In this document: piece after piece, positions 1-64,000 of the stretch
Position numbering within the stretch: the stretch's first letter is position 1
Layout of the letters: the number at the start of each line of letters is the position of its first letter
Assembly: GCA_000473305.1 (NCBI GenBank)
Contig: CP006772.1
Span: forward strand, 310,001 to 374,000
Direction of reading: 5' to 3'
Origin: Bacteroidales bacterium CF
GTDB lineage: Bacteria; Bacteroidota; Bacteroidia; Bacteroidales; UBA932
DNA length: 64,000 nt
Translations under genes and position numbers: made by a program
The notes under the pieces: generated by a model
What the model was told of the DNA's origin: nothing
Seen by the model: only the letters and a program-made list of their open reading frames with translations
Database searches by the model: none

Positions 1-254
1 CGATGGGTATCAGAGTGGATGCGGGATCCCTTGAAAGGCAACTGGCAGAAAGAGGTACTGAAGAGAGAAAAAGCCTTTATTTCCACCAGTTGCTTCTTGA
101 GGGGAAGCTCCCTCAGACTATGGGTGGCGGCATCGGTCAATCGAGATTGTGCATGCTTCTCCTCAAGAAATGTCACATCGGGGAGGTTCAGTCATCAATG
201 TGGCCTGATGAGACTTTGAGGAAATGTGAGGACAGGGGTGTGTTTATCTTTTAA
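1..254 (+). CDS. asnA: Aspartate--ammonia ligase (asparagine synthetase A), C-terminal part
   Basis: This is the 3' end of the gene for asparagine synthetase A, which makes asparagine from aspartate, ammonia and ATP in the cytoplasm. The 5' part lies outside the window and the first full codon is at position 3. The 83 visible residues carry the AsnA C-terminal signature: MGIRVDA, a segment [11 protein letters not shown], the conserved GGGIGQSR of the synthetase-like fold, and HIGEVQ near the end. The distance from GGGIGQSR to the stop is what the family shows, so the C-terminus looks intact. The next gene begins 34 bases later with its own promoter-like site. Confidence 0.93.
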
Positions 255-264
255 CCCATTTGTC

Positions 265-272
265 TATATTTG
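265..272 (+). promoter_or_regulatory. Bacteroidetes -7 box (TATATTTG)
   Basis: TATATTTG fits the Bacteroidetes -7 consensus TAnnTTTG and lies 16 bases before the ATG at 289. A TTTA at 243-246 could be the -33 element (18-base spacer). It supports 289 rather than an upstream start at 226 for the phosphatase. Confidence 0.5.
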
Positions 273-288
273 GGGAAATAATAAAAAG

Positions 289-936
289 ATGAGATTTAAA
301 GGAGCAATTTTTGACCTCGACGGTACCCTGATTGACTCGATAGAAGATATAGCGGATTCAATGAATAGTGTGCTCAGGGAGAACGGTTTCCCTGAGCATG
401 ATCTTAAATCGTACAAGATATTTGTGGGGAATGGTATAAAGACTCTTGTACGCAGGGCTCTCCCGAAAGATTCGGCAGAGGAGGCTATTGAGAGGTGCTA
501 CACAGCTATGATGTCAAGATATGAGAGGTTTTGTGACGTGAAGAGTGCTCCATATAAGGGGATACCGGAACTTCTCAGCCATTTTCATGACCGGGGAGTC
601 CAAATGGCTGTCCTCTCCAATAAAGCTGACAGAATAACAAAAAGGGTTATTGCGACTCTGCTTCCGGGGACACCTTTTGTAAATGTCGAGGGTCTGACAG
701 ATGAGGCGACAAAGAAGCCGAACCCGGCAAATGCACTTAAAATCTGTGATAATATGGGTGTCAGACCTGAGGAGATTATTTATCTCGGAGATACCGGAAT
801 TGATATGGAGACAGCCAAAAGAGCAGGTTTTTATGCTGTGGGTGTGTTATGGGGGTTCAGAGGTAAGGATGAGTTGATTTCAAACGGCGCAGATATATTG
901 ATAACTGCTCCGGACGAACTTTTGAAATTATTGTAA
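289..936 (+). CDS. HAD-family phosphatase, phosphoglycolate-phosphatase-like
   Basis: A 215-residue HAD-superfamily hydrolase with the fold of phosphoglycolate phosphatase and beta-phosphoglucomutase. The motifs are all present: DLDGT at residues 9-13 (nucleophile D9, acid D11), LSNK at 109-112, a lysine in KKP at 142-144, and GDTGID at 167-172 for Mg binding. A helical cap lies between motifs I and II. The open frame extends upstream to 226, but that start precedes a TATATTTG promoter box and adds 21 residues unlike the family, so ATG 289 is chosen. Cytoplasmic; the substrate (2-phosphoglycolate or another small phosphomonoester) cannot be read from the sequence. Confidence 0.85.
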   Translation: MRFKGAIFDLDGTLIDSIEDIADSMNSVLRENGFPEHDLKSYKIFVGNGIKTLVRRALPKDSAEEAIERCYTAMMSRYERFCDVKSAPYKGIPELLSHFHDRGVQMAVLSNKADRITKRVIATLLPGTPFVNVEGLTDEATKKPNPANALKICDNMGVRPEEIIYLGDTGIDMETAKRAGFYAVGVLWGFRGKDELISNGADILITAPDELLKLL

Positions 937-959
937 TCAGATATGCAAAATTAAAATCG

Positions 960-967
960 TATATTTG
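960..967 (+). promoter_or_regulatory. Bacteroidetes -7 box (TATATTTG)
   Basis: TATATTTG lies 19 bases before the ATG at 987. No good -33 TTTG is visible at the usual spacing, so this is a weak call. Confidence 0.4.
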
Positions 968-986
968 AAATACTTGCAATAATTAT

Positions 987-2492
987 ATGAAGGTAAACAT
1001 AATCGGTGGCGGAGTATCCGGATTGACATTGGGCTGTTATCTGCAGATGTACGGTTTCAGTACAGAGGTTTTTGAGAAAAATCCGGTTCCCGGCGGACTC
1101 TGTGCGAGTTGGAAAAGAGGAGGTTACACTTTTGATGCAAGTATCCATTGGGTATTGGGGTCAGGTGAGGGGAGTGCCTTTTATAAGCTGTGGTCTCAGC
1201 TTATAGATATGAAATCTGTTGAATTTGTTACGCATGAAACATGTCTGGAGATTGAGCTGAAGAACAATTGTAATAAATATGGAGATAATGTTTTCAGACT
1301 CTATACCGATGTCAACCGACTTGAGAGGTATCTTCTCGATATAGCTCCGGAAGACAGGCGTAGAATAAAGGGTGTGATGACTCTTATCCGTACTATGCAA
1401 AATTATGAGATGCCTCCTATGATTTCCGAAATCCCGGAATTGCAGACAATGCGTCAGAAAATGCAGATGATAAAATATCTTCCGTTTGTCCTGCAATATC
1501 TCAAATGGGGAGGTGTTACCAATCTCAGGTTTGCCCGCAAGCTCCGGAATCCTTTTCTAAAAGAGGCCTTTGAGTTGTTGTACGACGGGGAAGAGGTCAA
1601 CCTTTTGGTTACAACCATGCCTCTTGCATTCTATGATAAAAAGAGTGCAGGATACCCCATCGGAGGTTCTCTCAGATTTGCAGAGAGGTTTGAAGAGAGA
1701 TACAAAGAGCTCGGCGGGAAGATTAACTACAACAGGGAGGTCTCCCGCATAGTCGTGGAGAGTGACAGGGCAAAGGCTCTGGAGTTCAGCGACGGTTCTG
1801 TCTCCGAATCAGATGTCACCATATCTGCGGCTGACTGGCATTTTACAGTTTATAAAGCTCTGGGTGGAAAATATGTGAATGAAGATATAGAGAGGCTTGC
1901 AGCCCTGAAGGTGTTGCAGTTATATCCTTCCGTCATTATGGTCTCTCTCGGAATCGCAAGATCCCTTAAAGATTTTCCTCATTATTTCAGATTTCCTCTC
2001 TCCAGACCATATACTTCGCCTGACGGGACTCTGTATGAAAGGTTGGAGGTTCATATTCGGAATTACGACTCAACCTTCGCTCCTGAGGGCAAAACCGCTG
2101 TTACCATGAGTCTTTTTACAAAAAAAGGAGAGTTCTGGATAGATCTCCGTAACAGTGACAGGGAGCAGTATGAGAAGTATAAGAGAGATCTGGCGGAAAA
2201 AATGATTGACGAGCTGGATAGAAAACTGGGAGGTATAAAAGGGAAGATAGAGGTGACTGATGTTGCAACTCCTGCAACTTATCACAGATATACGGGGAAC
2301 TGGCAAGGGGCCGCCCAGGGTTGGTTCCCTGGCAGCAATCTTGTGGCAAAATCTCCTGTTGACATTCAGCTGCCGGGTTTAAAGGGATTCTATTACACAA
2401 GCCAGTGGTCCATACCGGGAGGAGGTTTGCCTTCAGTCCTGAAAGCATCGCACGATCTGGCACAGAAACTTATGCTTAAATACAAAAGTTGA
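987..2492 (+). CDS. FAD-dependent oxidoreductase, phytoene desaturase/CrtISO-like
   Basis: A 501-residue flavoprotein of the amine-oxidase/CrtI superfamily. The N-terminus has the dinucleotide-binding motif GGGVSG at 7-12, an acidic residue ending strand 2 in EVFEKN, then PGGLCASW. The C-terminal FAD-contact region reads SQWSIPGGGLPSVL, followed by a helix. Length and motif order match carotenoid desaturase/isomerase and retinol-saturase-like proteins, a group common in gut Bacteroidetes without carotenoid pathways, so the substrate is unknown. No other carotenoid or terpenoid-cyclising gene is nearby. The gene is flanked by a phosphatase and a signalling operon, which gives no firm clue to its role. 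Confidence 0.8.
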   Translation: MKVNIIGGGVSGLTLGCYLQMYGFSTEVFEKNPVPGGLCASWKRGGYTFDASIHWVLGSGEGSAFYKLWSQLIDMKSVEFVTHETCLEIELKNNCNKYGDNVFRLYTDVNRLERYLLDIAPEDRRRIKGVMTLIRTMQNYEMPPMISEIPELQTMRQKMQMIKYLPFVLQYLKWGGVTNLRFARKLRNPFLKEAFELLYDGEEVNLLVTTMPLAFYDKKSAGYPIGGSLRFAERFEERYKELGGKINYNREVSRIVVESDRAKALEFSDGSVSESDVTISAADWHFTVYKALGGKYVNEDIERLAALKVLQLYPSVIMVSLGIARSLKDFPHYFRFPLSRPYTSPDGTLYERLEVHIRNYDSTFAPEGKTAVTMSLFTKKGEFWIDLRNSDREQYEKYKRDLAEKMIDELDRKLGGIKGKIEVTDVATPATYHRYTGNWQGAAQGWFPGSNLVAKSPVDIQLPGLKGFYYTSQWSIPGGGLPSVLKASHDLAQKLMLKYKS

Positions 2493-2546
2493 ATCATTTT
2501 TATTAATTTTGATACACTTTAACCTATCCTGAAAATAGTCAGAACT

Positions 2547-3599
2547 ATGAAATCCTTTTTTAAAACAAGGCTTGCTTCTCTCTTGCTTCTGAGTGTGCTC
2601 ACAGCCCCCTTTGGTTGTAAAGAAAAAGGGGCCGGGAGTGAGGCGCAGGAAAAAAAGAGTGACACACTAACTGCGACTGATTATACAGGAAAGGAGCTTC
2701 GTAAAGTCTCCTTTCTCCCTTATTGGGTTGCAACCGCTCAGTTTGCAGGTTATTACGTGGGCATCGAGAAGGGAATATACCGTAAATTCGGCATAGATCT
2801 CTCCATTATTCCATTTAAACCTGTTATCACATCCACAACGCCTGTCTCCTCTGGTGAAGCTGATTTTGCTGCATTGTGGCTTGCAAATGCCATTGAGCTT
2901 AAGGCAAACGGGACAGATATCGTAAATATAGCACAGCCATCATTCCGCTCCTCAACCATGTTGATTACCAAGAAGTCAGGCAGTGTGGAGTCGTTGAAGG
3001 ATATGAATCACAGACGTGCCGGGATATGGGCGGGGTATGAGATGCTCCCGAAAGCTCTTTTTGCCAAATACAAGCTGGATGTCAACATTATCCCGATTGG
3101 TAATTCCAACAGTCTTTTCCTCATAGGAGGTGTAGATATAATCATTGCAAACTGGTTTGACGAGTATCATTCAATTATAAATTCAGGATACGACCCGGAG
3201 GAGCTGAATACTTTTTTCTTTGCCGATTACGGATTTAACTTCCTGGAAGACGGGATATATTGTCTGTCGGAGAAATTGCAGAAGGACCCGCAACTTTGCA
3301 GGGATTTTGTCCTGGCAACACTCGAAGGCTGGAGGTATGCGTTCAGCCATCCCGAGGAGGCAATAGACATTGTGGTCAAATATGCCAAAAAAGAGAAGGT
3401 TGCGGTAAACAAGGTTCATCAGAAATGGATGCTCGACCGATACCGGGATTTATATCTTCCCGAAGGGTCAAAAGAGTTCAATAATACACTTTCAACGAAG
3501 GATTATACACTGGTAGCTGGAATTCTCAAAGAGAACGGTACAATAAAGGAGATTCCGGATTTCAACCGGTTTTATCAACCTATAATCAAGGAGAGATAG
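2547..3599 (+). CDS. NMT1/SsuA-like periplasmic solute-binding lipoprotein
   Basis: A 350-residue lipoprotein: a basic N-terminus, a hydrophobic stretch and a Cys at residue 24 (PFGC). The mature part resembles the NMT1/THI5 group of ABC substrate-binding proteins: [28 protein letters not shown] near 55-85, [15 protein letters not shown] in the middle, and a hinge with [10 protein letters not shown]. Family members bind thiamine precursors, sulfonates, nitrate or aromatic compounds. No permease or ATPase gene lies alongside. The next gene, a sensor kinase, starts after a single base, so the likely role is to bind a ligand for the sensor; this is inference. TAATTTTG at 2504-2511 is a possible -7 box. 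Confidence 0.82.
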
Positions 3600-3600
3600 C

Positions 3601-6231
3601 ATGAAAATTCTAAAACAGGACAGAGGAATTTCTTTTAAACTCATACTCTACATTTTCACAAGCACGGCGCTTGTTTTCTTTCTCATATCAATTTACAGCT
3701 ATCAGATTTCCAAGAAAACAGTTCAAAATAATCTGGTTGAAAATGCCGAGGCACTTACCAAAAATGCAGTCCTTCAGGTAGAGAAGGTTCTTGCATCGGT
3801 GGAGAAGGTGCCGATTAACATGGCAAAGATGATTGAGTCGGGTGATTACACCAAGGAGGAGTTGATCGAACTTATCAGGCAGGAGGTCACAAATAATCCT
3901 GAAATTTATGGGGCTGCACTTGCTTTTGAACCTAATATGTGTGAAAAGGGCAGAAAGTACTGTTCTCCCTATTTTTACAAAGATGGAGATAGTGTGAGCT
4001 TTAAATATATCGGCGATGAGCAGTATGACTATTTCACAATGGATTGGTATCAGATTCCGAAAGAGCTCGGTCTTCCGCTCTGGAGTGAACCATATTTTGA
4101 CGAGGGGGCCGGTAACGCCATCATGACCACGTTCTCGGTTCCGATATACAAAGAAGAGAATGGAAAGAAACGGTTTCTTGCAATACTCACAGCTGATATT
4201 TCGCTCAGCTGGCTTGAGGAGTACATGAACTCCATAAAGGTAAGCAAGACAGGATATGGTTTCATCATATCGTCCAATGGGACTATTATCACCCATCCCA
4301 GCAGGGATATGATAATGAACGAGACAATTTTCAGCATAGCGGACAGCCAGCACTCTCCGATGCTAAGAACAATAGGTAAGAATATGATCAGAGGCAAGAA
4401 GAGTTTTGCCGAATTCGAGTACCGGAATTTACAGACAGGTAAGCTAAGTTGGATTGCATATGCACCGGTTCCGATCAATAACTGGTCTATCGGAATCGTA
4501 TTTCCTGTAGACGAGTTTATGTCTGATGTGAACAAGCTGTTGGTGAATCTGATGATAATTGTGATTGCCGGTCTTGCACTTCTTCTGTCTGTAATAATAT
4601 TCATATCCAAGTCTATAACCAGACCTCTCAGGGCTCTTACAGATGCGGCGGGTCAGTTTGCAGAAGGAAATTTTGACACCAGGCTCCCTGAAATAAGGAC
4701 AAAAGATGAAATCGGCAAGCTCAACGACTCCTTTATATCCATGCAAAATGCCCTGGCAGCAACTATCAGTGACCTTAAGGAGGCTTCTGAAAATCTCAGG
4801 ATATCCAATGAAAAGCTGGAAGAGTACAACCGTACTCTTGAGCAGAAGGTTGAAGAGAGAACATCTGAGTTGCAGAACAAGAACAAAGAGCTGGACACTG
4901 CATTCAGCAATGTTAAGGTGTTGAGCCAGATTGGTAAAAAGATAACATCGACTCTTGATTTAGAGCTTATTCAGGATATTGTGTATGAAAATGTCAACTC
5001 ACTTATGGATGCCACAACATTCCTGATTATGATGAGGAATGAGAAGGAGAATAAGCTGGAGTGCAAGCTTTCGATAGAGAAGGGAGAGAAGCTTGGGCTT
5101 TTTGAGGTTCCTCTTGAGGACAAGAACAGATTTGCGGTTTGGTGTGTTGATAATGCCGCCCCTGTATTTATGAATGATGTTGACAATGAGTGGAACCGGT
5201 ATATTTCATTCAGGAAAAAGCCTACAGCCGGAGAGACTGTGTCGTCATTGATATATCTTCCGATGATGATTGAAGACAAGATAATCGGGGTAATATCTGT
5301 GCAGAGTTTCAAGAAGAATGCCTACACACAATATCACCTCGATATGTTGAACAACCTGGGCAACTACGTGGCAATTGCATTCCAGAATGCTATCTCGTAC
5401 GAGATTATAAACAGGGCAAACAACGAACTCAAAGAGGCGCAGGCTCAGCTTGTGCAGTCCGAGAAGATGGCCTCTCTCGGGCAACTTACAGCCGGTATTG
5501 CTCATGAGATAAAGAACCCGCTGAACTTTGTAAATAATTTTGCCGAGCTGACCGTGGACCTTACAAAAGAGTTGACTGAGGAGATTGATCATCTCAAAGA
5601 TAAGCTGGATCAGAAAGATGTGGATTATTTCATGGAGATTGTCGGAGACATTGCCTCGAATGCTGTCAAGATAAATGAACACGGAAAGAGGGCGGACAGC
5701 ATTGTAAAGGGCATGTTGCTCCACTCAAGAGGAAAGGCCGGAGAGGTTCAGCCTACCGACGTGAATGCTCTTCTTGCTGAGTATGTCAACCTCGGTTATC
5801 ACGGAATGAGGGCGCAGGACAGCAGTTTTAACCTGAAGATTGAGGCAGACTACGACCCTTCTATCGGGATGATAAATGCTGTTCCTCAGGATCTAAGCCG
5901 TGTCTTCCTTAATATAATAAATAACTCATGTTACGCCACTAACCTGAAGAAGAAGGAGCTGAAAGATGCATATTTCCCGATTCTGGAGGTGCGTACAAAG
6001 AGTCTTGACAAGAAGGTGGAGATCAGGATCAAGGATAACGGCACAGGTATTCCGCAGGATATTCTGGATAAGGTATTCAATCCTTTCTTTACAACAAAAC
6101 CTGCAGGACAGGGAACAGGACTCGGCCTTTCGCTCAGTTTCGACATTATTGTCCAGGAGCACAAGGGTGAAATGAGGGTTGACTCGAAGGAGGGAGAATA
6201 CACTGAATTTGTAATAATAATTCCTAAATAA
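3601..6231 (+). CDS. Sensor histidine kinase (dCache-HAMP-GAF-HisKA-HATPase)
   Basis: An 876-residue membrane sensor kinase. TM1 is at about 13-32; an extracytoplasmic dCache-type domain covers about 40-305, with a second subdomain around [17 protein letters not shown]2 is at about 313-336. HAMP follows (about 337-390), then a coiled coil, a GAF domain (about 445-605), a short coiled coil, and the kinase core. The phosphoacceptor is H635 in [14 protein letters not shown]. The ATP-binding domain has an N box (NIINNSCYA), a G1 box (DNGTGIP), FFTTKP and a G2 box (GTGLGLSLS). It sits between a solute-binding lipoprotein (1 base upstream) and a receiver-phosphatase (7 bases downstream), which are probably its ligand receptor and its output. 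Confidence 0.92.
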
Positions 6232-6238
6232 ATAAGCT

Positions 6239-7420
6239 ATGAGTATTGAGACCGGGAACAGGGTTAAGATAATGGTTGTTGATGATGAGGTCGATCTGGA
6301 ACCATTGATCAGACAGAAATTCAGACGCCAGATAAGGAACGAGGAGTATGATTTTGTATTTGCTCACAACGGACTGGAGGCATTATCCAAGTTAATCGAG
6401 TATCCCAACATCGGGCTGATACTTTCAGACATTAACATGCCTGAGATGGATGGTCTGACTCTCTTACTCAAACTAAAGGAGTTGAAAAATCCTGCACTCA
6501 AGACTGTTGTAGTCTCTGCGTATGGTGATATGGACAACATCCGTACTGCCATGAACAGGGGGGCGTTCGACTTTCTTACAAAACCGATAAACTTTGAGGA
6601 TCTTGAGATTACAATAAACAAGACTCTCGAGGAGCTCGAGCTGCAACGTAAGTCAATGATGGAGCACGACCAGCTTGTCTCTATCCAGCAGGATCTTAAT
6701 GTAGCAAGGGAGATACAGCTCGGGATACTGCCAAAGATATTTCCTCCATTTCCAAACAGGACTGAGTTTGACATTTTTGCATCTATGACTGCCGCTAAAG
6801 AGGTTGGGGGTGATTTCTTCGATTTCTTTATGATTAACAATGACTCTCTCGGCTTTGTAATCGGGGATGTGTCGGGAAAGGGCATCCCTGCTGCAATTTT
6901 CATGGCTGTGAGCCGTACCTTGATAAGGGCTACAGGGCTCAAAGGGCTCGGAGCGGGCGAGTGTATGCAATATGTGAACAATCTATTATGCAATGAGAGT
7001 GTCTCCTCTATGTTTGTCACTGTATTCTACGGAATTATGAACATGAAGACAGGCGTACTTGAGTATGCTAATGCAGGACATAATCCTCCTTATATAATCA
7101 AGGCTGACGGTAAGGTCGAGAAGGTTGAGTCTACAGGTAATGTAGTTCTAGGCTGCCTTGAGGATATGGAGTATACAACAATGAAGATCCAAATGTCTCC
7201 GCAGGACTGTATTGTTCTCTATACAGACGGCGTGACTGAGGCGTTTAACAAGAGTGGGGAAGAGTATAGTGAAAAGAGACTTGTGAGTTTGTTGGAAAAA
7301 CTCGGGCAAAAGAGTGTGGACAACATTATAACTGCCATCGCTGATGATGTAGCAGCCTTCGCAGAGGGGGCGGCTCAGTCGGATGACATCACAATGCTGA
7401 GCATGAAATATTTCGGATAA
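6239..7420 (+). CDS. Response regulator with PP2C/SpoIIE-type Ser/Thr phosphatase output
   Basis: A 393-residue cytoplasmic protein. The receiver domain covers 8-130: acidic pocket VVDDE at 13-17, phosphoacceptor D64 in LSDINMPEMDG, and the conserved lysine in FLTKPINF. A linker helix ending in LNVAREIQLGILPK leads into a PP2C-like SpoIIE domain with GGDFFDFF, GDVSGKGIPAAIFMA, YANAGHNPPY, LYTDGVTEA and SDDITML. This RsbU/HsbR-like architecture normally dephosphorylates an anti-sigma-factor antagonist. No STAS or anti-sigma gene lies in this operon, so the phosphoprotein target must be elsewhere. The start is 7 bases after the kinase stop, so the two are surely co-transcribed. Confidence 0.92.
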   Translation: MSIETGNRVKIMVVDDEVDLEPLIRQKFRRQIRNEEYDFVFAHNGLEALSKLIEYPNIGLILSDINMPEMDGLTLLLKLKELKNPALKTVVVSAYGDMDNIRTAMNRGAFDFLTKPINFEDLEITINKTLEELELQRKSMMEHDQLVSIQQDLNVAREIQLGILPKIFPPFPNRTEFDIFASMTAAKEVGGDFFDFFMINNDSLGFVIGDVSGKGIPAAIFMAVSRTLIRATGLKGLGAGECMQYVNNLLCNESVSSMFVTVFYGIMNMKTGVLEYANAGHNPPYIIKADGKVEKVESTGNVVLGCLEDMEYTTMKIQMSPQDCIVLYTDGVTEAFNKSGEEYSEKRLVSLLEKLGQKSVDNIITAIADDVAAFAEGAAQSDDITMLSMKYFG

Positions 7421-7465
7421 CCGGGTCTCAGCAGATAACAGGATTATCAGACGATAGCCGGTATA

Positions 7466-8707
7466 CTAGAAAGAGATTTTGCAGGTAATTCCGCTGGTCA
7501 TAAATTTCATATTTTCCGAGCCAAGGCCTGAAAGAGGAATCTTGACATATGGTTCTATATGAAGATTAAGATCTTGTGATATTTTTCTCTCAATCCCGAA
7601 TATCAGATTTATCCTGCCTGCAACATCGAAGGCATTGAACGGCTCTTCTTTGTTTTCAGATGTTGTTGCGAAATTTTCAAGTTTATATGTCATTTTTGCT
7701 TCGCTGGCAACCATATTAAGCTGTTCCCGCACCTCCTGCCTGTATGTGGTCTTGACGTAGCGTTCACCCAGATACGCAAGTGAGGACACTCCTCCGGAGA
7801 TATAGTAGCTGTACTTCTCCTTCCCGACTCCTTTGGTGAGGAATCTCCATGTTATGTTTATCGGGATGTCGAGGTTGGTAAGATTTGCATTCATATGGTC
7901 AGAAGGGATGGCAGCATTTGCCACACTGTTGACCGTTTCCACGGTCTGATGCTCAATCTGAACTCCTGTTGAGAGTGAGAGTTCCGGTAGTAGTGCAATC
8001 TCCATATTGACTCCTCCGGCGTAGTTGAAAGAAGCTCCGGTTGATGTTGAATTGATACCGGGAGAGAGGTTAAATCCTAATAACACCTTTTTTTTCTTAA
8101 GGTTTTTCCCCCGGACATCGTCACTCTCCCGTATATCAAAAGTGTATTCTTGTTTCTCTTTTTCCTGTATAGCAACACCTTTCTCGGAAGGCTCGCTTTT
8201 TTGTATAGCAGCAGCCTCTTTCTCTTTATCTGTCACAGCCGGATTCTCTGTAACCATTTTCTCAGGCATATTTTCAGCAATCAATTCTCTGCTACTTTTT
8301 TCCGAAACTGTTTGTGGAGTTTTTTTCTTGTTTTTTACTGAATTTTTAGAGTTGTCAACATCTCCGGCATTTTCTGATATGTTAACCATTCCGGTGGCAT
8401 TATATCCGGCACTCTTTTGTGTACTCTCTTTTATTTGCGATATATCCTCTTTTCTCTCTGTGGTATTCTCAGCTGTTATTTGTGCCGGAGTACCCTTTTG
8501 TCGGGCAGGATCACCTCCCGGAATTGAGATAAACAGAAGTCCCAGCAGCAGACAGGCGGCTACAGAGGAGGAAATCCTCCAGTACAACACTCTCCGTCTC
8601 CTTTTTTGTTGATATATAAAGTTTTCCCAGGCACCCTCCACATAGCTCTCCTCATGTTCTGAAAGTGTTTTTTTGATTAAGTCTGTTAACTCATTATCTA
8701 TCTTCAT
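7466..8707 (-). CDS. Membrane-anchored outer-membrane-barrel protein, probable anti-sigma partner
   Basis: A 413-residue protein in four parts. Residues 1-43 are a cytoplasmic-looking helix pair with GAWENFIYQQKRRRR; one hydrophobic helix at about 44-62 is preceded by arginines; a low-complexity Lys/Glu/Ser-rich linker runs to about 200; a C-terminal PorT/OMP_b-brl-like barrel (LLGFNLSPGINS onward) ends in ITCKISF with the terminal Phe typical of outer-membrane barrels. It starts 10 bases after the sigma-factor stop. The short cytoplasmic segment plus TM suggests an anti-sigma factor; no catalytic motif is seen. ATG 8707 is chosen because the upstream extension overlaps the sigma gene and is unlike the family. 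Confidence 0.72.
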   Translation of the reverse strand: MKIDNELTDLIKKTLSEHEESYVEGAWENFIYQQKRRRRVLYWRISSSVAACLLLGLLFISIPGGDPARQKGTPAQITAENTTERKEDISQIKESTQKSAGYNATGMVNISENAGDVDNSKNSVKNKKKTPQTVSEKSSRELIAENMPEKMVTENPAVTDKEKEAAAIQKSEPSEKGVAIQEKEKQEYTFDIRESDDVRGKNLKKKKVLLGFNLSPGINSTSTGASFNYAGGVNMEIALLPELSLSTGVQIEHQTVETVNSVANAAIPSDHMNANLTNLDIPINITWRFLTKGVGKEKYSYYISGGVSSLAYLGERYVKTTYRQEVREQLNMVASEAKMTYKLENFATTSENKEEPFNAFDVAGRINLIFGIERKISQDLNLHIEPYVKIPLSGLGSENMKFMTSGITCKISF

Positions 8708-8717
8708 TGTAGTAAAT

Positions 8718-9266
8718 TTATGAGTTGAAATGGAGTTGGTATAATTCCTGCAACCTTTTTTTTGCACGTGTGAGGTAGACCCTGGAAGAGCTTTCAGCTA
8801 TCCTGAGCTCTTTGGCTATCTCTTCGTGATTGTATCCCTCGATTTCATAAAGACAGAAAACCGTTTTATGTACCAAAGGCAGATTGTTTAACAGTGAGAA
8901 AATCTCTTCTGCCGATATTTTACTTATAACCCCGGGATCAGTGTCGTGGAGGGGCAGTTCGTCAATCTGCATTGTGGCCCTCTTTCTGGACTCTCTCCTG
9001 AACCGGTCTATAGCTGTGTTAATCACAATACGTCTGAACCAGCTTTTAAAAGGCATCGAGGTGTCATATTTCCTGATGTCGCTGAAAACTTTGATAAAAC
9101 TGTCATTTACTATCTCGGTGGCATCACCTCTGTCGTTTGCATATAGCAAGGCTACACTCATAGCATATCCGAAAAATTTCCTGTACAGCACTTCACGGGA
9201 TTTTTCATTTTTATGAATGCAGCCTTGTATGATTTCACCTATTTCTTCCTCTTGAGGTCTTGCCAC
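8718..9266 (-). CDS. RNA polymerase sigma factor, ECF type
   Basis: A 182-residue group 4 sigma factor. Region 2 covers about 22-90 (EVLYRKFFGYAMSVALLYANDRGDATEIVNDSF and MPFKSWFRRIVINTAID, with the -10 recognition helix). Region 4 covers about 122-178 (NNLPLVHKTVFCLYEIEGYNHEEIAKELRIAESSSRVYLTRAKKRLQ), including the helix-turn-helix. The start is a GTG at 9266; an ATG alternative would lie inside region 2. A TTG-N20-TAAATTTG promoter lies within the end of the upstream FKBP gene, leaving a leader of about 38 bases. The downstream gene, 10 bases away, encodes a membrane-anchored barrel that probably controls it. Confidence 0.93.
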   Translation of the reverse strand: MARPQEEEIGEIIQGCIHKNEKSREVLYRKFFGYAMSVALLYANDRGDATEIVNDSFIKVFSDIRKYDTSMPFKSWFRRIVINTAIDRFRRESRKRATMQIDELPLHDTDPGVISKISAEEIFSLLNNLPLVHKTVFCLYEIEGYNHEEIAKELRIAESSSRVYLTRAKKRLQELYQLHFNS

Positions 9267-9310
9267 TAAAATTAGTTTTTCTTATCAGGTAATTTACTAA
9301 CAATTATTCA

Positions 9311-9341
9311 CAAATTTAGTTGGCACTATTAAGTTTTACAA
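9311..9341 (-). promoter_or_regulatory. Promoter of the ECF sigma operon
   Basis: On the minus strand, TTG (9339-9341), a 20-base spacer and TAAATTTG (9311-9318) fit the Bacteroidetes -33/-7 pattern. It overlaps the last codons of the upstream FKBP gene, so the sigma gene can be transcribed separately. Confidence 0.5.
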
Positions 9342-10299
9342 CATACTTAAGAATTGAGTAAGGCTCAACTTCAGCAGATATAAGCCTGTCATCGAGCAGC
9401 TCTTTTCTCGCTTTCTGAGGTACCACGCTGAGACTTTTGTCAAATCCCAGTTTTGATGGCATAATCATTATTGCCCTGCCACCCTCTTTCATTTGCTTGA
9501 GACCCTCCTCGAGCCCTTTTACAGCCTGCATGTTGTCAAGATGGAATGTTGATCCTGTTACTGATTTTATTATTGATTCATTCAGATATTTTCTTGTAAA
9601 GTCAATTTCCACAATTGACCCGAAGCCCGGCTTCTCGCCTGTTCCCGGAAGGCTGTCAACAAAGAAGAGACCGGATGCCAGTTCCTGGTGAACGGGATAC
9701 TTTACATTGACATAATTCTGTATAGAGTCATGCTGAATTTCGTCAATCTCAGTTTCGCTATTAACTCCCACCACCTCAATATCAACTACAAAATTGCTGT
9801 TGGCCGGAAAAAATGCACACGCGTAACTTCCGTATGCAAGGTATGAAGGGATGAAGAACTGATACTTCTCACCAACTTTCATCAGGCTTATTCCATAATC
9901 AAGACCTTGCGGAATCATTGTGTTGGTCAGAAGGGCGAATTGCAGCGGTTTGTCTCCGTTGGCCCTGCTTATTGATTGGATAGGTCCGGAATCCGGAAAG
10001 TAGGATGATGATGATGCCGGTTGAATACGATTTATGGTGTAATAGAAACTTACAACGTTATTTTTGGTAAGGGATGTGCCGGTGTTGTTCTCGGTAATCT
10101 TCCGGTAATATATGCCGGAGTAGTGTTTTTGAGCCGAGATAGTATTTAATGTCAGATATTCCTGGATAATCTGGTCATCAATCTTAACCTGTTTCTCATA
10201 ATCAGAATCATCCTTGAGACAAGATGTAAACAGTACAGGGCTGATTAGCAGTATTGCCACTGCATACAATAAATTGAATGAAATTTTAGCTTTGTTCAT
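9316..10299 (-). CDS. Tandem FKBP-type peptidyl-prolyl isomerase lipoprotein
   Basis: A 327-residue lipoprotein with a signal peptide ending in LFTSC (Cys27), followed by LKDDSDYE, an acidic start of the kind linked to surface export in Bacteroidetes. Two FKBP-like units can be seen. The first (about 80-180) has NVVSFYYTI, MIPQGLDYGISLMKVGEKYQFFIPSYLAYG. The second (about 225-325) has GSIVEIDFTRKY, AVKGLEEGLKQMKEGGRAIMIMPSKLGF. These match the FKBP pattern of a hydrophobic pocket and a flap before the conserved YG. It would assist proline isomerisation of secreted proteins in the periplasm or at the surface. The second unit lacks the usual YG and may be structural only. Confidence 0.85.
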   Translation of the reverse strand: MNKAKISFNLLYAVAILLISPVLFTSCLKDDSDYEKQVKIDDQIIQEYLTLNTISAQKHYSGIYYRKITENNTGTSLTKNNVVSFYYTINRIQPASSSSYFPDSGPIQSISRANGDKPLQFALLTNTMIPQGLDYGISLMKVGEKYQFFIPSYLAYGSYACAFFPANSNFVVDIEVVGVNSETEIDEIQHDSIQNYVNVKYPVHQELASGLFFVDSLPGTGEKPGFGSIVEIDFTRKYLNESIIKSVTGSTFHLDNMQAVKGLEEGLKQMKEGGRAIMIMPSKLGFDKSLSVVPQKARKELLDDRLISAEVEPYSILKYVVKLNSAN

Positions 10300-10350
10300 A
10301 ATTCAGTAAATTTTATACACTATACGTTTGCCGCATCTGAAATGCTACTG

Positions 10351-10478
10351 TTAGTGGCACTGATTTTTCTAATTTGCAGTATTATAGGTAGGTATATAAT
10401 GTTAGAATTGAGTGTCTTGCATGGGGGATAATCTTAATGAGTAAGTAGTGAGTTATATAGAAAAATCAGTGCCACTAA
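10351..10478. repeat. Short element with 20-bp perfect inverted ends, copy 1
   Basis: TTAGTGGCACTGATTTTTCT at 10351-10370 is repeated as its exact reverse complement at 10459-10478, enclosing 88 bases. The interior is not self-complementary and shares blocks with the copy at 13704-13827 (for example GCAGTATTA and a TAATGA...GTGAG block near the right end). It carries no open frame and looks like a MITE-like element. It lies between the FKBP gene and the 65-residue membrane-protein gene. Confidence 0.8.
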
Positions 10479-10483
10479 ATTCC

Positions 10484-10491
10484 TATATTTG
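10484..10491 (+). promoter_or_regulatory. Bacteroidetes -7 box (TATATTTG)
   Basis: TATATTTG lies 6 bases beyond the right end of repeat copy 1 and 17 bases before the ATG at 10509. The -33 region would fall inside the repeat, so the element may have altered expression of the small gene. Confidence 0.45.
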
Positions 10492-10508
10492 TTAAAACAA
10501 TACTCATT

Positions 10509-10706
10509 ATGCAAGACTTGGTTTTTACAATTTCACTTTATCTGGGGATAGTGGGATTCGTGTTATTCTCTGTCTCCTTTCTGACAGGTTTAAGAGTCAT
10601 AAAATTTAATGTCAAGTACAGAGTTCATCGGCGTGTGGGAATCATAGGCTTCGCAGCAATGTTTATCCACGGGCTGGTTATGTCATATCAATACTTCTTT
10701 TCGTAG
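10509..10706 (+). CDS. Small two-helix membrane protein, function unknown
   Basis: A 65-residue protein with two hydrophobic helices (about 4-27 and 45-63) joined by a basic loop, RVIKFNVKYRVHRRVGIIG. The loop and second helix contain HRRVGIIGF and IHGLVM; two histidines spaced along a helix recall half of a cytochrome b561 or ferric-reductase-like haem domain, but that is only a resemblance. A TATATTTG box upstream and an ATG at a sensible distance support a real gene. It converges on nrdG with 4 bases between stops. I do not recognise a named family. Confidence 0.65.
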   Translation: MQDLVFTISLYLGIVGFVLFSVSFLTGLRVIKFNVKYRVHRRVGIIGFAAMFIHGLVMSYQYFFS

Positions 10707-10710
10707 AGAT

Positions 10711-11184
10711 TCAAAAATCTCTGCCAGAAAACCTGTTTGTTATCTCTTTCATTGTGCAAATTTCATCAATTGCATAAAACCTTTGGTTGGTGTTTGCCTT
10801 ATCAAGCCCGCCAAGAGCCTCTGCATACTCTCCAAGTTTTATATAATTGAAATTCTTTAATGGAAAATTTGCAGGTAGGATCTCTCTGCCGGAATACCAG
10901 GCGATTTTTAGCCCCTTCTGAAGAGAGCGGGAAAAGCCGGCAAGCCGGGCAATCTCTTCCGGATCGCTGTCTCCTCCCATAAAACAGAGGCATGTTATGC
11001 TAGCCCCGTACTTTTTAATAAGTGATTCTATAACCTCTTCATTCAAGGGTTCTCCGATATCTTCTCTAAGATGTGTGCTGTGGCAGCCCGGACAACTATA
11101 TGGACAACAGGTTATGTTTATCGCCAAGGTTATTTCGTCGGGAACTTCTTGGAAAACAATGTCATAATTGAAGTATTTTAGCAT
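10711..11184 (-). CDS. nrdG: Anaerobic ribonucleotide reductase activating protein (radical SAM)
   Basis: A 157-residue radical-SAM activase that uses S-adenosylmethionine and a 4Fe-4S cluster to install the glycyl radical on NrdD. The cluster motif CX3CX2C is C27-PYS-C31-PG-C34, followed by H35; FMGGDSDPEE gives the conserved GGD/E of SAM binding. The length is normal for NrdG. The start, MLKYFNYDIVFQEVPDE, agrees with the short N-terminus of the family. It follows nrdD by 48 bases on the same strand and should be co-transcribed from the riboswitch-controlled leader upstream of nrdD. Confidence 0.93.
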   Translation of the reverse strand: MLKYFNYDIVFQEVPDEITLAINITCCPYSCPGCHSTHLREDIGEPLNEEVIESLIKKYGASITCLCFMGGDSDPEEIARLAGFSRSLQKGLKIAWYSGREILPANFPLKNFNYIKLGEYAEALGGLDKANTNQRFYAIDEICTMKEITNRFSGRDF

Positions 11185-11232
11185 AGCTTCACTAAATAGC
11201 TTTAGAAATTTTAATATCTTGAGAGCCCTCCT

Positions 11233-13332
11233 TTACCTTATCTGGTTGTTTGAATAGTGCCTTCTAGCCGCTTCACGCTGTCTTGCGACTGAAAAATTGC
11301 TCACCCTCTTCATATAACCAATGACTCTGGTTAGGTAGTCAATGTCGTTGCTTTTGCACACAGGACACTCTTTGAGATATCTTTTATCTATATGACCGCA
11401 CTTATTACATACTGTGTTGGGAATGTTAAAGGTCAGGTAATTGCACCCCTCTGTTGCTGCAACCTTCAATAAGTGACGGTATTGATTCGCTGTCAGATGT
11501 TCTTCAAGATTCAGGTGAAGAGCTGAGCCCCCTGTAAGGTGTTCAATATACTCTCTCCCGTGCATGCGAATTTTATCAAGGATATTTATTGTTTCATCCT
11601 CAACAATATAGAAGTAACTGTTATAACACTCCCTCGGTACCTTGAATCCGGCCTCCCTATCCCATTTGGCATGCTTTACGCCAACATTCTCGGCAGGAAT
11701 CATCTCGCAATTAAATATTGTATCTTTGCTACGGTACTTTTTGTTGTATCTTTCAATCAAACCCAGTACCTCCTTTACAAATGAGGAGTACTCCTTGTTG
11801 TCACGTATCTCTAATCCGAGAAACTCTGCTGCCTCAACCAATCCGTTAACGCCAATCGTAAGATATTGTCTGCCAAGATTAATATACCCTGCATCGAAAA
11901 GTGGAAGCATCCCCTTCTTTTGAAGATCTTTAAGATTTTCGTCGTAGGCAAGTTGTACTTTATGTACGAGGTCAACAACCTCTTCAAGGAATGTCATATA
12001 ATGACCGCCTGATGCGGATGCGTGCTGTATGCAGCGGTTGAGGTTTATTGTAAGTACACTCTTTGAACCTGTTGAGACCCCTCCGGCACCGAGAGTGTAG
12101 CTGAATCCGTTGTCCTGAATCTCGTTCCTCAGCCTGCAGCAGCTGCTAAGAGAGTCAGCGTTGTCACTCATATATGTAAAAAAGGAGTGCCCTTCGGAAT
12201 ACATCGATGCTGTGAAATTGCCATATTCCACATCTTTAACATCTCCTTCACATGTCAGGAGAGCCATGGTCTCGACAGGAAACGTCAGGACAGTCCTGGT
12301 ACGCTCTTTATTGAACCATTTCATAAATCTCTTTTGAAGCCAGCTCAGGGATTCCCAATCGGGCTTACTTCCGTCCGGAAAAACAAATTCCCCGAAAAGG
12401 CTCTCAAAGTAGTAGCGGTCGTAATATGAGATATTCCAGAACACAGCCTGAAAATTTCTGGCTCCTGTAGGCTGGTTGATCGAGTAGACAATCTGTTCGA
12501 AACAGTCGGTTATTATTTTGTCTATACTTCTGTGTTTCGAAGAGAGGTCGACAATATCGTCCGCCCTTTTATAGTACTCCTTCCCGTATTCAAGGGAAAT
12601 GAAATAGTTCATATACATCAAAAATTCGGGAGTTGCACAGGCTCCGCTCAGCATGCTGGAAACGATGAAAACTAGATTGACAAAACCGCCGCAGAAGGAT
12701 TTGAGATTTGTAGGTGGTTTGGAATTGCCACCTATAGAGAGTGTACCGCCTAGCAACCACGGGTACATGGTTATGCTTGCGCAATAATTTGCCAGACTGG
12801 TCTCGTCGTTCTTATAAATAAAATGGTTTGTGAGCAAGTCTACATATTTGTCAGATATCTCCTTCCCGTACATCTCTTTCAGCCTGTCTGTCAACAGCCG
12901 ACGGTTAAGCCTTATGAAACCGGATTTCGGGAGCTCACCTGCAAGAGTCGCAATATTCTTTCTCTCGACATTTGCATTTGCGTCATACTTGCTTCCGCTG
13001 GCAGGATTCTCTGCTGCACAGTAGTTTATAAGAAACTGCAGCCTGTCACGGGTCTCTCTGTCCTCCAGATGTTTCTGCCTGTATAGCATATAAGATTTTG
13101 CAACCGAAAAATATCTCTCGGCCATAAGGGATCTCTCCACTTGATTCTGGATATCTTCCACATTCATACCGCTTGAGATATTTACCCTTGCAAGTATAGA
13201 TGTGAGGTCATCCTCCGTAGCAAAACTTCCCACAGAGAGAAATGCCTTGCGAATAGCATTTTTAATTTTTTCAATTGAGAAAGGTTCGGTTTTGCCCTCT
13301 CTCTTAACAATGGTTAATCCGTCACTGTTCAT
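11233..13332 (-). CDS. nrdD: Anaerobic (class III) ribonucleoside-triphosphate reductase
   Basis: A 699-residue enzyme that reduces ribonucleoside triphosphates to deoxy forms under anoxia with a glycyl radical, supplying DNA precursors. Residues 3-95 form an ATP-cone allosteric domain (TIVKREGKTEPFSIEKIKNAIRKA). The catalytic barrel follows. Near the C-terminus are a four-Cys zinc site (CNKCGH and CPVC) and the glycyl-radical loop RVIGYMKR with G672. All are intact. Its leader of about 290 bases contains a cobalamin riboswitch, so expression should fall when B12 is plentiful, which fits a cell that also has a B12-dependent reductase; none is in this window. nrdG follows. Confidence 0.96.
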   Translation of the reverse strand: MNSDGLTIVKREGKTEPFSIEKIKNAIRKAFLSVGSFATEDDLTSILARVNISSGMNVEDIQNQVERSLMAERYFSVAKSYMLYRQKHLEDRETRDRLQFLINYCAAENPASGSKYDANANVERKNIATLAGELPKSGFIRLNRRLLTDRLKEMYGKEISDKYVDLLTNHFIYKNDETSLANYCASITMYPWLLGGTLSIGGNSKPPTNLKSFCGGFVNLVFIVSSMLSGACATPEFLMYMNYFISLEYGKEYYKRADDIVDLSSKHRSIDKIITDCFEQIVYSINQPTGARNFQAVFWNISYYDRYYFESLFGEFVFPDGSKPDWESLSWLQKRFMKWFNKERTRTVLTFPVETMALLTCEGDVKDVEYGNFTASMYSEGHSFFTYMSDNADSLSSCCRLRNEIQDNGFSYTLGAGGVSTGSKSVLTINLNRCIQHASASGGHYMTFLEEVVDLVHKVQLAYDENLKDLQKKGMLPLFDAGYINLGRQYLTIGVNGLVEAAEFLGLEIRDNKEYSSFVKEVLGLIERYNKKYRSKDTIFNCEMIPAENVGVKHAKWDREAGFKVPRECYNSYFYIVEDETINILDKIRMHGREYIEHLTGGSALHLNLEEHLTANQYRHLLKVAATEGCNYLTFNIPNTVCNKCGHIDKRYLKECPVCKSNDIDYLTRVIGYMKRVSNFSVARQREAARRHYSNNQIR

Positions 13333-13444
13333 GTTCCTGTATTTAAGGGTTATAAAACAGCAGCCGGGATGATGGGAAGAGAAGAAACTACAGGGTTATT
13401 GTAGAATTCATTATCTGCCGCCTTTCACCCGAAGGCCACAAAAA

Positions 13445-13615
13445 ACATGTATCGGCAGGTCTTCTGACTTGTTCCGGTATGTACGCCTTCCCGACGAAAT
13501 TTGTCAGTGGCAAAAGAGTACAAACCTTCATGAAACTTACAGCTACGAGGATAGTCCCGGATTTTCACCGGGTTCCCTTTTAATCATATTACAACTTGCG
13601 TTGTTTGAATGAACC
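13445..13615 (-). ncRNA. Cobalamin riboswitch upstream of nrdD-nrdG
   Basis: Read on the minus strand, this holds the cobalamin-riboswitch landmarks in order: GGGAACCCGGTGAAAATCC, a CCTCGTAGCTGTAA segment corresponding to the central core, and a perfect B12 box, AAGTCAGAAGACCTGCCGAT (within 13451-13471). Downstream, CTGCCG of the box can pair with CGGCAG about 35 bases later, enclosing a small hairpin (GCCTT...AAGGC); this is a plausible expression platform. The boundary upstream is approximate. It lies 113 bases before nrdD, with nothing else between. Confidence 0.93.
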
Positions 13616-13625
13616 TGATACGAAA

Positions 13626-13633
13626 CAAAGGTA
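13626..13633 (-). promoter_or_regulatory. Probable -7 box of the riboswitch-nrdDG transcript (TACCTTTG)
   Basis: TACCTTTG on the minus strand lies just upstream of the riboswitch. The -33 region has no clear TTTG, so the call rests on the -7 box and position only. Confidence 0.45.
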
Positions 13634-13703
13634 ATGTTTAGGGATAGAACTCACCCATGAACAGCCGAATTCTTTTGAACGACTTATTAACAAAATTAAT
13701 TCT

Positions 13704-13827
13704 GTGGCACTGATTTTTCTAATCAGCAGTATTACAGGAAGATAAATATTGTTGCAATAGAGATCCTTTTATGATGTTTGCTCTAATGAATTGGTGGTGA
13801 GATTTATAGAAAAATCAGTGCCACTAA
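13704..13827. repeat. Short element with inverted ends, copy 2
   Basis: GTGGCACTGATTTTTCT at 13704-13720 is matched by its exact reverse complement at 13808-13824. The ends are the same as those of the copy at 10351-10478, and interior blocks are shared (GCAGTATTA near the left, GGTGAG...TATAG near the right), while the middle has diverged. Its right end supplies the TAG stop codon of the acetyltransferase gene at 13824-14093. The two copies bracket the whole nrdDG unit. Confidence 0.8.
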
Positions 13828-14093
13828 TTGAACTTTTCTAATATTACCCGGGCAAAAGGGCATTTTGGAATTATAGTAAGATTATTTTCACGTGCATATT
13901 TTGCACACTCTGCCACCAGAATCTTGCCCAGACCTTTTCCTTTGGCCTCAATGCTAACCTCAGTATGGTCGATCACCATGACATTCCCCTCCTTTAAGGT
14001 ATAGGTAATTTCTGCTATGGAAGAGCCGTACTCAACGTAGTAGAATCTTCCACCTGTGGTGCTTTTATCATGAAATATATTTGTTGCCTCCAT
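13824..14093 (-). CDS. Small GNAT acetyltransferase, YjdJ-like, with clipped C-terminus
   Basis: An 89-residue single-domain GNAT protein of the short YjdJ/YidJ type: ISxYxL-like strands (AEITYTLKEGNVMVIDHTEVSIEAKGKGLGKILVAECAKYAREN) with the acetyl-CoA loop KGKGLGK, then IIPKCPFARVILEKFN. Relatives usually continue after CPFA.. with a tail like HPEY plus a few residues. Here the frame ends in FN-stop exactly where the inverted-end repeat begins, and the TAG stop is part of that repeat. It may be slightly truncated yet functional. The substrate is unknown. It is divergent from the PerR-like gene. Confidence 0.78.
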   Translation of the reverse strand: MEATNIFHDKSTTGGRFYYVEYGSSIAEITYTLKEGNVMVIDHTEVSIEAKGKGLGKILVAECAKYARENNLTIIPKCPFARVILEKFN

Positions 14094-14150
14094 CTAACCT
14101 CGTGTTTTTAACAGGATTAACTACATAAAGACAAATATTGACAAATAAAG

Positions 14151-14211
14151 TTTACTTTTTTATGAATTTATTCTATATTTGTATAAATTATAAAATTGTA
14201 ATAATTACAAT
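14151..14211 (+). promoter_or_regulatory. Promoter and PerR/Fur-type operator of the perR gene
   Basis: TTTA (14151-14154), a 19-base spacer and TATATTTG (14174-14181) form a Bacteroidetes promoter. Just downstream, ATTGTAATAATTACAAT (14195-14211) is palindromic but for its central base and resembles Per/Fur boxes (TTATAAT-ATTATAA type). It lies between the promoter and the GTG start, so binding would block its own transcription. The promoter position excludes the upstream ATG at 14138 as start. Confidence 0.65.
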
Positions 14212-14212
14212 T

Positions 14213-14638
14213 GTGGGGTTCAAATATTCGGACGAGGCTGTTGAGAGGCTAAAATCCAAAAGCATCAAGCCATCCATGCAAAGAGTGGCAATAATGGATT
14301 ATCTAATCATGAACAGGACACACCCGTCAGTGGATGATGTTTATAGAGGCCTTGCCTCAACTATCCCAACACTCTCTAAAACTACTGTTTATAACACACT
14401 TAAGCTTTTCTCAGAAAAAGGAGCAGCTTTGATGCTCACAATTGACGAGAGCCGCGTGAATTTTGACGGAGATACCTCTCCACATACACACTTTTTATGT
14501 AAGGGATGCAGTAAGATTTACGATCTTCAAATGTCTGCATCTATAAAGGAAGTTGTGGGTATGTCAATAGCCGGACACCAGATATCGGAGATACACTATT
14601 ATTACAAAGGGGTATGTAAGGCATGCCTTGAAGGATGA
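14213..14638 (+). CDS. perR: Fur-family regulator, PerR-like
   Basis: A 141-residue metal-dependent repressor. A winged helix ([15 protein letters not shown], then [18 protein letters not shown]) is followed by the dimerisation domain with regulatory ligands in [10 protein letters not shown] and a structural zinc site from two CXXC pairs (CKGC and CKAC). The SPHTHF and [11 protein letters not shown] text matches Bacteroides PerR. The GTG at 14213 is chosen because a promoter and operator occupy the sequence before it and the N-terminus then has family length. The next gene is a peroxidase, the classic PerR target. Fur or Zur function cannot be fully excluded. Confidence 0.82.
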
Positions 14639-14666
14639 AAACGTTAAACCAATAATATATATTGAA

Positions 14667-15221
14667 ATGAAGAAAAAATTCAGATGTACTGTATGTGGTC
14701 ACATTCATGAGGGTGACTCAGCTCCGGAAAGATGTCCTTTATGTAAGGCTCCGGCAAGCAAGTTTGTAGAAGTAGTAGAAAGCCAGGATGCTTTGGTGTT
14801 TGCAGACGAGCATGTTATCGGAGTTGCAAAGGGTTGTGATGAGGAGATGATTAAAGATCTGAACAACCACTTTATGGGCGAATGTACCGAAGTGGGTATG
14901 TATCTGGCTATGAGTCGTCAGGCAGACAGAGAGGGTTATCCTGAGATTGCAGAGGCTTTCAAGAGGTATGCATGGGAAGAGGCTGAGCACGCTTCAAGAT
15001 TTGCCGAACTGTTAGGTGATGTTGTGTGGGATACAAAGACCAATCTTCAGAAACGCAAAGATGCCGAACAGGGAGCATGTGAGGACAAGAAGAGAATCGC
15101 AACAAGGGCAAAACAACTGAACCTTGACGCCATTCATGACACAGTACACGAGATGTGCAAGGATGAGGCCCGCCACGGCAAAGGTTTTGAAGGATTGTAT
15201 AACCGTTACTTCAAGAAATAA
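14667..15221 (+). CDS. Rubrerythrin with N-terminal rubredoxin domain (NADH peroxidase type)
   Basis: A 184-residue peroxide-reducing protein. Residues 1-35 form a rubredoxin-like iron site (C7-TV-C10 and C23-PL-C26); the rest is a four-helix ferritin-like diiron domain with carboxylates in [37 protein letters not shown] and [17 protein letters not shown]. Rubredoxin-first order identifies the reverse-rubrerythrin group, described as NADH peroxidases in anaerobes. It would detoxify hydrogen peroxide in the cytoplasm. The ATG at 14667 starts directly before the rubredoxin domain; an upstream in-frame start overlaps perR. A clear terminator follows. Confidence 0.9.
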
Positions 15222-15257
15222 AACAAAGGCATCATTCAAGTTAATTTGTTCAAAAAG

Positions 15258-15283
15258 AGGCAGGCTAAATACCTGCCTTTTTT
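15258..15283 (+). terminator. Rho-independent terminator after the rubrerythrin gene
   Basis: AGGCAGG, loop CTAAATA, CCTGCCT and then a run of T form a textbook terminator 36 bases after the stop. Confidence 0.85.
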
Positions 15284-15397
15284 CATGTTCTGTTCAAATT
15301 GGCATTAGAGCTATTTTACACATTTTAAAATAATAATTGTAAAAATAATAGCATGTGGCATATATGTTGATAATCAGAAAAATGAAAAATCTCAATC

Positions 15398-17851
15398 ATG
15401 AAAAACATCTTATTATCAGCCATTTGCCTTCTTGCGCTTTTGCCGACAAATCTGCATGCTCAAAAGACAGATAGTCAAAAAATTACGCTTACCGGAATAG
15501 TTGTTGACTCTGTATCCGGCAAGAGTATAGAGTATCCGACAGTTGCATTATTTACGGATTCCCTGAAACTAATCAAGGCAGTGGCGGGAGGAGCTGATGG
15601 TAAATTTGCCATTGAGGCTCCGTGTGCAGGTAAGTATGTTTTATCGGCATCAATGATAGGATATACAAATTCAAATGATAAAATATCTCTTGATGGTTCT
15701 GCAAAACGTAAAGATATAGGCACTATATCTATTGCAGAGGGGTTGCAGATTGCAGAGGTTACTGTTGTCGGGGTAACCCCTTTGATAAAAAATGAGCCCG
15801 ATAAATTGACATACAACCTTGAAACAGACCCTCAAACCGCCTCAAGTTCTGTGATTGATATTCTAAGGAAGGTCCCGATGTTGAGTGTTGATGGCGAAGA
15901 TGCTGTCCGGGTTAACGGAGAAACAAATTTTAAAGTCTTAGTAAACGGTAAATCCTCAGGAATGTTGGTTAAAAATTTCAAGCAGGCAATAAAAGCTATG
16001 CCTGCGAGTGCTATAAAATCCATTGAGGTGATAACCAATCCGCCCGCCAAATATGATGCCGAAGGGATAGGGGGGATTATCAATATTATTACAAATAAGA
16101 AAACTACCAACGGATATAGCGGAAGCGTCAATGCGGCTGTGAACACATTAGGCGGTTACAACAGTGGAGGATATATTTCTGCACAGAACGGCAAGCTTAC
16201 TATGACAGCTAATTTGTATAACGGAAAGGAGGTTTCTCAAAAGAGTCTTACTAAATCAGAGTCGGAAAATTTCATGAGTGACAATTATCATTATACATCT
16301 ACTAGCGGGACGTACAAATCAAATAGTGATTTTACAAATCTGAGCCTGGAAGCCAGCTATGAGATTGATTCTCTTAACCTGCTCACGTTGTCTGGATGGG
16401 GATATCTGGGTTCTTCTGCAAGCAAAGGTTCTAATATATATAAAGCATTTAATAAAGAAAGGGTAAAAACCAGGATGTATGAGAACATATCCTCATCCGA
16501 ATATGGTTACGGACAAGGCTCCGGAAGTTTTTCTTACCAACGTAGCTATAAAAAGCCGGAAAAGAATCTTACACTGAGTTACTCAATAGACTTTAGTCCG
16601 ATGCGAATAAATATTGATAATACAATTGATCCGATAATGGATTATACCGGGTTTTCGCAAAGATCTGACAATGATGCAACAGGGACCGAACATACGGCCC
16701 AGATTGATTACTATAATCCTATAAATAAGAAACATAATATTGAGACAGGAGTTAAGTATATTTTAAGACAAAATATCTCAGACACTCATACTCAGCGATA
16801 TGACGAGCAGACAGGGAGTTGGTACGATGACATGACAAGAGTCAATGACCTTGACTACAATCAACACATCGGGAGCCTTTATGGGGGGTATTCTTATAAG
16901 CATAAGTCATACACGGCTAAAGCAGGTTTCCGTATGGAGTACACATATAATGACGGTTTATCCAAAAGCGCTGATGGGAATATACACTTTGATAACAGGC
17001 AGTTTGATGTTGTGCCGTATATAAATTTGTCATATATGCTGAATAAGGGGAGAATTCTCTCTTTTGCCTACACTCAGAGATTAAGCCGACCGGGTATATG
17101 GTATCTGAATCCATATGTTAATGATTCAGACCCGATGGATATATCATATGGAAATCCTAATTTGGAATCAGTTAAAAGAAATTCTTTCAGTTTAGGTTAT
17201 AGGAGATCTTCTCAGAATTGGAATATCGGCCTGGGTCTTGGAGGTGATTTTACAAGAAACAATATTGAGAGTGTAAGTGAAGTAGACGTTAATGGTGTTA
17301 GGAATACGACATATAAAAATATAGGGGTTGGCAGTGTTTACAGGTTTAGTGCCAACTATTCCTATCGTCAAGGGGAAAAACTTAATCTTTATGTAAGCGG
17401 AGCTGTCTCTTATGCAACGGTATCATCGGAGCAGCTAGGCCTGGACAATAGCGGTTTTAATATAAACGGAAGAGTCGGAGGTAGTATAGCTCTGTGGAAA
17501 AAGGGAACATTCAACTTCAATGCTTATCTTTTTGGCGGGAATGTCTCTCTCCAGTATAAACAGCCGTTGTACGGCTCGACTTCGATTGGCATTAGTCAAA
17601 GATTTCTTAAGGACAAGCTGACATTTGCCATATATCTGCAAGAACCTTTCTCTAAAACAAAAGTGTATAAATATGATTTTAATGACACAACATTCAAGAT
17701 GCACTCGGAGAACATCAATTATATAAGGTCTGCAAGTTTCAGTATATACTGGCGGTTTGGAAAATTCAACGCCTATGTCAAAAAAGCCCGAAAGCAGGCT
17801 AATGATGATAAAATGAACGGCAGCGAAAGCGGAGGTGGAATTAAACCTTAG
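15398..17851 (+). CDS. Outer-membrane barrel receptor, TonB-dependent family (CarboxypepD-reg plus OMP_b-brl_3)
   Basis: An 817-residue outer-membrane protein. A signal peptide ends near LHAQ; residues about 28-110 form a carboxypeptidase-regulatory-like beta-sandwich (ITLTGIVVDSVSGKSIEYPTVALF); a plug-like domain follows (about 125-235: LTYNLETDPQTASSSVIDILRKVPMLSVDGEDAVRVNG, VITNPPAKYDAEGIGGIINI); the remainder is a large barrel of alternating aromatic strands ending in SFSIYWRFGKFNAY. The tail is short and polar, as in the OMP_b-brl_3 branch. No SusD partner is adjacent, so a polysaccharide-utilisation role is unlikely. The ligand is unknown. Confidence 0.85.
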   Translation: MKNILLSAICLLALLPTNLHAQKTDSQKITLTGIVVDSVSGKSIEYPTVALFTDSLKLIKAVAGGADGKFAIEAPCAGKYVLSASMIGYTNSNDKISLDGSAKRKDIGTISIAEGLQIAEVTVVGVTPLIKNEPDKLTYNLETDPQTASSSVIDILRKVPMLSVDGEDAVRVNGETNFKVLVNGKSSGMLVKNFKQAIKAMPASAIKSIEVITNPPAKYDAEGIGGIINIITNKKTTNGYSGSVNAAVNTLGGYNSGGYISAQNGKLTMTANLYNGKEVSQKSLTKSESENFMSDNYHYTSTSGTYKSNSDFTNLSLEASYEIDSLNLLTLSGWGYLGSSASKGSNIYKAFNKERVKTRMYENISSSEYGYGQGSGSFSYQRSYKKPEKNLTLSYSIDFSPMRINIDNTIDPIMDYTGFSQRSDNDATGTEHTAQIDYYNPINKKHNIETGVKYILRQNISDTHTQRYDEQTGSWYDDMTRVNDLDYNQHIGSLYGGYSYKHKSYTAKAGFRMEYTYNDGLSKSADGNIHFDNRQFDVVPYINLSYMLNKGRILSFAYTQRLSRPGIWYLNPYVNDSDPMDISYGNPNLESVKRNSFSLGYRRSSQNWNIGLGLGGDFTRNNIESVSEVDVNGVRNTTYKNIGVGSVYRFSANYSYRQGEKLNLYVSGAVSYATVSSEQLGLDNSGFNINGRVGGSIALWKKGTFNFNAYLFGGNVSLQYKQPLYGSTSIGISQRFLKDKLTFAIYLQEPFSKTKVYKYDFNDTTFKMHSENINYIRSASFSIYWRFGKFNAYVKKARKQANDDKMNGSESGGGIKP

Positions 17852-17866
17852 AACACCTTTTCAAAT

Positions 17867-18349
17867 TTACAAACAAAGCTCCAAAACCGGATATACCGGT
17901 TCGCTGAAGTTGTATTTTCTGTAAAGTCTCTCTCCATCTTTGCTTGTATGGAGGGAGATTTTGCTTATTCCCCTGGTGCGGGCCTCTTCAATCAGATGCT
18001 CAAGAATCATTGCGGATATTCCCTTCCGTCTTGCCTGAGGAATGGTGTACATGTTCAGAATGTCACCCTCAAGGTATGAGGATTTGTTGAAATCCCCCGG
18101 TATGGATTTAATCACCATTGCTCCAAAGCTCACTATTGTATTGTCCTGAAGGGCCATCAAAGCAAAACACCGACCTTCAGCCATAGCCTCTTTAAAATAT
18201 GTGTTGAGCTCTGATTTCAGCCTCTCCTTATACTCGGCAGGTCTGTCACCCTGAAGTTCTGTTAAATAGGCCAGCCGGTAAGTTGTGAGTATTTCAACTT
18301 CACTCTCTCCGATTGTCCGGATTTCTATATTTTTTTCGAGATTTTCCAT
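17867..18349 (-). CDS. GNAT family N-acetyltransferase
   Basis: A 160-residue single-domain acetyltransferase. The acetyl-CoA loop is in NMYTIPQARRKGISAMILEHLIEEAR (Q/R-x-x-G type, about 110-130); the strand before it is GDILNMYT, and the end LYRKYNFSEPVYPVLEL is the usual last strand pair. The N-terminus (IEIRTIGESEVEILTTYRLAYLTEL) matches GNATs of the YitH/antibiotic-type group, but the substrate cannot be deduced. It converges on the barrel gene with 15 bases between stops. A weak TATCTTTA box sits at 18366-18373 upstream. Confidence 0.82.
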   Translation of the reverse strand: MENLEKNIEIRTIGESEVEILTTYRLAYLTELQGDRPAEYKERLKSELNTYFKEAMAEGRCFALMALQDNTIVSFGAMVIKSIPGDFNKSSYLEGDILNMYTIPQARRKGISAMILEHLIEEARTRGISKISLHTSKDGERLYRKYNFSEPVYPVLELCL

Positions 18350-18553
18350 TTCTAAGAATTTTTTATAAAGATAGATTTTTTACCGAGAGAGTATCAATTA
18401 CACTCTCTTTATACTTTCTTGAGACTTCAAGAGAGGTGAGGAGGTTTTAGAGTAGTCTTGATTCCGGTTGTGTATGGCAGTTCTATCTATCTGCTGTCAC
18501 TTATCTTAAGAATTATTCAAAAACCCAGAATTTAGCGTAGAAATTAACAATAG

Positions 18554-18601
18554 AAATCCGCCCCGACAATTCTTTCAAAAGAATAGCGTCGGGGCGGATT
18601 T
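18554..18601 (-). terminator. Strong hairpin, probable terminator of the metallophosphoesterase gene
   Basis: AAATCCGCCCCGAC at 18554-18567 pairs perfectly with GTCGGGGCGGATTT at 18588-18601, with an inner smaller stem. It begins 19 bases beyond the stop of the minus-strand gene and is followed by a weak T-rich stretch. The GC-rich stem stands out in an AT-rich spacer. Confidence 0.7.
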
Positions 18602-18619
18602 AATATTAAACAGAGGTGT

Positions 18620-19987
18620 TTACAACTCTACCTCGTCACTATCTACAGCTACATGTTTTCCTCCATGATAGTTGTATAGCCCTACAAGAAGCTTCTGTTT
18701 GTTGGTTTTTGCAGGGGTGATAACCACAAAATCCATCTTCAGGTTGTCCTGATCTATGGCTGCATTCTTGTCACGTGTCTTCTGGTCTTCCCATGTGCCT
18801 GAATTGACATATATGCATTTTTCTCCCTTAGGGTTGGTGTATGATGCAATCAACGGTTCGTGGCTATGCCCGAAGACAACTATGCGGACACTTGAATTCG
18901 GATTCTGGAAGTATTGTCTGTTGGCCTGGCCGTCGAGAAAATTATGGTCAAGACTACCCGGGATTGCTTCATTTATATTTGTCATTACAGGGACGTTATT
19001 GTAAACTTGCCTTGCGTTCCAATTAGCCTGAGTGAATATGTCGTTGTAGAGTTTTATCTGTATGCTTCCGTCTATTGTACTGTTTTGAGGCAGAATGTCT
19101 TTAATAGCGTATGTCTTTGTGAAATTGCCAACTTTTGTGACAATTATCGGGTCATTGAAATTGTCCTTTATGAAGATGACATCTTCAATTACCTTTTTCC
19201 ATGTTTGATAATAGACAAACTTGCTAAATTGCTCAGGATTGCCGGGGTCATTTAGTGTGGTGACCGGTACTTTGGTAGAGGCCTCCTTGGTGGTCGGATC
19301 TGTAAATGAATTGGCTGCTATGCGTGCGAAGAAGTAGCCCGGAGCAAAAATTGCTCCCGGAGCCTCAGTCTCATTGGCTCCTTTGGTAATAGAGCAGAAG
19401 AAATCGTATCTGTGACCATGTTCGATGGCTATTTGTGAATAACCATCCGGATGGTAGGTTCCTACAGGATACTTCTCGCCGGCATCACGGGCCTGGTTTA
19501 CGCCTGGCATTGCTATATCAACATTAGCCGGAGTGAATCCCATGTCGTGATTACCGGGGATATAGGTTACCTTTATCTTTCCATCCTTTATTATACCTTT
19601 AATCACATTAAAAACGCCCTTATTGGCCGTAACGGTCTTCCTTACAAAGTCAGCCTGAGTGCTGCCGCCGTATGTGTCTGTGCGTGAGGGAATATACCAC
19701 TCATCCAGCATATCACCGCCAATGACAAGTTCCTTAACTGTTTCAGAGGAACGAACTTCATTGAGGAATTGCTCTAGTCTTTTTATATGCTTCAAATTTT
19801 CCGAATACGATAAATCGTTGCCTATATGTAAATCACTTATGACAACAATTTTTTCCCGTTCATTGCCAACCTCTTCGGTTACCGTGTCAAAAGGATTCGG
19901 CAATCCATTATTGTCGTCCGATTTGCATGAAGCCAAAGTTATGGCTGATGCAACAAATAATAACATCAAATTCATTTTTTTCATCAT
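18620..19987 (-). CDS. Metallophosphoesterase lipoprotein
   Basis: A 455-residue calcineurin-like phosphoesterase exported as a lipoprotein: signal ending LASC (Cys21) and then KSDDNN, an acidic stretch like Bacteroidetes surface-export signals. The metal-site motifs run in order: D52-x-H54 in VISDLHIG, GGDMLDEW with D92, GNHD at 145-148, a later histidine in IEHGHRYDF, and GHSHEP near 375. All dinuclear-site ligands are present. The substrate may be a phosphodiester, nucleotide or phospholipid. The long insert between GNHD and GHSH is unusual. The start could be the first or second Met (19987 or 19984). Confidence 0.85.
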   Translation of the reverse strand: MMKKMNLMLLFVASAITLASCKSDDNNGLPNPFDTVTEEVGNEREKIVVISDLHIGNDLSYSENLKHIKRLEQFLNEVRSSETVKELVIGGDMLDEWYIPSRTDTYGGSTQADFVRKTVTANKGVFNVIKGIIKDGKIKVTYIPGNHDMGFTPANVDIAMPGVNQARDAGEKYPVGTYHPDGYSQIAIEHGHRYDFFCSITKGANETEAPGAIFAPGYFFARIAANSFTDPTTKEASTKVPVTTLNDPGNPEQFSKFVYYQTWKKVIEDVIFIKDNFNDPIIVTKVGNFTKTYAIKDILPQNSTIDGSIQIKLYNDIFTQANWNARQVYNNVPVMTNINEAIPGSLDHNFLDGQANRQYFQNPNSSVRIVVFGHSHEPLIASYTNPKGEKCIYVNSGTWEDQKTRDKNAAIDQDNLKMDFVVITPAKTNKQKLLVGLYNYHGGKHVAVDSDEVEL

Positions 19988-20111
19988 TTAAAGTGTATGT
20001 GTATGTTCCTCAATATTTAAACAAAATTAGCCCTTTTTTTATGATTCATTGTCTCACATTTACAATATGCCTGTATCAAAACTACAAATTTTGAAGTTTT
20101 ACTTGTCCGTA

Positions 20112-20142
20112 TTGGCTTTTTCCCTTATTCGCAGTAAATTTG
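20112..20142 (+). promoter_or_regulatory. Promoter of the membrane AraC gene
   Basis: TTG (20112-20114), a 20-base spacer and TAAATTTG (20135-20142) lie just before the ATG at 20152. They exclude the in-frame TTG at 20140 as start and leave a leader of only a few bases. Confidence 0.55.
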
Positions 20143-20151
20143 ATTCTTGTT

Positions 20152-21228
20152 ATGCAAAGTCTATATCTGGCCACCACATTAGCTGCTGCGGTTGCATGCC
20201 TGCTTACGTCTCTGCTGGTATTTGCCCGCAGGAAGAGCGGTGAGCGCTCTAGGATAATCCTTGCCTGCATAATCATGTTTTCTGTGGTTAGCTATATAAC
20301 ACGATTTTACTCTCTGAGCAATGGCGTTGAGCCGGGACAAGTTGTTTCGGTTCCTATTTTACTGGTTGCCATATTTATGGTGATTTCGTACATAATGTAT
20401 CCTATTGAAGTCGTATCACCTGGTTATCTCAATTTCAGGCGCATATTGATACTGTATAGTCCCTGGCTCGCACTTGTTGGTATATACCTCATAAGCAGGC
20501 GAATAGGGGTTTGTTATCCGCCATACCTCTCATTGTTTCATATGTTACCAGAGATAACAAAGTTTCATGTTTGGTTCCGCCTGCTGCTTGCCGTGTTGAT
20601 TTTTGCCCCGGTACTGTTTGTATATATTATTCCATACACCAGACGTTACAATAATGCAGACAAAAGGTGGATGTACAAGTACACACTCGTCCTGATGATA
20701 AACACGGTCGCCTATATGTTTCTGCTTGTAAGCGATTTGCTGGCATATAAGATTGCATATTATTACATCAGCGCAGGATGTAGTATTTATATTGCATATA
20801 TGGAGTTATTCGAAAGGCTTATTGAGGTACGAAAGGAACCCGGGATAATGAATCCTGAGGTTTGTATTCAAAAAGTTGATGATTCTGAAGAATCTTTTGC
20901 AAAAAAGAATCAACTGGGCGAAAGGATTATTCTGTACATGAACCGGACACAAGACTACAGAGATCCGGACATATCTTTGAATAAACTGGCTTCATCGCTC
21001 TGCACGAACCGTACAACACTCTCAAAGGCCTTACACAATCTGGGGTACACGAATTTCAACGTCTACATAAACACTTTACGCATAGAAGATTTTATCCGTC
21101 GAATAAGGAGCAAGGAGTCAGACAATTATCAGGATGCTTTTTATAATGCCGGATTCCGTTCCCGGTCCACGGCACTTCGTAACTTTAAACAGTATACGGG
21201 TAAGACTCCTTCCGAATATTTTGAATAA
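20152..21228 (+). CDS. Membrane-bound AraC-family transcriptional regulator
   Basis: A 358-residue regulator with six or seven hydrophobic helices in residues 5-225 and a cytoplasmic AraC/XylS DNA-binding domain at the C-terminus (about 262-358). The two helix-turn-helix units read DISLNKLASSLCTNRTTLSKALHNLGYTNFNVYINTLRIEDF and YQDAFYNAGFRSRSTALRNFKQYTGKTPSEYF. The second carries the family signature. This build (multi-pass sensor plus AraC output) is common in Bacteroidetes and senses an unknown signal at the inner membrane. The adjacent genes are a divergent metallophosphoesterase and a convergent lipoprotein, either of which may be regulated. Confidence 0.86.
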   Translation: MQSLYLATTLAAAVACLLTSLLVFARRKSGERSRIILACIIMFSVVSYITRFYSLSNGVEPGQVVSVPILLVAIFMVISYIMYPIEVVSPGYLNFRRILILYSPWLALVGIYLISRRIGVCYPPYLSLFHMLPEITKFHVWFRLLLAVLIFAPVLFVYIIPYTRRYNNADKRWMYKYTLVLMINTVAYMFLLVSDLLAYKIAYYYISAGCSIYIAYMELFERLIEVRKEPGIMNPEVCIQKVDDSEESFAKKNQLGERIILYMNRTQDYRDPDISLNKLASSLCTNRTTLSKALHNLGYTNFNVYINTLRIEDFIRRIRSKESDNYQDAFYNAGFRSRSTALRNFKQYTGKTPSEYFE

Positions 21229-21243
21229 TTGATAAGCACTCAG

Positions 21244-21933
21244 CTAAGAACCGCTTGCTACTCTTGCTGAAATAAAGCCGGGCTCTACAGCACGGAAACA
21301 TTTTTTATCATATAACCAGTTGCTTACATCCAAGGCATTCCCTTTCGAATCTTTTGTACATAAAACAATATACATAATGAAAACATTACTTGTTATAGGG
21401 TATTGGCCAAGTATTATTGCATTGCACTCTTTTGCGAACTTTTCAAGAAGAAATAACTCACTGTAACCGTTGAAATGGACATAAACCAGGTTTGTCAGGG
21501 GGAATTCCCATCCGTTATCAGAGTAATAAGGTGAAGCATAAATCACCTCAGGAATCAAAAGTGCCGTCTTGTGATTTATATTTACATCTGCCCATTCACA
21601 ATCAGAGAAAATCTTTGAGGCACCTTCGTTAAAATTCATCGGGCTGATAGTATACGGATGCATATTGGAAGAGTCTAAAACAACCCCTCTTTTTTTGAGA
21701 GATGATATCAGAGATTGCTTGTCAGAGACACGAAAGATAATAAACGACCTGGTTTCTACCTGTTTTAAAAATATTTTTTTTCCTTGATACCAGTAATAAT
21801 CGGTTGACCCTATAGTTTTAGTGATGCTATTGTCGTCACCATCATTGTTGGTCAGGATAATCTCCTTGTTGCACGATACGCTGAGTGTTGTTAGCATAAA
21901 CAGAACAGCGAATAATTTCAAGATTCTTTTCAT
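21244..21933 (-). CDS. Hypothetical lipoprotein
   Basis: A 229-residue protein with a lipoprotein signal (MKRILKLFAVLFMLTTLSVSC, Cys21). The mature part has no family I recognise. It contains a short KKIFLKQVETRSFIIFRVSDKQSL segment, IIAPE-like strands and an even mix of beta-forming residues. ATG 21933 is chosen over an upstream Met because it puts the basic residues right before the hydrophobic signal. It converges on the AraC gene with 15 bases between stops. Base composition is AT-rich compared with the core genes of the window, like the next gene, which suggests acquired DNA. Confidence 0.65.
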   Translation of the reverse strand: MKRILKLFAVLFMLTTLSVSCNKEIILTNNDGDDNSITKTIGSTDYYWYQGKKIFLKQVETRSFIIFRVSDKQSLISSLKKRGVVLDSSNMHPYTISPMNFNEGASKIFSDCEWADVNINHKTALLIPEVIYASPYYSDNGWEFPLTNLVYVHFNGYSELFLLEKFAKECNAIILGQYPITSNVFIMYIVLCTKDSKGNALDVSNWLYDKKCFRAVEPGFISARVASGS

Positions 21934-22169
21934 GTCTAAATTCTTTAAATTCAAGGATTAATGGATATAAATTTAAATATTGAATAATAAAATAGCAAAC
22001 AAATTTTAAAATATTTTTGGTCTCAATAGCTGAAACCGGCTATAGCATTATGATAAACGCAACCATCAATGACGTCTCCCGCCTTCAACACATATAAAAT
22101 TTATTCTATCAATGCAACGATTTGACTATGAGAAGCATCTTATAATAAATTTAAAATAAAACTGACGAC

Positions 22170-22682
22170 ATGAGAGTAAAATATTTGCTTTTAGGAATAA
22201 TGGCACTAGGGCTGTTATCATGTGAAAAATTCGACGAAGATGATTTTGATACTGATATACCTCCGTTTGTGGTGAGTCTTAATGTTGTTGATGCGAAAGG
22301 TGTTGATATTCTCAATCCTGAAAACAGCAATTCAATTACATTAAGTGGAATCAGAGCTTTGTATAATGGTGTTGAATATGAGTGCAATAAAGACACGTTG
22401 TCGGTTAGGACAAAAATTTGTAGTTCACAATTTTATGGTTTGAGAGCGATTAAGAACAATAAAAATGGCTCATATTATTTGCTATTTGGAGAGTTAGACG
22501 GAATAGGAAGCTACTCAAATGAGGAGGTGACAATTTCCTGGGGAGACGGAACCTATGACAAAATAAAATTCAACAGAAAGTTAAAGTGGAATTCTAGAAA
22601 AGGTTATCATAATATCCAGCAAGAGTGGTTTCTGAATGGGACTAAAGTACCGACGAATAATTATATGAAAGTTGTTAAGTAA
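22170..22682 (+). CDS. Hypothetical lipoprotein
   Basis: A 170-residue lipoprotein: MRVKYLLLGIMALGLLSC with Cys18, then EKFDEDDFDTD, a strongly acidic start typical of surface-exposed lipoproteins in this phylum. The mature part is a small beta-rich domain (VVSLNVVDAKGVDILNP, ISWGDGTYDKIKFNRKLKW) that resembles many short single-domain Bacteroides lipoproteins of unknown role. The neighbours are an unrelated lipoprotein on the other strand and a long spacer. No function can be given. Confidence 0.7.
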   Translation: MRVKYLLLGIMALGLLSCEKFDEDDFDTDIPPFVVSLNVVDAKGVDILNPENSNSITLSGIRALYNGVEYECNKDTLSVRTKICSSQFYGLRAIKNNKNGSYYLLFGELDGIGSYSNEEVTISWGDGTYDKIKFNRKLKWNSRKGYHNIQQEWFLNGTKVPTNNYMKVVK

Positions 22683-22979
22683 TCAGCGACAAACTAGTTA
22701 CATTATTCAAACCACACATCCGATAATTAAGGTCTTGGTTAATTTAACCCAGAAAGGGAGTTGTGCGTGTTATAACTTTTTCGCCAACTCATTGTAAAAT
22801 TTGATTATTTCCGGACAAACGGGCGACAATTCCCATAAGCTCTATTTGTGATATCACTAAAATCGTTAAATGAGAATTGGTTTTACCCATAGTTAATATA
22901 TTGCACAAAATGAGAAAGATATGAAAAATATCTGCTCTTCAGTCTTAGAAAAGTGGAAGATAATTATGCAAACTTAATG

Positions 22980-23081
22980 TGCGTACTATAGCAAAAATGA
23001 AGTAATTTATATGTGCGTACTATTGTAAATATGGATACATTAATACTTGCGTACTATAAAAATCTTGTTATCTTTGTGCTG
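22980..23081 (+). repeat. Three TGCGTACTAT repeats at exact 34-bp intervals
   Basis: TGCGTACTAT occurs at 22980, 23014 and 23048. Units 1 and 2 also share a following AAA-ATG pattern; the rest has diverged. The third copy overlaps the -33 TTG of the ATPase promoter. The rest of the 417-base spacer (22683-22979) is AT-rich, with no open frame or homology I can name. Confidence 0.8.
23046..23076 (+). promoter_or_regulatory. Promoter of the DUF4143 ATPase gene
   Basis: CTTG (23046-23049), a 19-base spacer and TATCTTTG (23069-23076) fit the Bacteroidetes promoter. The -33 part lies in the third of the 34-bp-spaced repeats, so a protein bound to the repeats would compete with polymerase. Confidence 0.6.
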
Positions 23082-23099
23082 TCTTAAATAGTTTATATT

Positions 23100-24458
23100 A
23101 TGGTTTTTAAACGTAAGATATATTATAAGATTCTAGATTGGAAAGAGAGATCTAAAGGTCATAAGGCTCTCTTGATAGAAGGTGCGAGACGTATTGGTAA
23201 GTCAACTATTGTGGAAGAGTTTGCCAAGAATGAGTACAAGAGTTATATCCTGATTGATTTTAATAAGGCCGGTCAGACCGTCAAGTCAGCTTTTGAGAAT
23301 TACATGGATGATCTCGATACTTTATTTATGCTGCTTTCAGCAGAGTATAATATGAAGTTGCACAATAGGGAGTCTGTACTCATTCTTGATGAAATCCAGT
23401 CATTCCCAATAGCGCGTCAGGCGGTGAAATATCTCGTGGCCGATGGAAGATATGATTATATTGAGACAGGTTCGCTTATTTCTATCAAAGAGAATATAAA
23501 GGATATTTCAATTCCATCAGAGGAGAGGAGCATAAAAATGTATCCAATGGATTTTGAGGAGTTTGCTTGGGCGATGGGCGAAACACAAATGATTGAGTAT
23601 GTCAAGAGTTGTTTTGCAGGAAAGAAACCCTTGGAACAGGGCCTCCATGCAAAAGCCATGTTGCTTTTTCGTCAATATATGATTGTTGGAGGTATGCCTA
23701 AACCATTAGCAATTTATATCGAGAGTGAAAGAGATTTCCGTAAGGTAGATGAAGAGAAACGTGATATTCTTGCTCTTTATCGAAATGATATCAGAAAGAT
23801 TAAAGCCAAGTATAAAACTAAAGTTTTGGCTATCTATGACCAAATTCCGGGTTTCTTGTCTAAATCTGAGAAACGTGTTGTTATGAGTAAGATAGAGAAA
23901 GGAGCTACCTTTCCTAAATATCACGATACATTCTTCTGGCTATCCGATTCAATGATAGTAAACGAATGCTTCAACTGTTCGGATCCAAATGTCGGTCTTT
24001 CTCTAAACGAAGATAGAACCTATATAAAATGCTATATGAATGACACCGGCTTGCTTATAAGTCACACCTTTGATGAGAATGAAATTTCTGATAGTAAGTT
24101 GTATAAAGATTTGTTGAGCAGTAAATTGTCTGTAAATGAGGGGATGTTTTATGAGAATATAGTGGCTCAAATGTTAACTGCAGCTGGTCATAAGCTATAC
24201 TTTTACAATCATTATAACCAAGATAAAAAGCGTAACGACGTAGAGATAGATTTCATTCTCAGCAATGACAGTAAGCTTAAATATAAAATTTACCCAATAG
24301 AGGTAAAATCGACAGAAAAATACACAACCACTTCGCTTAAAACATTTAAGGGAAAATTCACTAAAAGAATAGGTGGTTCCTATGTTATTCACCCTAAAAA
24401 TCTTAAGGTAGAAGATGATGTAACATACATACCGGCATATATGACATTCTGCTTGTAA
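23100..24458 (+). CDS. AAA ATPase with C-terminal DUF4143 nuclease-like domain
   Basis: A 452-residue protein of the AAA_14/DUF4143 group. Walker A is GARRIGKST (about 28-36), Walker B is VLILDEIQ (about 98-105), and a sensor-like ETGS follows. The C-terminal domain (about 330-440) contains NEGMFYENIVAQML and NDVEIDFIL...YPIEVKS, a pattern of the PD-(D/E)XK-like fold (E, D, E-x-K). The group is widespread in accessory regions of Bacteroidetes and archaea; its biological role is not settled. The gene is complete, stands alone behind a periodic repeat array, and is AT-richer than its surroundings, suggesting acquisition. Confidence 0.88.
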   Translation: MVFKRKIYYKILDWKERSKGHKALLIEGARRIGKSTIVEEFAKNEYKSYILIDFNKAGQTVKSAFENYMDDLDTLFMLLSAEYNMKLHNRESVLILDEIQSFPIARQAVKYLVADGRYDYIETGSLISIKENIKDISIPSEERSIKMYPMDFEEFAWAMGETQMIEYVKSCFAGKKPLEQGLHAKAMLLFRQYMIVGGMPKPLAIYIESERDFRKVDEEKRDILALYRNDIRKIKAKYKTKVLAIYDQIPGFLSKSEKRVVMSKIEKGATFPKYHDTFFWLSDSMIVNECFNCSDPNVGLSLNEDRTYIKCYMNDTGLLISHTFDENEISDSKLYKDLLSSKLSVNEGMFYENIVAQMLTAAGHKLYFYNHYNQDKKRNDVEIDFILSNDSKLKYKIYPIEVKSTEKYTTTSLKTFKGKFTKRIGGSYVIHPKNLKVEDDVTYIPAYMTFCL

Positions 24459-24497
24459 CGATAGAACAATAAAAAACTGCCTGTTGTATATGCAATC

Positions 24498-24791
24498 TTA
24501 TCTGATCATAACTCTTAAAGCGCCCTGAAAACCATATGTGTTGAAGGGTGCATCTTCATATGTGAATTCGGGAAATTTTTTATTCAGGATTTTTATGAGT
24601 TCTGACCTCAGCGTTCCTGTCCCGCTGCCGTGTACAAAATCAATTTTGCACCCCTTCTCTAATCTGTGTGCCTGCAATGTGCGTTCAAACACATCCAGCT
24701 GATAAATCAAAGAATCGGCCGGAGCAAAGCTGCGGTATGCCCGGGCAATCTTTTCAATATGCAGGTCAACTGTTAGGGTTTGAGTTTTCAC
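24498..24791 (-). CDS. Stand-alone Smr-domain protein
   Basis: A 97-residue protein that is a single Smr domain: VDLHIEKI at 9-16, a helix containing QLDVFERTLQAH, then IDFVHGSGTGTLRSELIKIL with the HGxGxGxLR nucleic-acid motif, and YGFQGALRVMI at the end. Text around QLDVFERTL and YGFQGALRV is like the C-terminus of Bacteroidetes DUF2027 proteins, which are over three times longer; here the N-terminal part is missing. Smr domains act as RNA or DNA endonucleases. The start is a GTG at 24791, and the promoter box ends 4 bases before it, so the message may lack a leader. Confidence 0.75.
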   Translation of the reverse strand: MKTQTLTVDLHIEKIARAYRSFAPADSLIYQLDVFERTLQAHRLEKGCKIDFVHGSGTGTLRSELIKILNKKFPEFTYEDAPFNTYGFQGALRVMIR

Positions 24792-24795
24792 AGTG

Positions 24796-24827
24796 CAAAC
24801 TTAAGAATTTCTCCTGCACTTACCCAA
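24796..24827 (-). promoter_or_regulatory. Promoter of the Smr gene
   Basis: On the minus strand, TTG (24825-24827), a 21-base spacer and TAAGTTTG (24796-24803). Transcription should begin at or next to the GTG start codon. Confidence 0.5.
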
Positions 24828-24925
24828 CTTCACATTGTACTTGTTAAATGATTTACTCTCCTGCGTCTAGTGGTCAAGACAAAATTGAAATTTATACAAA
24901 ATATTTAGAATTATGCACATAAAAC

Positions 24926-24966
24926 ATTATGCTTGTATAGCATAATAGTATTAAAAGTTAAATTTG
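24926..24966 (+). promoter_or_regulatory. Inverted-repeat operator and promoter of the GH35 gene
   Basis: ATTATGCT (24926-24933) and AGCATAAT (24939-24946) form a perfect inverted repeat with a 5-base spacer, a shape typical of a dimeric repressor site. It overlaps the -33 region of a promoter whose -7 box is TAAATTTG (24959-24966). The leader to the ATG at 25040 is about 70 bases. Confidence 0.55.
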
Positions 24967-25039
24967 TTGACAGGATTGGATTTCCCAACGACAATCGGAG
25001 GGACGGACATTCAGGAGGCCGGCAAAAACATAAACTATA

Positions 25040-26887
25040 ATGAAAAAATATTTACTATCTGTTCTACTATCTGCGATGCTTATTTTCCCTTACGAAGCAT
25101 CAGCTCAGAATAACGCATTTTCCATTTCTAATGGGGAATTCATACAAAATGGAGTGCCTGTCAAGATTCATTCCGGAGAGATTCACTACAGCCGTGTTCC
25201 GAAAGATTATTGGCGGCATCGCTTCCGGATGATGAGAGCTCTTGGACTTAATGCCGTGACTACATACGTCTTTTGGAACTATCACGAAACTGCCCCCGGT
25301 GTCTGGGATTTCGAAACAGGCAATAAAGATCTTGCTCAATATATACGGACTGCTTCAGAGGAGGGTCTTTACGTAATCCTGCGACCCGGGCCATATGTGT
25401 GTGCAGAATGGGAATTTGGAGGATACCCGTGGTGGCTGCAGAACAACCCTGATCTGGCCGTACGTACCAACAACAAACCTTTTCTGGATTCGTGCAGAAC
25501 CTATCTTGAGCATCTTTATACTGAGGTCGACGGCCTGTTCGCCAACCAAGGCGGTCCTATCATTATGATCCAGGCAGAGAACGAGTTTGGCTCTTATGTG
25601 GCCCAGCAGAAGGATATACCGGAAGAGGAACACATGGCGTACAAGATGGCTGTCTATAAACTCCTCAAGGAGGTAGGCTTCCCTGAACCCTTTTTTACCT
25701 CAGATGGAAGCTGGCTTTTCAATGAGGGCTCCATTCCCGGCGCCCTCCCAACAGCTAATGGTGAAGATAACATAGAAACCCTCAAAAGTGTTGTCAACCG
25801 ATATAACGGGAACAAAGGCCCCTATATGGTTGCGGAATTCTATCCCGGATGGCTCGACCACTGGGGGGAGCCGTTTATTAGGGTAAATGGCGGGGATATT
25901 GCAAAACAGACTGAGTCCTTCCTTAAGGCTGGTGTCAATTTCAACTTTTACATGGTTCATGGAGGTACCAATTTCGGCTTTACCTCCGGTGCCAATTATA
26001 CTAAGGAGATAGATCTGCAGCCAGATATCACCAGTTACGATTATGACGCTCCCATTACTGAGGCAGGTTGGACCACACCAAAATACGATACAATAAGGAG
26101 GGTTATGCAGATGTATTCTCAGCAGATTCTGCCTGCTATACCGGAAAGGATACCGGTGATAAAATTCAATGCCTTGCCAATAAATGCCCGCATGGATGTG
26201 TTGAACCGGGTAAAAAAACAGAAGCCGGTATTGAATGACCAACCTATGACTTTCGAACAGTTGGAGCAGGGGCATGGCTATGTGCTGTACAGGAAGTCCT
26301 TCAAAGAGGGTGTGTCCGGAACATTGAAGGTGAAAGGGTTGCGTGACTATGCTGGGGTTTATATTAACGGCATAAAGGCAGGTGTACTTAACAGGTGTAT
26401 CAATAAGTATGAGATAAACGTGGCCATTCCTGAAAATGGTATCCTGGAGTTATTGGTGGAAAACATGGGACGTATTAACTATGGAGCTGAAATCGTTCAT
26501 AACACTAAGGGGATCATCTCTCCGGTTATGCTTAATGATTTAGAACTGTCCGGTAACTGGGAGATGTACAAGATGCCGATGGATGAGGTTCCTGTGGTCA
26601 AAGGCAGGAAAGTGACTGTCGGGCGCCCGGGTTTTTATGAATCAATATTCGATCTGGACCAGGTTGCAGATACGTTTCTTGATATGTCCGGATGGGGAAA
26701 GGGTATTGTCTTTATAAACGGGCATAATCTGGGACGTTATTGGAGTATCGGGCCTCAACAGACGCTTTATGTACCGGGGTGCTGGCTTAAGAAAGGCAAA
26801 AACCGGATTGTCATATTCGAGCAACTCAACGACAAACCCCAGGATTGCATTCAATTTACAGATACCCCTGTTTTGGAAGTATTATAA
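25040..26887 (+). CDS. Beta-galactosidase, glycoside hydrolase family 35
   Basis: A 615-residue secreted GH35 enzyme. A signal peptide ends near ASAQ. The TIM barrel carries the family motifs: SGEIHYSRVPKDYW, VFWNYHE, LRPGPYVCAEWEFGGYPWWL, QAENEFGSY with acid/base E182, and VAEFYPGWLDHWG with nucleophile E266. C-terminal beta domains follow, with GKGIVFINGHNLGRYW and YVPGCWLKKGKNRIVIFE. All catalytic residues are present. It removes terminal beta-galactose from oligosaccharides or glycans in the periplasm or outside. No SusC/SusD pair or second hydrolase is adjacent, so it acts alone here. An inverted repeat overlaps its promoter. Confidence 0.95.
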   Translation: MKKYLLSVLLSAMLIFPYEASAQNNAFSISNGEFIQNGVPVKIHSGEIHYSRVPKDYWRHRFRMMRALGLNAVTTYVFWNYHETAPGVWDFETGNKDLAQYIRTASEEGLYVILRPGPYVCAEWEFGGYPWWLQNNPDLAVRTNNKPFLDSCRTYLEHLYTEVDGLFANQGGPIIMIQAENEFGSYVAQQKDIPEEEHMAYKMAVYKLLKEVGFPEPFFTSDGSWLFNEGSIPGALPTANGEDNIETLKSVVNRYNGNKGPYMVAEFYPGWLDHWGEPFIRVNGGDIAKQTESFLKAGVNFNFYMVHGGTNFGFTSGANYTKEIDLQPDITSYDYDAPITEAGWTTPKYDTIRRVMQMYSQQILPAIPERIPVIKFNALPINARMDVLNRVKKQKPVLNDQPMTFEQLEQGHGYVLYRKSFKEGVSGTLKVKGLRDYAGVYINGIKAGVLNRCINKYEINVAIPENGILELLVENMGRINYGAEIVHNTKGIISPVMLNDLELSGNWEMYKMPMDEVPVVKGRKVTVGRPGFYESIFDLDQVADTFLDMSGWGKGIVFINGHNLGRYWSIGPQQTLYVPGCWLKKGKNRIVIFEQLNDKPQDCIQFTDTPVLEVL

Positions 26888-26926
26888 AGCAATTTTTGCA
26901 TAGAGAACAGAAAATTATTCTGTTTT

Positions 26927-27334
26927 CTATGCAGGATTTAATATGCTTGCGGAAGAAATTATACTATTGATCAATGATATTCCATATAAAGGTAAGTTGG
27001 TCATAGTCTCCTCCTTTCTATAGTCAGACATTGATGTCCTTAAAGATAATACGGGATGAAACTTATCTCTAAAACTCTTAAGCGATTTTGCTTTAAGATT
27101 TTCTTCGGCCTTTACCTCTATTGGTATGACTTTTCCATCTGCCTGAATAAGAAAATCAATTTCGGCAATCCCCTGTTCAGAGCTCCAGTAGTAAGTTTCA
27201 ATTCCATCGGAACATTTTAATTGCTGAAGAACATATTGTTCAGTAAGGGCACCCTTATACTGACCAAAAATTGAGTTCCCTTCAATTATTGTTTTGGCAA
27301 TCAGGAAAATATGAAATAAAATACAAAAAAACAA
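26927..27334 (-). pseudogene. C-terminal remnant of a DUF4143 ATPase
   Basis: The frame encodes the last part of an AAA_14/DUF4143 ATPase: KTIIEGNSIFGQYKGALTEQYVLQQL, then YYWSSEQGIAEIDFLIQADGKVIPIEVKAEENLKAKSLKSF and TNLPLYGIS. Intact relatives have around 400 residues with Walker motifs N-terminal to this; here nothing upstream encodes them, and the first dozen residues (MFFCILFHIF) look like random read-through. The nuclease-like residues (E, D, E-x-K) remain. It is from a different branch than the intact ATPase at 23100-24458. No promoter is evident. Confidence 0.75.
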
Positions 27335-27524
27335 ACGAAAAAATGTATAATATCACATTTATACAAACGTAAATTCGCTTGCTCTTTTAGAATCATCTAA
27401 TGTCAAACCCTTTAGATACAAGCAAGATTATCCTTAAAGCAACTACTGCCGATGGCAGAGCGCTTAAAGATGACGAGATGTTGTTTAAGGTGAGAAGGAC
27501 AAGGTAAGTCTTTATTCAGGACAT
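27335..27524. other. Spacer with one doubtful 35-codon frame
   Basis: This AT-rich spacer holds a 35-codon frame on the plus strand (27400-27507, beginning MSNPLDTSKIILKATTADGRA), perhaps a decayed gene end. ACAAACG occurs twice, 32 bases apart (27331 and 27363). No function can be supported. Confidence 0.3.
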
Positions 27525-27556
27525 TAAAAAAGCAGGTATCTCTACCTGCTTTTTTT
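27525..27556. terminator. Terminator downstream of tRNA-Leu (works in both directions)
   Basis: GCAGGTA, loop TCTC, TACCTGC, flanked by A-runs on one side and T-runs on the other, so it can terminate transcription from either strand. It lies 2 bases beyond the tRNA 3' end. Confidence 0.8.
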
Positions 27557-27558
27557 CG

Positions 27559-27642
27559 TACCCGGAGCCGGGATCGAACCGGCACAGCCTTGCGGCCACT
27601 GGTGTTTGAGACCAGCGCGTCTACCGATTCCGCCATCCGGGC
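27559..27642 (-). tRNA. tRNA-Leu (anticodon CAA)
   Basis: The minus strand folds as an 84-base class II tRNA. The acceptor GCCCGGA pairs with TCCGGGT; the anticodon stem CTGGT/ACCAG encloses CTCAAAC, giving anticodon CAA; there is a long variable arm (TGGCCGCAAGGCT) and the T arm GCCGGTTCGATCCCGGC. CCA is not encoded. A strong TTTG-N19-TACCTTTG promoter precedes it and a terminator follows. Confidence 0.95.
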
Positions 27643-27696
27643 CTCTGTTTCAGACTGCTTTATTGAGCTGTCTGCTGTTTCGGTAAACAAGGGTGA

Positions 27697-27727
27697 CAAA
27701 GGTAAGTAAAAATTTTAATCAGCCAAA
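27697..27727 (-). promoter_or_regulatory. Promoter of tRNA-Leu
   Basis: TTTG (27724-27727), a 19-base spacer and TACCTTTG (27697-27704) on the minus strand: an exact match to the Bacteroidetes housekeeping promoter. Confidence 0.75.
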
Positions 27728-27760
27728 TAGTCATTCAGGGGTAATTTCATATACTCTTCT

Positions 27761-28456
27761 CTAGAACGGTATTACATACCCGACTGTAATGTCGTAATAC
27801 GCTCCTGATTTGTATGTGTCGTCGAATTGTCTCAAGGAGAGATACAGGGTGCCTGATTTGCCGAATGACTTGCCAAAAGCCGCGCTGAATGAACTTGTTA
27901 GACCTGTGTATGTGTCGGAATTATCTTCGAGTGCGACTGACTGATGAGACCTGTTTATCTGGTAATGACATCTGTACGATGGGATAAAAAGCCATCCTTT
28001 TTCGGACCGATAAACGACATTTGTAACCAATCCGAGAGCACCGCCTGTGTATCCGTCGTAGTTTACGACAGCTGTTCCGTCCATGTACCTGTAATTTGTA
28101 TAATCACTGTTGAAAAAGACCGGATTTGCCCCGATGTTGAGGTTGAGGTTCGGGAGTAACTCCATCTTCAGCAACCACCAGGTAAGGTGGACCTCAATAT
28201 ATCTGGATTTTGCCTTGTCATCCATCAGACCGATTTTGCCGCTGTCATAGCTTGTGTTGTATGTGCCCGCTTCAAGATCGATTTTTCCGCCCCAGGATGC
28301 CCCGATTCCGGCGGTAAAGGAGTTGAATCCATACCCTTTTTCTATGCCAGTGTTCATTCCGGCCCCGCTCTCTCCCTTATTAAGAAATGGTGTAATCTGT
28401 GCTGTAGCCTGGAGTGAGAGGCATATTAAGGCGATTGCCGTGAGTAACTTTTTCAT
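27761..28456 (-). CDS. Outer-membrane beta-barrel protein, function unknown
   Basis: A 231-residue exported protein: signal peptide MKKLLTAIALICLSLQATAQ, then strands alternating aromatic and small residues (YGFNSFTAGIGASWGGKIDLEAGTYNTSYD, RYIEVHLTWWLLKMELLPNLNLNIGANPVFF, GTLYLSLRQFDDTY) and a terminal VGYVIPF, whose final Phe is the usual outer-membrane assembly signal. It looks like an eight- to ten-stranded barrel of the PorT/OmpW-like type. There is no ligand motif. It stands alone between tRNA-Leu and the M16 protease. Confidence 0.75.
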   Translation of the reverse strand: MKKLLTAIALICLSLQATAQITPFLNKGESGAGMNTGIEKGYGFNSFTAGIGASWGGKIDLEAGTYNTSYDSGKIGLMDDKAKSRYIEVHLTWWLLKMELLPNLNLNIGANPVFFNSDYTNYRYMDGTAVVNYDGYTGGALGLVTNVVYRSEKGWLFIPSYRCHYQINRSHQSVALEDNSDTYTGLTSSFSAAFGKSFGKSGTLYLSLRQFDDTYKSGAYYDITVGYVIPF

Positions 28457-28519
28457 GTCAAATGTTTTAGTCGTATAAATTTAAATAAATTCTTTCAGGA
28501 AATAATAAAAAACAAAAAA

Positions 28520-28554
28520 TAAGGCACTTATGAGTAAAAATCACAAGTGCCTTA
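28520..28554 (-). terminator. Terminator of the M16 protease gene
   Basis: TAAGGCACTT (28520-28529) pairs with AAGTGCCTTA (28545-28554); on the minus strand a T-rich run follows the hairpin. It lies about 30 bases beyond the protease stop. Confidence 0.75.
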
Positions 28555-28560
28555 AATTTA

Positions 28561-28587
28561 GCTAATTGGAAAAATCTGTGCCACTAA
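28561..28587 (-). repeat. Single end of the inverted-end element (remnant, copy 3)
   Basis: On the minus strand this reads TTAGTGGCACAGATTTTTCC and continues into AATTAGC, matching 24 of 27 bases of the left end of the copy at 10351. The other end is absent and a terminator hairpin follows. As in copy 2, the TAG of the terminus is the stop codon of the host gene. Confidence 0.65.
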
Positions 28588-31412
28588 AAATTAACAAGAA
28601 TCGGTTTGCCAAGTCCTAATGCCTCAAGAGGTTTGAGCTGTGTTTTTGCATCACCCACAACCACATAAATAAGATCGGCAGGAACAAGGTTCTTAGCAAT
28701 AATCTCTTTCGCACGCTCAACTGTCATATTTTTGATTTCATCCTCCTGTTTTTTCACATAGTCAAAAGGGAGATTGTATGTAGAGATTCTGGTCAGCATC
28801 CCGACAAGAGCATCAGGAGTCTCAAAAGCAGCAGCTTTCGAACGAAGCATCGAATTTTTGGTCTTCTCAAGCGTCGCTTCATTGAACTCATTGCCATAAT
28901 TGCTTATCAGATCTTTGAAAATCCGGAGCGACTCTTTTGTAGCACTACCCTGAACGCTTGAATAAGCATAAAACTTGTTGTAATATTCATTCGCTGTGAA
29001 AGATGAGTAAGCACCATAAGTGAACCCTCTTTGCAGACGAAGGATATCAAACAACATCCCCTGTGAACCGGAACCAAGATTGTAATTTATAATAACGCAC
29101 GGATAGTAATCGGGACTGCTGTAAGGTATACCTTTCTTGCTCACAACTATCATTGACTGAGGAGCTCCCGGCATGTCTACAAAATAGATCTGTCCTCTCC
29201 GGGCAGGAACTCCTGCCACAGGCTCAGGTACAGAAACCTCCCTGGCTTTCCATTTTTCTACCAGCGACGCAATGGCTTTTTCACAAGTAGCCTGATCGAT
29301 TGCCCCGGCAATGTTGAAATTAGCTATGGAAGGAGAAACAAAGGAGTTGTAGAAACCTTTTATGTCATCCATTGTGATTGAATCGAGGCTGGCATCGTTG
29401 CCGAATGGCTGTTGTGCAAGTTTCGAACCCTCTCCGAAAAGTAGCCTGTCAGAGACTTCCGTTGCAATTTTGGACGGATTGACCGAATTTTGGCGTATCT
29501 CAGACTTGATTTCACTCTTAATCCTTGCAAGTTCTTTCTCGTCAAATCTTGGCCGTAGAATCATCTCCTCAGCCAAAGCCATCACTTTGGTGAAGTTCTT
29601 TGCAAGACACCAGACAGAGATGCTCATACCCTCTTTGTCCGAATATACACTGATGTTGGATCCAAGAAGCCCCATTGCACTCTCGAGTTCCTCAGGAGTC
29701 TTAAGAGCAGTTCCCTCGTTCATCAATGCGGCATTAAGGTATGAAAGTCCGGCTTTGTTTGCAGGGTCAAGCAGCATTCCTCCTTTCAGAGTTATGTTGA
29801 CCTGAATCATAGGAAGCTCATTCTGAGTGATACCATACAAATTCATTCCATTGGCAAGCTTACTTGTCCAGACAGGAGGCACTGTGATGGAAGGAGAGTT
29901 TGAAAGATATGCGGGTTCGACTGAACGGTCAAATGAAGATGGTGTGCGGGCATAGTCATCATCAACTATCTTGCCGCCTTTGGATTTCATTTGCTGATCC
30001 TCAACCTTTTCCTGATCCTCAACCTTTTCCTGATTGACCTTGGCAGCAACTGATCCATTAAGTGCCAGACCGGCTTTTCCTTGAGGAACAATACTGAGTG
30101 CCATAAAAGGCTTTCCCTTGAAATACTTCTCATAGACAGACATGATATCCTCTTTTGTAACAGCCTGATATTTTTTTAAATCGTCATAAGCTGCATCCGG
30201 CTTCCCGGCAAACTCGTTGTCACGGGCCATCATCTGAGCTTTAACCAGAACTTCTCCCAATCTGCTGTAGAGGTACACCTCCTGCATTACCTTTAGTTTC
30301 TCTAGCTCCTGTTCGTCTACACCCTCTTTCTCGAAACGAGCGTAAGCCTCTTCGATAGCCGAGTATACATCATTCAGGTTAGTGCCCTCAAAAGCCCTTA
30401 CATCTACCTGAGCAAAGCCGGCCACTTCAAGTGGTCCATTGTAGGCACCAACAGAAGGAGCAAGTTTCTTCTCCTCTACGATGACTTTGTATAGAGGAGC
30501 CTTCTTGCCTGTTGCAAAAAGTGTGGTAAAGTATCTGAGTGCGTAAGAATCCTTATTGTAAGCCTCAACTGTAGGGTAAGTGAGAGTTATTTGAGGCAAA
30601 CGTGCGTAGGAGTCCTCCCAAACTAATTTCTTTGTCTCTTTGAGCACGGCAGGCTGAATGGCAGGCTTCTCAACATCGGCACCTCTCTTGATCTCTCCAA
30701 AATATTTCCGGATAAGCTCCTTTGCCTGTTTTACATCAAAGTCGCCGGCTAGTACCAGGGTTGCATTGTTTGGCACATAGTATTTTGCGTAAAACTCCTT
30801 GACATCGTCAATTGTCGCACTTTTCAAATCTGCGATATCTCCTATAGTAGTCCAACTGTATGGGTGGCCGGTAGGATACACCTCTGCGGCAGTTATTATA
30901 CTGGAAAATCCATATGGTTTGCTGTCGTAGTTCTGTCGTTTTTCGTTGGAAACTACGTCTATTTCCCTTTCCAGCCCCCCTTGGGTGACAGTATTGATAA
31001 AGTAACCCATGCGGTCTGATTCCATCCAGAGGACTTTTTCAAGAGCGTCCCGGGGAACCACTTCATAATAATTTGTACCATCCGGGTTTGTAGATCCGTT
31101 AAAATTACCTCCCATCTTGGATATGTTCTGGAAAAAGGCATTCCTCGGGAGATTCTCAGAACGTTGGAACAGCATGTGTTCAAAGAAGTGGGCAAAACCG
31201 GTCTTTCCCGGTTTCTCTCTGCCTGATCCGACGTGATATTGAATTGCAAGAGCAACCAGTGGATCCGAGTGATCTTCGTGAAGGACAACCTTTAAGCCAT
31301 TGTCCAGAGTATACTGTTCATATTTCAGCTCAACATTGGATACTTGCGTGGCGCATGACAGGGTCAGCAAAGCGGAGACAGCAAAAACTAAGTATTTAAA
31401 AAATTTAGACAT
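28584..31412 (-). CDS. M16 family zinc metalloprotease, two-domain lipoprotein
   Basis: A 942-residue protease of the insulinase/pitrilysin family. The signal peptide ends LTLSC (Cys20), so it is a periplasm-facing lipoprotein. The N-terminal half carries the inverted zinc motif H75-FF-E78-H79 in FAHFFEHMLFQ and a downstream NEKRQNY glutamate region. The C-terminal half (from about 525) is a second M16 fold without HxxEH, as usual for these pairs, which form a clam-like chamber. The two are joined by a charged linker with an 18-bp tandem repeat. ATG 31412 is chosen because the preceding frame lacks a signal and overlaps the promoter. Confidence 0.92.
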   Translation of the reverse strand: MSKFFKYLVFAVSALLTLSCATQVSNVELKYEQYTLDNGLKVVLHEDHSDPLVALAIQYHVGSGREKPGKTGFAHFFEHMLFQRSENLPRNAFFQNISKMGGNFNGSTNPDGTNYYEVVPRDALEKVLWMESDRMGYFINTVTQGGLEREIDVVSNEKRQNYDSKPYGFSSIITAAEVYPTGHPYSWTTIGDIADLKSATIDDVKEFYAKYYVPNNATLVLAGDFDVKQAKELIRKYFGEIKRGADVEKPAIQPAVLKETKKLVWEDSYARLPQITLTYPTVEAYNKDSYALRYFTTLFATGKKAPLYKVIVEEKKLAPSVGAYNGPLEVAGFAQVDVRAFEGTNLNDVYSAIEEAYARFEKEGVDEQELEKLKVMQEVYLYSRLGEVLVKAQMMARDNEFAGKPDAAYDDLKKYQAVTKEDIMSVYEKYFKGKPFMALSIVPQGKAGLALNGSVAAKVNQEKVEDQEKVEDQQMKSKGGKIVDDDYARTPSSFDRSVEPAYLSNSPSITVPPVWTSKLANGMNLYGITQNELPMIQVNITLKGGMLLDPANKAGLSYLNAALMNEGTALKTPEELESAMGLLGSNISVYSDKEGMSISVWCLAKNFTKVMALAEEMILRPRFDEKELARIKSEIKSEIRQNSVNPSKIATEVSDRLLFGEGSKLAQQPFGNDASLDSITMDDIKGFYNSFVSPSIANFNIAGAIDQATCEKAIASLVEKWKAREVSVPEPVAGVPARRGQIYFVDMPGAPQSMIVVSKKGIPYSSPDYYPCVIINYNLGSGSQGMLFDILRLQRGFTYGAYSSFTANEYYNKFYAYSSVQGSATKESLRIFKDLISNYGNEFNEATLEKTKNSMLRSKAAAFETPDALVGMLTRISTYNLPFDYVKKQEDEIKNMTVERAKEIIAKNLVPADLIYVVVGDAKTQLKPLEALGLGKPILVNF
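29994..30029. repeat. Perfect 18-bp tandem duplication in the M16 linker
   Basis: CTGATCCTCAACCTTTTC is repeated twice head to tail and partly a third time. It encodes two EKVEDQ hexapeptides between the two protease halves. Because 18 is a multiple of three, copy-number slippage would keep the frame. Confidence 0.85.
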
Positions 31413-31442
31413 AATTTGATGATTTTGAGATGTATATATTTT

Positions 31443-31450
31443 CAAAGTTA
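31443..31450 (-). promoter_or_regulatory. -7 box of the M16 protease gene (TAACTTTG)
   Basis: TAACTTTG on the minus strand, 30 bases before ATG 31412, with a TTTA 20 bases further upstream as a possible -33 element. Confidence 0.5.
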
Positions 31451-31457
31451 ATAAATT

Positions 31458-31487
31458 TTTGATTTTTGAATAAATCATATACCTTTG
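31458..31487 (+). promoter_or_regulatory. Promoter of the btuB-btuG riboswitch transcript
   Basis: TTTG (31458-31461), an 18-base spacer and TACCTTTG (31480-31487), ending just before the cobalamin riboswitch. It is back to back with the protease promoter. Confidence 0.6.
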
Positions 31488-31489
31488 TT

Positions 31490-31635
31490 CCGTTCATCAG
31501 AAAGGGAACCCCGTGAAAATCGAGGACAGTACCCGCTGCTGTAATGCTTACCCGTAAGGGTTATCTTCCGTAAGCCACTGCCAACAGGTGGGAAGGCGAG
31601 AGATATAAAAGCTAAGTCAGAAAACCTGCTTTTGG
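31490..31635 (+). ncRNA. Cobalamin riboswitch upstream of btuB
   Basis: The sequence shows the cobalamin-riboswitch order: GGGAACCCCGTGAAAATC, GGACAGTACCCGCTGCTGTAA, a variable stem (GCTTACCCGTAAGG...CCGTAAGCC), and a B12 box variant, AAGTCAGAAAACCTGCTT (31614-31631). It ends 40 bases before the btuB start, so it probably acts by hiding the ribosome site (GGAGATAGAG). It should lower importer synthesis when adenosylcobalamin or a relative is abundant. Confidence 0.93.
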
Positions 31636-31674
31636 ACAAAACATATTAATCGAACTTTCGGGAGATAGAGAACG

Positions 31675-33630
31675 ATGCAAGTAAAATTTGTCCGTCTATT
31701 TTTTATTTATATTCTTTTAGCCTGCACTGTCGTATTCAGCGCAGCAGCTCAGAATATACGCACTAATCACACCAAGGTGATTCAGGATGACACGCTGAAA
31801 AGCCGCAAGCTTGACTCTATCAGGGTCAGGGGAACCAGGCAGGCGAGATCCCAGTCCAATTACAAGTTTTCGGTAGGAACAAATCTGATTAGATATAATG
31901 AAGAGAGCCTCTCTCCTATGAAGATGGCCTCGCTCTCTGATTTTATCCGTCAGGAGAGTGCCGCTTACATCAAGGAGTTCGGCAAGGGCATGAACGCCTA
32001 TATCTCTGTAAGGGGATCCTCCTCATCTCATACCACCGTTGCATGGAACGGAATGAACCTTGCTGTTCCGACAATGGGGCAGACCGATTTTTCCCATATT
32101 CCACTCTACCTGTTCGACGGCATGGAGATGCATGTCGGAGGAAACTCCGCCCTGTATGGAGATGGTGCAATAGGAGGGAGTGTCAGGCTTACAACAGCTC
32201 CTAAATGGGAAAAGGGTGTTCACGGTGATGTTCTTTTGTCTGCCGGCAGTTTTGCCTCATATTTTACCGGAGGGACGCTGAGGTACTCCAATGGGAAGCT
32301 CGAATCGCGGACATCCTTGCTCTATTCGGAGGCGAAGAATGACTATAAGTTTATCAACAATACCATAATAGGAAAGCCGGAGGAGAGGCTGAACAATGCG
32401 GCCGGAAACAATGTGGGCTTGCTGCAGGAGTTGTTCAGAAAGCTCAGGGACTCTTCTGTAATCTCAGCCACAATTCTCTATATGGATTTTGACAAACAGA
32501 TCCAGCCATCTGTCTCTCTCAACGACAAACCGGACTCTTACCGCTCTATATATGATGAAAATCTAAAGGTGAATCTGGGATATAACAGCCGGGAGGGAGA
32601 GTTGAGTTACGGAGCGCGCATCTCCTATGCATACGATAAACAATTATATGAGGACGATATTATTGCAGCAAATCGCATCTCACTCTCGGCTGATGCCGAA
32701 CGTAAATTCAAAAACCTTACCATAAAATGCGGACTCTTTGCAGAGCGTACGATTCCGCAGGTAGATTCCTATGCTGACTCTGTGCGTGAGAACAGATATA
32801 ACCTGTTTGTCCTGGCTCGTTATTCTCTGAAAAACAAGTTGTTGATTTCGGGAGGAGTAAGGTGTGCAGGGGCTACGGATATCTCTGTGCCTGTGATGAC
32901 ATCATTTGAGGCGAGGTATAATTTTTTCAACAGAAATAACAACTCTCTCTCTGTGAGAGGTGCGTTCTCCGGAAACAGCAAGATTCCATCCCTCAATGAC
33001 CGCTATTGGGGTGGAGAGTACCTCTACCTGAAGAGCGAAAGCTCAAAAACGTTTGAAGGAGGCCTCGATTACAGTTGGTTCTCTGAAAGATATACTGTGG
33101 ATTTTTTCGGGACTCTATACAAGAGTCGAGTTAATGACTGGATACGCTGGCTGCCGGCAGGCACAGTCTGGAGGCCCCAGAACATACCGCTTGTAATAAC
33201 ACAGGGGGCGGAGGCAGGTGTAAAGCTAAGTGGTAACTTCTCAAAGACAAAAGTCTCACTCAACTTCAGCCTGGCTTATACTGACATCAGGATGAAGGAG
33301 GGATTGAGAGCAGAAGACCCGGCAATAGGGGAGCAGCTTGCATATCAGCCAAAAATCTCATGGAGGTCAGGACTCCGTATGAGCAGGGCCGGTGCGGCAT
33401 TTTATGTTAATCTGAGCTATACCGGAGAGAGAACCACTTTGGATATTTATGATATTTTGCCTTCGTACTTGCTTACAGATATTGGAGCATCTTGTGACCT
33501 TAAAATTTCGGGGGCCCATTTTACAGTCAATGGCGTAATAAAGAACATAACAGACGAGATGTATCAGAACGTGAAATTCTATGCTATGCCGGGAAGAAAC
33601 TGTCAACTGTCAATTCAATATAAATTTTAG
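31675..33630 (+). CDS. btuB: TonB-dependent cobalamin receptor
   Basis: A 651-residue outer-membrane transporter. After a signal peptide ending SAAAQ, a plug domain covers about 45-170 (DFIRQESAAYIKEFGKGMNAYISVRGSSSSHTTVAWNGM, ALYGDGAIGGSVRL), and a 22-strand-type barrel ends in CQLSIQYKF with the C-terminal Phe. The plug is of the BtuB/siderophore class, without the SusC N-terminal extension. A cobalamin riboswitch directly upstream and a BtuG-like lipoprotein 8 bases downstream identify cobalamin as ligand. Import through it is energised by TonB; the inner-membrane BtuCDF genes are not in the window. Confidence 0.9.
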   Translation: MQVKFVRLFFIYILLACTVVFSAAAQNIRTNHTKVIQDDTLKSRKLDSIRVRGTRQARSQSNYKFSVGTNLIRYNEESLSPMKMASLSDFIRQESAAYIKEFGKGMNAYISVRGSSSSHTTVAWNGMNLAVPTMGQTDFSHIPLYLFDGMEMHVGGNSALYGDGAIGGSVRLTTAPKWEKGVHGDVLLSAGSFASYFTGGTLRYSNGKLESRTSLLYSEAKNDYKFINNTIIGKPEERLNNAAGNNVGLLQELFRKLRDSSVISATILYMDFDKQIQPSVSLNDKPDSYRSIYDENLKVNLGYNSREGELSYGARISYAYDKQLYEDDIIAANRISLSADAERKFKNLTIKCGLFAERTIPQVDSYADSVRENRYNLFVLARYSLKNKLLISGGVRCAGATDISVPVMTSFEARYNFFNRNNNSLSVRGAFSGNSKIPSLNDRYWGGEYLYLKSESSKTFEGGLDYSWFSERYTVDFFGTLYKSRVNDWIRWLPAGTVWRPQNIPLVITQGAEAGVKLSGNFSKTKVSLNFSLAYTDIRMKEGLRAEDPAIGEQLAYQPKISWRSGLRMSRAGAAFYVNLSYTGERTTLDIYDILPSYLLTDIGASCDLKISGAHFTVNGVIKNITDEMYQNVKFYAMPGRNCQLSIQYKF

Positions 33631-33638
33631 ATATATTT

Positions 33639-34721
33639 ATGAAAAACAATTTTTTTAAACTAATTCTAGTATCGGCAATTGCTCTATTGTCGGTATCATG
33701 TACAAAAGACAACGGTCCTGAAGGTAATGACAACAAGGGAAAAGTGCTGATTATAAACCAGGGCAACTTTACGGAGCAATCTTCAAGCATATCGCTTTAT
33801 GATGAGAACACAAAACAGATACAAAACCGCTTTTATGAGGCTGCAAACGGAGTCTCGATAGGTGCCACCATAAATTCAGGCTATATTACTCCTTCAAGTG
33901 AGGCTGCTCTTGTCTGCAACTATCCTGACAAGGTGGTTTTCATCGACCCTGAGACAGGAAAGGACAAAGGCTATTCGATAACCGAGGGGCTGGTATCTCC
34001 AAGAAATATGGTTGCTTCAGATAGTTATATCTATATCACAAACTGGGACTCAGACCACACTGTTTTACCTTCAGGATTTTGGGAATACACAAAGTCTTAT
34101 GTTTCAATATATTCAAACAGCAACATGACTCTTCAGAAGAAGGTGCTGGTAGGTTCAGATGCTGAGGGTCTGCTGCTTTATAAAGAAAAACTATATGTAG
34201 CTGTTAAGCAGGGTCTTAAAGTTTATGATATTGAAGGAAATAATATTGTCCTTAAAGCTACTGTTAAACCCTCGAATTTCACTAACGGTGCAAGACATAT
34301 TGTAATAGACAGATATAATAAGCTATGGGTCTCTTTTCCGGGAGATGGCCTGATGAAGGTTAACCCTGCCGATAATCAGATCATCTCGACCCTGGATGTT
34401 CCTGTTGACGGTATGGATGGCTATATTACAACAGACAAGGAGGGTAACAATATCTATACATATTGCACAACTTTCGATGAAACATATAACCCTGATGAAG
34501 CAAACATTTATAAGGTCAATGTGGCCAACAACAGCTACGGCAAGCTTTTCACAGGAACATATTTCTATGGAGTCGGAGTGAGCCCTGTGACAGGAGATGT
34601 ATTTACATCTGAGGTTAGCTTTACTTCAAACTCGGTATTGAAGGTAGTGGCATCATCTGATGGGACTATCATAAACTCAGCGACTGCCGGCATCGGTACT
34701 TGCCGCTACCTTTTCTTCTGA
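33639..34721 (+). CDS. btuG: BtuG-like surface cobalamin-binding lipoprotein (beta-propeller, DUF5074)
   Basis: A 360-residue lipoprotein: signal ending VSC (Cys21), then TKDNGPEGNDNKG, an acidic, flexible start. The mature part is a seven-bladed YncE-like propeller with repeats of the type VLIINQGNF, DKVVFIDPETGKD, NMVASDSYIYITNW, GLKVYDIEGNN, HIVIDRYNKLWVSFPGDGLMKVNP. In Bacteroides, BtuG propellers sit on the cell surface, capture vitamin B12 with high affinity and cap BtuB. Position right after btuB in one riboswitch-controlled transcript supports that role. Binding residues are not assigned here. Confidence 0.82.
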   Translation: MKNNFFKLILVSAIALLSVSCTKDNGPEGNDNKGKVLIINQGNFTEQSSSISLYDENTKQIQNRFYEAANGVSIGATINSGYITPSSEAALVCNYPDKVVFIDPETGKDKGYSITEGLVSPRNMVASDSYIYITNWDSDHTVLPSGFWEYTKSYVSIYSNSNMTLQKKVLVGSDAEGLLLYKEKLYVAVKQGLKVYDIEGNNIVLKATVKPSNFTNGARHIVIDRYNKLWVSFPGDGLMKVNPADNQIISTLDVPVDGMDGYITTDKEGNNIYTYCTTFDETYNPDEANIYKVNVANNSYGKLFTGTYFYGVGVSPVTGDVFTSEVSFTSNSVLKVVASSDGTIINSATAGIGTCRYLFF

Positions 34722-34728
34722 TAACAAT

Positions 34729-35139
34729 TTATTCCGGGAGGTGATATGTGATTGTCTTCACAATGTCCGGATGGAGACTGTTTGCAACAGGGCAAGTCTT
34801 GACAGATGTCTCGATGAATCTCATCTCCCTCTCGGTATAATCTTTTTTAGGCAGATAGATATCCAGTTTCAACTCTGCCACCCTTCTAGGGTTTGCTCCC
34901 ATTATCTTTTCAGTTTCTATACGCATTCCGTCAATAGAGAATCCGTGTGCCTGGCCTGCTATTGCCATTATGGTCATCATGCAGGATGCCAGTGAGGCAG
35001 CAAACATATCTGTCGGTGAGAACATAGATCCTTTTCCGTTATTGTCTTCGGGAGCCTCTGTAATAATCTTGCTACCCGATTTAAGATGAATTGCCTCAGT
35101 CTGGAGGTTGCCGATGTAAGTGGTGCTGAACTTTGTCAT
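34729..35139 (-). CDS. OsmC-family peroxiredoxin-like protein
   Basis: A 136-residue OsmC/Ohr-fold protein. The two redox cysteines are present, in SLASCMMTIM (about residue 53) and VKTCPVANSLH (about 115), with the glutamate-containing strand IRIETEKI between them. Such proteins reduce organic hydroperoxides as dimers in the cytoplasm. The spacing and CPV tail match the general OsmC group (YhfA-like) rather than Ohr. It starts 16 bases after the miaB stop and is probably the second gene of that operon. It converges on btuG with 7 bases between stops. Confidence 0.88.
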   Translation of the reverse strand: MTKFSTTYIGNLQTEAIHLKSGSKIITEAPEDNNGKGSMFSPTDMFAASLASCMMTIMAIAGQAHGFSIDGMRIETEKIMGANPRRVAELKLDIYLPKKDYTEREMRFIETSVKTCPVANSLHPDIVKTITYHLPE

Positions 35140-35155
35140 AATATCTTTAATTAAA

Positions 35156-36532
35156 TTACTTTATCTCTATACCTTTTAGTGTTGCGGATGAGCATGAAGT
35201 GACCCTTATTTTGACAAAATCACCGATTTTGTGTTCTCCTGCAGGGAATACACACATCTTATTCTGCTGATTTCTTCCGCATAGCTCTTTATCTGATTTT
35301 TTCGAAGGACCCTCGACCAATACCTCAAACTCTTTTCCCAGGTCTGCCTGATTGCTTATGAGGGACAACTCATTCTGAAGTGCAATTATCTCATTGAGCC
35401 TTCTGGTCTTGACCTCTGAGGGTACATCATCCGGATAGTGCCTTGCGGCTTTTGTGTTAGGTCTTTCTGAATACTGGAACATGAAGGCTGTGTAATACCC
35501 AACCTCCTTCATGATGGAGAGCGTTTGCAGATGGTCTTCCTCGGTCTCTCCACAGAATCCTGCAATTATATCCGTACTGATAGAGCATCCGGGAATTATC
35601 TCGTGAATCCTCTTAACCCTTTCCAGATACTCTTTTCTGGTGTATTTCCTGTTCATCTTTGCAAGCATGTTGTCACTTCCCGATTGCACCGGAAGGTGTA
35701 TGTGCTTGCAGATATTCTCATACATAGCCATCGTGTGGATGACAGAATCTCCCATATCCTTGGGATGTGAAGTGGAGAAACGAACTCTTAATTGAGGACT
35801 GATAAGTGCAACCCTTTCGAGCAACTGTGCAAAATTTGTTGTTTTAGTCGGGTTTGACTCTTCAACCCAGTGGTATGAATCAACATTCTGTCCCAGAAGT
35901 GTCACCTCCCTGTACCCGTTTTCGAATAACTCCGCGGCCTCTCGGAGAATGCTTTCCGGGTCACGGCTTCGCTCACCTCCTCTGACATAAGGGACCACAC
36001 AATATGTACACATGTTGTTGCATCCGCGCATTATGGATATGAATGCACTCACTCCGTTCTTGTCCAGCCTCACGGGAGAGATGTCCGCATAGGTCTCCTC
36101 CTGTGAAAGCATTGTGTTTATCTGTTTGTCTCCTCCCCGGATCTGTGCCAGAAGCCTTGGAAGATCCCTGTAGGAGTCGGGTCCGGCTACAAGATCCACT
36201 CCTGCGTGGTTCAGAAGCTCATCCTTGAGCCTTTCTGCCATACAGCCCAGTATTCCTACTGTGAGGCCGGATTTCTTTTTTTTCTTCAGGACTTTAAAAT
36301 GGTCCAGTCTTCCCCATATCCGCTGCTCGGCATTGTCGCGTATCGAGCAAGTATTTACAAGGATCAGGTCTGCCTCTTCAATCTTTTCACAAAGAGCGTA
36401 ACCTGCATCTTGCAATATTGAGAGTACAACCTCGCTGTCATTGACATTCATCTGACAGCCGTATGTCTCTATGAATAGCTGTGGTAGCTTGTTGTTGAAT
36501 ACGGGTTTTACGGAATGATATTTGTTAATCAT
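35156..36532 (-). CDS. miaB: tRNA-2-methylthio-N6-dimethylallyladenosine synthase
   Basis: A 458-residue radical-SAM methylthiotransferase that adds a methylthio group to i6A37 of tRNAs reading UNN codons. The N-terminal UPF0004 domain has the auxiliary-cluster cysteines in ETYGCQMN, VNTCSIR and LGCMAER. The radical-SAM motif is CNNMCTYC (about 158-165), followed by VPYVRGGERSR. A C-terminal TRAM domain ends the protein (LVEGPSKKSDKELCGRNQQNK). RDNAEQRIWGRL and QYSERPNT are typical of MiaB rather than RimO or MtaB. ATG 36532 is chosen because the extension upstream is hydrophobic and unlike the family. Confidence 0.94.
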   Translation of the reverse strand: MINKYHSVKPVFNNKLPQLFIETYGCQMNVNDSEVVLSILQDAGYALCEKIEEADLILVNTCSIRDNAEQRIWGRLDHFKVLKKKKKSGLTVGILGCMAERLKDELLNHAGVDLVAGPDSYRDLPRLLAQIRGGDKQINTMLSQEETYADISPVRLDKNGVSAFISIMRGCNNMCTYCVVPYVRGGERSRDPESILREAAELFENGYREVTLLGQNVDSYHWVEESNPTKTTNFAQLLERVALISPQLRVRFSTSHPKDMGDSVIHTMAMYENICKHIHLPVQSGSDNMLAKMNRKYTRKEYLERVKRIHEIIPGCSISTDIIAGFCGETEEDHLQTLSIMKEVGYYTAFMFQYSERPNTKAARHYPDDVPSEVKTRRLNEIIALQNELSLISNQADLGKEFEVLVEGPSKKSDKELCGRNQQNKMCVFPAGEHKIGDFVKIRVTSCSSATLKGIEIK

Positions 36533-36567
36533 GATTTCAATATATTCTGCAAATATAGCCTTTTTTA

Positions 36568-36575
36568 TACCTTTG
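36568..36575 (+). promoter_or_regulatory. -7 box (TACCTTTG) of the LEA/SPOR pair
   Basis: TACCTTTG lies 18 bases before the ATG at 36594 in the short gap that separates this pair from the divergent miaB gene. Confidence 0.5.
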
Positions 36576-36593
36576 CAGATAATCAAAGTAAAG

Positions 36594-37058
36594 ATGAAAA
36601 GAACTCTTCCTCTTGCAATAATTACAGCACTGCTGGCAACAGCATGTACAAACTACAGGAATATCGAGGTGCGCTCCGTCAAGTTGAATAGCTTCAAGCT
36701 CGTAAGTACTTCAAAGGCCAGCATAGAGCTGGACTATATAATAGACAATCCTACAGGTGCTTCAATTATTCTCTCTTCGGGTGAGGGCATAATTACCAAA
36801 AAAGGTCTCAATTTTGCACAACTGGAGATTCAGAAACCCGACACCCTTCCTCCAAGAACGGTAAAAAACGGGAAATTAGTTGTCAATGCTGTTTTGCTAG
36901 ATCCGATGTCCTTGCTCTCAATGGGTTTGAATATATCAAGCTGGAAAACCGAAGATTTTCATGTAAATACAAAAATGATTTTCAGGACGACTTCCGGATA
37001 CAAAAAGACTTTAAGACATAAGAATATTCCGCTTAAGGATTTGATTAACAAGTTTTAG
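36594..37058 (+). CDS. LEA14-like lipoprotein
   Basis: A 154-residue lipoprotein: signal MKRTLPLAIITALLATAC with Cys18. The mature part is one WHy/LEA14 beta-sandwich: VKLNSFKLVSTSKASIELDYIIDNPTGASIIL, where the NPT after a beta strand is the family hallmark, then QLEIQKPDTLPPRTVKNGKLVVNAVL. The role in bacteria is not known; plant relatives accompany desiccation stress. It lies 2 bases before the SPOR gene and is co-transcribed with it. An upstream in-frame start at 36522 would overlap miaB and precede the promoter. Confidence 0.75.
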   Translation: MKRTLPLAIITALLATACTNYRNIEVRSVKLNSFKLVSTSKASIELDYIIDNPTGASIILSSGEGIITKKGLNFAQLEIQKPDTLPPRTVKNGKLVVNAVLLDPMSLLSMGLNISSWKTEDFHVNTKMIFRTTSGYKKTLRHKNIPLKDLINKF

Positions 37059-37060
37059 CC

Positions 37061-37570
37061 ATGAAAAAAATCATATTCTCCATATTTCTTCTCGTATCAA
37101 GTACCCTGCTTGCATATTCACAGGAGATAGTGACTACCCAAGATACAACAGTGGTTGCAGTTAAGCCGCCGCTGCTCGATTCTACACTTTTGAACAGGAA
37201 TATATTCTCAATTCTCAGAGAGAGCGGCCCTTCCATGAACAGGGTCACCATCAATCAGAGCAGCAGTATAGAGTCACTGCTCCAAAGGCATATAACAAAC
37301 TCTGCCGGCAGAAAGATTACCGGTTACCGTGTCAGGATTTTCTTCGACAACAAGCAGGATGCACGTACCCGCTCAATGGAAGTTGCAGGTCAGTTTGCCT
37401 CGCAGTTTCCTGAAATACGGGTCTACTCGACTTATGAAAAACCTTTCTTTAAAGTTACCGTGGGTGACTTCAGAACCAAGTCTGAAGCGATGCAACTGTT
37501 AAAGAAAATAGAGGGAGAATACAGATCAGTCTTCCTTGTAAAGGAGACAATCAATTATCCTGCGATTTAG
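37061..37570 (+). CDS. SPOR-domain protein
   Basis: A 169-residue exported protein: signal peptide ending LLAYSQ, a Ser/Val-rich linker, and a C-terminal SPOR domain (about 85-165: KITGYRVRIFFDNKQDARTRSMEVAGQFASQFPEIRVYSTYEKPFFKVTVGDFRTKSEAMQLLKKIEGEY). SPOR domains bind glycan strands of peptidoglycan stripped of stem peptides, often at the division site. The protein should therefore be periplasmic and wall-associated. Its 3' end overlaps the convergent glsB gene by 20 bases. Confidence 0.85.
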   Translation: MKKIIFSIFLLVSSTLLAYSQEIVTTQDTTVVAVKPPLLDSTLLNRNIFSILRESGPSMNRVTINQSSSIESLLQRHITNSAGRKITGYRVRIFFDNKQDARTRSMEVAGQFASQFPEIRVYSTYEKPFFKVTVGDFRTKSEAMQLLKKIEGEYRSVFLVKETINYPAI

Positions 37571-38633
37571 CGTCGTTTCCTTTCGAGTCGTTTCCTTTTT
37601 TCTTGACCGCCTTCTTTATCTTTCGCGGAAGTTTTTCTATAATCCTACCCTTAGGCTTTTCGCTGTTTGGAATCTGCGGCTTTGCCGGTGTCCACCATTT
37701 AGGCCTTAACTTGATGGCAAGTTGCAATATAGGGGATATGTATCTCTCTATCTTTTCCGGATAAATATGGCTTATGTTCACAAGTATTCCGGTCTCCTCG
37801 ACACCGCCGAATCCTCCATTAATTGATGTCCCGAAAACCTTCATCGAGGGGCTGAGGTTCATGTAGGAGTTGATAAGCGGTGGAATATTCTCTCCCAACG
37901 TCCTCACCTCCTTTGACAAGGTTTTATATGACTCTTTATAGTCATTTGCGTTGAAGAGCTCTTTGTAATATGGGTTTGAAGAGTCAAAGTCGAGTGGTTC
38001 GTAAGGCGTTACAAGATGCTCGTTGTCAGGGAAGAATGTGTTGAGAAAGTTGAGCAGAATGTTTCTCGCACGCAAATTATACGAAGTGTACATTGTGACC
38101 TTCCCGAAGAAATACTTGATCTTTGGATACTTTACGACGAGGGCGCCGAGTCCATCCCAAAGGTTATCAAGTGAGTATAGCCCTTTGTGCTTTATGTTGG
38201 TTCCCTGGTAGTTTGGTTGGATGAAGGAGCGGCCTAACTCTATTGTAAATGGGAGGTAATCATTTTTAAATTTGTCAGAGAACTCAAATAGTTCATGAGT
38301 TGCCATCTTTTTGATATCCAACCCAGTGCACTGTATGTACCTATAACCTCCGATTATCTCCTGATCCTTTGGATCCCAAACAAGAAGCTGTTTATATGGT
38401 GTGTGAGGGTCAATGTCAAATTCGTCGATATCTATAGATTTCCCTGTTCCTCCTCCTGAAAGTCTGAAAGAGATCTCCCTGAGGCGTCCTATTTCGTTCA
38501 TTGTGTGGGGCGAATCGTGAGCGGTTATCTCATATAATTTGTTGTCTCCCTTTCGTGTGTGACGTATGAATTTGTCACTTGTAAGCTCGTTGATTATCAG
38601 CTTACGGTCTACAGGAGGTATAACTGGTTCCAT
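37551..38633 (-). CDS. glsB: N-acyltransferase of glycine lipid synthesis (GNAT, OlsB-like)
   Basis: A 360-residue acyltransferase of the haemolysin-like/OlsB GNAT group. Core text includes MNEIGRLREISFRLSGGGTGKSIDIDEFD, DQEIIGGYRYI, ELGRSFIQPNYQG and YFFGKVTMYTSYNLRARNILLNFL. In Bacteroides thetaiotaomicron the homologous GlsB adds a 3-hydroxy fatty acid to glycine, and GlsA then adds the second acyl chain, giving glycine lipids. The Lys/Arg-rich C-terminus probably touches the membrane. It follows the acyltransferase gene glsA by 2 bases; this order and pairing support the assignment. ATG 38633 avoids overlap with glsA. Confidence 0.82.
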   Translation of the reverse strand: MEPVIPPVDRKLIINELTSDKFIRHTRKGDNKLYEITAHDSPHTMNEIGRLREISFRLSGGGTGKSIDIDEFDIDPHTPYKQLLVWDPKDQEIIGGYRYIQCTGLDIKKMATHELFEFSDKFKNDYLPFTIELGRSFIQPNYQGTNIKHKGLYSLDNLWDGLGALVVKYPKIKYFFGKVTMYTSYNLRARNILLNFLNTFFPDNEHLVTPYEPLDFDSSNPYYKELFNANDYKESYKTLSKEVRTLGENIPPLINSYMNLSPSMKVFGTSINGGFGGVEETGILVNISHIYPEKIERYISPILQLAIKLRPKWWTPAKPQIPNSEKPKGRIIEKLPRKIKKAVKKKGNDSKGNDAKSQDN

Positions 38634-38635
38634 TT

Positions 38636-39463
38636 TTAAGGTTTTAGTGAATAAACAATTTTTCTGATCTTTTCGGTCCACGTAGCAGGTGTACCGTTTT
38701 GCGCAATCTCTGTCCAAGGAATAGGATCGCCTATGTATACTTCAAATTTCCCGCCACGCTGTTTGAACATTTCGCGGGGTAAAAGAATAAGTTCGAAATT
38801 GAATTTCAGGCCGAGCCACTTGCGGAAATTGGCAAACCGATAGAAGAAGCTGGAATTTTTCCCGTTGAAATAGACAGGGACAATGTCACGTTCATATTTT
38901 ACAGCCTGATTTATAAACCCTTTTTTCCACTCAAGATCGATTATGTTTTTTTCGATAAGTCGGGAACAAAGTCCGGCAGGAAAGGTAATGATTTGATTGT
39001 CAGAACTGTATTCTTGCTGTATTTTCGCGGCAATGTCTACACTTTGCCTTCCGTATTTGTTGACTGGCACAAAAATTGGTCTGAGTGGCTCAATTGCCGT
39101 TAAAAGGTCATTAACGACGAAACGTATTTTATTGTTGAAATGGTTACCAAGAATGTCCATAAGTATTATCCCGTCAAAACCTCCGAGGGGGTGATTGGAG
39201 ACAATTATGTACCTTTTACCGGGAACGAGTTTCTCTACTCCTTCAATCCTGTAGCTTGCGCCGAGATACTTGACGCTGGCAGTTGCAAACTCTACGCCGC
39301 GGAGATCTCCGTACTTGTCCAATATGTCGTTGATATCATCCTGACATATGAGTTTCTCTACCCATCTGATCATAAATCCCGGGATAAATTTCAGAAGACC
39401 GGGGTTTTTAGATTTTATAACGGACCTGACATCAACTCTCAGTCCGGTGCTCTGTGCTGCCAT
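38636..39463 (-). CDS. glsA: O-acyltransferase of glycine lipid synthesis (PlsC-like)
   Basis: A 275-residue PlsC-type acyltransferase. The catalytic NHxxxxD motif is NHPLGGFDG (about 89-97); the glycerolipid-binding FPAGLCSR block and VPVYFNGKNSSFFY follow. It should esterify the hydroxyl of the N-acylated glycine made by GlsB, at the cytoplasmic face of the inner membrane. Pairing with glsB, 2 bases downstream, distinguishes it from the lysophosphatidate acyltransferase of phospholipid synthesis. It is divergent from rpoN. Confidence 0.82.
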   Translation of the reverse strand: MAAQSTGLRVDVRSVIKSKNPGLLKFIPGFMIRWVEKLICQDDINDILDKYGDLRGVEFATASVKYLGASYRIEGVEKLVPGKRYIIVSNHPLGGFDGIILMDILGNHFNNKIRFVVNDLLTAIEPLRPIFVPVNKYGRQSVDIAAKIQQEYSSDNQIITFPAGLCSRLIEKNIIDLEWKKGFINQAVKYERDIVPVYFNGKNSSFFYRFANFRKWLGLKFNFELILLPREMFKQRGGKFEVYIGDPIPWTEIAQNGTPATWTEKIRKIVYSLKP

Positions 39464-39504
39464 AGATACAAGGATTATCAGAACGCGAAGTTAAATAAAA
39501 ATCA

Positions 39505-39512
39505 TATCTTTG
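39505..39512 (+). promoter_or_regulatory. -7 box of rpoN (TATCTTTG)
   Basis: TATCTTTG lies 19 bases before ATG 39531. No clear -33 match is seen. It supports 39531 over the upstream ATG at 39510, which would lie within the promoter. Confidence 0.5.
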
Positions 39513-39530
39513 CATAAATGCTCCGTTAAT

Positions 39531-40940
39531 ATGTTAAAACAGGGTTTACAGCAGAAATTAGCACAAAAGCTCTCACCATTACAGATACAGACAATTAAGC
39601 TACTCGAATTGCCTACACTGGAACTTGAACAGAGGGTAAAAAAGGAGCTTGAGGAAAATCCGGTGCTGGATGAGGTGTCTGAGAGTGATGATGGAGACGA
39701 GAGGGGAGAGGGAAATGTCTCTCTGAGCGAATATGGCTCGGACGATCAGATTCCTTCATACAAGCTATATGCTAATAATCAGGGAAAGGATCTTAAACCG
39801 CAATACAATATTTTTTCCGTCAAGGAGAGTTTTCATCAGAGTCTGATTTCACAGCTAGGCTACAGTCTGATGGATCCACGTGAAAAAAACATTGCGCGTT
39901 TCATAATCGGCAGTCTCGACGATGACGGATATTTACGCCGTGATCTTGACTCATTGTCGGACGATATATCATTCAGACTTGGAATAAACACCACCGAGAG
40001 GGAGCTTGAACAGATACTGCTCAAGATTCAGGAGTTCGAGCCGGTTGGGGTAGGTGCAAGGGATCTTCAGGAGTGCCTCCTTCTACAAATCAGGGCTAAC
40101 AACAAAACTCCCGAGCAGAAGCTGGCTGAGAAAATACTGGCCGACCATTTCGGAGAGTTTACCAAAAAGCATTACCAGAAGATAATGTCCAAACTTTCAA
40201 TCGATGAAGATCAGCTTAAAGATGCGATTGATGAGATTGTAAGGCTAAATCCCAGACCGGGGGGACAGGTAGATGACTCATACAACGAGCAGTCGCAGCA
40301 GGTGATACCTGACTTTGTGCTTGAGTTTAAGGATGGTGAGCTCATAATGACTATGCCAAGATTTTCGGTACCTGAGCTTAAAGTTAACAAGCGATACGCT
40401 GACCTGCTTATCTCCTCTTCAAAATCGGGCAGCAAATCCGGAAAAGAGGCAGTAACATTTGTCAAACAGAAACTGGACTCGGCAAAGTGGTTCATTGAGG
40501 CAATCAAGCAAAGGCACAATACCCTTCAGAACACTATGAATGCGATTATTGAATTTCAGCATGAATATTTCATAGACGGTGACGAGACAAAGCTGAAACC
40601 TATGGTCCTGAAGAATATCGCGGAGAAAACGAAGCTTGACATATCCACAATTTCCAGGGTGGTGAACTGTAAATACATACAGACTCATTTCGGCATTTAT
40701 CCGCTTAAGTATTTCTTCTCGGAAGGTCTTATGACTGAGAACGGAGAGGAGGTCTCTACCCGTGAAATCAAGAATATTCTTGCGGAAAGCATAGATCAGG
40801 AAGACAAGAAACGGCCGTTGACAGATGAGGAGCTTGTAACAGTCCTGGTTGAAAAAGGTTACAAGGTTGCAAGAAGGACTGTTGCCAAATATCGTGAGCA
40901 ACTCAACATCCCAATTGCCAGGCTTAGAAAGGAGCTTTAA
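39531..40940 (+). CDS. rpoN: RNA polymerase sigma-54 factor
   Basis: A 469-residue sigma-54. Region I is MLKQGLQQKLAQKLSPLQIQTIKLLELPTLELEQRVKKELEENPVLDE, rich in Gln/Leu as in the family; an acidic region II follows. The core-binding domain runs about 120-300, and the DNA-binding part carries DISTISRVVNCKYIQTHFGIYPLKYFFSEG. The RpoN box is ARRTVAKYR near the C-terminus. It directs transcription with AAA+ activators; no such activator is in this window. The amidohydrolase follows after 12 bases. Confidence 0.96.
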   Translation: MLKQGLQQKLAQKLSPLQIQTIKLLELPTLELEQRVKKELEENPVLDEVSESDDGDERGEGNVSLSEYGSDDQIPSYKLYANNQGKDLKPQYNIFSVKESFHQSLISQLGYSLMDPREKNIARFIIGSLDDDGYLRRDLDSLSDDISFRLGINTTERELEQILLKIQEFEPVGVGARDLQECLLLQIRANNKTPEQKLAEKILADHFGEFTKKHYQKIMSKLSIDEDQLKDAIDEIVRLNPRPGGQVDDSYNEQSQQVIPDFVLEFKDGELIMTMPRFSVPELKVNKRYADLLISSSKSGSKSGKEAVTFVKQKLDSAKWFIEAIKQRHNTLQNTMNAIIEFQHEYFIDGDETKLKPMVLKNIAEKTKLDISTISRVVNCKYIQTHFGIYPLKYFFSEGLMTENGEEVSTREIKNILAESIDQEDKKRPLTDEELVTVLVEKGYKVARRTVAKYREQLNIPIARLRKEL

Positions 40941-40952
40941 AATTATATCCGG

Positions 40953-42587
40953 ATGATACGAAAATCCTGCACGTTACTGCTAATTGCTTTAATAACACTA
41001 TCTTGTGAGATGAAAGAGAAGGCAGACCTCATTCTATACAATGGTGATGTCTACACCGTAGACTCGGTTTTTTCGAAATGTACCGCCATTGCGGTAAAAC
41101 ATGGAATCATTGTTGCCACGGGAGGAGATGAAGAGATTCTGAACAGATATCGTTCAGATAGCTATATAGATCTCAAGGGTGGTTTCCTTTACCCGGGTTT
41201 CAACGATGCACATTGCCACTTCATTAGTCTCGGAGAGGGTCTTATGACTTGCGATCTTCGCGGCGCAGGGTCATTTGACGAGATTTTAGCCAGAATCAAA
41301 GAGTTCATCGAGGATAAACCTGTCTCCTATATTCTTGGCGAGGGTTGGGATCAAAACCTTTGGGAAGACAAGTCGTTTCCTACCAATGAGAAGCTGAACG
41401 AGCTGTTTCCAAAAACCCCTGTAATTCTTACGAGGATTGATTTTCATGCAGTAATAGCTAATAATGCCGCAATAGACAGAGTCGGGATTAAACCGGGAGA
41501 TCCATCCATACCTCCAGGAGAGGCTCTGATAAAAAACGGCCGTTTTACAGGTATTTTTCTTGAGAATACGGCTGAGAGGTTCAAGAATTCAATACCCAAG
41601 CCGACAGGGAAGTCTCTGGAAAAGGTCATCATGACCGCTGAAGAGGAGTGTTTTAAAAACGGTCTCACCTCTATATCTGATGCCGAGGAGAGCCTCTCCT
41701 GCATACTGTCGCTAGACACCTTGTATACAAAGGGAAAGCTGAAAATAAGGTCCGATGTATGGCTGACAGCAAGTGAGGAGAATATGAACCATTTTAAAGC
41801 TCCATACAGAAACGGAAGGATGAGGGTAGGCACACTTAAGTTATATATAGACGGAGCTCTTGGTTCGAGAGGCGCTTTGCTGAAATATCCATACTCAGAC
41901 GATCCGTCAACAACCGGGATACGAATAGGTAGTGAGGTGGTATTCACAAGACAATGCGCATGGGCTCTGAAAAACGGTTTTCAGGTAGCCACTCACTGCA
42001 TAGGAGATCAGGCTAACCATGAGGCTCTGCGGGTTTACGGCTCTCTCTTAAAAACGAAAAATGATCTCAGGTGGAGAATAGAACATGCTCAAGTGGTGGA
42101 TCCTTCAGACATTAATCTTTTCGGGAAGTATTCAATTATACCTTCTATTCAGCCAACGCATGCCACTTCTGATATGTTTTGGGCTGATGAAAGGTTGGGC
42201 AGCAGGATCAAGGATTCTTATGCATACAAGGCACTGCTTTCTCAACTGGGGTGGTTACCTTCAGGAACAGATTTTCCGATAGAGAAGGTAAGTCCTATTT
42301 ATACGTTCTTTGCCGCAGTTTATAGGAAGAATCTGGAATTCGAGCCGGATTCTGGATTTCAGCCAGAAAATGCACTAACAAAGGAGGAGGCTCTCAAGTC
42401 GATGACAATATGGGCAGCAAAAGCCTCTTTTGAAGAGAATGTCAAGGGTAGTATAGAAAAGGGTAAGTACGCGGACTTCGTTCTGCTGGACAGAGATATA
42501 ATGACTGCTCCCGATTATGAAATTCCTTCAACCAGGGTTCTTATGACTATAGTAGGGGGCGAAGTTGTCTACAGCTTGCTTCCGTAA
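40953..42587 (+). CDS. Amidohydrolase lipoprotein, YtcJ/amidohydrolase_3 type
   Basis: A 544-residue metal-dependent hydrolase with a lipoprotein signal (LIALITLSC, Cys18). The amidohydrolase_3 barrel has GFNDAHCHF with the first metal histidines, ILGEGWDQNLW, VATHCIGDQAN with a later histidine, RIEHAQVV, and PSGTDFPIEKVSP with the catalytic Asp. The N-terminal KADLILYNGDVYTVD and C-terminal KGSIEKGKYADFVLLDRDI form the flanking beta-sandwich. These enzymes cleave exocyclic amides or formamides; the substrate is unknown. Export of this family as a lipoprotein is common in Bacteroidetes. It overlaps the convergent upp gene by 19 bases. Confidence 0.88.
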   Translation: MIRKSCTLLLIALITLSCEMKEKADLILYNGDVYTVDSVFSKCTAIAVKHGIIVATGGDEEILNRYRSDSYIDLKGGFLYPGFNDAHCHFISLGEGLMTCDLRGAGSFDEILARIKEFIEDKPVSYILGEGWDQNLWEDKSFPTNEKLNELFPKTPVILTRIDFHAVIANNAAIDRVGIKPGDPSIPPGEALIKNGRFTGIFLENTAERFKNSIPKPTGKSLEKVIMTAEEECFKNGLTSISDAEESLSCILSLDTLYTKGKLKIRSDVWLTASEENMNHFKAPYRNGRMRVGTLKLYIDGALGSRGALLKYPYSDDPSTTGIRIGSEVVFTRQCAWALKNGFQVATHCIGDQANHEALRVYGSLLKTKNDLRWRIEHAQVVDPSDINLFGKYSIIPSIQPTHATSDMFWADERLGSRIKDSYAYKALLSQLGWLPSGTDFPIEKVSPIYTFFAAVYRKNLEFEPDSGFQPENALTKEEALKSMTIWAAKASFEENVKGSIEKGKYADFVLLDRDIMTAPDYEIPSTRVLMTIVGGEVVYSLLP

Positions 42588-43222
42588 GCCAGGTCACCTG
42601 CATCTCCCAATCCCGGAACAATATATGACTTGATGGTCAGCTCCTCGTCAATGGCTCCCACCCATAGTGTGGTGTTTTTATGAGGTAGGTGCTTTGAGAG
42701 ATACTCTATGCCGTCAACACTTGCAATAGGGCATACTATATGGCTTATTTTAGGATTGCCGTTATCGCAGAGTTTGTTATAGGCCAGCACTAGTGATGAG
42801 CCGGTTGCAAGCATTGTGTCGGCCAGAATCAACACCTTGTCTTCTACTGAGGGAGTGCTGGCATACTCTATCTGTATTGTGAACTTGTTGTCTTTACCGT
42901 ATTTCCTGTATGCTGCAATAAAGGCATTCTGCGATTTGTCAAGGAGTGACAACATACCGTTGTGCAGAGGCAATCCGGCTCTCATTATGCTTGCCAGAAC
43001 CACAGAGTCGTCAATAGTATTGCATGAAGCTATGCCGAGAGGTGTTTGAATGCTTTTCGCAGAGTAGACAAGCTCTTTACTTATCTCATAAGCGAAAATC
43101 TCCCCAATTCTCTCGAGATTCCTCCGAAAGCGAAGGCTGTCCTTTTGTACTACATGATCACGTATTTCAGCTATAAAGTTGTTGAGGACAGAATTCTTCT
43201 CTCCAAGGTTTATGATTCTCAT
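42569..43222 (-). CDS. upp: Uracil phosphoribosyltransferase
   Basis: A 217-residue enzyme converting uracil and PRPP to UMP in pyrimidine salvage. The PRPP loop is ILADTMLATGSSL (about 133-145), and the uracil-binding end reads YIVPGLGDAGDLAYG. The N-terminus LRFRRNLERIGEIFAYEISKEL and MRAGLPLHNG match UPRT. Complete and cytoplasmic. The stop codon lies inside the end of the opposite amidohydrolase gene. Confidence 0.95.
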   Translation of the reverse strand: MRIINLGEKNSVLNNFIAEIRDHVVQKDSLRFRRNLERIGEIFAYEISKELVYSAKSIQTPLGIASCNTIDDSVVLASIMRAGLPLHNGMLSLLDKSQNAFIAAYRKYGKDNKFTIQIEYASTPSVEDKVLILADTMLATGSSLVLAYNKLCDNGNPKISHIVCPIASVDGIEYLSKHLPHKNTTLWVGAIDEELTIKSYIVPGLGDAGDLAYGSKL

Positions 43223-43264
43223 TGGTTGTTTATTTTCAGAATATTATTCAAAGGTATGAAAATA

Positions 43265-43954
43265 TCAGATTAGTCCATCGTCGGCAAAGCTAAAATATTC
43301 ATCACCGGCAATAATAAGGTGATCTAGAAGTGATATGTCGAAAAGAGCGGCAGCCTCTTTCAGCAACCTTGTCTGGACCTTGTCGTTTTCTCCCGGCTTC
43401 GCATTTCCGGAGGGGTGATTGTGGACCAGTATCAGAGAGCTTGCCAGCTTCTCGAGAGCATTCTTTATAACGATCTTTATATCGACCACGGTTGCGGAGA
43501 CCCCTCCGATACTGAGACGCTCCTTGGATATCAGCTTATTTGCCCTATTTAGGTACAGTACCCAGCACTCCTCGTGAGAAAGATCCCTCAAGATAGGGCT
43601 TATCAATCCTGCTGCGCTTGACGAGGATTGGATCTGCGCCTGTGTTCTGTTTTCTGTAAGAGAGTACCTCCTTGCGATTTCAAAGAGGGCCGTGAGAGTT
43701 ATTGCCTTCGCCGGACCTATTCCGAATCTTGATGTGAGTTTATCTACGCTTAACCTTGAAAGTTCGCGGAGATTGTTGTTGCATGATGATAAGAGTTCCC
43801 TTGCCAGATCGACTGCAGTTACTCCTTTGGTGCCACTGCCGAGAATAATTGCAATAAGTTCGCTGTCATCAAGAGAAGCAGCACTTTTTGCCACAAGCTT
43901 CTCCCTTGGTCTCTCTTCCTTTTGCCACTCTTTGATGGATAATCTTTTATTCAT
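43265..43954 (-). CDS. radC: RadC-family JAMM-domain protein
   Basis: A 229-residue RadC protein. The N-terminus is a UPF0758 helix-hairpin-helix part (SIKEWQKEERPREKL, LTSRFGIGPAKAITLTALFEIARR); the C-terminal JAMM metalloprotease-like domain has H178-x-H180-PSGN and D191 plus an upstream glutamate in EECWVLYLN. All metal ligands are present. The DNA-repair role once assigned is disputed and the substrate is unknown. rpsT lies upstream on the same strand, separated by a terminator. Confidence 0.93.
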   Translation of the reverse strand: MNKRLSIKEWQKEERPREKLVAKSAASLDDSELIAIILGSGTKGVTAVDLARELLSSCNNNLRELSRLSVDKLTSRFGIGPAKAITLTALFEIARRYSLTENRTQAQIQSSSSAAGLISPILRDLSHEECWVLYLNRANKLISKERLSIGGVSATVVDIKIVIKNALEKLASSLILVHNHPSGNAKPGENDKVQTRLLKEAAALFDISLLDHLIIAGDEYFSFADDGLI

Positions 43955-43967
43955 GTCGGTATAGTAT

Positions 43968-43998
43968 TAAAAAAAAGCTTCCCAAAGATTGGAAAGCT
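43968..43998 (-). terminator. Terminator after rpsT
   Basis: On the minus strand AGCTTTCC (43991-43998) pairs with GGGAAGCT (43976-43983) and is followed by a run of eight T. It lies about 30 bases beyond the rpsT stop, separating it from radC. Confidence 0.8.
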
Positions 43999-44028
43999 TT
44001 CTTTAAACTAAATGCCAACAAGTAAAAA

Positions 44029-44283
44029 TTACGCCAGTTTGCTTACATATGCAGCAATACCGCTTTTTAGATTTGCAGCTTTGTTTGCGTGGATGATTTT
44101 AACTTTGGCTAATTTGTCAAGCATTGAGGATACCTTTGGAAGGAGAGCCTCTGCTGCCGATTTGTCTGTAGTGTTACGTAATGCTTTAATCGCATTGCGT
44201 GTTGTCTTTGCATAATATTTATTATGCACTCTGCGTTTTTCGCTTTGGCGAGCGCGCTTGTCTGCTGATGCGTGATTTGCCAT
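44029..44283 (-). CDS. rpsT: 30S ribosomal protein S20
   Basis: An 84-residue basic, helical protein beginning MANHASADKRARQSEKRRVHNKYYAKTTRNAIK, the S20 signature, and ending in AANLKSGIAAYVSKLA. It binds 16S rRNA in the small subunit. Normal length. It follows tRNA-Glu by 22 bases and may be part of the same primary transcript. Confidence 0.96.
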   Translation of the reverse strand: MANHASADKRARQSEKRRVHNKYYAKTTRNAIKALRNTTDKSAAEALLPKVSSMLDKLAKVKIIHANKAANLKSGIAAYVSKLA

Positions 44284-44305
44284 TTCTCTCTTTTTTATAT
44301 TTTGG

Positions 44306-44377
44306 TAGTCGGTAGGGGAATCGAACCCCTATTGCAAGAATGAAAATCTTGAGTCCTAACCGTTAGACGAACCGACC
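44306..44377 (-). tRNA. tRNA-Glu (anticodon TTC)
   Basis: The minus strand folds as a 72-base tRNA: acceptor GGTCGGT with ACCGACT, D arm with TCTAACGGTTAGGA, anticodon stem CAAGA/TCTTG around TTTTCAT giving TTC, and T arm AGGGGTTCGATTCCCCT. CCA is not encoded. A strong promoter lies upstream. Confidence 0.95.
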
Positions 44378-44404
44378 GTGCACCCTATTCAGGATTAGGG
44401 AGTG

Positions 44405-44435
44405 CAAAGGTAGAAATTATCTAATTAGTTCCAAA
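44405..44435 (-). promoter_or_regulatory. Promoter of tRNA-Glu (and perhaps rpsT)
   Basis: TTTG (44432-44435), a 19-base spacer and TACCTTTG (44405-44412) on the minus strand match the housekeeping consensus exactly. Confidence 0.75.
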
Positions 44436-44440
44436 AAATT

Positions 44441-45421
44441 TTAGAAAAATTCAAAAGAATATATTATCGATTCTACCTGCCTGAGATAATTTCTCTTGTC
44501 GTATCTTGGTGCATAGACGAATGCTTCAAGCACTATCAGCTTCTGTTTTTCCTTGTCCAGAAAGATATGATCTACAAAAGGTCCGCCCATGAAGTCGTTC
44601 TGTACTTCCCAAAGACTTCTCAGCTCGACAAAGCTTCTTTTATTGTATTTCACCCATCTGAATCCCGGATCTATTGACATATTGGTTGTCATGTATGAGT
44701 TCTCCATCTCTCCCGGAACATTGCGGAAAAGCACGTCGTTTCTCATTGCAAGCAGTTTTGCAGGGGTAAAGTCTGTACTGTCCTTGAATGGATAGCTGTA
44801 TACAAAGACTCCTAGATTTGTATATGTGGTTTCATATGATATCCATATGAAATCAGCTGTTTTCTTTTTTAGAGTGTAGCCTTTCGGGAAATATGGAGAT
44901 CCTCCGAAAGTTGCAGTGACAACGTCTCTGAGTGCTTTTTCCTCATACTTCTTGGCATTGGAGATGTTTCTGTTTCTTTCGGCTTGCAGGAAGACATTAG
45001 TGAGTTTGTCACTCTCTTTGGTAACTAGTTCTGCTGCATCTTTTGCATTGGCTGTGGATATGGTAACGACTGTCTGAGGTGCCGCCCAGACATTCTCCTG
45101 ATATGCAATGGTAGGCTGTTGTACATTTGCAGCTGTATGAACAATGATAATGTTCCGGTGTGTCTGGAAAATGTTGGAAAATGCGTTTTCCGGAACATTT
45201 ACCAGATTGAAGAGAGGTTCTATCTGGGGCAGATATGGATGTTCAGATCCAAGGACCGAGCGAAGGGTTATTCCGGGATCGGATTCCCAGTCCCCTTTGC
45301 TGATTACTACAATCACTTCACCGGCTTTTCCGCTGATGCTTGGCATAAGCTTCGGGCCTCCTTTGCATGATGCCAGAAGTGATCCTAAAATAAGGAATAG
45401 TACCAGATTTATTTTTCTCAT
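44441..45421 (-). CDS. DUF4837 lipoprotein
   Basis: A 326-residue lipoprotein (signal ending SLLASC, Cys19) of the Bacteroidetes DUF4837 family, function unknown. Recognisable text is PSISGKAGEVIVVISKGDWESDPG, HRNIIIVHT, FIWISYETTYTNLGVFVYSYPF and GPFVDHIFLDKEKQKLIVLEAFVYAP. It is the last gene of the SOR-M23-dxr-rseP run; its start lies 7 bases beyond the rseP stop. That position next to cell-envelope genes is recurrent in the phylum as far as I know. ATG 45421 puts the signal peptide at the N-terminus. Confidence 0.85.
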   Translation of the reverse strand: MRKINLVLFLILGSLLASCKGGPKLMPSISGKAGEVIVVISKGDWESDPGITLRSVLGSEHPYLPQIEPLFNLVNVPENAFSNIFQTHRNIIIVHTAANVQQPTIAYQENVWAAPQTVVTISTANAKDAAELVTKESDKLTNVFLQAERNRNISNAKKYEEKALRDVVTATFGGSPYFPKGYTLKKKTADFIWISYETTYTNLGVFVYSYPFKDSTDFTPAKLLAMRNDVLFRNVPGEMENSYMTTNMSIDPGFRWVKYNKRSFVELRSLWEVQNDFMGGPFVDHIFLDKEKQKLIVLEAFVYAPRYDKRNYLRQVESIIYSFEFF

Positions 45422-45428
45422 GTTCTTG

Positions 45429-46754
45429 TTATTTAAAAAGTCTGTAAATATCGTTTCCGAAAGCAAGGAACATTATGGCAAGCAAAAATAGCATTCCTAT
45501 GACTTGCGCAATCTCAAGGAACTTGTCACTCGGTTTTCTGCGGGTTATTATCTCATAAAGAAGGAAAAGTATATGCCCGCCGTCAAGTGCCGGGATAGGT
45601 ATGAGGTTTATGACAGCAAGCATTATTGAGAGCCATGCTGTTATATTCCAGAATATCTCCCACTCCCAGGTGCTTGGGAAAATATTACCAATCGCTATGA
45701 AGCTTCCGACAGATTTGTATGCTTCCGTTTTTGGAGAGAAGATCAATCCCAGCTCTTTTACATAATTTGTTATTGTGGAGATTGTCTTGTTGGCTCCGGC
45801 CGGTATGGCCGACAGAAGAGAGTAATTTACCTGTGTTACATTAAAGAATTTATGCACATCACTGTTCAGAAAGACACCGATCCTTCCGGCTGTGTCTACT
45901 GCAAGTACTTTTGGTATTAATGTGCCTCCGCGGTTTATAATGAAGCTTACTGAGTCACCTTTATGCTCCATCAGAATTGCCTGAATATCCTGAATTATGA
46001 AGACCTTCTGTGAGTCAACCTCAGCGACACGATCTCCGGGCATCAGACCGGCATTGTAGTTAAGAGAGCTGTCCGGAACCGAAAGCACCTCGTAAGGTAC
46101 ACGAAGGGTAAACATACCCGGTGTATTGAGTATCGCGGGAATATAATCGGGATCAATATTCACTGATACCTCGGCGCTGTCTCTTATTACGATAGCAGTA
46201 GTCGCCTGATTGCGTGCTATGCTCAGCTGTATGTCCTGAAAACGGTCTACGGGCATTCCTTCTATAGATACTACACGGTCTCCGTTCCTGAACCCTATCT
46301 CCTTGGCAAGATCGTTACACTGTACACCATAAACAGCGTCCTTGTTCTTCAGATACTCTTCACCCCATGTGAAAAGGGTAGAGGAGTATATAAGAATGGC
46401 CAATATGAAGTTGAAGAAGACACCTCCAAACATTACGAAAAATCTTTGCCAGGCAGGTTTGCTCCTGAATTCCCATGGTTTTGGCTCCTCTTTCATTGCC
46501 TCTTTGTCCATAGATTCGTCAATCATTCCGGAGATCTTGCAATAACCTCCGAGCGGAAGCCAGCCTATACCATATTCGGTATCGCTGCCTTTAGGCTTGA
46601 ACTTGAATAATGAGAACCATGGGTCAAAGAAAAGATAGAACTTCTCAACACGTATCTTAAAGAGTCTTGCGAAGAAGAAATGGCCGAATTCATGTATTAG
46701 GACAAGCAGCGACAGAGCAGCTATAACCTGTACGATTTTAATAAATATTATCAT
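45429..46754 (-). CDS. rseP: Site-2 protease RseP (RIP metalloprotease)
   Basis: A 441-residue inner-membrane zinc protease that cuts anti-sigma factors and signal-peptide remnants within the membrane. The zinc motif HEFGH is at 21-25 in the first helix; two PDZ-like segments follow (GVQCNDLAKEIGFRNGDRVVSIEGM and NYNAGLMPGDRVAEVDSQKVF); the third zinc ligand is in LIPIPALDGGHIL. The last helices close the protein. It is a candidate to act on the membrane partner of an ECF sigma factor such as the one at 8.7 kb, although nothing links them directly. It follows dxr by 3 bases. Confidence 0.94.
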   Translation of the reverse strand: MIIFIKIVQVIAALSLLVLIHEFGHFFFARLFKIRVEKFYLFFDPWFSLFKFKPKGSDTEYGIGWLPLGGYCKISGMIDESMDKEAMKEEPKPWEFRSKPAWQRFFVMFGGVFFNFILAILIYSSTLFTWGEEYLKNKDAVYGVQCNDLAKEIGFRNGDRVVSIEGMPVDRFQDIQLSIARNQATTAIVIRDSAEVSVNIDPDYIPAILNTPGMFTLRVPYEVLSVPDSSLNYNAGLMPGDRVAEVDSQKVFIIQDIQAILMEHKGDSVSFIINRGGTLIPKVLAVDTAGRIGVFLNSDVHKFFNVTQVNYSLLSAIPAGANKTISTITNYVKELGLIFSPKTEAYKSVGSFIAIGNIFPSTWEWEIFWNITAWLSIMLAVINLIPIPALDGGHILFLLYEIITRRKPSDKFLEIAQVIGMLFLLAIMFLAFGNDIYRLFK

Positions 46755-46757
46755 TTT

Positions 46758-47915
46758 CTAGTTATATTTTCTTTTTTCAATATTAGCCTGCTCCCGTGCA
46801 AGCATGTCTGTGTCGAATATCTCCTCCAAAGTCGGCTCAGCAACAAATTTTGTTCCAGAGAGCACATTTTCAATTACTTTTGGAATAGCCGAGAAAGGCA
46901 TGCCGCCTTTGAGGTAATGGTAAACCGCAACTTCATTGGCGGCATTCATAGAACAGGGAAGATTACCTCCCTTGCTGATAGCCTCGGTTGCTATTCTCAG
47001 ACAAGGGAATTTGTCGTAATCCGGTTTGAAAAAATCGAGATTCCTTACCTCGGCAAAATCCAGCCTTTTTGTATCCAGATCCACTCTGTATGGGTACGAG
47101 AGAGCGTAAAGGATTGGCAGTCTCATGTCCGGATGGCTTAGCTGTGCAATAACAGCCCCGTCCTTGAACTGTACCATGGAGTGGACAATGGACTGAGGAT
47201 GTACTATAATTTCAATATCGGAGGGTTTAACATTGAACAGCCATTTTGCCTCTATAAGCTCAAGCCCTTTGTTCATCATACTGGCTGAATCGATGGTGAT
47301 TTTGGCTCCCATATTCCATTTGGGATGGTTTAATGCCTGCTCTACTGTTGCATTGGCAATCTCCTCGGCACTCTTTGTGAAAAATGGGCCTCCTGAAGAG
47401 GTCAGTAATATTTTCTCAATCTCTCCCATGTGTCCCTGAAGACATTGGAAAATAGCGGAGTGCTCGGAGTCTACGGGTATTATAGGAACGTGGTGTGTGG
47501 CAGCCAGTTTTGTGATTATCTCACCGGCAGCGACCAGCGTCTCTTTGTTGGCCAGCGCTATCGCCTTACCTGCCTTTATTGCCTCAACTGTCGGCTTCAA
47601 ACCGCTGAATCCGACCATGGCTGTAAGAACTATGTCAATAGTGCTGCTCCTGACTATCTCCGATATGGAGTCTTCTCCTGTAAATACCTTTATTCCAAGC
47701 GGGTCAAGGGCTTTGAACACCTCATCATATTTAGCCTCACTTGCAATAACAACGGAATCTGGGTCAAACTCTTTGGCCTGTTTTATCAATAACTGTGCAT
47801 TTGTGTTGGCTGTCAGTGTGACAACCTCGAACATTTCAGGGTGTCCGGAGATTACCTCAAGGGCCTGTTTGCCGATAGAGCCTGTTGATCCTAAAATGGC
47901 AACTCTTCGCTTCAT
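46758..47915 (-). CDS. dxr: 1-deoxy-D-xylulose 5-phosphate reductoisomerase
   Basis: A 385-residue enzyme of the MEP isoprenoid pathway; it converts DXP to MEP with NADPH. The NADPH site is GSTGSIG at 8-14; active-site text includes LANKETLVAAG, VDSEHSAIFQ, LTSSGGPF and HPKWNMGAKITIDSASMMNKGLELIEA. The C-terminal helical domain is complete. Cytoplasmic. The neighbour order dxr-rseP is conserved in many bacteria. The M23 gene ends 9 bases upstream. Confidence 0.96.
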   Translation of the reverse strand: MKRRVAILGSTGSIGKQALEVISGHPEMFEVVTLTANTNAQLLIKQAKEFDPDSVVIASEAKYDEVFKALDPLGIKVFTGEDSISEIVRSSTIDIVLTAMVGFSGLKPTVEAIKAGKAIALANKETLVAAGEIITKLAATHHVPIIPVDSEHSAIFQCLQGHMGEIEKILLTSSGGPFFTKSAEEIANATVEQALNHPKWNMGAKITIDSASMMNKGLELIEAKWLFNVKPSDIEIIVHPQSIVHSMVQFKDGAVIAQLSHPDMRLPILYALSYPYRVDLDTKRLDFAEVRNLDFFKPDYDKFPCLRIATEAISKGGNLPCSMNAANEVAVYHYLKGGMPFSAIPKVIENVLSGTKFVAEPTLEEIFDTDMLAREQANIEKRKYN

Positions 47916-47924
47916 TCGTCTCTC

Positions 47925-48782
47925 TTAGAATTTTATATATTTTGAAGGATCTATGGCAACACCTTTATGCCACAATTCAAAATGCAGATGAGAGCCGGTT
48001 GTGATGCTACCGGTATTTCCGGTAAGTGCTATGGCTGTTCCTGCGGTTACCTTATCGCCTGCCTTTTTCAGTAATTTGGAGTTATGCTTGTATATTGAGA
48101 CTAAGTCATTGCTGTGCTGTATCTGAATAACAAAGCCGGCTTCATCTGTCCAGGTCGCCTGCATGACTGTACCGTCAAGTGTGGCACACACGACAGTGTT
48201 CGACGGTGTGGCTATGTCAAGATAGGGGTGGTTCAGGGCAGCATTGTACCCGTCAGAGATTATGCCTTTTACCGGCGGGAAAAAGTGCAGCCCCTCAATC
48301 TGTTCAATCCCTCTTTTTTTACCAAGGTTAAACTGCTCCTGGCGGATTACCTCCTCTCTAAGCATTGAGTCCTCTTTTATCTTTTCTGCTTTAATAATTG
48401 AGGTGTCAGTAGCTGATGCCGGGCTGGTGCTAAGTTCCATCTCCTCCGGTTTTTGCCCTGTTGCAATACGCTGTATATTAGTAAGCTGGTATTCCGAGAG
48501 CTTCAATACATGTTCAAGTGAGTCTACCTTAAGGGCATTCTCGACAATTGCACGCCTTGTCTGAGCATTCGGATAACCGGGTATGAACTCCCTGAGAGGG
48601 GTGTATGATATCAGTATGGTAACGGAGATGATGATAAAAATAACAGTAAGGCAAATACTGAGTATAAACATGAGCCCCTTTGCCCTGAAGACAAAAAGCT
48701 CCTCATGGGAGGTATCATTGAACACCGAAAAACGGAACTTGCTGTGGAGTATCTTGATTTTCTCCTTCTTAACTCTTGTCAT
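47925..48782 (-). CDS. M23 (LytM-type) peptidase, membrane-anchored
   Basis: A 285-residue protein with one TM helix (about 32-55), a helical periplasmic linker (EHVLKLSEYQLTNIQRIATG), and a C-terminal LytM domain: NHPYLDIATPSNTVVCA with the first zinc ligands (H and D), and SHLHFELWHKG with the HxH motif. The ligands for an active zinc endopeptidase are present. It would cut peptide cross-links of peptidoglycan or activate amidases. Its start overlaps the end of the superoxide-reductase gene by 14 bases, so the two are translationally coupled. Confidence 0.88.
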   Translation of the reverse strand: MTRVKKEKIKILHSKFRFSVFNDTSHEELFVFRAKGLMFILSICLTVIFIIISVTILISYTPLREFIPGYPNAQTRRAIVENALKVDSLEHVLKLSEYQLTNIQRIATGQKPEEMELSTSPASATDTSIIKAEKIKEDSMLREEVIRQEQFNLGKKRGIEQIEGLHFFPPVKGIISDGYNAALNHPYLDIATPSNTVVCATLDGTVMQATWTDEAGFVIQIQHSNDLVSIYKHNSKLLKKAGDKVTAGTAIALTGNTGSITTGSHLHFELWHKGVAIDPSKYIKF

Positions 48783-49155
48783 AAACTTTGATAAATATCT
48801 CTTCGCTTCTCCATAACCCGTGCTTGTTGCAGTAAGCTAAAGCAGTAAGTCTCATGCTTACTTTCGGGATAAATGTGAAAACAGTCTCAATCTGTATGGG
48901 ATTATTGCCGTAGCTGCCACATGAGAGCTTAACCTCACCGACAAGTGTCTCCAGATTCCATAACTGGATATACTCAAAATGATGCTCGGATGTGTTGGGG
49001 TGTTTAATACTCATCCCTATCCTGACTTTCGCCTGGAAAGGGGTATCTCTTTCAGCCTCCATGTCGCAGATTATAACCGGAGTGTGCTTGTCTGCATAAG
49101 CCCTTACCTTGTCGCTTCCACCGGCGAAATCCGTGTATGTGAATAATCTTGGCAT
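48769..49155 (-). CDS. Superoxide reductase-like protein (class II SORL domain)
   Basis: A 128-residue single-domain protein of the neelaredoxin/desulfoferrodoxin fold. The square-pyramidal iron site ligands appear in order: H24 in DKHTPV, H52 in IKHPN, H58 or H59 in SEHHFEYIQLW, and C109-NK-H112-G. There is no N-terminal desulforedoxin domain. It should reduce superoxide to hydrogen peroxide in the cytoplasm without making oxygen. The lysine before H24 is kept. ATG 49155 is chosen because the TACTTTTG promoter box overlaps the alternative start at 49176. It heads the M23-dxr-rseP operon. Confidence 0.82.
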   Translation of the reverse strand: MPRLFTYTDFAGGSDKVRAYADKHTPVIICDMEAERDTPFQAKVRIGMSIKHPNTSEHHFEYIQLWNLETLVGEVKLSCGSYGNNPIQIETVFTFIPKVSMRLTALAYCNKHGLWRSEEIFIKVYDKS

Positions 49156-49173
49156 AATGAAATTTATAAGCCT

Positions 49174-49202
49174 CAAAAGTACTAAAAAAATAACTAACTT
49201 TG
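49174..49202. promoter_or_regulatory. Back-to-back -7 boxes between the SOR operon and ruvX
   Basis: TACTTTTG (49174-49181, minus strand) faces the SOR gene; TAACTTTG (49195-49202, plus strand) faces ruvX and ends 4 bases before its ATG. The -33 matches are poor for both. If both are used, the two polymerases would interfere. Confidence 0.45.
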
Positions 49203-49206
49203 CCCT

Positions 49207-49623
49207 ATGGAGAGAATTATAGGGATAGATTATGGCAAAAAGAGAGTGGGGGTGGCAGTGAGTGATCCTCTCGGGATTTTTGCCTCAGCTCTCGACACTG
49301 TACCGTCAGCTTCCATAATAGACTATCTGAAAGGCTATATTGAGAAGGAGCATGTGACACTTTTTGTCATAGGTTATCCTATGAATCTCAACAACAAACC
49401 ATCTGAAGCGGCTCAATATGTAGATCAGTTTCTCAACAGGCTTAGAAAACAATTTCCATCGATACCTGTTAAACTTGAGGACGAGCGTTTCACTTCACAA
49501 CTTGCATTCAGGACTATGATTGACGGAGGGGTGAAAAAAATGGACCGCAGGGACAAGGGGATGGTCGACAAAATAAGTGCGGCTATCATCCTTCAAAGTT
49601 ATTTAGACAGAAATAAACATTAG
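49207..49623 (+). CDS. ruvX: YqgF/RuvX putative Holliday junction resolvase
   Basis: A 138-residue RNase H-fold nuclease. The first acidic motif is IGIDYGKKRVGVAVSD (D8), then FVIGYPMNLNNKPSEAA, KLEDERFTSQLA with the second acidic residue, and KISAAIILQSYLD with the last. In other bacteria it processes 16S rRNA ends or recombination intermediates. The -7 box ends 4 bases before the ATG, so the message may start at the AUG. It begins the ruvX-def-phosphomannomutase-hydrolase run, each spaced 11 bases apart. Confidence 0.92.
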   Translation: MERIIGIDYGKKRVGVAVSDPLGIFASALDTVPSASIIDYLKGYIEKEHVTLFVIGYPMNLNNKPSEAAQYVDQFLNRLRKQFPSIPVKLEDERFTSQLAFRTMIDGGVKKMDRRDKGMVDKISAAIILQSYLDRNKH

Positions 49624-49634
49624 ATAAAGTTATT

Positions 49635-50201
49635 ATGGTACTTCCGATTTATTTATATGGAAATGACATCCTCAGAGAGAAAGCAGAAGAGATTGATATT
49701 ACACGCGAAGAGTTAAAAGAAGAGATCAAGAAGCTTGAAGAGGATATGTGGGAAACGATGAGCAAGGCTGACGGGGTCGGACTGGCAGCACCACAGGTGG
49801 GAAAGTCAATCAGGATGCTCATTGTCGATGGTTCGCTTATGGGTGAGGACTCTCCGGAACTGGCAGGTTTCAGGAGAACAATGATAAATCCGGTTGTGTT
49901 GGAAGAGAGCAAGGAGACAGTTGAGTACAGTGAGGGTTGTCTCAGCATCCCGGAGATTCATGCCGATGTTGTAAGGCCAAAGAGGATAAAGGTGGCATTT
50001 TACGATGCCGATTTTGTAAAGCACGAAGAGACTTTTGATGATTTTGCATGCAGGATGGTGCAACATGAGATGAGTCACCTTGACGGGGTTCTTTTCACAG
50101 ATCTCACAGCACCTATCAGAAGGAAGATGATTCAGGGCAGGCTGAACAACATCAAGTCCGGTAAGGTCAGGACATTTTACAAGACAGTCGTACAAAAATA
50201 A
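49635..50201 (+). CDS. def: Peptide deformylase
   Basis: A 188-residue zinc or iron hydrolase that removes the formyl group from nascent proteins. The three motifs are present: GVGLAAPQVG at 47-56, EGCLS with metal ligand C102, and HEMSH with H144, E145 and H148. The length and C-terminal helix are typical of type I deformylase. It lies 11 bases after ruvX. Confidence 0.96.
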   Translation: MVLPIYLYGNDILREKAEEIDITREELKEEIKKLEEDMWETMSKADGVGLAAPQVGKSIRMLIVDGSLMGEDSPELAGFRRTMINPVVLEESKETVEYSEGCLSIPEIHADVVRPKRIKVAFYDADFVKHEETFDDFACRMVQHEMSHLDGVLFTDLTAPIRRKMIQGRLNNIKSGKVRTFYKTVVQK

Positions 50202-50212
50202 ATTGAAAAAAC

Positions 50213-51565
50213 ATGGGAGCTTTTCACGCATACGATATCAGAGGAATATACAACAAGGATTTTGATAAAGAGGTCGCATACAAGGTTGGATACTTTATTC
50301 CGGAACTTCTGCACAGTGACAGGGTTCTGGTGGGAATGGATGCCAGAAGCTCGTCACCGGAGATCCATAGTGCACTCATTGCAGGGATAACCGATCATGG
50401 GGCTGATGTTGTCGATCTTGGCCTCTCCACAACTCCGATGGTGTATTATGCCACAGGGAAGTATGGATTTAAGGCTTCGGCCCAGATTACCGCATCTCAC
50501 AATCCCAAGGAGTACAACGGCATTAAAGTCTCACGCGAGAATGCCTTGCCGGTCGGCTTTGATTCAGGTCTTGGCACTATCAAGCAGTGGATTGACGAGA
50601 ATAAACCGACTCCTGTTGCGCAAAAAAAGGGAAAGGTTGAAAATCTTGACGTAAAGGGAGAGTACATAGAGTTTCTTCTGAAGTATAAAAAAGATCTGGG
50701 CAATCTCAATATAGCCGTGGATGTTTCCAATGGTATGGCCGCACTTCTGATCAAGGATGTCCTTGGCATGGGTAGTGATAAACTCCACTATATTTTTGAT
50801 GAACTTGACGGAACTTTTCCAAATCATGAGGCAAATCCGTTGATACCGGAAAATGTAAAGGCCCTTAAGGATGAGGTGATTGAGAAGAGGTGTGATGTAG
50901 GTGTCATATTTGACGGTGATGCGGACAGGGTTATGTTTGTAGATGAAAACGGGCGCTTTATCTCACCCGATTTGATGATAGCCCTTCTGGGGCACTATTT
51001 CCTCGAGGAGAGGGGAGAGAAGGGAAAGGTTCTCCAGGACATAAGGAGTTCCAAGGCTGTAGGTGAATATCTCTCACCTATGGGCGGGGAGATGGTGACA
51101 TGGAAGGTAGGCCGTGCATACGCTGCTCATAAACTAAGGGAGATAGACGGAATATTCGGAGGAGAGCTTGCGGGTCACTACTATTTCCGTGATTTCTTCT
51201 ACAGTGATTCCGGAATAATGGCTTCACTCATTATTTTGGGTATTATATCAAAGATGAAGGCTAAGGGCATTTCTCTTTCGCAGCTTATCGGCAATATAGA
51301 ACGTTACAAAAACTCCGGAGAGATTAACTTCAGGATAGAGCAGAAACAGAAAGCAATGGATATTGTACGCGATTATTTCACATCTGTTGAAAAGCCTGTT
51401 GCCTCGTTTGATTTTGACGGATACAGAGTTGAGTTCCCGGAGTGGTGGTTCAACATAAGACCTTCCAATACTGAGCCATATCTCAGGTTTATTGCAGAGG
51501 CAACCACAGACGGACTTCTCGATGCCAAAGTCTCTAAAGTTAAGGAGCTGATTTCCGGCCTATAA
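50213..51565 (+). CDS. manB: Phosphomannomutase/phosphoglucomutase
   Basis: A 450-residue alpha-D-phosphohexomutase. The phosphoserine loop is TASHNPKEYNG with S95; the Mg site is FDGDADRV (about 238-245); the sugar-binding loop is GGELAGHYYFRDF, and the phosphate-binding loop is RPSNTEPYLRFIAEA. It interconverts the 6- and 1-phosphates of mannose or glucose for polysaccharide and nucleotide-sugar synthesis. The sugar preference cannot be told from the sequence alone. The gap to def is 11 bases. Confidence 0.92.
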   Translation: MGAFHAYDIRGIYNKDFDKEVAYKVGYFIPELLHSDRVLVGMDARSSSPEIHSALIAGITDHGADVVDLGLSTTPMVYYATGKYGFKASAQITASHNPKEYNGIKVSRENALPVGFDSGLGTIKQWIDENKPTPVAQKKGKVENLDVKGEYIEFLLKYKKDLGNLNIAVDVSNGMAALLIKDVLGMGSDKLHYIFDELDGTFPNHEANPLIPENVKALKDEVIEKRCDVGVIFDGDADRVMFVDENGRFISPDLMIALLGHYFLEERGEKGKVLQDIRSSKAVGEYLSPMGGEMVTWKVGRAYAAHKLREIDGIFGGELAGHYYFRDFFYSDSGIMASLIILGIISKMKAKGISLSQLIGNIERYKNSGEINFRIEQKQKAMDIVRDYFTSVEKPVASFDFDGYRVEFPEWWFNIRPSNTEPYLRFIAEATTDGLLDAKVSKVKELISGL

Positions 51566-51576
51566 GAGATGGCTTT

Positions 51577-52587
51577 ATGAGATCAATCTTATATGGCCTG
51601 CTTGTAACCCTTCTGTTACCCTCTGTGGTTTTCTCAAGGGAGGGCGGGTTTGTCTCCGACAGACAAGAGATTGAATACGAATACAGGGGGCTCATACCGG
51701 AGAGTAGGGTTGTGATTAATATGCCCGAACCGGAATATATCAATCCAGCAAAGCCGACCATTGTTATATTTTACGCACTTCCCAACGGCAACACCATAGA
51801 ACAGACCAAAGGGAGAAAGCCGGATGCTGTTTCCGGTGAAAAGGACGGTTGGAGGTATGACATACAACATATTGCGGCACAGACGCGTTTCCTGAGAAGC
51901 AAGGACAAAAACTCCAACTATGTAGTAGTCTATCTGGAGTCGGCTCTGAGGGCATGGACCACTCATGCCTCAAAATATGGGGATTCTCCTCGTATGTACA
52001 GGAACCTGATAGACACTGTCAGGTCGATTATTGCTGATAAAAGTTCCGGAAAGGCAGAGAGGGGAAAGCAAAGTATTGTGCTGAGCAGCCATAGCGGGGG
52101 AGGTAGGTTCATATTCAGCTATATCCAAGGGGAGGCAACCATCCCTGATTACATTAAGAGGATTGTCTTTCTGGACAGTGTTTACGGATACGAAGAGAGC
52201 CTACATTCGGACAAGTTCTGCAAATGGCTGGGACAATCTTCCAAAAATGCGCTGGTTGTATACAGCTATATCGACACAACCGTTATTCTTGACGGAAAAC
52301 ATATAGTGAGCCCTACAGGTGGGACGGGGTACAAAAGCAGGCAGATGGCGGGAGATCTTATTGCCTGGGGCATGAAGCTGACGTCTGCATCAGACACCTC
52401 TTTCTGCAGTTACACTCTTAAGAACAAGGTCCAGATTTTAATCAAGGAAAATCCCCATGGAAAGATATATCACACCGTGCTTGTGGAGAGGAATGGCTTT
52501 GTCTCATCGGTGTTGTTTGGGACAAGGTATGAGCAGAGAGGGTATAAATTCTGGGGAAATCGCTGCTACAATCCATTCATTGATTAA
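51577..52587 (+). CDS. Exported alpha/beta-hydrolase-like protein
   Basis: A 336-residue secreted protein: signal peptide MRSILYGLLVTLLLPSVVFS. The mature part looks like an alpha/beta hydrolase: KPTIVIFYALPNGNTIEQT near the N-terminus, a nucleophile elbow IVLSSHSGGGRF (Ser in S-H-S-G-G, about 172), then RIVFLDSVYG with a possible acid, and NPHGKIYHTVLV with a late histidine. The substrate is unknown; the text NGNTIEQTKGR is typical of a family of uncharacterised Bacteroidetes proteins. It follows the phosphomannomutase by 11 bases, with the next gene having its own -7 box. Confidence 0.7.
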   Translation: MRSILYGLLVTLLLPSVVFSREGGFVSDRQEIEYEYRGLIPESRVVINMPEPEYINPAKPTIVIFYALPNGNTIEQTKGRKPDAVSGEKDGWRYDIQHIAAQTRFLRSKDKNSNYVVVYLESALRAWTTHASKYGDSPRMYRNLIDTVRSIIADKSSGKAERGKQSIVLSSHSGGGRFIFSYIQGEATIPDYIKRIVFLDSVYGYEESLHSDKFCKWLGQSSKNALVVYSYIDTTVILDGKHIVSPTGGTGYKSRQMAGDLIAWGMKLTSASDTSFCSYTLKNKVQILIKENPHGKIYHTVLVERNGFVSSVLFGTRYEQRGYKFWGNRCYNPFID

Positions 52588-52605
52588 ATTAAAGCAGATT
52601 TACTG

Positions 52606-52613
52606 TATATTTG
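52606..52613 (+). promoter_or_regulatory. -7 box (TATATTTG) of the DUF5009-AsmA-DUF819-Omp85 operon
   Basis: TATATTTG lies 18 bases before ATG 52632. The -33 match is weak. It makes the upstream TTG start at 52611 unlikely. Confidence 0.5.
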
Positions 52614-52631
52614 ACAGTAAAATATAAGAAG

Positions 52632-54008
52632 ATGAAACGATATCTCTCACTGGACTTACTCCGGGGGCTCTCCATTTTCGGAATGGTCTTCTCGGCTATT
52701 ATCCCGTTTGGCGTTTTGCCGGCCTGGATGTATCATATTCAGAACCCACCTCCTTCTCATGCTTTCAACCCCCTGGTCTCTGGGATAAGTTGGGTTGATC
52801 TGGTCTTCCCGATATTTATTTTTTGTATGGGAGCAGCGATACCAATGGCAGGAAACAGGCGTGTCCAGAATGGTACCAAGGCTTATGTAATTGAGGTCTT
52901 CGAGCGGTTCCTGATGTTGTGGCTCTTCTCTTATCTCTATGTCTTACTCAATTTCAACCAGGCCGAAGGGTGGCTTCCTCATCTGTTTACAATTGCGGGA
53001 TATCTTGCACTCTTCCCTCTCTTTGTGGTAATAAAGACTAAATTCAAGGAGAAGATACTGATCAGGATTGCCGGAGTTGCAATGGTCTCTGCGTTGATAA
53101 TAATGGGAAGCATACTGTTTAAGGAAGAGATCAGCATATATCGGAGCGGTATAATCATCTTCCTGCTGGCTTTCCTCTATCTTTTCGGAGCATTGATCTG
53201 GTATTTTACAAGAGATAACCTTAAGGCAAGGGCGGTGATTTTCTTTATAATACTTCTCTTTTTTGCCGCCACCGTTCCATTTGACCTGCAGCCTAAACTT
53301 TATGCTATCAAGGAGATCAGATGGTTTGTCAACCTGGAGTATTTCTACTTCTTACTTATCCTTATTCCTGCAACATACATCGGTGACATTATGCAGAAAA
53401 GGCTGGCTTCGCCGGAGGGTTACGAACCGATGAAGGGTGCGGAGAAACCTCTGCTGGTAGTCACTCTCTGCGGCATTACGATTGTATGGGAGATGGTAGC
53501 CCTGTATAACGGATGGCTGGCAGCAAACTTTATCGTTTCTGTCATTCTGGGAGCATTGCTACTTCTAAGTGTTAAAAAATATATTCCGGCATATCGTCAG
53601 ATTGTCCTGCCGGCTGTTGTCCTGCTTCTTGCAGGCCTGATATCGCTGCTGATTGAGGGATCGATTTCAAAGAGCCCTTGCACGGCTTCATATTGTTTCA
53701 TAACGACTTCAATCAGCATTCTCTTGCTGGTAATCATAGACTATAAAGTGCAATTCAAGGATTACCCTTTTATTGGCTTAATCCTGAGAATATTTTCCGG
53801 AGCGGGAAGCAATCCGCTTATGAGTTACATAACATTCGGCAATCTGGTCATGCCGTTTATGCAGCTTACAGGTTTGATAGTTGTATACCAGGCAGCCTAT
53901 CCGGAAGGTTACCCATGGATAGGGGTGGCAAGGGCATGTCTGGCCGTACTATTTACTATGTCCCTGGTTGCATTGATGTCGGAAAAGAAGATTTATTGGA
54001 GGGCGTAA
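52632..54008 (+). CDS. DUF5009 / heparan-alpha-glucosaminide acetyltransferase-like membrane protein
   Basis: A 458-residue multi-pass protein with about ten to twelve helices. The start KRYLSLDLLRGLSIFGMVF and ISWVDLVFPIFIFCMGAAIPMA are the signature of the HGSNAT-like/DUF5009 acyltransferase family, which moves acetyl groups from cytoplasmic acetyl-CoA to sugars outside the membrane. Several Bacteroidetes members act on glycans. The catalytic histidine of the human enzyme is not visible in the short loop I checked. It heads a tight operon, with AsmA 1 base downstream. Confidence 0.82.
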   Translation: MKRYLSLDLLRGLSIFGMVFSAIIPFGVLPAWMYHIQNPPPSHAFNPLVSGISWVDLVFPIFIFCMGAAIPMAGNRRVQNGTKAYVIEVFERFLMLWLFSYLYVLLNFNQAEGWLPHLFTIAGYLALFPLFVVIKTKFKEKILIRIAGVAMVSALIIMGSILFKEEISIYRSGIIIFLLAFLYLFGALIWYFTRDNLKARAVIFFIILLFFAATVPFDLQPKLYAIKEIRWFVNLEYFYFLLILIPATYIGDIMQKRLASPEGYEPMKGAEKPLLVVTLCGITIVWEMVALYNGWLAANFIVSVILGALLLLSVKKYIPAYRQIVLPAVVLLLAGLISLLIEGSISKSPCTASYCFITTSISILLLVIIDYKVQFKDYPFIGLILRIFSGAGSNPLMSYITFGNLVMPFMQLTGLIVVYQAAYPEGYPWIGVARACLAVLFTMSLVALMSEKKIYWRA

Positions 54009-54009
54009 A

Positions 54010-56730
54010 ATGAAAATATTCAGAAAGTTTATAAAAGTCTTGCTGATATTCCTCTTAGCCGTATTGTCACTTATGATTGTCCTTCCGTTTCTGTTCCCCT
54101 CATCTGTCAAGGAGAGGGTGAAGATTGCGGCATGCAGCTATATAGACGGAACGATTGATTACAAGGATGCCGGGCTCTCTTTTTTCAGACATTTTCCCCA
54201 TTTGACCTTCTATCTGGATGGGATTCTGCTTAAAGGCCCCTCACCATTTCAAAATGACACACTCATTTCAGGAAAAAGCATCTCTGCAGGAGTCAACTTT
54301 TCATCTTTGCTAAAGGGGAGTGTACAGATAGAGGGAATATACCTGGACGGAGTATACCTCAACATAATTACTGACAGAAACGGTAAGAGCAATTATAACA
54401 TAATCAAGGCGAGTGAGCAGGATAGTGTAGCAACCGAGTCGGCCACAAGTGGGGATGTCACTCTCGACCGCATCAGGATATCAGATAGCCGCTTAGTCTA
54501 CACAGATTCGGCATCCGGGATAGTAGCGGTTCTCAAAGGGCTCAACTACAAAGGCAAGGGTGGGCTCAAGGATAGCGACTTTACCCTCTCTTCTCTGCTA
54601 AAAATCGAAGAGCTATCGTTTATTCTGGACGGGACAGCCTATATAGACAAAAAACCTATAAAGGCAGAGATGCTTACAAAGATCAATCTGGACAGCCTGG
54701 CTATACATCTGGAGAGAAACAGGATCTCCCTTGCAGGAGTCAAAGCCGGTTTCAACGGGGATTTTACCATTACCCAAAATGGATATGATATAGATTTTGC
54801 ATTAAAAACGGAGAGGATAGACTTCAGGGATCTATTCACACTTATGCCGTCAGACTATGCTCAGTGGTTTGCCGAGACAAAAATCACCGGAAAGGCAGCT
54901 GTCGGTATAGAGTTCAGAGGGTCAGAAAATGATAGTCTTAAAACTTCACCCGATCTCTCAGTCGATTTTGATGTAGACAACGGGAAGATAACTTATGCCA
55001 AAACCCCTGTCCCTCTTGAGAAAATAAATCTTCAGGGAAAATTTGTACTCCCCTCACTTGATCCGGAGCTCATGGCTGTCAGGATTGATAAGATGAACTT
55101 TAAGCTGGGCGGTGATGAGACCGGAGCATCATTTGAAATGAGAGGAATGTCCGAGCCGTACTACAAAGCTGATATAAAAGGATCCCTTGATCTGGATTTG
55201 TTGACTAGAGCGCTGGGATTCAAATCAATGAAGGCCGGGGGCTTGCTCCGGTATAAAGCTAAGATCGATGGTATATACAATACCAAAAAGAGAGTCTTGC
55301 CGGTGATGGATATGACGGTCAGCCTTAAGGAAGGCATGGTCTCAACGTCCCGTTATCCGGGGACCCTGCATGATTTTAATGCCGCAGTTTCAATTACTGA
55401 TAAGAGTGGGGGCTATTCGGACCTGAAAATTGTAGCTGATCCATTCTCCTTCATTTTTGACGGAAATCCTTTCAGCTTTGTTGCAAAGATGGAGGATTTT
55501 GACAATCTGAAATATGATATCTCCTCACAAGGGGACCTCAATCTTGACAACCTGTACAAACTCTTTGCACTGGAGGGAATCACCCTGAAGGGAGAGATAA
55601 TCCCCGATATAAAACTCAAGGGTAACCAGAAGGATGCTAAAGCCGGACGTTACAATAAACTTGAGAACAGCGGTACAATTGAATTCCGGAATTTTGAGTT
55701 TATGAGTGATCAGTACCCGTCTCCGTTTGTGATTCCGCAAGGAAGGATAGTTGTTGACAGAGACAAGGCCTGGCTGAAAGACACAGAGGTCAGGTATCGT
55801 GAAAACCTTATCAGGCTTGACGGCTATGCTTCTAACTTTATGGGATACTATTTTGAAGGGGGAGATCTTCTGGGAACCCTCTCTGTTCGGTCCGAGTCAT
55901 TTAATCTGGATGATTTCAGATTCCTGATGGAAGGGGAAGATGACACTACCGTTGTGGAAAGCACAGGTGTGGTGATGTTGCCTGACAACCTCAATCTTGC
56001 ATTAAATGCGGATATAAAAGAGGTTCTATTTTCAGGGACAAAGATTCAGAACATAAAAGGAGGGGTCAGACTAGACAAATCAGCCGTCACACTTACAAAT
56101 ACAACACTTGCCCTAGCCGGGGCCAAATTTGCCCTTGATGCCTCATATAAACCTCTTTCTCAGCAAAAAGCCACATTCACCATGAATGTAAACGGAGACT
56201 CTTTCGATGTACAGAGGGCTTACAAGGAGATTCCGATGTTCAGGGAGATGATGAGTACAGCGGAAAGCATATATGGCAAAATATCACTCAAATACTCGGT
56301 AAGCGGAGATCTTGATTCTGAAATGTCCCCTCTATACCCATCAATAAAGGGTGGCGGATACATTAAACTTGAAGATGTCAAGGTGAAAGGGCTAAAGGTG
56401 CTCGGGGAGATCAGCAAGGCAACAGGCCGGGACAGCATAAATAATCCCCAGCTCAAAGGGGTAATTATCAAGAGCCATATTAAGAACAACATCATCACAA
56501 TTGAACGGACTAAGATGAAGGTGATGGGATTCCGGCCAAGGTTTGAAGGGCAGACCTCCTTTGACGGCAAGCTTAATATAAGATTCCGGCTAGGATTGCC
56601 GCCTCTGGGTATTATAGGCATACCGGTAACTGTCACCGGAACGCTTGATAACCCTCAGATCCATCTGAGACGAGGACGCAACGGAGATATACTTTATGAG
56701 ACAGAAACTGAAACAGATAACGATTTATGA
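54010..56730 (+). CDS. AsmA-family protein
   Basis: A 906-residue protein with one N-terminal TM (about 8-30) and a long periplasmic part made of repeating beta segments. The N-terminal AsmA segment has FPHLTFYLDGILLKGPSPF and SISAGVNFSSLLKGSVQIEGIYLDGV; the C-terminal AsmA_2 region has GDGYI-type strands KGGGYIKLEDVKVKGLKVLGEISKATG and GFRPRFEGQTSFDGKLNIRF. Relatives (TamB, YhdP, AsmA) form hydrophobic-grooved bridges that carry phospholipids toward the outer membrane. The stop overlaps the next start by 4 bases, so translation is coupled. Confidence 0.87.
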   Translation: MKIFRKFIKVLLIFLLAVLSLMIVLPFLFPSSVKERVKIAACSYIDGTIDYKDAGLSFFRHFPHLTFYLDGILLKGPSPFQNDTLISGKSISAGVNFSSLLKGSVQIEGIYLDGVYLNIITDRNGKSNYNIIKASEQDSVATESATSGDVTLDRIRISDSRLVYTDSASGIVAVLKGLNYKGKGGLKDSDFTLSSLLKIEELSFILDGTAYIDKKPIKAEMLTKINLDSLAIHLERNRISLAGVKAGFNGDFTITQNGYDIDFALKTERIDFRDLFTLMPSDYAQWFAETKITGKAAVGIEFRGSENDSLKTSPDLSVDFDVDNGKITYAKTPVPLEKINLQGKFVLPSLDPELMAVRIDKMNFKLGGDETGASFEMRGMSEPYYKADIKGSLDLDLLTRALGFKSMKAGGLLRYKAKIDGIYNTKKRVLPVMDMTVSLKEGMVSTSRYPGTLHDFNAAVSITDKSGGYSDLKIVADPFSFIFDGNPFSFVAKMEDFDNLKYDISSQGDLNLDNLYKLFALEGITLKGEIIPDIKLKGNQKDAKAGRYNKLENSGTIEFRNFEFMSDQYPSPFVIPQGRIVVDRDKAWLKDTEVRYRENLIRLDGYASNFMGYYFEGGDLLGTLSVRSESFNLDDFRFLMEGEDDTTVVESTGVVMLPDNLNLALNADIKEVLFSGTKIQNIKGGVRLDKSAVTLTNTTLALAGAKFALDASYKPLSQQKATFTMNVNGDSFDVQRAYKEIPMFREMMSTAESIYGKISLKYSVSGDLDSEMSPLYPSIKGGGYIKLEDVKVKGLKVLGEISKATGRDSINNPQLKGVIIKSHIKNNIITIERTKMKVMGFRPRFEGQTSFDGKLNIRFRLGLPPLGIIGIPVTVTGTLDNPQIHLRRGRNGDILYETETETDNDL

Positions 56731-57899
56731 TTCTTATATTAATCTACATACTCATGCCTGCCGTAGTGATATGGCTATGTGAGAAATATTCAATACTCAA
56801 CAAATTAGGACCTATCCTGCTGTTATACATCATCGGTGCAATTATAGGCAATACGGGACTTATGCCGGACTCTGCAGCTAAGATTCAGGATATAATGATG
56901 ACCCTGATCATTCCGATAGCAATCCCTCTTATGCTTTTCTCCTGTGATTTCAAGAGATGGGATATCAGGGGAGCTCTTCTTACCCTTGTAACAGGTGTGT
57001 TTGCTGTAGTTGTAACTATCATTGCCGGCTATTTCATTTTCAAGCCATACATCGACCCGACAACTGTCATAGGGCAACAATTCAACAATATAGCAGGATT
57101 GATGGCCGGTGTATATACAGGAGGAACTCCGAACATGGCTGCTATTAAGATTATGCTCAGAGTTCCAAACGAGACCTATATCATGGTCCACTCGTATGAT
57201 ATGCTGATCAGCTTCATCTATATGATTTTCCTGCTCTCATTTGGTGTTAACTTCTTTAGAAAAGTGGTCGGGAACAGGAAAGGAGTGGAAGCACACAAGC
57301 CTGACTCACATATGCCGGTATCAGAAGCTGAGTTGGATGAACATCCATACAGGGATTTTTTCACCAAAAAGAACTTCATCCCTCTTCTTGGAGCATTCGG
57401 AGTAGCTATCCTTATTTTTGCAATTTCAGGCGCACTCTCATTGCTGTTCTCGGCTAACAGCCAGATTGTTGTAATTATCCTTGGAATAACAACCCTAGGA
57501 ATAGCTGCCTCCTTTATCAATCCTGTCAGAAGAATAAAGAAAAGCTTTGATGCAGGAATGTATCTGATTTATATATTCAGTATTGTCGTAGCATCAATGG
57601 CAGACGTGACAAAGCTTGACCTGGTGGGGGGATTCTACGTTCTGCTCTATATAATCGTAGCAATATTCGGATCACTGTTCCTCCATATCTTGCTTGCAAA
57701 AATCTTCAAACTGGATGCCGATACAGTTGTTATTGCATCGGTAGCCCTTATTAACTCTGCGCCATTTGTGCCAATGATGGCTGCAGCAATGAAGAACAAA
57801 TCTGTAATCATCTCCGGACTTACAATCGGTCTTGTGGGATATGCAATAGGTAACTACATGGGATTCATAATAGCCAATATTTTAAAACCGGTCTTATAA
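56727..57899 (+). CDS. DUF819 family membrane protein
   Basis: A 390-residue, about ten-helix inner-membrane protein of the DUF819 family: IWLCEKYSILNKLGPILLLYIIGAIIGNTG at the start, AGLMAGVYTGGTPNMAAI in the middle, and a second half repeating a similar fold (LINSAPFVPMMAAAM). The pattern resembles transporters of the CPA/BASS superfamily with inverted repeats. The transported compound is unknown. ATG overlaps the AsmA stop (ATGA). It separates the AsmA gene from the Omp85 gene in the same operon. Confidence 0.85.
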   Translation: MILILIYILMPAVVIWLCEKYSILNKLGPILLLYIIGAIIGNTGLMPDSAAKIQDIMMTLIIPIAIPLMLFSCDFKRWDIRGALLTLVTGVFAVVVTIIAGYFIFKPYIDPTTVIGQQFNNIAGLMAGVYTGGTPNMAAIKIMLRVPNETYIMVHSYDMLISFIYMIFLLSFGVNFFRKVVGNRKGVEAHKPDSHMPVSEAELDEHPYRDFFTKKNFIPLLGAFGVAILIFAISGALSLLFSANSQIVVIILGITTLGIAASFINPVRRIKKSFDAGMYLIYIFSIVVASMADVTKLDLVGGFYVLLYIIVAIFGSLFLHILLAKIFKLDADTVVIASVALINSAPFVPMMAAAMKNKSVIISGLTIGLVGYAIGNYMGFIIANILKPVL

Positions 57900-57900
57900 T

Positions 57901-59196
57901 ATGAAAGCCGAAAAAATACTCTTGCCGGTGATAGCAGTTTTGTTGTCACCTGCTCTATTTGCTCAGGAACAACAATCCAAGACAGAGGCCAAAAAAAGGA
58001 GCGGGTGGAACTTCGGACCGCTTCCCGCAATATCCTACAACAGTGACGTGGGGTTCCAGTACGGGGTATTGTGCGACATATATTACTATGGGGATGGATC
58101 GGTCTATCCCGAGTACTTGCACAAATTCAATGTTGAGGTTTCTCAATACACAAAAGGATCAGGTGTCTATCATCTCTTTTACGACTCGAAACATCTGCTG
58201 GGAAATATCCGCACAACCATGGATATAAGCTATCTTACCGATAAGATGAAGGATTTCTATGGTTATAACGGTTACATGTCCTATCATAACGAGGATTATG
58301 GGGCATCCTTCTATAAGATGGATCGCAAACTTATGAGATTCATAGCCGATTTTCAGGGTAAGCTGACTGAGAATATCGGCTGGGCAGCAGGCTTGGCTGT
58401 TTATGGATATAAGACCGGCGAGGTCACTCTGGATAAATATGAGGGGAAGGACAACCTTTATACACTATACAGGACAAACGGACTTATTGAAGAGGATGAG
58501 GCAGAAGGCGGTACAAGGGCAGAGGTGAAAGTGGGTCTCGTACATGATACGAGAGACCATGAGGCAGATCCTACAAGAGGTTTCTGGAGCGAGGCCGTCA
58601 TGTTCGGTTCGCTCGATTATCTCAGGTTTGCATTGATTCACCGGGGCTATCTGCCTGTATATAAAGACAGGCTGACATTTGCATATAGGTTGGGATGGCA
58701 GGGAAAGATTGCCGGAGAGATACCGTTCTATATGCTTCAGAATATTTCGACTCTTTATATGAGGCAGATTACAAATGAGGGTCTTGGAGGGCTCAATTCA
58801 ATAAGGGGAGTTCTGAGAAACAGTGTAGTAGGAGATGGTGTTGTGTGGGGCAACTTTGAGCTCAGGTATCGTTTCCTGGATTTCAGCTTCCTGGGGCAGG
58901 AGTGGTATCTGGCCTTAAATCCTTTCCTTGATGCAGGACGGGTTGTGCAATATCACAAAAAGGAACTTTTAGAGAGTTTTTATCCATGGTCTTCACATTC
59001 GAGTATAATGCCCGGGGATCTGGATAACCATTATTATATCAATTCAGGAGCTAAGGAGAAGTTTCACTTTTCAGCCGGTATAGGAGTAAAAGCAGTGATG
59101 AACCGTAACTTTATCATCTCTGCCGAATTGGGTAAACCTTTCGACAAAATAGACGGGAAAAACGGAATTAATATCGGGCTGAATTATATCTTCTAG
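57901..59196 (+). CDS. Omp85/BamA-like outer-membrane barrel without POTRA domains
   Basis: A 431-residue exported protein. A signal peptide (KILLPVIAVLLSPALFAQ) is followed directly by a barrel, without room for POTRA repeats. Family marks are VGLVHDTRDHEADPTRGFWSEAVMFGS and LGGLNSIRGVLRNSVVGDGVVWGNFELRYRF, the latter matching the conserved (V/I)RG loop of the surface-antigen D15 fold; it ends in GINIGLNYIF with the terminal Phe. The family includes assembly and export pores; with AsmA in the same operon, a lipid or protein path across the envelope is plausible but unproven. Confidence 0.85.
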   Translation: MKAEKILLPVIAVLLSPALFAQEQQSKTEAKKRSGWNFGPLPAISYNSDVGFQYGVLCDIYYYGDGSVYPEYLHKFNVEVSQYTKGSGVYHLFYDSKHLLGNIRTTMDISYLTDKMKDFYGYNGYMSYHNEDYGASFYKMDRKLMRFIADFQGKLTENIGWAAGLAVYGYKTGEVTLDKYEGKDNLYTLYRTNGLIEEDEAEGGTRAEVKVGLVHDTRDHEADPTRGFWSEAVMFGSLDYLRFALIHRGYLPVYKDRLTFAYRLGWQGKIAGEIPFYMLQNISTLYMRQITNEGLGGLNSIRGVLRNSVVGDGVVWGNFELRYRFLDFSFLGQEWYLALNPFLDAGRVVQYHKKELLESFYPWSSHSSIMPGDLDNHYYINSGAKEKFHFSAGIGVKAVMNRNFIISAELGKPFDKIDGKNGINIGLNYIF

Positions 59197-59199
59197 GAT

Positions 59200-60042
59200 C
59201 TAGTAGGTCCAGACCTCTCTATATCCCTTGAATGTAAGATATTTAACCACTCCGTATGGTGTGTATGAGATCATCTCCGCATGAATTGTCTCAGTGCTTT
59301 CATCCAACACCTCAATATCCATCTCTCCCTCAGAGGCTCTGAATTCTCTGTATCTTGGATAGTCGTAATTTGAGTAATATGATTCCGGATCAGGAGTTGT
59401 CACAAATCTCACCTTTTGAGCGATATTGTATGATATGGTAAGAGTGTTGTCCGGATTCGAGTCATATTCAGGATAGTTGTAGCTTTGAGATGCATTTGTA
59501 ATAAACGATCCGCTTCCGCTTACATCATAGTCAAACAGGATACCCGAGCCTGAGAGAAGAGGGCACCTTCCGGTCAGTATTATGTTTGCATCGCTCAGAT
59601 GATAGTTGCAGGTAAAAAGGCTCCCGCTGCATTTTACACTCCAGGTCTCTTTCCCTGTGCATTTTATTCTTATGCGTTGCGCTGTCCCATATCCGACAAT
59701 CCATTCACTATTAAGGGAGTCAAGAGATTTTCCTCCTGTTGTAAAATAATATGACATATCCCTGAAGATCCACTTATCGCCCTCATACCTCAGTTTGTAA
59801 TCAGGGAACCATAAATCTTCCAAAGCCCCTTTGCCGCTTTCAGGGGCATCTATCCATCTGCTCAGTTTAACAGCCATGTCACAGAGATCAACCATCGCAG
59901 ATATGTTGTCCTCTACATTGTCAAAGATAATCTTTGCCGCCTCTGTCTTTCTCTTTACACTGTCCCCCTCATCAATTATTACACAGGATGATAATGAAAA
60001 AATGCAGAAAAGAATAGATATAGATAATAATGCTCTTTTCAT
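59200..60042 (-). CDS. Hypothetical lipoprotein
   Basis: A 280-residue lipoprotein (MKRALLSISILFCIFSLSSC, Cys20), then VIIDEGDSVKRKTEAAKIIFDNVED. The mature part has a helical start and a beta-rich rest (KIRCTGKETWSVKCSGSLFTC, NIILTGRCPLLSGSGILFDYDVSGSGSF). I recognise no family. It starts 4 bases after the barrel gene stop and is likely co-expressed with it and with rpsP-rimM upstream. It converges on the Omp85 gene with 3 bases between stops. Confidence 0.75.
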   Translation of the reverse strand: MKRALLSISILFCIFSLSSCVIIDEGDSVKRKTEAAKIIFDNVEDNISAMVDLCDMAVKLSRWIDAPESGKGALEDLWFPDYKLRYEGDKWIFRDMSYYFTTGGKSLDSLNSEWIVGYGTAQRIRIKCTGKETWSVKCSGSLFTCNYHLSDANIILTGRCPLLSGSGILFDYDVSGSGSFITNASQSYNYPEYDSNPDNTLTISYNIAQKVRFVTTPDPESYYSNYDYPRYREFRASEGEMDIEVLDESTETIHAEMISYTPYGVVKYLTFKGYREVWTY

Positions 60043-60046
60043 AACC

Positions 60047-60688
60047 CTATCGTTTTTTTGAAAAAGTTGCAACATTGAACCTGTATCCGCACCCGAAAGT
60101 AATAAAGCCGAGGGTGCCTACAGATTGAACCTCTGAAAAGCCGTACAAGCGCTTTCCGACTGATATTCCAAATCCGGTAAGCTGAATAGATGGTCCCGCT
60201 TCATTCTTATCCTTGTCTTCGCTGCTGAACATCATACCAAGGCCGAATCCCACAGAAGAGTACATCCTTACATACTCCCTGTTGAACCAGGAAAACCTTA
60301 TGGTCGGTGTGAAAAAGAGCGAGTGATAATCATCCCGTCTTGTCAATCCGGGGTTTGCAGAGTTGTATATCGTCTGGTATGTGCCTGCGTATGAGATAGA
60401 AGCACCTAAATCCATCCAGCGAAGCACTTTGTAATATCTGCCGAAGCTGAAGCACCCCGAAGACACACGGTCTCCTGCGAACTCCAATGCGTTGTGATAG
60501 TCCTCTTTTACTGATGGATACCCGTCATGCCAGGCACATCCCCAGAAGTTATCATTAAACAGGTCGAATGTAAGAGGATATATTCCATATCCGAATCTTG
60601 TGTCGACCTCTCTCTTTCCGGATTGTCCGAATAGCGAGGATACACATAAAAGATTTACAGCCAAAATAAGTAAAAACCTTCTGTTCAT
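60047..60688 (-). CDS. Hypothetical outer-membrane barrel protein
   Basis: A 213-residue exported protein: signal peptide MNRRFLLILAVNLLCVSSLFGQ, then barrel-like strands (GASISYAGTYQTIYNS, FFTPTIRFSWFNREYVRMYSSVGFGLGMMF, LGFITFGCGYRFNVATF) with turns. The C-terminus is SKKR rather than an aromatic, a small departure from the usual signal. It has no assigned family. It starts 5 bases beyond the rimM stop and ends 4 bases before the lipoprotein, forming a tail to the rpsP-rimM operon. Confidence 0.75.
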   Translation of the reverse strand: MNRRFLLILAVNLLCVSSLFGQSGKREVDTRFGYGIYPLTFDLFNDNFWGCAWHDGYPSVKEDYHNALEFAGDRVSSGCFSFGRYYKVLRWMDLGASISYAGTYQTIYNSANPGLTRRDDYHSLFFTPTIRFSWFNREYVRMYSSVGFGLGMMFSSEDKDKNEAGPSIQLTGFGISVGKRLYGFSEVQSVGTLGFITFGCGYRFNVATFSKKR

Positions 60689-60693
60689 ATAGT

Positions 60694-61236
60694 TCAGAGT
60701 TCAAGTATTCCTTTTGGCAAATCTAATACTATTTTCTCATTTTCTATATCTACATCGATAATAAAATCCTCATTAAGAGGGATAAGCACTTCAGATTCCC
60801 TGCCGTTTGCAAGCATTACACCTATACACAGATTGTCCGGATAGGGATAAATAGCAGATATAGAGCCTACAAGGCTATTGTCTTTCTCGAATATTGTAAA
60901 ACCGATAATGTCGGGAATATCACCATCCGTTTCCTCCTGCGTCTGTGCTTTTTTCCCTTTTTTCCTGTTTATATAGACAAGTTCTCCGACAATCTCCTCT
61001 GCGCATTTGAGTGTATCTATTGTCTCAAACTTAACAAACAACTGGTCGTTTCCCCTCTCCTGAAGATGTGAAAAAAAGAAAGGAACCGGTAATCCATCGA
61101 AGTAGATGAAAACCGGTTCCTTTAAACTGAAACCATCAGGAGCCTGATCGTTGTATCGGAGTATCACTCCGCCATCTGTCCCGAATGATTTAAGAACCTT
61201 GGCAACAGGCAGCAAAATATTTGCTGACTTTTGCAT
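60694..61236 (-). CDS. rimM: 16S rRNA processing protein RimM
   Basis: A 180-residue ribosome maturation factor for the 30S head. The N-terminal barrel contains KVLKSFGTDGGVILRY and PVFIYFDGLPVPFFF; the C-terminal PRC-like barrel has IIGFTIFEKDNSLVGSISAIYPYPDNLCIGVM and EVLIPLNEDFIIDVDIENEKIVLDLPKGILEL, the latter typical of RimM ends. The start is 3 bases after the rpsP stop. The rpsP-rimM order is conserved in most bacteria. Confidence 0.92.
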   Translation of the reverse strand: MQKSANILLPVAKVLKSFGTDGGVILRYNDQAPDGFSLKEPVFIYFDGLPVPFFFSHLQERGNDQLFVKFETIDTLKCAEEIVGELVYINRKKGKKAQTQEETDGDIPDIIGFTIFEKDNSLVGSISAIYPYPDNLCIGVMLANGRESEVLIPLNEDFIIDVDIENEKIVLDLPKGILEL

Positions 61237-61239
61237 TAT

Positions 61240-61800
61240 CTAGGCCTCAGTTGAAGCTGGTGTCTCTTCTGCAGCAGGAGCTTCTGTTTCTGAAACTTCG
61301 GCAGCAGCAGCTGCTTCAGCAGCTTTCTTTGCTGCATCTTCCTCTGCTTTCTTCTTAGCTAACTCTTCAGCGCGAGCTGAATTGACTTTAGCTTCTGCCT
61401 CGAGAGCGCTCTTCTTTGCAGAGCGGCCATTGAGTTCTAGATCAGATTTCTTTTTAGAAACTTTTGACTCTTTTTCAGCAACCCATGCATTCCATTTCTG
61501 ATCTGCAGCTTCTTGAGTAAGTGCTCCCTTTTTAACTCCTTCCTGAAGGTGTTTCTTAAGAAGTACCCCTTTGTAAGAGAGTATCCTGCGGCATGTCTCG
61601 GTAGGTTGTGCACCCTTAGTCAGCCAGTCAAGTGCCTGGTTGGCATCGAGCTCTATAGTAGCAGGATTGGTGTTGGGATTGTATGTACCGATACGCTCAA
61701 TGAAACGACCATCGCGTGGTGAGCGGCTATCAGCAATTACAATGTGAAAATAGGAAAAGTTTTTTTTGCCGTGTCTGGCAAGGCGAATCTTTACAGCCAT
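61240..61800 (-). CDS. rpsP: 30S ribosomal protein S16 with long C-terminal tail
   Basis: A 186-residue S16. The first 82 residues are the universal S16 (MAVKIRLARHGKKNFSYFHIVIADSRSPRDGRFIERIGTYNPNTNP). The remaining 100 residues are a low-complexity tail of Ala, Lys and Glu (AEELAKKKAEEDAAKKAAEAAAAAEVSE). Bacteroidetes S16 proteins characteristically carry such an extension; in most other phyla S16 is about 80-100 residues. The tail probably extends into solvent. A strong promoter is at 61861-61891. Confidence 0.95.
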   Translation of the reverse strand: MAVKIRLARHGKKNFSYFHIVIADSRSPRDGRFIERIGTYNPNTNPATIELDANQALDWLTKGAQPTETCRRILSYKGVLLKKHLQEGVKKGALTQEAADQKWNAWVAEKESKVSKKKSDLELNGRSAKKSALEAEAKVNSARAEELAKKKAEEDAAKKAAEAAAAAEVSETEAPAAEETPASTEA

Positions 61801-61860
61801 AATACTGTGATTTTAAAGTTTTTATTATTTAACTTCCTAATCTTCTCGAGAAAAGGCTCG

Positions 61861-61891
61861 CAAATGTACAACAAATTATCAAACCGCCAAA
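61861..61891 (-). promoter_or_regulatory. Promoter of the rpsP operon
   Basis: TTTG (61888-61891), a 19-base spacer and TACATTTG (61861-61868) on the minus strand: consensus promoter, about 60 bases before rpsP. Confidence 0.75.
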
Positions 61892-61928
61892 ATTTCACAA
61901 CCTCTTCAGGTATCAATATTTAAATGAA

Positions 61929-61959
61929 AAAGGATGTCAATTCTTTCTTGACACCCTTT
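61929..61959 (-). terminator. Terminator of the PHP phosphoesterase gene
   Basis: AAAGGGTGTCAA on the minus strand pairs with TTGACATCCTTT (one mismatch) and is followed by a T-rich stretch. It lies about 47 bases beyond the PHP stop. Confidence 0.65.
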
Positions 61960-62005
61960 CTCATTTTACACTTAACCTAAAACTTAAACTATGAAAAAAC
62001 TTCAA

Positions 62006-63136
62006 TTAAAATAATTGCAAATCATGTGCCAAAACTTTGTTTTCATAGATAATTACATTCTCAAATTTCACTGAAATTTTCGAAGTCCCTTTAGGTACAT
62101 TGAAAGAGATAGTGGAGAGTGCCGGAAGCACATATCTTTTTTTATTAAAGACTATTTTAAATGGAACTGATGAGCTGTTTGACATAGTGTAGAAGTCACT
62201 CTTTTCGTTGCTGAATACCTTTTTTACACTCAGATACTCCTCTGTAAGCCATATTGCAATCTCCTCCCTTGTGGCAATATTGCCCTGGAAAAATGCCACT
62301 GTCCTTCCGGCCTCGAGAGCCTCCCTTATTCCACTGATAGAGCGCTCTTTTGCAAGAACAAGGGTCATCGGCCTCAAAGTGCCGATCTTTTCAAGGTTGT
62401 CCTGTTCAATTATTCCGTGAACATCAGTTGCAGCGATGATCGCCAATTTTTTGTCAATTGCCCATGCCATCGCTCTGGGATAGAATTCACTGCTGTTGTA
62501 TACCTCAATACCTTTTATCAGCCCCTCTTTAAAGATATCCTCGACAAACGGATTGATCAGAGTAGAGTCGACAGCCCAGCCCGGGTGGTTCCAGATAATG
62601 AATGCATCCTGTTTCCTGGCAGCAAGCAAAGACTCTTTTGCATCCTCCACTGCAATTGGATTTGCATCATTTATGAATAGGGCGTTGAAGTGCCCCCATG
62701 TTTTAGGCTTGCGGGTGATTTCAGTTCCCTTGATAAGCATAAATCCTAATTTGTCTGCATCGGCCTTGGCTATATCGTAAGATGTGTTCAGGTCGGCATT
62801 CAGATTATCCTTATGGGGTCTGTACTCTACATGATCTGTCATTGCAAAGCAGTCGAGACTCTGTTTCCAGGCTTCGAGAACCCTGAAAGTAGGCCAGACA
62901 AGACCATCCGAAAACATTGTATGTACATGAAAATCGCACGAGATCACCTCAAAATCCTTGATTTTTGGAAGAGTCAGATTCTCCCTGTGACTTGTCATAT
63001 AGGCAGGGAAATCGACCTTGTTGGGATTCCATGATTCAGCAGAGGTGCGGTCAATTACCTCCTGCGCGTTTATGCTGCCTGATACAATAAGGGAAGCCAT
63101 GAGCAGCTGAAAAACTTTTTTGAAAGATCTGTTCAT
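62006..63136 (-). CDS. Exported PHP-domain phosphoesterase
   Basis: A 376-residue secreted protein: signal peptide ending INAQ. The PHP metal motif is H70-x-H72 in CDFHVHTMFSDGLVWP, with later ligands in MTDHVEYRPH, IKGTEITRK, FIIWNHPGWA and IAATDVHG. A C-terminal beta domain (KIVFNKKRYVLPALSTISFNVPKGTSKISVKFEN) resembles the Sb-PDE-type phosphodiesterases of Bacteroidetes. It probably hydrolyses a phosphodiester in the periplasm; the substrate is unknown. It follows the VanX-like gene by 21 bases on the same strand. Near its 3' end, 61991-62014 holds a tiny frame MKKLQLK on the plus strand with no known use. Confidence 0.85.
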   Translation of the reverse strand: MNRSFKKVFQLLMASLIVSGSINAQEVIDRTSAESWNPNKVDFPAYMTSHRENLTLPKIKDFEVISCDFHVHTMFSDGLVWPTFRVLEAWKQSLDCFAMTDHVEYRPHKDNLNADLNTSYDIAKADADKLGFMLIKGTEITRKPKTWGHFNALFINDANPIAVEDAKESLLAARKQDAFIIWNHPGWAVDSTLINPFVEDIFKEGLIKGIEVYNSSEFYPRAMAWAIDKKLAIIAATDVHGIIEQDNLEKIGTLRPMTLVLAKERSISGIREALEAGRTVAFFQGNIATREEIAIWLTEEYLSVKKVFSNEKSDFYTMSNSSSVPFKIVFNKKRYVLPALSTISFNVPKGTSKISVKFENVIIYENKVLAHDLQLF

Positions 63137-63157
63137 TGTGAAATTTTAAGGATATGA

Positions 63158-63865
63158 TTATTTAATAGCGTCAAGTTCCTCGAAGGAGAGATTCATCAGT
63201 TTGTAATTGCCCCTCTGTTTGAGATTGTAATGCCACCATTCTGCATCGTAAAGGGTGAAACCATGGCTCAGCATGACATCTTTGAGGAGAGCTCTGTTGG
63301 CAAGAGATGTAGAGTCAAGGTCTGTGTATTTATGAGAAGCCAGGTCAGTGAAGCTGTCGAACTCTGTCGGCATTTTCAACTCAGCGCCACTTTCAAGATT
63401 TATGATTGAAAGATCCACTGCACAGCCTCTGTTATGAATTGACCCTTTCCAGGGGGCAGCGACAAATGTAGTGTCAGGGTATACTTTGTAGAAATAGAGT
63501 GTAGCTGCATAAGGCCTGTACGCATCATAAATCTTAAGACCAAGTCCCTTTTCTGCCAGAATCTGCTGTATTTTCAACAGTGAGTCAGCAGCAGGTTTCC
63601 TAAGGAAAGCCCGTGGTTGGGTGTAAATTTTTGTCTTGGTGAAATTGTTCGTGTCTGCATATCTGATGTCTAGTACAACCCCCGGGATGTACTTTTGAAG
63701 GTCAACTAGCACATTTGTGCTGTCAGCTTTTATACTTTCGATGTAAGCCTCTTTTGTGTCAACAATGTCCAGTTTGTATGGATTTTCCTTGACATTTTGC
63801 TTGCAGGAGATGCAGGCGGAGAGAAGAAGCAGGGCAACTCCAAAGATTTTAAATAGTTTCCTCAT
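63158..63865 (-). CDS. VanX-like D-Ala-D-Ala dipeptidase lipoprotein
   Basis: A 235-residue lipoprotein of the M15D family. Signal ending LLLLSAC (Cys18). Motif residues are R117 in YDAYRPYAA, the zinc site SIHNRGCAVD with H144 and D151, and E209-WWH212 with the catalytic Glu and last zinc ligand. It cleaves D-alanyl-D-alanine and similar dipeptides in the periplasm, most likely for cell-wall turnover or nutrition, since no vanH/vanA or VanS/R genes are near. The PHP gene follows in the same direction. Confidence 0.9.
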   Translation of the reverse strand: MRKLFKIFGVALLLLSACISCKQNVKENPYKLDIVDTKEAYIESIKADSTNVLVDLQKYIPGVVLDIRYADTNNFTKTKIYTQPRAFLRKPAADSLLKIQQILAEKGLGLKIYDAYRPYAATLYFYKVYPDTTFVAAPWKGSIHNRGCAVDLSIINLESGAELKMPTEFDSFTDLASHKYTDLDSTSLANRALLKDVMLSHGFTLYDAEWWHYNLKQRGNYKLMNLSFEELDAIK

Positions 63866-63927
63866 GCTGTCGGGTTTATTTGGTTGTGAATATCCGGTAA
63901 ATTTACAAAAAATCAGATACAGGCAAT

Positions 63928-64000
63928 CTAAACTTCCTCGCTGCTGTTTATTATTGTCAATTGTTGTCTCACCGACTCCTCATGCATCGCCTCCAGTATC
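63928..64000 (-). CDS. C-terminal end of an unidentified gene
   Basis: On the minus strand a frame enters from outside the window and ends with a TAG at 63928-63930, giving ILEAMHEESVRQQLTIINSS and three more residues. The fragment is open for all 23 codons and helical in character. It is too short to name. It lies 62 bases upstream of the VanX-like gene and could share its operon. Confidence 0.35.
   Translation of the reverse strand, partial: ILEAMHEESVRQQLTIINSSEEV

Follow-up and report, generated by a model that had tools for sequence, protein, structure and literature searches.

Hairpin repeats around nrdDG in Bacteroidales bacterium CF and a candidate partner transposase

Inverted elements around nrdDG and their genomic copies

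We have analysed a stretch of 64,000 nucleotides from Bacteroidales bacterium CF (the window), in which nrdD and a probable nrdG are bracketed by two short inverted elements (Table 1). We infer the name nrdG, because it is drawn from a Fer4_12 match below the cut-off and from gene position alone. Counted with TTA/TAA, element 1 is a perfect 21-bp inverted repeat at 10351-10478, in agreement with the preliminary description of this DNA. The second unit of 121 bp that had been described was also recovered, its left end carrying TCT instead of TTA, so that the inverted unit is confined to 13704-13824. Exact copies of TTAGTGGCACTGATTTTTCT occupy 10351-10370 (+), 10459-10478 (-) and 13808-13827 (-); copies with 2 mismatches occupy 13701-13720 (+) and 28568-28587 (-), the last being the lone end already noticed near 28.5 kb. 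The window has 5 matches, compared with an expectation of 0.03 from 100 shuffles, none of which gave more than 1. At the lone end, the TAG stop of the peptidase M16 gene is completed by the first G of the repeat. Elements 1 and 2 share 78% identity across about 125 bp and neither holds an ORF of at least 100 aa, as expected from the similar, non-coding interiors noted before.

Table 1. Positions of the repeat elements, the genes between them and the candidate transposase
Feature	Position	Strand	Remarks
Full element 1	10354..10475, 122 bp	.	GTGGCAC...GTGCCAC; 18-bp stem, long loop
Element 1, left end 16-mer	10354..10369	+	
Element 1, right end 16-mer	10460..10475	-	
Probable nrdG	10714..11184	-	Fer4_12 20.1 bits, cut-off 22
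nrdD	11236..13332	-	Between both elements; NRDD 6.8e-97 plus ATP-cone
Full element 2	13704..13824, 121 bp	.	In G006, a partial single end
Single end GTGGCACAGATTTTTC	28569..28584	-	3' end of peptidase M16 gene
RAYT1, 267 aa	Genome 1714006-1714809	-	IS200-like (HUH/Y1); outside the window

In the 2.66-Mb genome, 105 GTGGCACTGATTTTTC ends were counted at up to 2 mismatches, with 1 for the reversed control. The genome stretches retrieved contain 35 convergent pairs and 31 single ends. The pairs fall into length classes, with 15 at 119-122 bp, 5 at 111 bp and 5 at 81-82 bp; 20/35 are thus 111 or 119-122 bp long. A peak at period 9.6 in element length stems from a few length classes, and we make no claim of helical steps of about 10 bp. 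The ends begin with GTGG, the four letters being kept in 99, 101, 99 and 100 of 101 ends, which had been preselected at up to 2 mismatches to a pattern beginning with GTGG. At gathering thresholds, the window and 12 loci gave no Rfam family that covers the element. Three further intergenic repeat families are present in the hot spots and were aligned.

Hairpin structure and the transposase RAYT1

REPINs are best studied in gamma-proteobacteria. They have been described as REP doublets that form hairpins (Bertels and Rainey 2011, PMC3116915). The 35 pairs follow this plan in that a spacer of preferred length lies between two inverted, invariant ends. Folded as a whole, element 1 gave z values of -6.4 on either strand, and element 2 of -5.1 and -4.6. 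Among 34 elements of at least 80 bp, arms paired better within elements than after re-dealing at position 8 (33 vs 21.3), position 16 (31 vs 24.4) and position 20 (26 vs 15.4), with relatedness among the elements uncontrolled in the shuffles. Combined co-variation at positions 17-28 was 228 vs 205.7, which is not above every shuffle (largest 234). Between species, 1 two-sided compensatory stem change stands against 24 positions otherwise changed in the 16 best-matching element pairs, some of which are non-orthologous. On the one hand, the folds and arm co-variation agree with a whole unit that forms a hairpin with compensatory changes, as in REPINs. On the other hand, the three single ends that were folded form no palindrome (z 0.09, 0.84 and -0.39), and the self-folding REP expected in each end of a REPIN was not found.

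Target-site duplications of 2-9 bp are not regular around the 34 elements. Duplications occur at the shuffled level (2 bp, 6 vs 5.95 expected; 3 bp, 0 vs 0.4), and direct repeats at the borders were seen for one element at 4 bp and one at 8 bp (0.05 and 0.03 expected).

The preliminary description had envisaged a transposase gene elsewhere with the same ends, and RAYT1 answers to this, with ends on both sides. No further than 350 bp from RAYT1 there are seven ends, and the repeats reach into its 3' end, one of the seven coding GTDFS near the C-terminus. As known for REPINs, this genome has a RAYT gene with its repeats on either side; no such gene was found in the related G006 (MAG STD2_69). 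RAYT1 matches Y1_Tnp (PF01797) above the cut-off (E 6e-10). Its best NCBIfam model is REP_Tyr_transpos, "REP-associated tyrosine transposase" (NF047646), at 43.6 bits, below the cut-off of 80 of this curated RAYT model; each of the 22 members scanned has a match to NF047646 at E <= 0.001. Histidines H56 and H58 of the HUH motif and Y113, the Tyr of YILNNP, are invariant in the alignment (22 of 26 RAYTs), indicating a Y1 domain with the HUH and catalytic Tyr motifs of a RAYT. Neither RAYT1 (E <= 1) nor the 22-protein profile (E <= 0.1) had a sequence match among solved structures, and RAYT1 had none in PADLOC. These RAYT proteins have a C-terminal block in common, which may be a helix-turn-helix: of 6 C-terminal pieces, 1 matched an HTH family weakly and below threshold (HTH_58, E 0.0028), and RAYT1 had no such match.

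Related genomes and other RAYT loci

Among the 24 other genus genomes, the ends are counted 56 times in G006 and 0 or 1 times in each of the remaining 23 (up to 1 mismatch); the G006 stretches retrieved carry 63 ends. RAYT1 was not found in G006, a 90%-complete MAG, and its region aligns there in pieces of at most 95 bases. In G006, nrdDG is still joined to the same right flank. The left element marks a synteny break, the left flank being on another G006 contig, and at the single end 28569..28584 the G006 DNA differs from that point and carries no end. It had been suggested that nrdDG could recombine out or invert between the two elements. This is unsupported, because in G006 nrdDG retains its right flank and just part of one end is left of the right element; only the left element lies at a rearrangement, and we reject an excisable or invertible cassette for this genome. 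That two elements exchanged reciprocally at this break is likewise disfavoured: beyond it, both G006 contigs match our genome in pieces of at most 106 bases, which is better explained by DNA that was inserted in G006 or lost from our genome.

Both flanks were found in G006 for 19 of 47 sites, and all 19 keep at least one end, the G006 stretches compared having mostly been chosen for containing ends. Reduced or decayed sites are present, and no empty site or insertion polymorphism was seen at these 19 sites. The preliminary description had taken few copies, or the same loci in all relatives, as a sign of ordinary regulatory repeats: the copies proved to be many and, within the genus genomes searched, nearly confined to two, but the positions comparable with G006 are shared. 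The interior of one element, at 2136731, is closer to G006 when reversed (0.70 vs 0.51, largest shuffle 0.57); this is one case only, and we do not adopt an in-place flip.

Other RAYTs of the genus are also accompanied by inverted elements. Among the 26 RAYT loci examined out of 53 genus matches, some of them near-identical relatives, 17 are accompanied by an inverted element at a distance of up to 700 bp and 9 showed none; the control is 4.2% of random 1,520-bp window stretches. The same arms occur on both sides in 10 of the 17, a count that would be 13 with L080, L087 and L092, which are short contigs with one element counted twice. One end, taken from the flanks of RAYT genes in G010, G022 and G024, recurs 30 times in G010, 36 in G007, 15 in G022, 13 in G020 and 9 in G024, and its spacing is 88 bp in 13 of 14 pairs each in G010 and G007, the two genomes counted. 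Despite its 13 ends, G020 (MAG, 82% complete) has no RAYT match.

A probable REPIN-like element and its possible mover

Considering that the hairpin arms co-vary, that no regular target duplication is present and that ends lie around RAYT1, we regard the units, with good confidence, as copies of a REPIN-like element, a REPIN/RAYT variant with RAYT1 as its partner. The MITE-like element proposed at the outset accordingly stands as to its high-copy inverted ends and a transposase gene elsewhere, and is not supported as a classical MITE. Two identical ends of 16-18 bp, GTGGCACTGATTTTTCTA, lie inverted around a loop that is poorly conserved in sequence but keeps to preferred lengths, and a single DNA strand can in this way fold into a long hairpin. 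In the proposed mechanism, RAYT1, an HUH/Y1 transposase, would act on the folded single strand without target-site duplication, and new copies of the element would arise outside genes, frequently next to the 3' end of a gene. From the sequences, the element was probably spread by RAYT1; we infer that RAYT1 is a candidate for cutting these ends and may have moved them, with the complete hairpin as its putative substrate.

Fixed regulatory or structural repeats, that is, gene-end hairpins selected as terminators or mRNA stabilisers and immobile today, would explain the sites common to G006 and the position of the ends near genes: for 27 of 101 ends, the stop codon of an ORF of at least 120 aa lies within -25..+10 of the boundary, compared with 2.1 at random intergenic bases (largest 7). 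They would also agree with stems that diverge less than loops (16/484 vs 118/763 positions in 11 element pairs, leaving out 2 of 13 of low similarity; 37/572 vs 141/829 with all 13), although the limit of at most 2 mismatches set on the ends itself accounts for part of the contrast. However, 17 of the 27 boundary stops fall inside the element, which itself brings stop codons into the frames. Near absence from 23 other genus genomes, the 31 single ends, the crowding of ends around RAYT1 and the different ends of other RAYTs also make such an explanation unlikely. Another RAYT of the genome (RAYT2 or RAYT3) as the mover, with RAYT1 simply lying in a hot spot, would agree with G006, which has the elements and a 94% identical RAYT2 orthologue but no RAYT1. 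However, RAYT2 is flanked by different ends (a family of 20 in the genome at up to 3 mismatches; control 0) and RAYT3 is flanked by CCTTGCCACAG ends, so that we consider RAYT2 or RAYT3 a very unlikely mover. A classical MITE, mobilised by a DDE transposase that shares its terminal repeats, would have the perfect inverted ends, the length of about 120 bp and the high copy number, but is rejected as the leading reading because regular target duplication is absent. With co-varying arms and a Y1 RAYT as the transposase beside the ends it is very unlikely, the protein scan having covered a few neighbouring proteins.

The REPIN-like reading can be compared with described systems. As in the REPINs of Bertels and Rainey (PMC3116915), two invariant inverted 16-mers are present, spacer length and hairpin capacity outweigh sequence, changes are compensatory, singlets and clusters occur, the copies lie mostly outside genes, and there is a cognate RAYT; unlike them, the three single ends folded lack a REP palindrome, the host group is another and the RAYT is divergent. 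The ends also have the 5' GT[AG]G and 3' C[TC]AC of double-foot REPs, which Quentin et al. (2018, PMC6006769) describe for TnpA-REP subclass 2.4, reported in Cyanobacteria and Bacteroidetes; the NH[IFV]H and YIxNNP motifs and a repeat inside the transposase gene are further features in common. In that description, subclass 2.4 has no C-terminal extension, unlike most classes; the RAYTs here share a C-terminal block, and the loop here is long. Subclass 2.6 of the same work is likewise from Bacteroidetes, with atypical repeated structures around the gene, but with YIH[QN]NP rather than YILNNP. A further Y1 group has been described with inverted repeats instead of typical REPs and a C-terminal HTH-like domain, of which the RAYTs here have a possible one; it differs in its Y motif and in a repeat consensus of GGGG[AT][CG]A[CG] rather than GTGG ends. 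A broader idea, possible rather than probable, is that a Bacteroidales RAYT branch moves or moved whole long-stem palindromes of about 80-150 bp as a unit, instead of REP hairpins at each end, with lineage-own ends that would form a range between those folding by themselves (RAYT3 type) and those that do not (RAYT1 type).

In summary, the REPIN-like reading accounts for a class of intergenic repeat without an Rfam match in the scanned stretches, one element of which marks a difference in layout between two related genomes. Since a single genus has several RAYTs, and many of these are next to an element family of their own, it would provide a natural series in which to study RAYT recognition and the joint change of RAYT and repeat.

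Number, form and folding of the elements

Re-examination of the sequence bore out the preliminary description, which had reported two units and one isolated end in the window. In the whole genome (G000; 2,657,245 bases), the end GTGGCACTGATTTTTC had 55 forward and 50 reverse matches at up to two mismatches, and the same pattern read backwards had one. Positions were obtained for at least 100 of these 105 matches, and 101 ends were retained in the examined stretches once secondary overlapping matches were removed. Convergent pairs numbered 35, and the remaining 31 ends were single. The pairs measured 119-122 bp (n = 15), 111 bp (n = 5), 81-82 bp (n = 5) or 131-132 bp (n = 3), with the remaining seven at 46 to 165 bp. 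The examined stretches of the related MAG STD2_69 (G006) held 63 ends, as 25 pairs and 13 single ends; at one G006 locus, L035, several ends lie 66-82 bp apart, and the G000 counterpart is a single 165-bp pair.

Both window elements folded far above shuffles on either strand (z -4.6 to -6.4). Single GTGGCACTGATTTTTC ends, with z of 0.09 and 0.84, did not fold beyond shuffles, and therefore we do not class the element as a canonical REPIN. In the 34 of 35 G000 elements of at least 80 bp, the arms within one element agreed beyond re-dealt arms at positions 8, 16 and 19-22; past position 22 the excess was gone, and outside the element none was clear. Under shuffles that do not control for relatedness of the elements, the summed agreement was 300 at positions 8-16, above all 500 shuffles (largest 290), and 228 at positions 17-28, below the largest shuffle (234). 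The 16 best-matching G000/G006 element pairs contained one two-sided compensatory change and 24 otherwise-changed positions, so that ongoing compensation between the species is not shown.

Among the 119-122 bp elements (n = 15), loop similarity was only a little above that of shuffled loops (mean 0.514 vs 0.483), and 13 of their 105 loop pairs topped every shuffle. A weak common pattern in each element half reached about position 47. The element flanks showed no regular target-site duplication, only isolated cases at 4 and 8 bp. The third base before the end was T at 95 of 101 ends in G000 and at 62 of 63 in G006.

Distribution, shared sites and neighbouring genes

At up to one mismatch in 41 genomes, GTGGCACTGATTTTTC ends were abundant only in G000 (89) and G006 (56). 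Three further genomes (G001, G013, G025) had one match each, the same level as the reversed control, which matched once each in G009, G023 and G036. The exact paired-end pattern (gap 74-104) occurred in ten stretches of a genome-contig collection that may omit the window's own genome, nine of them on STD2_69 contigs. The tenth (L111) is on a contig labelled Tepidanaerobacteraceae and aligns to G000 and G006 loci, and this contig is probably misbinned. A putatively Vsr-like ORF of 153 aa on L111 begins within an element end.

For 19 of 47 end clusters, both flanks could be paired in the examined G006 stretches. Eighteen of these show a G006 end and the nineteenth, at 2153413, also has a G006 copy; this comparison is unable to reveal empty sites because most stretches were picked for containing ends. 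In a G006 stretch added later, site 1857776 is shared and site 2129167 is decayed, at a synteny break. Three sites are partly reduced (72306, 136660 and the window's 13704). Across 11 element pairs, G000 and G006 differed at 16 of 484 stem and 118 of 763 loop positions (37 of 572 and 141 of 829 with two dropped pairs added), a contrast that is partly built in because the ends had been selected for similarity.

The left element at nrdDG has a 95% match in G006, where the approximately 260 bp separating it from nrdG are absent. Its left flank lies on a different G006 contig, next to an element with another interior, and the G006 DNA past the left break aligns to G000 in fragments no longer than 106 bases. 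This layout is possibly a MAG assembly error. Elsewhere, two G006 contigs match the same window segment and then continue into DNA unlike the window (see the table). A Cobalamin riboswitch (RF00174, 104 bits) lies immediately upstream of nrdD, a position suggesting that B12 controls the anaerobic ribonucleotide reductase; the window contains another one.

A stop codon fell within -25 to +10 of the end boundary at 27 of 101 ends, against 2.1 for random intergenic bases (largest 7), and the element itself contains 17 of these stops. On the outer side, the closest end of a gene was a 3' end for 61 element ends and a 5' end for 31, and nine had none within 400 bp; four ends lay deep within an ORF. 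The ORFs behind these counts (120 aa or longer) were called mechanically, and the two ends of a pair are not independent observations. Three or more further families of apparently non-coding repeats, 150-400 bp long, frequently adjoin GTGGCACTGATTTTTC elements; those of their loci that were scanned gave no Rfam match. CRISPR-DR49 repeats occur near one element cluster.

Coordinates of the elements, transposase loci and neighbouring features
Feature	Location	Strand
Elements flanking nrdDG	window 10354-10475 and 13704-13824	
Lone end	window 28569-28584	-
RAYT1	G000 1714006-1714809	-
End clusters around RAYT1	G000 1713823-1714055 and 1714983-1715168	
CACTTTGGCGCAGTTTGAGG ends (the family seen beside RAYT2)	G000:C1:425365-425493 and 18 other ends	
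CCTTGCCACAGTTTTTGGCA-type inverted ends flanking RAYT3	L160:4580-4755 and 5983-6203	
RAYT with CCTCAGAGGAAAAGTG copies on both sides	G007 C19:44314-45048	
Several closely spaced ends (L035)	G006:C62:1914-2221	
G006 matches to window 27650-28505	G006:C69:27767-28625 and C72:93-951	
Cobalamin riboswitch upstream of nrdD	window 13437-13634	-
Second Cobalamin riboswitch	window 31455-31647	+
Other repeat families	G000 60.8, 142-144, 287-291, 1937-1939, 2081, 2153, 2165-2171 kb	
CRISPR-DR49 repeats	L064:56-564	

RAYT transposases and flanking ends

The Y1_Tnp profile had two matches above cut-off in G000, and a protein search gave the third RAYT. RAYT1 lies between clusters of GTGGCACTGATTTTTC ends, and the 3' end of its coding sequence contains one end, encoding GTDFS ten residues ahead of the C-terminus. 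Its best NCBIfam model was REP_Tyr_transpos, at 43.6 bits under a cut-off of 80; this model matched all 22 aligned relatives (E <= 0.001). The two HUH histidines and the tyrosine did not vary among the aligned proteins (22 of 26). A search of G006 for RAYT1 did not find it.

RAYT2 and RAYT3 are flanked by ends unlike those of RAYT1. The CACTTTGGCGCAGTTTGAGG family, a second inverted-end family adjoining RAYT2, has 20 ends in G000 and none within the window, the closest being 1.1 kb ahead of its start. RAYT3 is a 412-aa protein that contains an Asn run and several ADATGAPDVSS-like repeats. In the folds tried, RAYT3-type ends self-folded at -3.5 to -6.0 kcal/mol with z of just -1.0 to -2.0, and other end types gave small structures or none (z -2.6 to 0.6).

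Across the genus, the protein search returned 53 matches in 22 genomes, including G000. We examined 26 RAYT loci, among them near-identical relatives such as L084 and L085, for an inverted repeat 30-200 bp long, lying within 700 bp of the RAYT and having an arm score of at least 15. Such a repeat was present at 17 loci and absent at nine, and identical arms stood on both RAYT sides at ten (three double counts removed). In a control drawn from one genome, 4.2% of random 1,520-bp window stretches had such a repeat, namely the window elements themselves.

We searched 25 genus genomes, allowing one mismatch, for the end CCTCAGAGGAAAAGTG, which came from RAYT flanks in G010, G022 and G024. Matches numbered 36 in G007, 30 in G010, 15 in G022, 13 in G020, 9 in G024 and 4 in G012, with one each in G004, G013 and G021 and zero in the other 16; the reversed control matched once each in G010 and G022. 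Spacing was exactly 88 bases in 13 of 14 CCTCAGAGGAAAAGTG pairs in G010, and likewise in G007. The protein search had no match in G020 (82% complete) despite its 13 CCTCAGAGGAAAAGTG ends, which speaks against strict pairing of RAYT and ends.

Nearest described kinds

The nearest described kind is the double-foot REPs of subclass 2.4 (PMC6006769), and REP-like structures in Bacteroidetes have already been reported (PMC6006769). The E. coli-type TnpA-REP depends on the REP hairpin as well as its conserved motif (PMC8266576). The GTGGCACTGATTTTTC family was unnamed in the titles and abstract starts among the matches listed from open-licence PMC literature. We consider these results consistent with a REPIN-like element that has a RAYT as its partner. 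The GTGGCACTGATTTTTC element probably works like a REPIN, and it may still move at the present day.
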